A DNA stretch of 26,598 nucleotides, taken from positions 1 to 26,598 of IMG/VR virus record IMGVR_UViG_3300032298_000645. The stretch is one strand, 5' to 3'. Under the pieces are notes generated by a model. That model was not told the origin of the DNA, made no database searches, and worked only from the letters and a program-made list of their open reading frames with translations. The position numbers and the translations under genes were made by a program. Of this stretch, positions 1 to 26,598 are shown piece after piece (the stretch's first letter is position 1; every line of letters begins with the position of its first letter). This DNA is from a virus.

Positions 1-1904
1 GCATCAAAATTTTGTGGGTTTTCAGGGTTAGTAACATCACTGAAACAGTATGTATCGCAATCGGATTGTGTCCAAAAAGTTGTATAATTAGAATACTCTT
101 GGCCAGTGACTTGCCAACCAAATATATTTTCCCAAATCCAGGTTACAGTTACGGGGCAGTAACATACTGGTTGTGGATCAGGAGTCCTGGTAGGAGTTAC
201 AGTAGGAGTCCTAGTAGGAGACACCGGTGGAGTATTCGTAGGTGTTGGAGTTGGAGTCAATGTCTGTGTAGGAGTATTTGTTGGTGTAATTGTCGGTGTT
301 ATAGGTGGTGTTCTAGTAGGAGTCCTAGTAGGAGACACCGGTGGAGTATTCGTAGGTGTTGGAGTTGGAGTCAATGTCTGTGTAGGAGTATTTGTTGGTG
401 TAATTGTCGGAGTAGCCGTTGGAGTAGGAGTAGGTGTAACTGTCTGAGTAATCGTTGGAGTCAGAGTAGGTGAGCGTGTCGGTGTCGGCGATGCTGCTGG
501 ACTAGGTGTAATAGACCGTGTAGGTGTAACCGTAGGAGTAACAGTTGGTGTTGGTGATCTTGTAGGTGTAACCGTAGGAGTAACAGTTGGTGTTGGTGTT
601 CTTGTAGGTGTAACAGAAGGAGTTATCGATCTTGTTGGAGTGACAGTTGGTGTTACCGTTGGAGTCACTGTAGTGGTAACAGTCGGTGTTGGTGTAACCG
701 TAGCAGTCAGTGTAATAGTTGGAGTATTCGTTGGTGTTAACGTTGTGCTAGGTGTAGGAGTAGGTGTCAATGTTGGGGTAACAGTTGGTGTTGGCGTAAC
801 AGTTGGTGTAACGGTTCTCGTCGGCGAAGGTGATGGTGTGATTGTAGGAGTTGGAGTAGGTTCAATTACTAATCTAATTGTATCAACTACATTTTCAACT
901 ATAGTTCTTTCAATAATTTGTGCCTTGGTTAGGTCCAAACCATTTGATACAAACCTATACTCTGCTATAGTGGTGTTTTGTTCAATATCGTTTCTAGGGT
1001 TGTCCAATATTCTAAATATACGGTCACCTGTTCTCCATTTTTCATTAGATATGGATGGTTCAGGTATATGAAAAACTCCACAATCTATTCCTCTTGTTGA
1101 TGCATACATTCTCTGAGTATTGTTTGATGACCATTTACTCTTAATATCACCAAGTGAATATATTGAATTTGGGCTAATCTTACTGAATGATGGAAAAACC
1201 TCAGCGGTTCTCGTAGCAGCATTGTAACTTAATATTTTTGAACTCTCACCGGCATTTGTTCCTGATACAATTGTAATAACATTGCCGGTATACAAATCTT
1301 CAATAGTATTATTAGCATCAGGAGCCAATATAATTGCAGTCGAATTGGAACCTGGCCCAACTACTCCAGAATAATGAATATAATTCTTAATGAAGCCATT
1401 TATTCGAGAAGTGTTGGTATATATCGGCATACCTCCGGAAATTGATTGTGAATTTGTTAGATCGGTTAGATATATTCTTGTATTTCCATCTAACTCATTT
1501 GTCTCAATTGCCAAAACATTGGCATTTGATCTACCTTGGCCACCATATATGGATAAAACTTCTCTGTTACCTGTACCTGTTAAAAGGCCGATAATATTTG
1601 GTTGCCTAGAAGATAATTCTAGAATGTTAGGTCGCTGAATATATTTATTAACCGGAACATCATCGAAATAATGAAACAATAATCTATAAGGTCTCAGACG
1701 ATACCCAACAAATTCAATTTCCTGGCCACGCATATAAGGAATATACGACACATTGGTCAATACGTTGCCCAATGTTTTATCAACCGTAGTTGTATTTGTA
1801 ACTACCGTAGTCGATTCTATGGTCCACGTGGCCATAGGTGGAACATAATTATTGGCCACCAGTTGTCTTGTAATTGTAGTAGGTAACGATGTATCTATTG
1901 CCAT
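1..1904 (-). CDS. Fibre-like virion structural protein with Pro-Thr linker (C-terminus beyond left edge)
   Basis: An open frame runs leftward from ATG at 1904 to the window edge without a stop (634 codons seen). Residues about 50-95 hold a pattern recalled from marine T4-like structural proteins, [19 protein letters not shown] followed by a HYFDD stretch. Residues about 275-325 hold GVFHIPEP...[12 protein letters not shown], also typical of that group. Residues about 349-572 are a low-complexity Thr-Pro linker ([17 protein letters not shown]). A Cys- and Trp-containing region then begins ([19 protein letters not shown]) and continues out of view. The start lies 16 nt beyond the stop of the DUF4815 gene and has only a weak AAGG ribosome site, so translation may be coupled. 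The likely role is a baseplate-attached fibre or adhesin with the linker as a flexible stalk. The fibre role is inferred from position and architecture; membership in this structural family is fairly sure. Confidence 0.75.
201..410 (-). repeat. Perfect 96-bp direct repeat, 114-bp period (38 codons)
   Basis: Bases 201-296 and 315-410 are identical by eye, separated by 18 bases (297-314). The period of 114 bp is a whole number of codons, so the duplication keeps the Thr-Pro frame. It encodes two copies of a unit containing [20 protein letters not shown]. Exact identity at silent positions suggests a recent duplication or homogenisation. Confidence 0.9.
520..600 (-). repeat. 42-bp-period tandem repeat (14 codons)
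   Basis: Bases 520-558 and 562-600 share the same 39 bases, and a third partial copy starts at 604. The 42-bp period is in frame with the Thr-Pro linker and is independent of the 114-bp duplication. Confidence 0.8.
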
Positions 1905-1920
1905 ATTGTTCCGAAAGACC

Positions 1921-4900
1921 TTATCTCGATTGACTGTTTACAATGCTTTGATATACCTCAAATTTGGTAGTTTCGATTGAATTAGTATCTGTTACAATAA
2001 TATCTGGATCAACATTGGTGCTCTTCCAAATATCTGCTTCAGGTAGTGTAACAATAGTTCCTCTAAATGAAGCGTATAGGAACTCTGCACAAGGTGCATC
2101 TTTAGTAGCATATGGCTGTCTAATAAATTCTGTAGTAGTATAATTTAAAGTAATCTTATCACGATGGATTGTTACATTTGAACTGAGTGCAGTATTAACT
2201 CCAAGATACAGTCCTGTAGTGTTTGCCTGACACTGTAAATATCCTTCGGTAAAGTTCATAGCACATTTATAGTCTGGTAATTCGGAACTACCTAGAATGT
2301 GCCCTGTGAAACTATCAGCAAAAACTCCATACTTTGTTCTTTCGAGACCACTAACATCGGTGATTGTCATATCAACAGCTTTTTTCTCTAGATTATTTAG
2401 AGAGACATAATATTCAAGGTTCTCAACTCTCTTATCAATTTTACCAATGTCACGCATAGTATATCGTCGGTTATCAACATACTTTACAGAGATGTCACTT
2501 GAATATTCGGTATATGGTGGAATACCAAGAGAGTATAGAACCATAACTCTATTAGGAACAGTTGGGTCTTGCGGATACTTTGTGGGAATACCCTGAATTA
2601 GCTCAAACTCTTTCTTAGCATTGAGAACGATAAGGTCTCTTCGGCCGAGATAGTATGAATAATCCAACTGGAAGTCAGTGGTTGGAATTGGAGGTAAAAC
2701 GCCTGTCAAAGAATAATTAGGAGAAGCGTTTGATGCATTCTGTTTTGCCGGCCTAAAATCTATTGAATCTCTCAATTCAATAATATCACCATTTGATCTT
2801 CTATGTTGAGGAATAATTGAATATCCGTCACCCAATAGGTCACCATCACTATAAATTTGATTTGCTAGATCTGGATATGAATCCACTGAGAAATATCCAC
2901 CGCCAGTTGCAATTGTATTATGCTGATAATAATAGCAGCAAACTAACAGAGGACCCTTACATGCTGGCCAATCCAGTTTCAACTTTATAGACGCATGATC
3001 ATAATGTGAATCCTTTTGGCCATTATCAAACTCATATCTTATTGTAACATCGTCAAGTTCTGTAATAATGTCGTCTGGATCTGGAATTGCAGAGCCGTTT
3101 AGATCATATATTTTTTTAATTCCAATCACATCCGATAGATACAGTGTTTCTGGAACACCAGTCTTTCTTGAAGGATTTTGAATAATTACCTGGCCAGCAT
3201 TAGGATAAACATATGCTGATGATCCTGTTCCCCAGCCTGTTAGATATGTTGCAGTTTCAGCAGACATGGATTTTGAATTGGCTTGAACAAATGTTTTTAG
3301 TTTTGGTGAAACACCTGTATCAAATTCCATTTTTGCAAATACGATAGATGAGAAAGAATCATTCGGATTAGTATTGCCTGTGCTGAATGTTGCTTGTTCC
3401 GGTATACCCGATGTGACAGACACGGAGACCTCTACAATATCACCATTGGCTCTAGCAGAAGTTTTCTTATCGGTACAAATAACTAAGAAGTTATCCATAA
3501 CTGTCAGTGAGGTATTGGACCCGGTTGTTGCTCCTAAGAACTGCTCATTGACACCTGCAACAATAGGATCTGATACTCCAGAATTGAAGTCAATTAGCGT
3601 ATATTTTTTTCTAAATCTATAAAACATATTGGTAATATTATTAGCCACATAACTCTCAGGAAGTGGGAATAATAATGTGTTCAATGAAGGCTCGCTGACA
3701 TATGCTGAACCTGTAGATACTCTTCCAGACTTGTTAGAGACCGTAATATTACAGTTAGCATTTGAAGATGAACCTGTAGTATAATTCTTGTTAATTACAA
3801 ATGATTCTGCTTCTTCAAAATCAAAATCAATTGATACATTACTCGAAGATGTTGGTGTTTCAACGAAGTCTGGAGAGATAGTAATGGTCTGAGAAGGACC
3901 ATTATAACCTGTAATGTTATAAGTATATCCTCTACCAGGACCGGAAACAACTCTTAGTGAAGCTCCGTTATAGCAGTTATCACTAAATGTCATAATAGTT
4001 GGGCTATCTAATAAGGTTAGGCTATTGGCACTAACAATACTTCCAACTCGGGAAGTAAGTGTTCTATAGTTTGTATCAAATAGGTAAAACTCATATGAAC
4101 GATTGCCTGATACCGTATCGCGCCCATAGAATTGTAAATCTCTAACTCTACCGGTACCAATTTTAGTTTGTTGATATGTAGTATTGCTTGTGAAATTTAC
4201 GTTGGCATAAGGTACGCAATGGATATCAAATAGTTCCATTGTAGATGTATCGAACATACCTTTAACATTATCGACTATAATATAGTTGCCATAATTCATA
4301 TTCAACTCAAAGTCTACAATATCTCTTTTAGTTCTTGCTTTAGGAATACGAATATCTGTGTCAGAAATGGTCTCATATTCATATCCATAAATATATGCTT
4401 TACCAGGAGAAAGCCTGGCACGAACATAATTATAAGGATCATACTTATCAAAATCAAAATTTAGAATGAATGGTCGAACAGTATAGTTACCTGATTCATC
4501 ATAGGTACGGCGTGCAAATACCTCTTCAATTTCCGAATATACTGGAAATTTAATTAGTTTTTTGATGATTCCATTGTCAATACGAGCGAGTTCGATAAAT
4601 TTGCTATCATCTACAGAGAGCAAGTTTCTACTAGTCAATATCAAATTCATTTGATAACGGGCGGCACCAGGAGCTTGATAGTTTGATGCTTCTTGTGCCG
4701 GATCAAGAAGAGTCGAATCAGAATCTTCAGTTATAACCAAATCTTCAAACTCTAATCCAACTTTACAACTAGCAGCCGGATTATATTTTGAAATAATAGT
4801 TGACTGAGAAGGAACTTTAACAAATGCTCCATTAAAAAAGAAAATAGAATCACGAAGATATGCCAATTTACTACCAGGTGCAAAATTGTTTGCGGCCGCG

Positions 4901-5385
4901 GTATTTACATAACTTTCATCATCTTCAACCTTCAGTGTAATGTTGTCATTAAATCTTGTTCCTGAAAGGTATCGACCAACCAATATTGGAGGTTCTGTTG
5001 TCGTGGATTCCGCAGTTTGAATAACTCTGAATTTTGTAATACTTGATCCATTTGAAACAACCAAATTCTTATCTTTGAAACTGGATGCAACAATGGATGT
5101 TCCAGCATATTGAGGATTCAAATTTATGGTTGATAATGAATCTGGAGGAAGGAAAACGTCTCCACCAATAACAGGAGAACCGTTTTCGAAAATGTGACGG
5201 CCAAACCTTTCGATCTGGTTTTGTAGTATTGTTTGCATCTGTGTGAGTTCACGGGCCTGAACTGCATAACCAGGTCGAAACAGAATACGATGAAAGTTTT
5301 TATCTTCACTGAAATCGTCGTAATACGGCGAAACTTTCGTGCTTTCTGGAACTACATATGTGTTTGTTACGTTTGCCGAAGCCAT
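1921..5385 (-). CDS. DUF4815-type baseplate/fibre structural protein, 1154 aa
   Basis: The N-terminus (residues about 24-75) has the pattern [20 protein letters not shown], then [15 protein letters not shown] and a [10 protein letters not shown] stretch. I recognise this as the DUF4815 family of virion proteins in marine T4-like phages. Near residue 977 is the second hallmark of that group, [19 protein letters not shown]. The middle is predicted from composition to be beta-rich, with many Ser, Thr, Asn and Gly. It follows gp8 with an 18-nt gap and has a good AGAGGA ribosome site. In T4 this position holds genes 9-12 (fibre attachment and short tail fibres), none of which is seen here, so this protein and its downstream neighbour probably fill that peripheral-baseplate role. 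Family membership is fairly sure; the exact function is inferred. Confidence 0.8.
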
Positions 5386-5403
5386 ATTTTCTACATTCCT
5401 CTA

Positions 5404-6732
5404 TTAAAACTTAAATATTAATTGAAAGGTCTCAGTTTGATCATCTGACCTTTGAATGGATTTGATATTATCTATATATAGTAACTTTCCTGTATAAGGT
5501 CTGAAATCTGGATAAACCACTGAGTCCAAAAACCTTGCAGCGGTACTTTCTGTTCCTATGATAAGTTCGTTTGACGGTGTTCCGGCAGTGTCATTCAATT
5601 TCATGACATTGTTTGCCGAATCCCACTCTACAATAGTCCCTCTAAAAACAGAATTGAAATATGCACCACCTTGATATACATATTCATCTTCAATAAAATT
5701 AATGGAAGTTCCGTTCAATGTTAGTTTTGTTAATTGTGAAAAAACACTATTAGAAGCAATGTTGCCAGATGCTCGATAAATTGGATCTTCAATAACAGCA
5801 ATTTGTCGATAGTCGTTATGTGTAGTCAGAATGCCTAATTCGCTATTTTCCAATTGCACATTGATTAATAGATATGATCCTCCTAATTCTGTAACGGGAT
5901 CTGATCCATGCCCACCAACCGGACTAATAACTGAACTAGCCATAGCTCCTTCGCCGTTGGTTGAATAAATGGCAATATCAGCATAAGAATATCCTACACC
6001 AGGGTCGTCAATTACTATTTCGGAAATAGTATTTGTATAGATATCTCTAATTGCTATAGCATTTGCTGTAATTGTTCCATCACCTTTGATTATGACATTA
6101 ATATTATTTGTAGTATATCCTGAACCATTTGCAGTAAGATTGATAACATGTAGACCTCCATCGATGGAGTTTTCTTGAACGTGCCATTGTTGAGAGTTAT
6201 CATCTAGAATTAAGGTTTTAACAGGAATAAATTTGCTGGTAGTAAATCTTAGTTGTTCTTCTTTATTGATTGTGTAAAGATATTTCCAAATGTATTTGTC
6301 TGATGTTTGAAAGGGAATAAGAGAGTTTAGTGATGTAGGCTTGGCATATGATGGCTGACCATAATTATTAGCGAGACACTTATAAACGTTCCATTCATCG
6401 GTGACCACATAAAATGCGGTGTTTGCATTTTTTAGTTCAATAGAATCTATGAGATGATTATATGCAATATAAGTCTCACCATTTGTCCAATCATGCCTAG
6501 GGACAACGTGTCTCATATCGTTACCGGTAATTCTTTTACCGCCAATCATATTTTTCCAGACATCATAGAAAGATGCTATAGATGTGTTTGCTTGTGTAGG
6601 ATTGTTTTCATCATTCCAAGGAGTCACCTTACCAAACGTTAAATATAGATTTGAACTGGCGGGTTCGGAGACCGACTCTTTAAATTGTTTTGCACTGAAA
6701 ATTTCAAGTTCTTTTGAATGTGTCGATGCCAT
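5404..6732 (-). CDS. gp8: Baseplate wedge subunit gp8
   Basis: The match to T4 gp8 runs through the N-terminal half: LYLTFGKVTPW (residues 29-39), YDVWKNMIGG, HVVPRHDW, VYKCL and DKYIWKYLYTI (145-155). It resumes at YRQIAVIEDPIYRASG (308-323) and the C-terminal GKLLYIDNIKSIQR...QLIFKF. gp8 is part of the wedge, where it joins gp6 and gp7. At 442 aa it is about 100 residues longer than T4 gp8 (334 aa). The extra length falls in two places: a G-x-GY beta module at about 194-275 and a second module at about 345-400. It lies 32 nt after the gp7-position gene, with a CTAAATA motif and a GGAAGAG ribosome site in front. The identification is very secure. Confidence 0.95.
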   Translation of the reverse strand: MASTHSKELEIFSAKQFKESVSEPASSNLYLTFGKVTPWNDENNPTQANTSIASFYDVWKNMIGGKRITGNDMRHVVPRHDWTNGETYIAYNHLIDSIELKNANTAFYVVTDEWNVYKCLANNYGQPSYAKPTSLNSLIPFQTSDKYIWKYLYTINKEEQLRFTTSKFIPVKTLILDDNSQQWHVQENSIDGGLHVINLTANGSGYTTNNINVIIKGDGTITANAIAIRDIYTNTISEIVIDDPGVGYSYADIAIYSTNGEGAMASSVISPVGGHGSDPVTELGGSYLLINVQLENSELGILTTHNDYRQIAVIEDPIYRASGNIASNSVFSQLTKLTLNGTSINFIEDEYVYQGGAYFNSVFRGTIVEWDSANNVMKLNDTAGTPSNELIIGTESTAARFLDSVVYPDFRPYTGKLLYIDNIKSIQRSDDQTETFQLIFKF

Positions 6733-6761
6733 TTATCACTACTCTTCCGGTTTTATAATGT

Positions 6762-6768
6762 TATTTAG
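6762..6768 (-). promoter_or_regulatory. Candidate late promoter motif CTAAATA upstream of gp8
   Basis: CTAAATA reads leftward, overlapping the stop codon of the upstream gene, and ends 29 nt before the gp8 start codon. It resembles the T4 late -10 element TATAAATA. Similar motifs lie at a like distance before gp25 and gp48. No start site is known, and the motif is short enough to occur by chance. Confidence 0.35.
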
Positions 6769-9134
6769 GAGTTTTTGGAGATATACACGTTACCTGTGCT
6801 ATTTACGGAATTTGCAAAACTAACCATTACTGCATCCGTATTTGATCCTGTTACCGTGAACATTCCATTGACCAAATTTGCAGTATCTCCATCTCTAAAC
6901 AACAGATACACATTATCACCTTGTGTATAATCTGGATAATAAAGATTGCTGCTCTTTTTATTAATGTATATTATACTGGTTGAACCATCACCAACCGATT
7001 CATACCCTGCGCTAGAATATACAATCCTTGATAAATCCAATACAGATACAGTATTCTTTAAATTTAACTGATCTTGATTGATAGACATATATTCACCAAA
7101 TAGCTTAGTACCGATAGGATGTGTCAAATTATTTAAATATTGTCTAAATTTATTAATAGATTCATCAATTCTAAGGACATAAGAATAGTTTTGATAATAA
7201 TTTTTATTCTGAATAAAGTTATATGATGACAAGTGGCCATCATCATTAATATATCTACCAGGATATGTGTAAATTCCTGTGACAATAACTGTGTTGCCAC
7301 GTGCGGTACCATCACCAAGACCTGTAAAGTCTAATGTAGGTGGATTAACATAACCTGAACCACCTTGTTGAACTGTTAATCTTAGGATTGAACCAATAGT
7401 ATCTGATGAGGTAATGGTCTGCAAACCCTCTCCTAAAGTTTCCGTAACAACTATTACAGCATTTGTTCCGATAGTGGAATGTATATTAGCAATTGGCGGA
7501 TGATTTTTATCATACCCCATTCCACCAATTGGGAATCCTTCAAGTTCAATAAATGATACCCGTGTGATTGCACCATTAATATCTACGTTTGAGACTTCAG
7601 CTAATGCTCCTTCTCCGTATTCATTTGGATGTGCAGGTCTATCGAAAGTAATTATATCACCGATTTGATAATTTTCACCACCATTATCAATTCTCATTCT
7701 ACCTAAAATACCTAGTGATCGGACAATAGTATTTGCTCTGATTGAAATTGACGGAATGGATGTATAGTTTTCACCACCTGTTAGAACTGCTATACCGGTG
7801 ACCGGCCCAACATTGGAATATTGCCAATATATCGATGCGTTGGCAATAGATGTATTAACATTAGCCTTTTTATAAATTATTAAAGTTCTATTAGATAATC
7901 CAGATCCCATAGAAGGAGATACACTTAATGTATCGCTGTTATAATCAATAGATGTTACTGTAACAGTTCGGTTATTGACATTAATTTGATCATAAAGTTC
8001 AAAGTAGACATTTGAATTTCCCGACCACTGATCTAGTGTTAATGTTGAAACATTGGATCCAGGTGAGCCACCAGTGCTAACTAATAGATTAGAAGTGTTA
8101 ATGAATATAGTCGCTTGGTTTCCAAAGGCAACATTTAATGGAGTATTGGCCTCTGAGAGAATGGTCGAACCAATAATATTATATGAATTAGGATGATAAT
8201 ATCCGGACTTATCTACCACAAAAACGTTACCGGTTGCACCTATTCCACCGCCACCAATAATAGAAATATCCTGGCCAACTTGATATCCTGCACCAGTATA
8301 TGTAACAACAATAGAGCGTAGGCCACCCTGGGTGGTTTTAGATACGAGAACTCTGGAACCACTTCCTGTTATACCATCTGTCGGTATTACTGGAATTGAC
8401 GTTCCTTCAATATAGTTATTGCCGGCAACATCGATTGATGCTGAGATCACAATACCTGAGAAAATATTGGCCGCGAGGTGTTTTGTCTGACCTTCTTCTT
8501 CAATATAGGTATAAACATTTTCACCAGAAACGAACTCTCTTGACGCACCTGAAATTTTTAATTCGGAAATAATTGAACCTTTTTCATAATATACGTCAAC
8601 AGATTCAACGGTTGCTGTGGCATTAGATTCCTCACCACGAATAATATGTGATGCAAACTTGCTGGCACCATCATCTATGATTGTATTGGATAACCTAACC
8701 TCATTAACACGAATAGATTTCTCAACATACCATTTTCCGTCAGAAGCTCGGAGAATGTCCTGTTTAGGATAATATACATCAACTTCTTTTCCATATAATG
8801 CTCTGGCCAGAAACCTAATTGACTTTTCTGTACCACGGGCTCTATAAAAGTCTTGAACATTTTTAAGGATAACATTTTTATCTGCAATAACAGCCTGTGG
8901 AATGGACATCACATAATTATCATACAGTTTTGTTAGAATAATTTCTGTATTACCAGCAGCAAGGTCTGGATCCAAATAATTTGTAAATTGTTTAGCAGAA
9001 TTAATAGCATTATCATCTTGTTCCATGAATTTGTAATAAGATTCAAGAAACTCGACGAATGTAGGATGATCATCTTTGACGAACTTTGGTACCTGTGATG
9101 ATATTAGGTGTGAAGTTTTGTTATTTGAAATCAT
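6765..9134 (-). CDS. gp7: Baseplate wedge protein in the gp7 position, 789 aa
   Basis: This gene lies between gp6 and gp8, as gene 7 does in T4, and its start overlaps the gp6 stop (ATGA). The N-terminus reads SSQVPKFVKDDHPTFVEFLE and continues into a YYKFMEQ helix. Residues about 90-130 hold NVQDFYRARGTEKSIRFL and ALYGKEVDVYYPKQDILRA, patterns I associate with marine T4-like wedge proteins of this slot. From about residue 200 on, G-x-GY beta modules repeat about six times (for example YTGAGYQVGQ, GGENYTSIP, GGSGYVNPP). It is shorter than T4 gp7 (1032 aa), and I see no direct sequence match to it. The name gp7 therefore rests mainly on gene order. A wedge role is fairly sure. Confidence 0.75.
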   Translation of the reverse strand: MISNNKTSHLISSQVPKFVKDDHPTFVEFLESYYKFMEQDDNAINSAKQFTNYLDPDLAAGNTEIILTKLYDNYVMSIPQAVIADKNVILKNVQDFYRARGTEKSIRFLARALYGKEVDVYYPKQDILRASDGKWYVEKSIRVNEVRLSNTIIDDGASKFASHIIRGEESNATATVESVDVYYEKGSIISELKISGASREFVSGENVYTYIEEEGQTKHLAANIFSGIVISASIDVAGNNYIEGTSIPVIPTDGITGSGSRVLVSKTTQGGLRSIVVTYTGAGYQVGQDISIIGGGGIGATGNVFVVDKSGYYHPNSYNIIGSTILSEANTPLNVAFGNQATIFINTSNLLVSTGGSPGSNVSTLTLDQWSGNSNVYFELYDQINVNNRTVTVTSIDYNSDTLSVSPSMGSGLSNRTLIIYKKANVNTSIANASIYWQYSNVGPVTGIAVLTGGENYTSIPSISIRANTIVRSLGILGRMRIDNGGENYQIGDIITFDRPAHPNEYGEGALAEVSNVDINGAITRVSFIELEGFPIGGMGYDKNHPPIANIHSTIGTNAVIVVTETLGEGLQTITSSDTIGSILRLTVQQGGSGYVNPPTLDFTGLGDGTARGNTVIVTGIYTYPGRYINDDGHLSSYNFIQNKNYYQNYSYVLRIDESINKFRQYLNNLTHPIGTKLFGEYMSINQDQLNLKNTVSVLDLSRIVYSSAGYESVGDGSTSIIYINKKSSNLYYPDYTQGDNVYLLFRDGDTANLVNGMFTVTGSNTDAVMVSFANSVNSTGNVYISKNS

Positions 9135-11236
9135 GAGATACTAATGACAGGAATTAATTGAATTTGAATATTTTGAGCATTATTAGGATCAATAGCGATG
9201 ATACGGTTTCTTAAAGGTGTAATAATATCTTCCTCAGGAATAACATTGATAGTTAATACATTTTCCGAATAAAACTCATTGGCTAGAACCGTTGTTGTAA
9301 ACAAAGAACTTAAAATAATCTTACCAGTATTATAATCCACACTACCTGCGTTATTATTGACAATAACCTTCTCACCGTTTGGTTTATAATAATAACTTCT
9401 AAGAAGACCATATCTTGCATCGAGTCTGGCCTGAGCCGAGGCTTCTGCACCAGTTCCATCAACGCTAATGATTGATACGGTGGCTCTAGTATAATTATAA
9501 CCTTTATTGGTAACCTTAATTGAATTAACTTTGCCATTTACTATAACTGCCTCGGCAGTAGCACCTGTACCATCACCGGAAATGGTTACTGTAGGAGGTA
9601 GTAGATATCCAGAACCAGGATTAACAATGTTAATAGCATCAACACCTGTGAATGAGCCAGGAACTTCTTCAATAAACACATCCTGTAATTGCCTATCTTT
9701 ATCATATACTCTTACCTGAGGAAAAGAATATAGTTTCTGATACAGGTCACCTTTACCAAGAGGAGAATTGAATTTCATTTCATAGTTCTTGGTAGCATTT
9801 ACATCGATTGTTACTTGCTTCTGCAAAAAGATATTAATATCAGATCCTGTAATGGCAGGATCACAGCTTTCGATATAACTCTGTAACCTAGACTTTCTAA
9901 ATGTTGACCTAAAAGTATTCAATTCTTCCGTATTATATCTTAGAACCGCGTCTCTCACAATACCAAGTAATTGATTTGAAGATTTGGACGTAATTGTAGG
10001 ATCATAAGTAACTTTACCAGAAATCAAAATATAACAGTAATCAGGATCAATAATCTCAGGAATAACTGTTAGAACATTTCTGGTTGAAATCAAGTCGTCT
10101 TTAATACGTTGTTTCTCTAAATTTGAAAGTGAATAATATCCCTTAGTTTTAAGAGACATATAAACTTTACCATATACTGGAGGATCATTATCTTCACCGC
10201 CCCAGATGGATACCGCATCGATATTGTTATATCCTCTAGTAATGATTGATTCATAATCGGAGGTTGTTACTGCACGGTTCTGAGTTGTATAGTGAATTGG
10301 AGCACGGTGCTTAATTTGAGTTTCTGTTTCTTTATCTGTTCCGCCGTATGCACCCATAGCGGTTGTTACAATAACATTATCATTGAATAAACCGGCAATT
10401 GGAGAAACTGCTGAGAATCTGGTAATAGAATTTGCGGCTGAGCCGACTGTATCAAGATAAGTTACCGTAATAATTGAACCGTTAGCAGGTCTTTTGCCTA
10501 GAACATTATCACCAAAATAAATAGTATAGTTTAATCGATCATCCTCTTCGAGGAAATAAACTGTAGAATTTGCACCAATAACTGTTAAGTCATCCGCAAG
10601 TCGGAACTCTTCAGTGTAGGTGTTTGATGCGGATTGTTGAATATTGACCACAACAGTTGTGGTATCCACATTAGGAGATGGAATGGCAAATCTTCTTGAT
10701 GTGTTATTAGCAGACATGGGATATTGTAGAGTAATGACCTCACCTTGCTTAATAACAACATTAGCAAAAGAGAAAGCACCATTTATTTTACCAGCAGTAT
10801 TTGCGTTCAATGTTACGAATGGATGGTTTACACCATCAATATCTGTTCCTAAAAACTTTGTGTATTTGTCCAAAATAATATAAGAAATGTCACCATTTTC
10901 TGTATTACCTGGAGTGGCAGTAATATTAATCTTAGCCGTTGCTCCTTGTTTACTCTGAGGAACATAATTAACAATCTTGGCATGAGATAGAATATTCTGT
11001 CGGACTTGTGCAGTATCTAAGAATGCCTCGTTGGCAATCATGTTCATATAAAATGAATTATAATAAGTATTATAAGCCATGACATCCAATAGGACAGACA
11101 AGCCTGATCCCTCAAAATCATAATCAGAAAACGTATCCTGGCCTCGCATAAAAGTTTTTAGATTTTCTCTGATCGAGAAATAATCTAATTCTGTAACTCT
11201 TATTGCAGAATGTGTTGAAAAGTTATTAGCAGCCAT
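9131..11236 (-). CDS. gp6: Baseplate wedge subunit gp6 (baseplate J-like)
   Basis: The N-terminus carries the gp6 signature FSDYDFEGSGLSVLLDVMAY followed by NTYYNSFYMNM and ANEAFLDTAQVRQ. The centre (residues about 300-350) has the baseplate J-like pattern GTDKETETQIKHRAPIHY, then QNRAVTTSDYESI. gp6 forms the dimeric ring linking the six wedges, and its J-like core contacts gp25. At 701 aa it is slightly longer than T4 gp6 (660 aa). The C-terminal part holds two G-x-GY modules (NPGSGYLLPP, NKGYNYTRA) also seen in gp7 and gp8. It follows gp25 with a 4-nt gap, its AAGGA ribosome site lies in the gp25 tail, and it overlaps the next gene by 4 nt. The identification is secure. Confidence 0.93.
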   Translation of the reverse strand: MAANNFSTHSAIRVTELDYFSIRENLKTFMRGQDTFSDYDFEGSGLSVLLDVMAYNTYYNSFYMNMIANEAFLDTAQVRQNILSHAKIVNYVPQSKQGATAKINITATPGNTENGDISYIILDKYTKFLGTDIDGVNHPFVTLNANTAGKINGAFSFANVVIKQGEVITLQYPMSANNTSRRFAIPSPNVDTTTVVVNIQQSASNTYTEEFRLADDLTVIGANSTVYFLEEDDRLNYTIYFGDNVLGKRPANGSIITVTYLDTVGSAANSITRFSAVSPIAGLFNDNVIVTTAMGAYGGTDKETETQIKHRAPIHYTTQNRAVTTSDYESIITRGYNNIDAVSIWGGEDNDPPVYGKVYMSLKTKGYYSLSNLEKQRIKDDLISTRNVLTVIPEIIDPDYCYILISGKVTYDPTITSKSSNQLLGIVRDAVLRYNTEELNTFRSTFRKSRLQSYIESCDPAITGSDINIFLQKQVTIDVNATKNYEMKFNSPLGKGDLYQKLYSFPQVRVYDKDRQLQDVFIEEVPGSFTGVDAINIVNPGSGYLLPPTVTISGDGTGATAEAVIVNGKVNSIKVTNKGYNYTRATVSIISVDGTGAEASAQARLDARYGLLRSYYYKPNGEKVIVNNNAGSVDYNTGKIILSSLFTTTVLANEFYSENVLTINVIPEEDIITPLRNRIIAIDPNNAQNIQIQLIPVISIS

Positions 11237-11240
11237 AGGT

Positions 11241-11645
11241 TCATCTGATCCTTTCGAGGAAGAGGCTAGTAGTTATTGGTAATTCTCTGTTCAAGATAAT
11301 ATATTGTAATCGAACATTGAAACCGTTATTGTCAGGGTCAACAACTACCTCAACCCCCATTAATCTAACTCTTTTTTCAAAATTATTTATGACTTGTTCA
11401 ACGGCAGTTTTTATAAGGGCTGCTGTAAAAGGTGATATATTCTCAAACAGAAGTCCTCTGACATTTGACCCAATATATGATTGGAAAGGTCTATCGTAGA
11501 AATTGGTAAAAATTAAATTTCTAACAGACCTTTTTATAGCTTCTTCACCTGTTTTCATCATAACATCTTTAGTCGTCGGATGTTTACGAAAATCTAAATC
11601 GATATCCGTATAATCCGGTGCTCGGTTGATGAACGGTGTTTGCAT
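11241..11645 (-). CDS. gp25: Baseplate wedge subunit gp25
   Basis: At 134 aa it is about the length of T4 gp25 (132 aa). Visible family features are the N-terminal DIDLDFRKHPTTKDV, the AIKRSVRNLIFTNFYDRPFQ stretch and the region around FEKRV near residue 90. gp25 nucleates sheath assembly and lies with gp6 and gp53 around the hub; it is related to TssE of type VI secretion. The conserved EPR tripeptide of the family reads EKR here. A good AAAGGA ribosome site and a CTAAATA motif precede it. It is followed at once by gp6, the order found in other T4-like phages of the marine group. Confidence 0.9.
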   Translation of the reverse strand: MQTPFINRAPDYTDIDLDFRKHPTTKDVMMKTGEEAIKRSVRNLIFTNFYDRPFQSYIGSNVRGLLFENISPFTAALIKTAVEQVINNFEKRVRLMGVEVVVDPDNNGFNVRLQYIILNRELPITTSLFLERIR

Positions 11646-11669
11646 TGAAGTCCTTTAATTAATTTCCTA

Positions 11670-11676
11670 TATTTAG
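11670..11676 (-). promoter_or_regulatory. Candidate late promoter motif CTAAATA upstream of gp25
   Basis: CTAAATA, contained in CCTAAATATAGG, reads leftward and overlaps the stop of the spike gene. It ends 25 nt before the gp25 start, much like the motif before gp8. It is a candidate T4-type late promoter only. Confidence 0.35.
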
Positions 11677-12572
11677 GCGAAGTCCGATTTGGTTTCTTTT
11701 TGACCCTGATAACTTGGAACCTTATTAGATGTATGATCGATAGATTGAGAACCTTGAGCTTGTCTAGATTTACCACTATTGAGCCATATCTGAGATGCAT
11801 CGACATTCTTAGCGCCTTGGAATTTCATATCCATACTGGCCGCAGAAATCTTGGCACCTCCTTCAACTTTCTGATCAAAGGTACCGCGAACTTCATGTTT
11901 ATGAGCACCTTCAGTTTTCTGGTCCCAGTTTCCTTTAGAATGGGCAAATACTTTACCCTTTTCTGAACCAACTATTAGTTCTTGTGTACCGGCAACCTGA
12001 GTCTTAGGTGCACCTAAGAAAGCCTGTTTACCTGCAACAAAGGCTCCAGAATCACTAGCCACAACCGCGGTATGAGGCGCTGATGCCTGATATGCAGTAC
12101 CTGCCTTATGTGTAATTTCTTCAGCTACAATCGAATGGTTCTCTGAAGCCAATTGGTTGATGTTTTTGCCTCTATGTGTAATAGAACCAGTGGCCACAAT
12201 TTCAACATCACCATGGACAGTTTTACGATAATTACCATATACACGCATTGAACCATCACCTTTGACGGTAATATCATTGGCACCAGTGACAGTCATTCTA
12301 TTTTCACCAAAGACAATGTTATATTTACCGTTATGAGCCGTCATCTGAACGGCTCCATTTGGTAAGAATTGAATAGCTGAGCCACCGCGATGCTGTATTG
12401 TTAGACTTTCATTTCCTTTAGAATCGTCATAAATAATATTATGACCGCTTCTGGTTTTAAATGCATGGTAATTGGGATATTTACCAGCCTCTTTATGTTC
12501 ACGACTATCTTTAGCACCGTCCCAAGTCTTTTCAGTTTTATCTTTTTTGTTTTTATGATCTGATCTACTCAT
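11673..12572 (-). CDS. gp5 C-terminal-like beta-helical baseplate spike protein
   Basis: After a short charged N-terminus (residues 1-30), the protein reads YHAFKTRSGHNIIYDDSKGN, ESLTIQHRGGSAIQF and FGENRMTVTGANDITVKGDG, then a regular beta series (SMRVYGNYRKTVHGDVEIVA). This is the pattern of the OB-adjacent and triple-stranded beta-helix part of gp5/VgrG-type spikes, which trimerise to make the needle that pierces the outer membrane. It is 299 aa, a free-standing protein, and has no lysozyme domain. It lies 12 nt after the gp5-like N-terminal gene, with an AAGGATG ribosome site, and just before gp25. In T4 this part is fused into gp5. A spike role is likely; whether it forms the whole tip or only a middle segment cannot be told. 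Confidence 0.8.
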   Translation of the reverse strand: MSRSDHKNKKDKTEKTWDGAKDSREHKEAGKYPNYHAFKTRSGHNIIYDDSKGNESLTIQHRGGSAIQFLPNGAVQMTAHNGKYNIVFGENRMTVTGANDITVKGDGSMRVYGNYRKTVHGDVEIVATGSITHRGKNINQLASENHSIVAEEITHKAGTAYQASAPHTAVVASDSGAFVAGKQAFLGAPKTQVAGTQELIVGSEKGKVFAHSKGNWDQKTEGAHKHEVRGTFDQKVEGGAKISAASMDMKFQGAKNVDASQIWLNSGKSRQAQGSQSIDHTSNKVPSYQGQKETKSDFA

Positions 12573-12584
12573 TTTGATTCATCC

Positions 12585-14105
12585 TTATCCCGTTAATCCA
12601 CCACCGCCACCACTTTGGAACAAGTTGTCCTTCACAGGATTTTGACCGTTCATAAGTGCTTGGACAATACCAGTAATTTTCTTAGCATCCTGACTTGTAT
12701 TTGTTTTCTCAATAACCTCTTTCATCTTCTTCTCGGCTTCTGGTGACATTCTCTTGAACATTTCTTGGAGTTTACCACCCACATCACCAAACATGGATCC
12801 AGAACCTGCGGCACCTGGTGAACCACCACCGCCTCCACCTCCACCACTTCCTCCAGTGGTTATTCCAGAGGTGTTCATAGTATTGGAAAATGAGTTTTGT
12901 AGATTCATTGATTCTGGTGTATGAAGAATATCAATTAAACCATTAGCATAAACATACTGTTGTGCTTGGCCATATGTCGTATCGATTACTAATTGGATAG
13001 GTTGCAATTTATCTAAACCAAATAAACTCTCATCCCACTGTAGTTGATGTAATGCAATCATCATATCATCTACAGTCCTAACCTGGCCCAATAGGTCCTC
13101 AGCATTACCAAGAAATGTTTCGCTATGAACTCTTGCACTGGTAGGATATGATCCAAGAGAACCACCACCTTCAGTACCTTGAATAAGAGTGGCCATGGAA
13201 GTCATAGCATTTCTCATATTTTCCGGCACTTTATGTAATACTCGTTCAAATGCAATATCTGAATTGGAAGATGGTTTGAATTGAGATGCGTCAATTAACT
13301 GTGATGCACTACTTACATCAGCCGTTTCGACGGAGCCAGTAATCATAGTACCTGTCAGACTATTCTTAACCTGGCCGGTACCGACTGGAACAACAGAACC
13401 TGCACCACCTCCTGCACCACCTCCACCTCCTCCTGCTCCACCACCCATACCTCCCATGAGGCCTTGAAACATTTTACCTAAGGACATTACGTCACCAGGC
13501 ATTCCACCTAGCATACCATTGGTCATTAGTTTCTGATAATCTTGTAAAGCGGTTGGGACTTCTTTAACTTGAGGTAACCTAAAACCGGACATATCGAATA
13601 ATGCACCGTGAGTAGGAATACCTTTCAATAGGTTATGAGCATGTTCTTTATCTTTTTCTTTTGGAATTTTTACTTTAGCACCATTAACCTCAGCCTCTCG
13701 AACATCCGGTGGAATATTAACTTTAATAGTTCTGTTGAATAACTCATTAACAATTGGATTGCTGAATAGGTCTAAATTACCTTCGATACGATTGGTAGAT
13801 GAGTTATGTAAATCATTTGCCTGACCTAGAATAGTTACCTGGTTCTGACCAGTATTCTTCAAAACATATACAAGAGTTCCTGGGTCTAATGCACCAGGAA
13901 AATGTTGCTGAGAGTGATTGGTTGGAGAATGGTTCATCGGTGAAAAAGCCAAATGCTCCAGCTTAACACCGTCTGGTGAATGTTCTAGAGGTGAATAAAC
14001 CTTCTGATTACATGAATGGTCAGTTGGCTTATCATTAATATCACCACCTGCAATAATACCTACTTGAATTTGACCAGGGAAATTCTTAGGATAACCTGTA
14101 GTCAT
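12585..14105 (-). CDS. gp5 N-terminal-like baseplate hub protein with Gly-rich linkers, no lysozyme domain seen
   Basis: The start is taken at 14105 because ATG overlaps the stop of the gp27-like gene (TAATG) and GGAG lies just upstream; the frame is also open to a start at 14141. This gives 506 aa. The first ~100 residues look like an OB-fold hub domain (GQIQVGIIAGGDIND near the N-terminus; FPGALDPGTLVYVLKN, then TILGQAND). Two nearly pure Gly/Ala stretches follow at about 218-236 and 418-429, and a Gly-rich C-terminus. No lysozyme-type catalytic pattern is visible, unlike T4 gp5. Its place between a gp27-like hub and a beta-helical spike suggests it links the two. The OB call is by pattern and context, so moderately sure. 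Confidence 0.7.
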   Translation of the reverse strand: MTTGYPKNFPGQIQVGIIAGGDINDKPTDHSCNQKVYSPLEHSPDGVKLEHLAFSPMNHSPTNHSQQHFPGALDPGTLVYVLKNTGQNQVTILGQANDLHNSSTNRIEGNLDLFSNPIVNELFNRTIKVNIPPDVREAEVNGAKVKIPKEKDKEHAHNLLKGIPTHGALFDMSGFRLPQVKEVPTALQDYQKLMTNGMLGGMPGDVMSLGKMFQGLMGGMGGGAGGGGGGAGGGAGSVVPVGTGQVKNSLTGTMITGSVETADVSSASQLIDASQFKPSSNSDIAFERVLHKVPENMRNAMTSMATLIQGTEGGGSLGSYPTSARVHSETFLGNAEDLLGQVRTVDDMMIALHQLQWDESLFGLDKLQPIQLVIDTTYGQAQQYVYANGLIDILHTPESMNLQNSFSNTMNTSGITTGGSGGGGGGGGSPGAAGSGSMFGDVGGKLQEMFKRMSPEAEKKMKEVIEKTNTSQDAKKITGIVQALMNGQNPVKDNLFQSGGGGGLTG

Positions 14106-15358
14106 TATACAACTCCTTGACCCACTGTTTTCGAGACACAATCCATTGTAGTGGTAGAAAAACCACCTGTTCTAACGGTATGCATCATTGATGAAATTAA
14201 ATATTCTCCTGAACCATATACGGGAGTATTTGGCTCATCTTTATTTGCCCATTTAAATGTAATAATCTGACCTACGTGGAGACCTGCATTAAATGGTATC
14301 ATAATTCTTAGTGCAATTTTATCTTTTTCCAATAAAGCCATTCTAGCCTGTCTTTTTAATAGATATTTCTCTACGGCAAAATTACAACTGTTTTGTTCCT
14401 TTGAGGTACCATAATTAGTAACAGCACCTTTATAATTATACCCACCAATACCGCAACCTCTAGTTTTATTACCTAGTAGTGAACCACTCTTTGAAACTGG
14501 ATTAAAGAAACCTCCAGAGTTTTGATCTTCACCATTTATATCTAGACCATTTAATAGGTCTGATAGATAATCGAAATCACATGGGAAAGAAAATGCAATA
14601 ACAGCACCTGGATTACCATACGATCCGGTGGCAGGATTGTTAGGTTGAGATGCTCCTGCACCACCAACACCTGTATCGGAATATTCAAATGTAGCTATAG
14701 ATCCTTGTTCTGTCAAGAATTTTAATGATCTAAAGTGGTGTGTACCTAAATTCGTATATGTCATATAATGGAGAAAAGATGGGTCATTACCTCCAGCCAG
14801 AGCCACATTAGATTGTTGAGCTACGACTTGAAAAGGATGAATATTCTCTGCAATATAATCTCTAGCAGGCTCACAGGATTCAATGTCTATTCTACCTCCT
14901 GCACCAGCACATGATTGTAATACATAATTCACAACCTCAGATGGTCTGGTACATTTCCAAGATTTACTTACCAAACTTTGTGAATCATTTAATAATGTCT
15001 GGTCACATGCGTGGATGGTAAACTCTTCTGTAGCACCGGTATTTGTTGGTTGGAATTTTCTATTATCTAATCTATAAACAATTTGGCTAACTGGTAAACT
15101 TCCAGTGTTTTCACTGGCCAGCGTAAATGATAATGATTTGTTTTTAAACTTATCAAAATTTTTACCTACAGGAAAATATACAAATGATTGAAAAGTTACT
15201 GAGGTCTGCAAGCCGGGTGTCAGTAGGCTTTCTGCAAGCACAATTTCTTTAAGACTGACCTGTTCGATTTCAATACCGGCTCCCGCAATATTAAACCCAT
15301 TGATATCAACTAGACTTCGCCCAGAGGCATTGCCTTCAATATTAGTATAATCAACCAT
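14105..15358 (-). CDS. gp27-like baseplate hub protein
   Basis: At 417 aa it is close to T4 gp27 (391 aa). The features are an N-terminal beta domain (residues 15-120, with EIVLAESLLTPGLQTSVTFQ), a middle segment VVNYVLQSCAGAGGRIDI (143-160), then FLHYMTYTNLGTHHFRSLKF and a C-terminal domain ending GLHVGQIITFKWANKDEP and GSGEYLISSMMHTVRTGGFS. This order (two tube-like barrels around a helical and loop section) is that of gp27/gpD-type hub proteins. It lies directly after gp53 (1-nt gap) and overlaps the gp5-like gene by 1 nt, which fits a gp27-gp5 complex made together. Sequence similarity to T4 gp27 is weak by eye, so the call rests on architecture and context. Confidence 0.72.
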   Translation of the reverse strand: MVDYTNIEGNASGRSLVDINGFNIAGAGIEIEQVSLKEIVLAESLLTPGLQTSVTFQSFVYFPVGKNFDKFKNKSLSFTLASENTGSLPVSQIVYRLDNRKFQPTNTGATEEFTIHACDQTLLNDSQSLVSKSWKCTRPSEVVNYVLQSCAGAGGRIDIESCEPARDYIAENIHPFQVVAQQSNVALAGGNDPSFLHYMTYTNLGTHHFRSLKFLTEQGSIATFEYSDTGVGGAGASQPNNPATGSYGNPGAVIAFSFPCDFDYLSDLLNGLDINGEDQNSGGFFNPVSKSGSLLGNKTRGCGIGGYNYKGAVTNYGTSKEQNSCNFAVEKYLLKRQARMALLEKDKIALRIMIPFNAGLHVGQIITFKWANKDEPNTPVYGSGEYLISSMMHTVRTGGFSTTTMDCVSKTVGQGVV

Positions 15359-15359
15359 A

Positions 15360-16268
15360 TTACTTTACTTTTCTCAAATAAGACTCTGTAGTATTAGTTA
15401 AATTCTTAAATTCTGACATAATACGAGGATAATATTCGGCTTTAATAACTTTAATAATTCTTCTAGCATCATTTTGTTTTTCTTCCCAATCGTAATTAGA
15501 AATAGCTTCACGTTTAGTGGTCTGTGTTACGGTTTTACCATCTATATTAAAAACCTCATAACCTTCCGACTCTGGTAGGCTTAGATAATAATCAAATGGA
15601 ACATCAGGTTCTAGAATATCAGATACTACACCTAACAGGTTATAATAGTAACCAACTATAATATTACCAACCGATACTGATCCTCTAGTATTTGCTAAGG
15701 TAATCTGATTCGTTGTATTTGACCATGCAACAACCTCACCATAGAAAGTATTATTTGCCAAGGATTCACCAACAAATACCTGCTCGGTAATTAAATAATC
15801 TCCTTCTGAAGGCATTGTTAATTGTAATACACCGTTAGTCAATGCATCATAATTAATTTGAAATCTAGTTTCTGTTACAACACCTGATAGAGAATCGGTT
15901 CTAATAATTACTTTATCATAATGGTGAATACCGGTTTTGGCCGCTTCAAGTGATCCATACTTAGTAACAATATATTTTGCAAAGGTATCATAATCCATAG
16001 GCCAATCAAATTGTGGATCCGTCATATAATTAGCCATAAGAATTATCCAACCGGCACCAGCATCACCATAGACTTTTTCTGCGAGTATTTCTGGTGTGTC
16101 TCCAGACTGAACCTCATACACATAATAAGAAGAAATATTATCAATGGTCTCTTTGACCACACCTAGTCGGAAAAAGATATTAGTAACCATCTCATAACGT
16201 GAGTATAGGTTATTATTAATATCGTAATCTAGTTTTGGAAATTTATTAAAAAATTCTGAGGTTGCCAT
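15360..16268 (-). CDS. gp53: Baseplate wedge subunit gp53
   Basis: The gp53 core is clear at residues 47-90: SYYVYEVQSGDTPEILAEKV, YGDAGAGWIILMANYM and DPQFDWPM. This matches the T4 pattern where the chain passes through PEELANAIYGN and YWVLLMCN. gp53 clamps neighbouring wedges and is needed for their polymerisation around the hub. At 302 aa it is about 100 residues longer than T4 gp53. The extra part includes a beta module at about 160-206 (EQVFVGESLANNTFYGEVV and onward) that resembles one in gp8. It ends with an Arg/Lys-rich helix. Gene order 4-(169 aa)-53 is close to 4-53-5 in T4. The identification is secure. Confidence 0.92.
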   Translation of the reverse strand: MATSEFFNKFPKLDYDINNNLYSRYEMVTNIFFRLGVVKETIDNISSYYVYEVQSGDTPEILAEKVYGDAGAGWIILMANYMTDPQFDWPMDYDTFAKYIVTKYGSLEAAKTGIHHYDKVIIRTDSLSGVVTETRFQINYDALTNGVLQLTMPSEGDYLITEQVFVGESLANNTFYGEVVAWSNTTNQITLANTRGSVSVGNIIVGYYYNLLGVVSDILEPDVPFDYYLSLPESEGYEVFNIDGKTVTQTTKREAISNYDWEEKQNDARRIIKVIKAEYYPRIMSEFKNLTNTTESYLRKVK

Positions 16269-16272
16269 TTAT

Positions 16273-16782
16273 CTACCTTTTAAATACCCAATCTTCTACT
16301 GGTAATTGAATTGCTTTATCATACTCACTAGGATATATTTCAATAAACTTAGACCTAACTTGACTCCATAGATAACGATGAATACATGGACCCATAAGAG
16401 TTTCAATTTTACTCATTGACTTTAATAATTGATAAGAAACTAATAGTCTAGTAGTTTCATCCATTTCCGTATTATTTTTAAACTCTAATAATTTTTCAAC
16501 CAATGCGGCTCTTTCACCAACCGATAGGTAGTGAAGATTTAATCCTAGAAACCCATTATAATACCTTTCAATAGGAAAGGCCATCGGTAACTTATCATAT
16601 TTTGTCAGTTTATTTTTACCAGCAGGATCATATTTAAAAAAATACATCTTACCAATAAGAGTAACCGACACACCTCTTTGATCATTATTTAAAATAATCT
16701 TTCTAGCCACATTAACAGGTGCGGTCTGAGCCTTCTCTAAAAGCCACTCCTGTAATTCAACCGAAGAGTATTTCTTTTCCAT
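16273..16782 (-). CDS. Conserved T4-like late protein between gp4 and gp53, function not assigned
   Basis: The protein has 169 aa, no signal peptide and no membrane segment. Its clearest stretches are GKMYFFKYDPAGKNKLTKYD (residues 45-64), FPIERYYNGFLGLNLHYLSV (about 69-88) and a C-terminal CIHRYLWSQVRSKFIEIYPS. I have a memory of this pattern as a conserved protein of T4-like phages, but I cannot tie it firmly to a T4 gene product. DNA end protection (gp2-like) is one possibility, since T4 gene 2 is next to gene 4, but this is a guess. The gene starts 13 nt after gp4, with AAAGG before the ATG, and ends 4 nt before gp53, so it is surely co-transcribed with virion-assembly genes. Confidence 0.75.
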   Translation of the reverse strand: MEKKYSSVELQEWLLEKAQTAPVNVARKIILNNDQRGVSVTLIGKMYFFKYDPAGKNKLTKYDKLPMAFPIERYYNGFLGLNLHYLSVGERAALVEKLLEFKNNTEMDETTRLLVSYQLLKSMSKIETLMGPCIHRYLWSQVRSKFIEIYPSEYDKAIQLPVEDWVFKR

Positions 16783-16795
16783 ACCTTTATTTATA

Positions 16796-17245
16796 TCACT
16801 TCTTAGCGAATAATTCGGATTCGGTAATCAGTTTAAATTCCCATCCTTTATAGTCACAATATTCCTTAGCGGCTTTCCATTTAGCTTGATTAACACCCCA
16901 AGTCATTACTTCGGTAAGATACCTTTTAGTGTTCCTTTTAGGCCTTTTAGGTTCTTGAGTTTGAGCCTTAGGTTTCACCTCTAACAACATTACCGTCGTC
17001 TCTCCGTCTCTCCTTATCGCTTCCACGTAGAAGTCTATGAAGTATCGGTGAGGTCGATTGTCAATAGGTGAGATATAAGGAATCACTACCTCTTCTGATG
17101 ACCATGAGATAACGTTAGGATTGGAATCTAACGATTCCATTACCCTTTTTTCCCATCCAGATCGATAAACGATATTAGTCGGATCGCCTCTGTATTTTTT
17201 GGGGTGAATAGGTTTAAAAAAACCTTGTTTATAATTTCCTGCCAT
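16796..17245 (-). CDS. gp4: Head completion nuclease-like protein gp4
   Basis: At 149 aa it is nearly the length of T4 gp4 (150 aa) and matches it throughout: GDPTNIVYRSGWEKRVMESL, NPNVISWSSEEVVIPYISP, HRYFIDFYVE, LLEVKPKAQTQEP and AKWKAAKEYCDYKGWEFKLI. gp4 acts at the end of DNA packaging to prepare the filled head for tail attachment. It has a PD-(D/E)xK nuclease-like layout, with likely metal-binding residues D71, E89 and K91 (the ExK is in LLEVKPK) and a possible contribution from E51 or E52. It starts the long leftward baseplate operon, with a TAGAGG ribosome site, and faces gp48 across a 43-bp shared promoter region. The identification is very secure. Confidence 0.95.
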   Translation of the reverse strand: MAGNYKQGFFKPIHPKKYRGDPTNIVYRSGWEKRVMESLDSNPNVISWSSEEVVIPYISPIDNRPHRYFIDFYVEAIRRDGETTVMLLEVKPKAQTQEPKRPKRNTKRYLTEVMTWGVNQAKWKAAKEYCDYKGWEFKLITESELFAKK

Positions 17246-17288
17246 ATAGACCTCTACTAAATAGTATGTAGTCTATTTGGAGGAATAA
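17246..17288. promoter_or_regulatory. Divergent promoter region between gp4 and gp48
   Basis: These 43 bp separate two outward-reading structural operons. On the plus strand CTAAATA lies at 17257-17263, 25 nt before the gp48 ATG. On the minus strand CCAAATA lies at 17280-17274, 28 nt before the gp4 ATG. Both resemble the T4 late element TATAAATA. Ribosome sites GGAGG (gp48) and TAGAGG (gp4) are inside the same stretch. No sigma70-type promoter is visible here. Confidence 0.5.
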
Positions 17289-18128
17289 ATGTCTTTATCA
17301 GACTCTTTGTCGGATGCCATTACATCAGGATGGAATTCTCTAACATCAATGGCCTCTGCGGCCACAACGGCCGCCGTTAATGCATTACCTGAAGGTCAAA
17401 ACGCACAATATCAATTTTCATATGATGTTTTTCCTGAGGATCTAGGGTCCTCTCAATATGGTCACTTTATGACAATCACTGCTATTTTGGGTGACAAGAC
17501 TATTACAACACCTACAGGACCTATTTCACCTGCACCACCTAACCGTGCGGCTTATACAGTCGGTATGTTTATTCCATCAGGCGAATCAGGTGCAGGTATT
17601 ATTTACGAACAAAAACATGAATATGCTGACGTTAAACTTGCTAATTTGATGGGTGCTGCTATTGCTGCATTTGCTGGTGGTTCAGCAGGTGGTTCCGATC
17701 CTTCTCTAGTCACCAGTTATTTCGGGCATCCAATTAACCCAGGTGTTGAGGTACTTTTTAGACATACAAACCTTCGTGAATTTCAATTTGCATTTCTTAT
17801 GGCACCATCTTCTCAAAAAGAATCCGAATCTATGAAGAATATTATTCAAAAACTTAGAATGTTTGCAGCACCTGAATTGAATAATAGAACGGGCGGAATA
17901 TTTTTTAATACACCTGCTGAATTTGAAATTAAATTCTATAATAAAGGTGTAGAAAACACCAACATTCCTAAAATTCGTCGATGTGTTCTAACGGATATTA
18001 TGGCCGACTACACTCCAGAAGGTGAGTGGTCGACCTTTAGAAATGGTCATCCAGTTACTTGCCGACTAGCACTAGCCTTCAAGGAAATGGAAATCATTCA
18101 CAGACAGTTCATCAGAGACGGTTACTGA
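17289..18128 (+). CDS. gp48: gp48-like baseplate tail-tube cap
   Basis: The 279-aa protein has an Ala/Ser-rich N-terminus (residues 15-32). Its conserved core includes NPGVEVLFRHTNLREFQFAF (150-169), LMAPSSQKESESMKNIIQKL (170-189) and ENTNIPKIRRCVLTDIMADY (222-241), closing with YTPEGEWSTFRNGHPVTCRL and KEMEII. I associate this pattern with gp48/gp54 proteins of marine T4-like phages. gp48 sits on the hub and, with gp54, gives the platform on which the tail tube polymerises. T4 gp48 is longer (364 aa). The stop and next start share TGATG, which suggests coupled translation. gp48 against gp54 is decided by order and by the next gene looking more like a tube protein. Confidence 0.8.
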   Translation: MSLSDSLSDAITSGWNSLTSMASAATTAAVNALPEGQNAQYQFSYDVFPEDLGSSQYGHFMTITAILGDKTITTPTGPISPAPPNRAAYTVGMFIPSGESGAGIIYEQKHEYADVKLANLMGAAIAAFAGGSAGGSDPSLVTSYFGHPINPGVEVLFRHTNLREFQFAFLMAPSSQKESESMKNIIQKLRMFAAPELNNRTGGIFFNTPAEFEIKFYNKGVENTNIPKIRRCVLTDIMADYTPEGEWSTFRNGHPVTCRLALAFKEMEIIHRQFIRDGY

Positions 18129-18784
18129 TGGCCACATTTACTCCTCAAAATCCACCTACAAATCTAACAATGTTAGATGTGAACTCCATGCTAAATTCGC
18201 TTGGAGGTCCAGCAAAACAATGTCGATTTGCGGTGAGAATTGTTCCAGTTGGTACCAGTAATATTCTGGCTGGCATGGGTTATGGTGCTTTTATGAGAGA
18301 CCTTACCTATATGTGTGAAGCAACAGAATTACCTGGTCGTGGCTTCGACATCGCTGAAGCTAGATATTATGGACCAGGTTTTAATAGACCTAGAAACACC
18401 AAGTATTCTGCTGGTGCAGATTTTACATTCGTATGCCGTCAAGAATCATTTGAGCGTCAGATGTTTGATGATTGGATGGAAATTATTAATCCAACAAACA
18501 TATTCGATTTTAATTATGCTAGAGATTACATGTGTCAAATTCAGGTATTCCAATTAGCAGAATATCCTGGCCCAACCACTAAGACTAACCCAACTGAACC
18601 TAAGGCTGTGTATGCATGGACACTCCATGACTGCTGGCCAATGTTGGTTAATCCACAGCCGGTAACATGGGCTGATACTGACGTTCTAAAATTATCAGTG
18701 ACCTTTTCTTATCGTTATTGGTCAAGAAAGGGTAGAGATACTGATGCATCAGGTGGAGAGGTAGTTTTTACACCTAACCCTTAA
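18128..18784 (+). CDS. gp54: gp54-like tail-tube initiator (tube-fold protein)
   Basis: The start is set at 18128, where ATG overlaps the gp48 stop (TGATG); the frame is open upstream to 18059, but that would overlap gp48 by 70 nt. This gives 218 aa. The chain reads like a gp19/gp54-type tube protein: FAVRIVPVG (34-42), DLTYMCEATELPGRGFDIAE (58-77), RYYGP, FTFVCRQESFERQMFDDWME and INPTNIFDFNYARDY. Such proteins form a six-fold ring continuing the cap into the tube. The main tube protein of T4-like phages usually lies next to the sheath gene, which is not in this window, so the initiator role is preferred. A tube-family identity is likely; gp54 is inferred from order. Confidence 0.72.
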   Translation: MATFTPQNPPTNLTMLDVNSMLNSLGGPAKQCRFAVRIVPVGTSNILAGMGYGAFMRDLTYMCEATELPGRGFDIAEARYYGPGFNRPRNTKYSAGADFTFVCRQESFERQMFDDWMEIINPTNIFDFNYARDYMCQIQVFQLAEYPGPTTKTNPTEPKAVYAWTLHDCWPMLVNPQPVTWADTDVLKLSVTFSYRYWSRKGRDTDASGGEVVFTPNP

Positions 18785-18799
18785 TATGGAGAATAAATT

Positions 18800-19525
18800 A
18801 TGGGATTGCCAAAGATTGATGTGCCAGTTTATGATATGACTGTACCATCCACAGGAAAGGTTATTAAAGTTAGACCTTTTTCTGTTAAAGAAGAAAAGAT
18901 TTTATTTATGGCTTTGGAGTCTAAAGATATGGACTCTATCATTACTACAGTTAAACAAATTATTAATAACTGTATTGTTGAAGGTGAGTTGGATGTAGAT
19001 CGTGCACCATTCTTTGATATTGATTATGCTTTTATTTTTCTAAGGGCAAAATCGGTCGGTCCATCTGTAGAAGTAAATCTGACCTGCAATAATGTTCTAG
19101 AAAGTGGTGATAAATGTGGTAACATATTTGAAACGTCTATGGATATTGCAAACTGTGATATTATGAAGGACGAGGAAATAAATCCTGAGATTGATCTCGG
19201 TAAAGGTAGTGGTATAAAGATGAAATATCCTAACTATGCTGTTATCAAAAGAATTGAAAGTAGTGAAGCAATCGATAAAAAGACCACAATGATTGTTAAT
19301 TCAGTTGATTATATCTGGGACAAGAAAGGGCAATATTCATCTAAAGACTATTCTAAAGATGAATTAAAAGATTTTGTTGAAGGTCTGACAGAAGAAAATT
19401 ATAAGAAACTGGAAAAGTTTATTGATCATCTTCCAGTATTTGTTGTTAAAATGGATGCAACATGCACTAGATGTGGGTTTGAACATCATGTGAGGTATTC
19501 AGATTTCTATGATTTTTTTTTCTAA
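18800..19525 (+). CDS. gp26: gp26-like baseplate hub / tail assembly protein with CxxC motif
   Basis: The 241-aa protein has the T4 gp26-family N-terminal pattern KVIKVRPFSVKEEKILFMAL (residues 20-39) followed by KQIINNCIV. A zinc-ribbon-like set is possible: C96 and C106 in the middle, and C222-x-x-C225 followed by H229 H230. gp26 is a T4 hub-assembly protein, and in related phages this slot is thought to hold a chaperone of the tape measure. It has a good ATGGAGA ribosome site. Its last codons are GAT TTT TTT TTC TAA within a run of nine T (19513-19521), and the stop overlaps the next ATG (TAATG). A -1 slip on the run would extend it into the 75-aa frame. Confidence 0.82.
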   Translation: MGLPKIDVPVYDMTVPSTGKVIKVRPFSVKEEKILFMALESKDMDSIITTVKQIINNCIVEGELDVDRAPFFDIDYAFIFLRAKSVGPSVEVNLTCNNVLESGDKCGNIFETSMDIANCDIMKDEEINPEIDLGKGSGIKMKYPNYAVIKRIESSEAIDKKTTMIVNSVDYIWDKKGQYSSKDYSKDELKDFVEGLTEENYKKLEKFIDHLPVFVVKMDATCTRCGFEHHVRYSDFYDFFF

Positions 19526-19527
19526 TG
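19513..19527 (+). promoter_or_regulatory. Candidate -1 frameshift site and TAATG coupling junction
   Basis: Nine T at 19513-19521 are followed by CTAATG. In the gp26 frame the codons are TTT TTT TTC TAA. In the -1 frame they are TTT TTT TTT CTA ATG, with no stop before the 75-aa gene, so T TTT TTT is a good slippery heptamer. Downstream structure is weak (GCCA...TGGC around 19532-19547). Restart at the overlapping ATG is a non-exclusive alternative. Confidence 0.5.
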
Positions 19528-19752
19528 ATGGGCCACGATAAACTGGCAAATTATTATAAAACAAACTTTGGTATGATCGAACATCATCAATGGCGCCTTG
19601 AAGAACTTGAAAGTATGATGCCTTGGGAGAGATATGCATATATTGATATGCTGCAAGAATATCTCCGTGAGGAAGAGAAGAAAGCAAAACAGAAAGAACA
19701 AGAAAACAAGGCCAAGTGGCAACAAATGCAACGAGCAGCCATGAGAAGGTAA
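19525..19752 (+). CDS. 75-aa helical protein, candidate tail assembly chaperone partner
   Basis: The N-terminal half is distinctive: YYKTNFGMIEHHQWRLEELE, then SMMPWERYAYIDML. The C-terminal half is a charged helix or coiled coil rich in Lys, Glu and Gln. I recognise it as a type of small protein often seen after gp26-like genes in marine T4-like phages, without an assigned role. It may correspond to the gene 51 position, but I see no sequence match to T4 gp51. Its ATG overlaps the gp26 stop, and its own stop is directly followed by the next ATG (TAAATG). In lambda-type phages two overlapping small genes just before the tape measure encode assembly chaperones joined by a -1 frameshift, and the same layout is seen here. 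Confidence 0.75.
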   Translation: MMGHDKLANYYKTNFGMIEHHQWRLEELESMMPWERYAYIDMLQEYLREEEKKAKQKEQENKAKWQQMQRAAMRR

Positions 19753-22700
19753 ATGATCAAGATAGATAAATTCAGTTATAAAAGTCTTAGAAAACTAACA
19801 GTTGGTGAAAGACTTAATGCAGTAAAAAGTCCTGATGTCGGGTTTGCACTTATGTCTGCATTGACACCTACCCAAATCGCTGAGTTATTTCCACGATATT
19901 ACTTGATGAGAGAACCAGATATATCTGGATTCCTCAAAGCCGTACCATCTAGTGTGCAGGCAGCCAGACAACAATATTATGATGAACAATTAGAGAGAAC
20001 TGCCACAGGTTCTAAAGAAGGTGCACCGCTTGAACCAGGTACTAAGAAGACTTGGTGGGAAAAAGTAAAAGAAACTGTATCTGGTGGTACAACTAAAGTT
20101 TTAAAGCCTGGTGAGGTGCCAACATATAAACTAACACCAGAACAAACTGCAACATATGATTTATTAAAGTCAGGTCAGAATGTTGAGTCAAATGATCCTC
20201 GTACCAAGTTTATGGCTACACTGACACCGGAACAATTAAAGACAGTTGGCTTAGAGAAGATTAAGAGTGAAGATGGAAAAGAAATGTTCCACTTCAACCA
20301 AGAGGCATTTAAGGCATCTGAGGAAGAGGCTAAGAAAAGTTTAGAATCTAAAAGTGGCCAATATGCGCCTACTGAATCCGCCGGCGAAAAGCAACGAGCA
20401 ATTATTAGAGAAGCTAATAAATTAAATGTTAGTCCAACCGACCTAGCAACTGTAATGATGTATGAAAGCGGTGGAACATTGAATCCTGATAGAAGGGGAC
20501 CTGCTGACCGCCGAGGCTCGGCTGGGCAGGCCATTAGTCAAGGTGCCCAACCAACAATGTTAGGACTTATACAGTTTGGTGCTAAAGAACAAATTGATTA
20601 TGGTGTCAAACCTGGCATGGGATTCGATGCCCAAATGGAATGTGTAGGTCGATATTTAAAAGATAGGGGATATACAAGATGGATTAATGAACATCCTAAT
20701 GCTACACCTGAGCAGAGAAGAATTGCACTTTATTCGACAATTAATGCTGGTGGTCCTGATGAAAAGAATTGGTCTAAGACCGATAGATGGATGGGAGGGG
20801 CTCCTGGAAATGTGGCAGATAAGGCAACATCTATGTTTGGTGGCGCCTGGTATAAAAATGCTTCTAAACTTATGGAAGGCTCGGTAACTACAGGAAGTTC
20901 CGGAACAATAACATATGACAAATTGCAGGCAGAACAAAGAGCCTTAGAAACCCAAAGGGCCGCCGGTGCAGTAGGTAAATTAGCAGAATATACCGGAGCC
21001 CAGATGGGTGCACCAGGTGCTCCAGGTGTATCTACAACCGCACAGACTGAAGGTACCAAAAAGCTGAATGAAATTACCTCTTATCACTCTGCTGGTAAGG
21101 GATACTGTGGTATTGGTACCAGACTAGCTGCAAGAGACCTATTTGGTGACAAGTATTTCTCTGAAGGTCTATCGAAAGGTGGATCTGCACAAGCATCTTC
21201 ACTATCAAGAGATAATAATTATTTCCAAGGGTCTGGATATTATAATGCTAAACAAGATATTGAGAAAGAAAAGGCAACTGATCCTAAGTATTTAAATTCT
21301 CTACCAATCGGTACTGTAATATCTGCACAGGGCGGTAATGTTCACGGTGATGGCCACGTCCAAATTAAACTAGGTCCAAACAAATGGGTCAGTTATTTCG
21401 ACCAGTCTGGTGTATTAGGTCAAAGATCGGATGGTAGGCAGTATCATGGATATTCTGTTCATGTTCCTAATGAAAAGGGTCTTGCTAGAATTGGTGAGAG
21501 AGGTTTTGCTACAGTCGTTAATGCTCCTGAGGGTCAACCTGCTCCTGCTCCTACTATAGAAGAAGCCCATGATGTTCAACAAAGCCATCCTACGGCAGAT
21601 AGAAAATTAGATGAACCAACTGCTGAAATTGATGCACAAGGTAGACCTAGAGCCGCAGGACAGGCACCTCTAACACCTAGTGATGAAGCTGCTCATACCA
21701 ATGTAACGATTAGACGTAAAGATGATTCATCTAATGTGCCTATGTATGAACCTGGCCCTCCATCAACCTCAGCACCTGCTGTAAAAGGACTAGGTGATGT
21801 AACTCAACCAACTCCTTCTACACCAGCACCAGGCGAGGCACCTATAGTTGCACCTAAAGTTGTGCCAAAGGGAACTAAAGAACCTGCGGCCGCTGTTCCT
21901 CAAGCACAGGCTGAACCTGCTACACCAAAAGAAGCAAAGTTTAAATTTGATCCTAATCTATATGAACAGACTATCGTTAATAAGTATGGTGATTTTGCAG
22001 TTCATACAATGGGTGGCCATAATCAAAAGTCTCTTGTTCAGGAAATGGTTAACAAGTTACCTGCTGGTGTAAGATATGAGAAAGGCCACCTTGTAGGTGA
22101 TCCTAAAGGTATTAGAGAGGTTATGTCAGGTTTTGATACAGAATTTGGTACAGGTACTGGTGGTAAACTATTCAGTGAGGTTAAACCTAAAGAAACAAAG
22201 CCAGAGGTTAAACCTGTAGAACAGCCTCAACAGGGCCTAGAAAAGTTTATGGAAAAGCCTGTTGAGCCAACTCCTGCACCACAGACTCGGGCACCAGCAC
22301 CTGCACCGACTATGACGCAAAGTGGTACACCATCAGCAACGGTAACACAATCACCTGCACCACAGGCTCAGGCTGCACCACAAGCACCTGCACCACAGGC
22401 TCAGACTGCACCACAACCACCTGCACCACAGGCTCAGGCTGTGCCAAAAGCAGAACCTCCAAAGGCTGCACCAAAGGCTGATACTCCAAAGATTGAAGTA
22501 AAAGCTACTGGTGGTACGGCTCCTGCTGATAGTCATATTCAGGCATATCCTATCGGTGGTCTAAGAGGTGATAATTCTGTAGTGGTAGATGCACAACAAC
22601 AGCCATTGTTCACTATGAATACCAAAACAGAGGCTTTGCTACCAAACCCACAAGAGAATAGAGTGGATGTGGTACCAACACAGAAGCAAACGAATAGTGC

Positions 22701-22989
22701 TAATGAACAGGCACCTAACCCAATGCAAAGGTTCTCTGATGATTTGGAAAATGTAAGACACGAAATTAAGTCTGCTTTTAGTGATATGAGTGTTAATAAT
22801 GATGTAACCGGTAGGCCTGCTAGGAATACTATAACAGACCGTGACAGTCATATGATCGACGGGCTATTGGATTCCACTAGAATAGCCTATAAGAATCCTA
22901 CATCACAAAGAGCGTTCAATCGTTCTAGATTCCATGAGACTGGTGATCCAACGAATGATTTCCATCATAGCATTGGTAATACCGCATAA
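19753..22989 (+). CDS. Large tail protein with lytic transglycosylase-like and CHAP/NlpC-like domains
   Basis: The protein has 1078 aa. Residues 30-65 hold the conserved-looking ALTPTQIAELFPRYYLMREP. Residues about 210-370 look like an SLT/goose-type lysozyme domain: YESGG with candidate catalytic E238, then GLIQF (271-275) and a NAGGP loop. Residues about 440-570 look like a Cys-His peptidoglycan peptidase or amidase: GYCGIGTR with C452, and HGDGHVQIKL with H535, then KWVSYFDQ. Residues 595-920 are Pro/Ala-rich and probably disordered, with 11-aa repeats. The C-terminus (about 929-1078) has a GGLRGDNSVVV segment. It follows two chaperone-like genes, where a tape measure would lie (gp29 in T4), but its low-complexity parts are unlike a helical tape measure. 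It most likely acts at the tail tip to open the cell wall. Domain calls are from motifs only. Confidence 0.75.
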   Translation: MIKIDKFSYKSLRKLTVGERLNAVKSPDVGFALMSALTPTQIAELFPRYYLMREPDISGFLKAVPSSVQAARQQYYDEQLERTATGSKEGAPLEPGTKKTWWEKVKETVSGGTTKVLKPGEVPTYKLTPEQTATYDLLKSGQNVESNDPRTKFMATLTPEQLKTVGLEKIKSEDGKEMFHFNQEAFKASEEEAKKSLESKSGQYAPTESAGEKQRAIIREANKLNVSPTDLATVMMYESGGTLNPDRRGPADRRGSAGQAISQGAQPTMLGLIQFGAKEQIDYGVKPGMGFDAQMECVGRYLKDRGYTRWINEHPNATPEQRRIALYSTINAGGPDEKNWSKTDRWMGGAPGNVADKATSMFGGAWYKNASKLMEGSVTTGSSGTITYDKLQAEQRALETQRAAGAVGKLAEYTGAQMGAPGAPGVSTTAQTEGTKKLNEITSYHSAGKGYCGIGTRLAARDLFGDKYFSEGLSKGGSAQASSLSRDNNYFQGSGYYNAKQDIEKEKATDPKYLNSLPIGTVISAQGGNVHGDGHVQIKLGPNKWVSYFDQSGVLGQRSDGRQYHGYSVHVPNEKGLARIGERGFATVVNAPEGQPAPAPTIEEAHDVQQSHPTADRKLDEPTAEIDAQGRPRAAGQAPLTPSDEAAHTNVTIRRKDDSSNVPMYEPGPPSTSAPAVKGLGDVTQPTPSTPAPGEAPIVAPKVVPKGTKEPAAAVPQAQAEPATPKEAKFKFDPNLYEQTIVNKYGDFAVHTMGGHNQKSLVQEMVNKLPAGVRYEKGHLVGDPKGIREVMSGFDTEFGTGTGGKLFSEVKPKETKPEVKPVEQPQQGLEKFMEKPVEPTPAPQTRAPAPAPTMTQSGTPSATVTQSPAPQAQAAPQAPAPQAQTAPQPPAPQAQAVPKAEPPKAAPKADTPKIEVKATGGTAPADSHIQAYPIGGLRGDNSVVVDAQQQPLFTMNTKTEALLPNPQENRVDVVPTQKQTNSANEQAPNPMQRFSDDLENVRHEIKSAFSDMSVNNDVTGRPARNTITDRDSHMIDGLLDSTRIAYKNPTSQRAFNRSRFHETGDPTNDFHHSIGNTA
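22352..22450 (+). repeat. 33-bp tandem repeat, three copies (11 aa, PAPQAQ-type)
   Basis: Copies begin at 22352, 22385 and 22418, each starting CACCTGCACCACAGGCTCAG. They encode three PAPQAQ(A/T)-like units in the Pro/Ala-rich linker of the 1078-aa protein. The third copy diverges at its end. Confidence 0.85.
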
Positions 22990-23013
22990 AAAAGCCGGGG
23001 ATTTCTCCCCGGC
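22988..23013 (-). terminator. Intrinsic terminator of gp32 (convergent junction)
   Basis: A perfect 8-bp GC-rich stem, GCCGGGGA / TCCCCGGC (22994-23001 with 23006-23013), has a 4-nt loop. On the minus strand it is followed by six T, a classic rho-independent form, 25 nt after the gp32 stop. On the plus strand there is no T-run after the stem, so it may stop the rightward tail operon only weakly. Confidence 0.9.
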
Positions 23014-23038
23014 GATTCAATAGTTATCCTGTAAAGTC

Positions 23039-24007
23039 TCAGTCCTCAGCCAGCTTGCGAAACATGGCCAGGTCTTCATCTTCTTCCTCTTCTACAACCG
23101 GTGCCTTAGCAACTGGCTTTAACTTGGTAAAAGGGACAACATCTTCGTCCTCTGACACAGGAGAATAACTTGGAGCCTTCTTTTCAGCCGAAGTGGTTGT
23201 GTGTGATGCTGCTGAAGCTGATAGCCCCATAACATCATCAAGACGGCGCTTTAGTTCCTCGTAAGTCTTAAAGTTCTTTGTATCAACAATATCTTTAAGA
23301 GAATGTTCACGCTTCCAGATAGCCTCTAGTTCCGAGTCATCGTCGCTCAAAGCTGTTGGTACAAGGAACACAGACTCATCATAGTTAGGGAAACTGACAT
23401 TACGCCCACCAATATTAACATTCTGACGGGTAACCTTCAACTTAAAGTTTGCACCCTTCCAAAGATCGAAAGGATTAATCTTCTGTTCCGACTCAAGATC
23501 AGGATTCATCATCTTGGTGATCTTATCGAAGATTTTCTTACCATACTTGAACAAGAATACCTTGCCTTCATTCTCAGGATTCTTGGGATCAGATACAACT
23601 AGAATATTAGAAACATAATGTAGCCGACGCTTCTGGTCACGTGCCTGCTTGCGCTCAGGTGCATTATCATCCTGAGTAGAATTCCAAAGCTGTGAGTTAT
23701 ATTCTGAAACTGGATCTTTCTGATCAAATGTGGTTAGGGACTTTTCGATGTACCACTTACCTGTTGCCTTGTTCTGGAATCCATGGTCGAAGTAACGCAC
23801 CCAAGGAAGGGCATCTTCACCGTCAACTGCTGAACCAGGAAGGAAACGAATGACCGCTAGAGCGTTACCTGACTTGTCAGGTGTAGGCTTCCAATAATTG
23901 CCTTCATCCTCACGCTCATAGTTCGATGATGGGTTTGAGAGTTTATCGACTTCCTTGAGTAGGTTGCCGAAGTCCTTAGACTGCTTTTTTAGATTAGAAA
24001 AGTTCAT
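23039..24007 (-). CDS. gp32: Single-stranded DNA-binding protein gp32
   Basis: The 322-aa protein follows the gp32 layout. The N-terminal basic segment (residues 1-22, LKKQSKDFGNLLKEV) is for cooperative binding. The OB core has YWKPTPDKSGNALAVIRFLP (38-57), FDHGF, GKWYIEKSLTTF, HYVSNILVVSDPKNPENEGK and FLFKYGKKIFDKI. KGANFKLKV and NYDES close the core. The C-terminal tail is acidic (EEEEDEDLAMF) for contacts with partner proteins. gp32 coats ssDNA in replication, recombination and repair. The zinc site of T4 gp32 (H64, C77, C87, C90) is absent, and the whole protein has no Cys; the matching stretch is DQKDPVSEYNSQLWN. It is transcribed alone from a consensus promoter, with AAGGAG before the ATG, and ends at a strong terminator. 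Its codons look more GC-rich than those of its neighbours. The identification is very secure. Confidence 0.97.
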   Translation of the reverse strand: MNFSNLKKQSKDFGNLLKEVDKLSNPSSNYEREDEGNYWKPTPDKSGNALAVIRFLPGSAVDGEDALPWVRYFDHGFQNKATGKWYIEKSLTTFDQKDPVSEYNSQLWNSTQDDNAPERKQARDQKRRLHYVSNILVVSDPKNPENEGKVFLFKYGKKIFDKITKMMNPDLESEQKINPFDLWKGANFKLKVTRQNVNIGGRNVSFPNYDESVFLVPTALSDDDSELEAIWKREHSLKDIVDTKNFKTYEELKRRLDDVMGLSASAASHTTTSAEKKAPSYSPVSEDEDVVPFTKLKPVAKAPVVEEEEDEDLAMFRKLAED

Positions 24008-24069
24008 TATATTCTCCTTGTATAAACGTTGTATGTTATCTTATCCACATTACCATCATATAATAAGTT

Positions 24070-24098
24070 ATTATAACAGAACAATCTCGTTCTGTCAA
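24070..24098 (-). promoter_or_regulatory. Consensus sigma70-type promoter of gp32
   Basis: On the minus strand TTGACA (24098-24093) and TATAAT (24075-24070) are separated by exactly 17 bp, both perfect consensus. The -10 lies 62 nt upstream of the gp32 ATG, giving a leader of about 55 nt. Such a promoter would be read by unmodified host RNA polymerase, which fits early or constitutive gp32 expression. Confidence 0.9.
24076..24095. promoter_or_regulatory. Inverted repeat in the gp32 promoter spacer (candidate operator)
   Basis: ACAGAAC (24076-24082) and GTTCTGT (24089-24095) are a perfect 7-bp inverted repeat around AATCTC. It fills the spacer and covers half of the -35 box. A dimeric repressor bound here would block the promoter. 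No regulator is identified. Confidence 0.6.
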
Positions 24099-24115
24099 GT
24101 GATATTTATTGGAAA

Positions 24116-24145
24116 TAATGGTAGGGACCGAAGCCCCTACCATTA
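24116..24145 (-). terminator. UUCG-loop terminator upstream of the gp32 promoter
   Basis: The arms TAATGGTAGGG and CCCTACCATTA (24116-24126, 24135-24145) pair perfectly. On the minus strand two further pairs, a G-U and a C-G, close a UUCG tetraloop, giving a stem of 13 pairs. TTTCC follows, so the T-run is short. It lies 6 nt after the stop of the 55-aa gene and 17 nt before the gp32 -35 box, separating the two transcripts. Confidence 0.8.
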
Positions 24146-24151
24146 AATATT

Positions 24152-24319
24152 TTACTTACCGAACTCTAGTCCAGTTTTTCTATTTATAATTTTTCCTGCA
24201 ACAACAGCATATTCTGGGTGAATAGCATATAGATCATAGATCATTTGTGCTGCCACTGATGCATCTTTGTTGTTTCTGATGAGAATAGCCATTGCTTCTA
24301 GGATTTCTTCTTGTGTCAT
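24152..24319 (-). CDS. Small protein of 55 aa, function unknown
   Basis: ATG at 24319 follows a purine-rich GGGAGAAAGAGAG ribosome region, and the frame closes with TAA at 24152. The sequence begins MTQEEILEAMAILIRNNKDA, is helical in composition, and ends KTGLEFGK. It has no Cys, no signal peptide and no membrane segment. It is the last gene before the UUCG terminator, in the same direction as gp59. I do not recognise the family. Small proteins are common in early T4-like gene clusters, but nothing here gives a function. Confidence 0.65.
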   Translation of the reverse strand: MTQEEILEAMAILIRNNKDASVAAQMIYDLYAIHPEYAVVAGKIINRKTGLEFGK

Positions 24320-24361
24320 TTCTCTCTTTCTCCCTTATAAGTCTTCCTGTATATCACTAAT

Positions 24362-24532
24362 TCATTGGTCATGTAATATACCTAGGTAGAAAACTACCTG
24401 GTCGGACAGGCTATATTCTTCACCAAACTCATCGACAAATATTGAACGTCCTGTCGAATCTTTATTTAATGTGTATATACCATCTGCATAATCAAGTAGA
24501 ATATCTGATGTCTTACCCGTTAGTAACTTCAT
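24362..24532 (-). CDS. Small protein of 56 aa overlapping the gp59 3' end, function unknown
   Basis: ATG at 24532 lies inside the last codons of gp59 (20-nt overlap) and is preceded by AAAGGAGAAAATCG, a strong ribosome site, so the start is well supported. The sequence begins MKLLTGKTSDILLDYADGIY and ends VVFYLGILHDQ. It is acidic and predicted to be mixed alpha/beta from composition. I do not recognise the family. It is probably translated with gp59. Confidence 0.65.
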   Translation of the reverse strand: MKLLTGKTSDILLDYADGIYTLNKDSTGRSIFVDEFGEEYSLSDQVVFYLGILHDQ

Positions 24533-25118
24533 CGATTTTCTCCTTTAATATGGCTTTGAATTTCTCTCGGTCATATTTTAGAAAAGGCTTGTATCGTCTG
24601 AGTTTCAAAGCAATTTTTGACCAAATTACATCATTGGTACCCAGGTATTTATCAAACTTATCAAAGAAAGGAATGTAATCATTCAATATCACCATTGTTT
24701 CAGGTGAGATTGACTTTCTAAGATATAGTCCTGCAATATATGGATACTCACCTTCTACAATCTCAAATGGCTTATTTAAGCCGTGACTAAACGCTTTATC
24801 TAGATTTTGGGTATATATATAAGACAGCGATTGCCGTCTCGCCTTATATTTAGTAAAATTGTCTATTGCATCATCTTCCAAAAGTTCTGTAATATAGTTA
24901 CGATCTTCTAGACGATTGGCTATAAAAAAGTCTGCCAAATCTCTCTCATTATAATCTTTGGCAACCTTTTCAAAGAACCAACGGTCAGACCTTTTCTCAT
25001 ATGTTCTCTTAAATGCATTGACCTTATGATACTTGAACATATCAAATGTAGGTGAACGAAAGTGTGTCCTCACCGTAACAAAGACAACATATGCACCATA
25101 ACCTGTGAAGTGAGACAT
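24513..25118 (-). CDS. gp59: DNA helicase loader gp59
   Basis: At 201 aa it is close to T4 gp59 (217 aa). The clearest shared stretch is KVNAFKRTYEKRSDRWFFEK followed by DLADFFIANRL, against T4 AAYQKRRDKYFFQK and ALIFISNL. A second shared part is near residues 135-175, SISPETMVILNDYIPFFDK and IWSKIALKLRRYKPFL, as in T4 FETFILLDSF...NYSIKLKAYRKIL. gp59 loads the gp41 helicase onto gp32-coated ssDNA at forks. The order 33, (240 aa), 59, 32 keeps the T4 order. Its start shares TAATG with the preceding stop. The identification is secure. Confidence 0.93.
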   Translation of the reverse strand: MSHFTGYGAYVVFVTVRTHFRSPTFDMFKYHKVNAFKRTYEKRSDRWFFEKVAKDYNERDLADFFIANRLEDRNYITELLEDDAIDNFTKYKARRQSLSYIYTQNLDKAFSHGLNKPFEIVEGEYPYIAGLYLRKSISPETMVILNDYIPFFDKFDKYLGTNDVIWSKIALKLRRYKPFLKYDREKFKAILKEKIDEVTNG

Positions 25119-25840
25119 TATACAATTCTGTAAATTTTATTTGAATATCCGTATTCTAGGTTAGAATATACTTCCTTATCATAAATTTGGGTAGGATCTT
25201 CCAACTGTTCAATTCTATCATAATCAATAATTTTTAGCAAGTGAATAAATGTATTGGAAGAAAAATATACTTCCATTCCTTTAGAATGTGCATCCATTAG
25301 GAAGTTCCAATTTCTATTAGCTTCACTTTCAACTCTAAATATATTTGAGGCAATAATCACATTACATTCTGGTAAATTTACATATGTCCCAAAAGCATAA
25401 GGAGAACATTCGTTTCCTATGACGGCCAATATTGCACCAGTATGTGTAAGAGGAGGTATGCACCCACCAGCCAAATCTAAACCACATTGTTTGATTTGAA
25501 TATTCAATACTCCATAATCCATGGAAAAAGTCTGTATTTTCTTTTTGTTAAAGTGAATATAATTCCTTCTAACAAAATTGGCAAGATTGAATCCATGCAT
25601 AAACTTAGTTGCTGGAGTATCAAAAGAAAATAGGCCAGAATATTCATCAACAAAGTAACCACTCTTTAGTAATGGTACTATAGAGTGATAGTCCTTGATT
25701 AAGATATTATAATAATAATCTAATATCTCCTTGCTAAAATTTTCATTATTAAAGAAACGATTAAATTTGTCCTTCCAATTATCTGAGGATGGAACATTTT
25801 CGTTTAGCAATATTTCAAAAGGTGATAGATTATATTTCAT
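25118..25840 (-). CDS. Unknown 240-aa protein between gp33 and gp59
   Basis: I do not recognise this protein. It is soluble in character, with an N-terminal helical half (residues 1-110, rich in Asn, Tyr, Phe and Lys) and a C-terminal half with a Gly/Cys/Pro patch, CGLDLAGGCIPPLTHTGAIL (about 118-137), then NLPECNVIIASNIFRVESEA. It starts 1 nt after the gp33 stop and its own stop shares TAATG with gp59, so it is translated as part of this replication and late-transcription unit. In T4, genes 33 and 59 are neighbours, so this is an insertion relative to T4. No catalytic motif can be named with confidence. Confidence 0.8.
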   Translation of the reverse strand: MKYNLSPFEILLNENVPSSDNWKDKFNRFFNNENFSKEILDYYYNILIKDYHSIVPLLKSGYFVDEYSGLFSFDTPATKFMHGFNLANFVRRNYIHFNKKKIQTFSMDYGVLNIQIKQCGLDLAGGCIPPLTHTGAILAVIGNECSPYAFGTYVNLPECNVIIASNIFRVESEANRNWNFLMDAHSKGMEVYFSSNTFIHLLKIIDYDRIEQLEDPTQIYDKEVYSNLEYGYSNKIYRIV

Positions 25841-25841
25841 T

Positions 25842-26066
25842 TTAGATAGGGAGTTGAGATGTGTTATTACGTTTTAGAAAATGTAGGTCTTCGGCCTCTA
25901 ACTGTATTTTAGATTTGAGAACACCAGATACCAGTTTACCTGCCATTTCAATTTCGAAACCGGTTTCTTCACAGTAAAGAACAATTGCTTCAATGTATGG
26001 AATATCTTTCATATAGACCATTTCCTCAATAGCCATTGAAAATCGATTTATATCTTCAGGTGTCAT
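25842..26066 (-). CDS. gp33: Late transcription co-activator gp33
   Basis: The 74-aa protein matches the core of T4 gp33 (112 aa): IEEMVYMKDIPYIEAIVLYC followed by EETGFEIEMAGKLVSGVLKS and KIQLEAEDLHFLKR. The T4 stretch is IIEKMVEEFGMSYLEATTAF...FIPSGIIEKIQSEAIDENLLR. gp33 bridges host RNA polymerase, the phage sliding clamp and the gp55 sigma factor at late promoters. This copy is short at both ends. The T4 C-terminal clamp-binding LDFLL is not visible; the protein ends NNTSQLPI. Its start overlaps the upstream stop (ATGA). The identification is good, from pattern plus position next to gp59. Confidence 0.87.
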   Translation of the reverse strand: MTPEDINRFSMAIEEMVYMKDIPYIEAIVLYCEETGFEIEMAGKLVSGVLKSKIQLEAEDLHFLKRNNTSQLPI

Positions 26067-26299
26067 TGTGATTTTGACCCCGATACAAAGTAATTTAATT
26101 GTTCTGCTACCTGTAGGATTTTATTAGCATCGATGATTTCTAGTTCTGGGAAATCTGGTGGAGATTGATTATTTGCCAAGGCTAGTTCTCTCTGACTATG
26201 CCAGTTGTTCTCTAATCTGGTTCTTTGTGATATTGTTCTATCACATTCAATTGATTGTGCAAGTTTCAATAGCTCAAGTCTAACTTCGAATGGTGTCAT
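26063..26299 (-). CDS. Conserved small protein upstream of gp33
   Basis: The 78-aa protein begins MTPFEVRLELLKLAQSIECD, an opening I recall from small conserved proteins of T4-like phages beside gene 33. It ends QVAEQLNYFVSGSKSQ and has a Pro-rich middle (SPPDFPELE). It is likely an N-terminal helix plus a C-terminal helix. In T4 the slot upstream of gene 33 is dsbA (a dsDNA-binding protein), but I see no sequence reason to equate them. A good AGGAG ribosome site precedes the ATG, and the gene overlaps gp33 by 4 nt, so the two are probably co-translated. Confidence 0.75.
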   Translation of the reverse strand: MTPFEVRLELLKLAQSIECDRTISQRTRLENNWHSQRELALANNQSPPDFPELEIIDANKILQVAEQLNYFVSGSKSQ

Positions 26300-26316
26300 T
26301 TTGTTTCTCCTGTGTG

Positions 26317-26598
26317 TTATAGATGTAATTCGCCAGGTAATCCAACGTCGAATGATCCTTTTATGAAAATATCAAACGCTAAACAATATCTGATAATATT
26401 GGAGGTATTCTGATCAGTAGAATGCCCTAAAAATGACGGGAAAAATATTAGCATATTGTTTTTAGGTTGGATAAAAAACCTTTCGCAATTATATATGTTC
26501 CAATTTTTTATATTCCATCCGAAAAACTTTTTCAAAGGATCGTCATGTGATTGAGGTCTATGTAAGTTGATCCTGCTACTATCGTCTGATACATTTAA
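26317..26598 (-). CDS. 2OG-Fe(II) oxygenase-like protein, C-terminal end only
   Basis: An open frame enters from the right edge and ends at TAA 26317 (93 codons seen). No start codon is needed inside the window. The segment PKNNMLIFFPSFLGHSTDQN followed by NIIRYCLAFDIFIKG matches the end of phage 2OG-Fe(II) oxygenases, where a Pro-Ser-x-L-x-H block supplies the last iron-binding His and the Arg a few residues on binds 2-oxoglutarate. The earlier HxD half is outside the window. Such genes are frequent in marine T4-like phages; substrates are mostly unknown. The call rests on the C-terminal motif only. Confidence 0.65.
   Translation of the reverse strand, partial: LNVSDDSSRINLHRPQSHDDPLKKFFGWNIKNWNIYNCERFFIQPKNNMLIFFPSFLGHSTDQNTSNIIRYCLAFDIFIKGSFDVGLPGELHL

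Follow-up and report, generated by a model that had tools for sequence, protein, structure and literature searches.

The tail assembly chaperone (TAC) genes of T4-like phages were reportedly identified by Vladimirov, Gautam and Davidson in 2022, with T4 gp26 assigned as the short form (TAC-N) and gp51 as the long form (TAC-NC); since these genes are already published, the idea of a T4-like TAC pair is not new. Our literature search on a gp26/gp51 frameshift returned only an indirect trail, leading from the PRFect paper to that 2022 study. In T4 the long form has a gene of its own, both according to the citing statement in PMC10885494 and on the T4 gene map, and polyT slippery sites have, as relayed by a citing text, been reported for T4-like TAC-N genes (Vladimirov 2022, cited in PMC12846349). 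In phage lambda, the short chaperone gpG is accompanied by gpGT, a minor form fused by a -1 shift, the slip occurring close to where the short gene ends (PMC5009743). The TAC genes of the Vandenendeviridae and Andersonviridae carry a GTTTTT slip motif (PMC12846349).

The locus described here lies in a window of 26,598 nt (the whole stretch of viral DNA that was analysed), with tail tube and tube-cap genes upstream of the chaperone genes (Table 1). The gp26-like protein matched Pfam PF12322 (1.6e-52) and PHROG 150 (3.3e-56), and its profile matched T4 gp26 over 204 columns (hhalign, E 3.2e-21), while the 75-aa ORF matched PHROG 634, 'baseplate hub assembly catalyst' (gp51), at 5.7e-23. The gp26-like gene ends in GAT (19511-19513) TTT TTT TTC TAA (19523-19525), within which nine T form an unbroken run (19513-19521). 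The 75-aa ORF is in the -1 frame relative to this gene and overlaps its stop codon by one nucleotide (TAATG). Onwards of the slip, the -1 frame runs TTT CTA ATG ATG GGC CAC and is free of stops, confirming the gene end and the open passage into the 75-aa gene as given in the initial annotation. A -1 slip on T_TTT_TTT allows full re-pairing in both the P and A sites, and the predicted TAC-NC fusion has a length of 317 aa (240 + 77 aa).

Table 1. Features of the putative tail assembly chaperone locus (positions are those of the window).
Feature	Position	Strand	Basis
gp26-like gene, putative TAC-N (short tail assembly chaperone)	18800..19525	+	241 aa, zero-frame product; Pfam, PHROG and profile matches
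Slippery heptamer T_TTT_TTT	19513..19519	+	Inside T9 19513-19521; conserved in relatives
SD-like candidate 5' stimulator GUGAGGUAU	19490..19498	+	Codon invariance and synonymous constraint; putative role
Zero-frame stop TAA	19523..19525	+	Read from sequence
-1 frame extension, putative TAC-C domain	19519..19752	+	PHROG 634; collinear with the T4 gp51 C-terminus
75-aa gp51-like ORF as first read	19525..19752	+	Two in-frame ATGs, 19525 and 19528
1078-aa downstream gene, possible tape measure or tail protein	19753..22989	+	Only PHROG 196 match, E 0.033

The initial annotation had named a position just before a tape-measure or tail-tip gene as part of the hallmark of tail assembly chaperones. The 1078-aa protein encoded next had no match in Pfam, NCBIfam or PDB, and its sole family match, PHROG 196, carries the description 'baseplate hub'; as no tape-measure match was obtained from Pfam, NCBIfam, PHROG or PDB, the tape-measure name was dropped. 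Parts of the same protein resemble, by eye, a lysozyme or peptidase domain. At the other end of the window, an ORF on the minus strand (3-1904) contains long Pro-Thr repeats (PTPTxTP) and probably encodes a structural or fibre protein.

A confident AF2 model was obtained for the gp26-like protein (pLDDT 87). The PDB fold match of highest probability was 2ob9, the tail assembly chaperone of HK97 (prob 0.69), but with E = 1 this is no more than suggestive of a chaperone fold; its matches in a viral structure library were T4-like gp26 proteins and one gp51. A PDB sequence search with the gp26-like protein returned nothing of note.

Taken by itself, the junction in the window proves little, since a T9 run is expected approximately 1.3 (1.34) times per shuffled window of equal size and is thus not rarer than chance. 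The 1-nt TAATG overlap is likewise a common arrangement, and the -1 phase follows automatically from it. The evidence for a frameshift rests instead on conservation, which settles the matter in a way that the window sequence alone could not. In the main tally, which comprised 75 distinct relatives of less than 90% amino acid identity, an in-frame T TTT TT[T/C] within the last 12 codons was scored against an expectation derived from synonymous shuffling with each gene's own codons. The heptamer was present in 75/75 relatives (32.6 expected), in 35/35 at less than 60% identity (13.1 expected) and in 19/19 at less than 50% identity (6.5 expected); these sequences are related and do not constitute independent trials, although the signal persists at low identity. 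Conservation of the two phenylalanines as amino acids would by itself favour T-rich codons, and it is this effect that synonymous shuffling controls for.

Because relatives might be selected by their C-terminus, a second search used gp26 residues 1-217 only, and the heptamer was present in each of the 56 non-redundant sequences that were readable as far as the stop. The first IMG/VR set (∼70 relatives) gave the same picture: every member has T TTT TTT/C within a few codons of the gp26 stop and an open -1 frame leading into a homologous peptide. A 14-mer scan was run with GTGAGGTATTCAGA as the query. The first Phe codon of the heptamer was TTT in 48/48 relatives. The same arrangement was found in isolates, including Kyanoviridae: S-PM2, P-SSM2, S-SSM7, DSL-LC03, Melnitz-1, DLP_6, phiM7, YB07, phiAS5, Cronobacter S13 and a KVP40-like Vibrio phage. 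The gp51-like domain is open in the -1 frame but unannotated in the public records of Cronobacter S13 (L082), DSL-LC03 (L092) and CBA120 (L078).

Excluded from the main tally were isolates whose junctions differ. Two Rhizobium phages have T TTT TTG at this point, while in Ackermannviridae (L078, L087, L093) and the Vibrio K444/D492 isolates (L085, L090) gp26 ends in ATT TTC ATT TAA or in CTT TTT/CTT TTC. The -1 frame of the Ackermannviridae and Vibrio isolates is open into a homologous C-domain despite these non-T_TTT_TTY junctions; a different slip site or a start codon of its own may serve the C-domain there.

The length of the T run varied considerably. Among the 40 GTGAGG-bearing members of the window's clade there were 30 with T7, two with T8 and eight with T9, and many marine relatives have a T6 run with the arrangement unchanged, indicating that the conserved object is the heptamer T_TTT_TTT/C and not T9. 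The expectation that relatives would keep both the T run and the -1 phasing was thus borne out for heptamer and phase but not for the nine-T length, and T9 was rejected as the signal, being unconserved in relatives and expected by chance. Runs of at least nine are prone to polymerase slippage, and T9 occurs in the window and in some sister contigs, so that a fraction of the mRNAs could in principle gain or lose a base and thereby fuse the two frames. However, the run is only T7 in the majority of clade members and T6 in many marine relatives, which makes transcriptional slippage, put forward as an alternative in the initial annotation, unlikely as a general mechanism; moreover, it needs no codon phase, yet the T_TTT_TTY phase is constant. 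We regard it as highly improbable at this locus, and while it may contribute to frameshifting where the run is T9, it cannot be the mechanism shared by all. The other alternative raised there, that a homopolymer sequencing or assembly error had split one gene, draws on the error-prone nature of homopolymers. It has a negligible probability, and dozens of independent records rule it out: 75 distinct sequences, drawn from many metagenomes as well as finished isolate genomes and differing in T count, show the same split.

T4 provides a natural control for this arrangement. T4 gp26 is collinear with the unshifted product and matched PHROG 150 but not PHROG 634, identifying gene 26 as the short form. 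T4 gp51 matched PHROG 150 over residues 3-248 and PHROG 634 over residues 147-246, and the profile of the in-silico fusion aligned with it without a gap across the junction (hhalign, E 3e-11). Since T4 gp51 belongs to the N family along its entire length, carries the gp51 family in its C-terminal part and aligns gap-free to the fusion, T4 gene 51 is the fusion encoded as one gene, in agreement with the assignment reported by Vladimirov and colleagues. The fusion model also explains why cyanophage gp51 is so short, only ∼20% as long as T4 gp51, and why it aligns to the C-terminus of the T4 protein (PMC3037559).

The C-terminal domain is predicted to be helical, and the -1 frame encodes a conserved, homologous version of it in all relatives compared. 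In 23 of 48 distinct relatives, the stretch of this frame that runs from its upstream stop to ∼9 codons beyond the gp26 stop codon lacks ATG, GTG and TTG alike, so the start of the conserved domain cannot be made there from an ordinary start codon. This bears directly on the possibility that these are two separate, translationally coupled genes, with ribosomes stopping at TAA and reinitiating at the overlapping ATG to make a gp51-like protein alone and no fusion. Such coupling requires no Shine-Dalgarno sequence and would suit both the 1-nt TAATG overlap and the window's clade, nearly all of whose members have ATG at 19528 or its equivalent. That codon is absent from many marine relatives, however, and even within the clade one member (L220) has CTG in place of the junction ATG (cf. 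window 19525-19530), leaving its C-domain without an ordinary start nearby. Coupling also has no need of a heptamer, yet every tallied relative keeps one, and in T4 gp51 the N domain is fused. We therefore consider coupling as the sole mechanism improbable, although the ATGs at 19525 and 19528 would allow some separate TAC-C to be made by reinitiation.

Production of a TAC-N (gp26) and TAC-NC (gp26-gp51) pair by -1 programmed ribosomal frameshifting is, on this comparative evidence, very probable, and the lambda G/GT equivalence proposed in the initial annotation is strongly supported. Most ribosomes would stop at TAA (19523-19525) and release gp26, while in a minority the Phe-tRNAs would slip back one base on U_UUU_UUU (19513-19519) and the ribosome would read through the gp51-like frame to yield the 317-aa fusion. 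If the pair works like lambda gpG/gpGT, TAC-N would coat the tape measure or hub protein and the C-terminal domain would bring in tail tube subunits, with both forms absent from the virion.

A possible stimulatory signal lies upstream of the slip site. Across 12 clade sequences (49-93% identical), the last 11 codons show the strongest synonymous constraint in the gene, the constrained stretch being GTG AGG TAT TCA GAY TTY TAY GAT TTT TTT. The codons GTG AGG TAY are invariant in the 40 GTGAGG-bearing relatives, while the codon that follows varies. In the window, 17 nt separate the end of the GAGG core of this SD-like element from the heptamer downstream, which exceeds the ∼10 nt between the SD-like element and the slip site of E. 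coli dnaX; in many marine relatives, GAGG lies 10 nt upstream. A conserved 3' stem-loop was sought in the window's clade and none was found: the predicted hairpin had a z of -0.75, and its arms, judged by eye, were not kept across the clade alignment. Hairpins stronger than shuffled sequence do occur at single marine loci (L022, L050, L057, L025) and differ in sequence between clades; just after the slip site they reached z -2.2 to -3.5 in L022 (3716-3800), L050 (3286-3370) and L057 (3708-3800). It is conceivable, if rather doubtful, that GUGAGGUAY 17 nt upstream of U_UUU_UUU is a distinct 5' stimulator which, together with a conserved junction AUG yielding free TAC-C, forms an unusual cassette. 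If so, three products (N, NC and C) rather than two would come from one mRNA.

The locus shares its protein families with the T4-like TAC genes, its gp26 being the unshifted product and T4 gp51 being collinear with the predicted fusion, but the long form is a separate gene in T4 and is predicted to arise by frameshifting in the window. With lambda it shares a short form, a predicted -1 fusion and the location of the slip site, late in the short gene. The lambda slip site is G_GGA_AAG as opposed to U_UUU_UUU in the window, the likeness drawn here is one of arrangement, and the gene downstream in the window is only a possible tape measure. In the Vandenendeviridae and Andersonviridae, too, TAC-N has a polyT slip site close to its end and the -1 frame continues without interruption (PMC12846349), but these are other phage families with GTTTTT in place of T_TTT_TTY, and they too are likened by arrangement.

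The locus thus belongs to a published kind, the T4-like TAC genes, to which the sequences of the window's clade add the invariant upstream GUGAGGUAY element and the AUG at the junction; these extra details are modest. The broader value is that sequences of an uncultured group and of many marine phages lend clear comparative support to the view that T4-like phages share the chaperone frameshift of other long-tailed phages, with T4 and its separate gene 51 as the exception among them. The gp51 'genes' in cyanophage records are accordingly unlikely to be genes in their own right, and their annotation should be changed to that of fusions.
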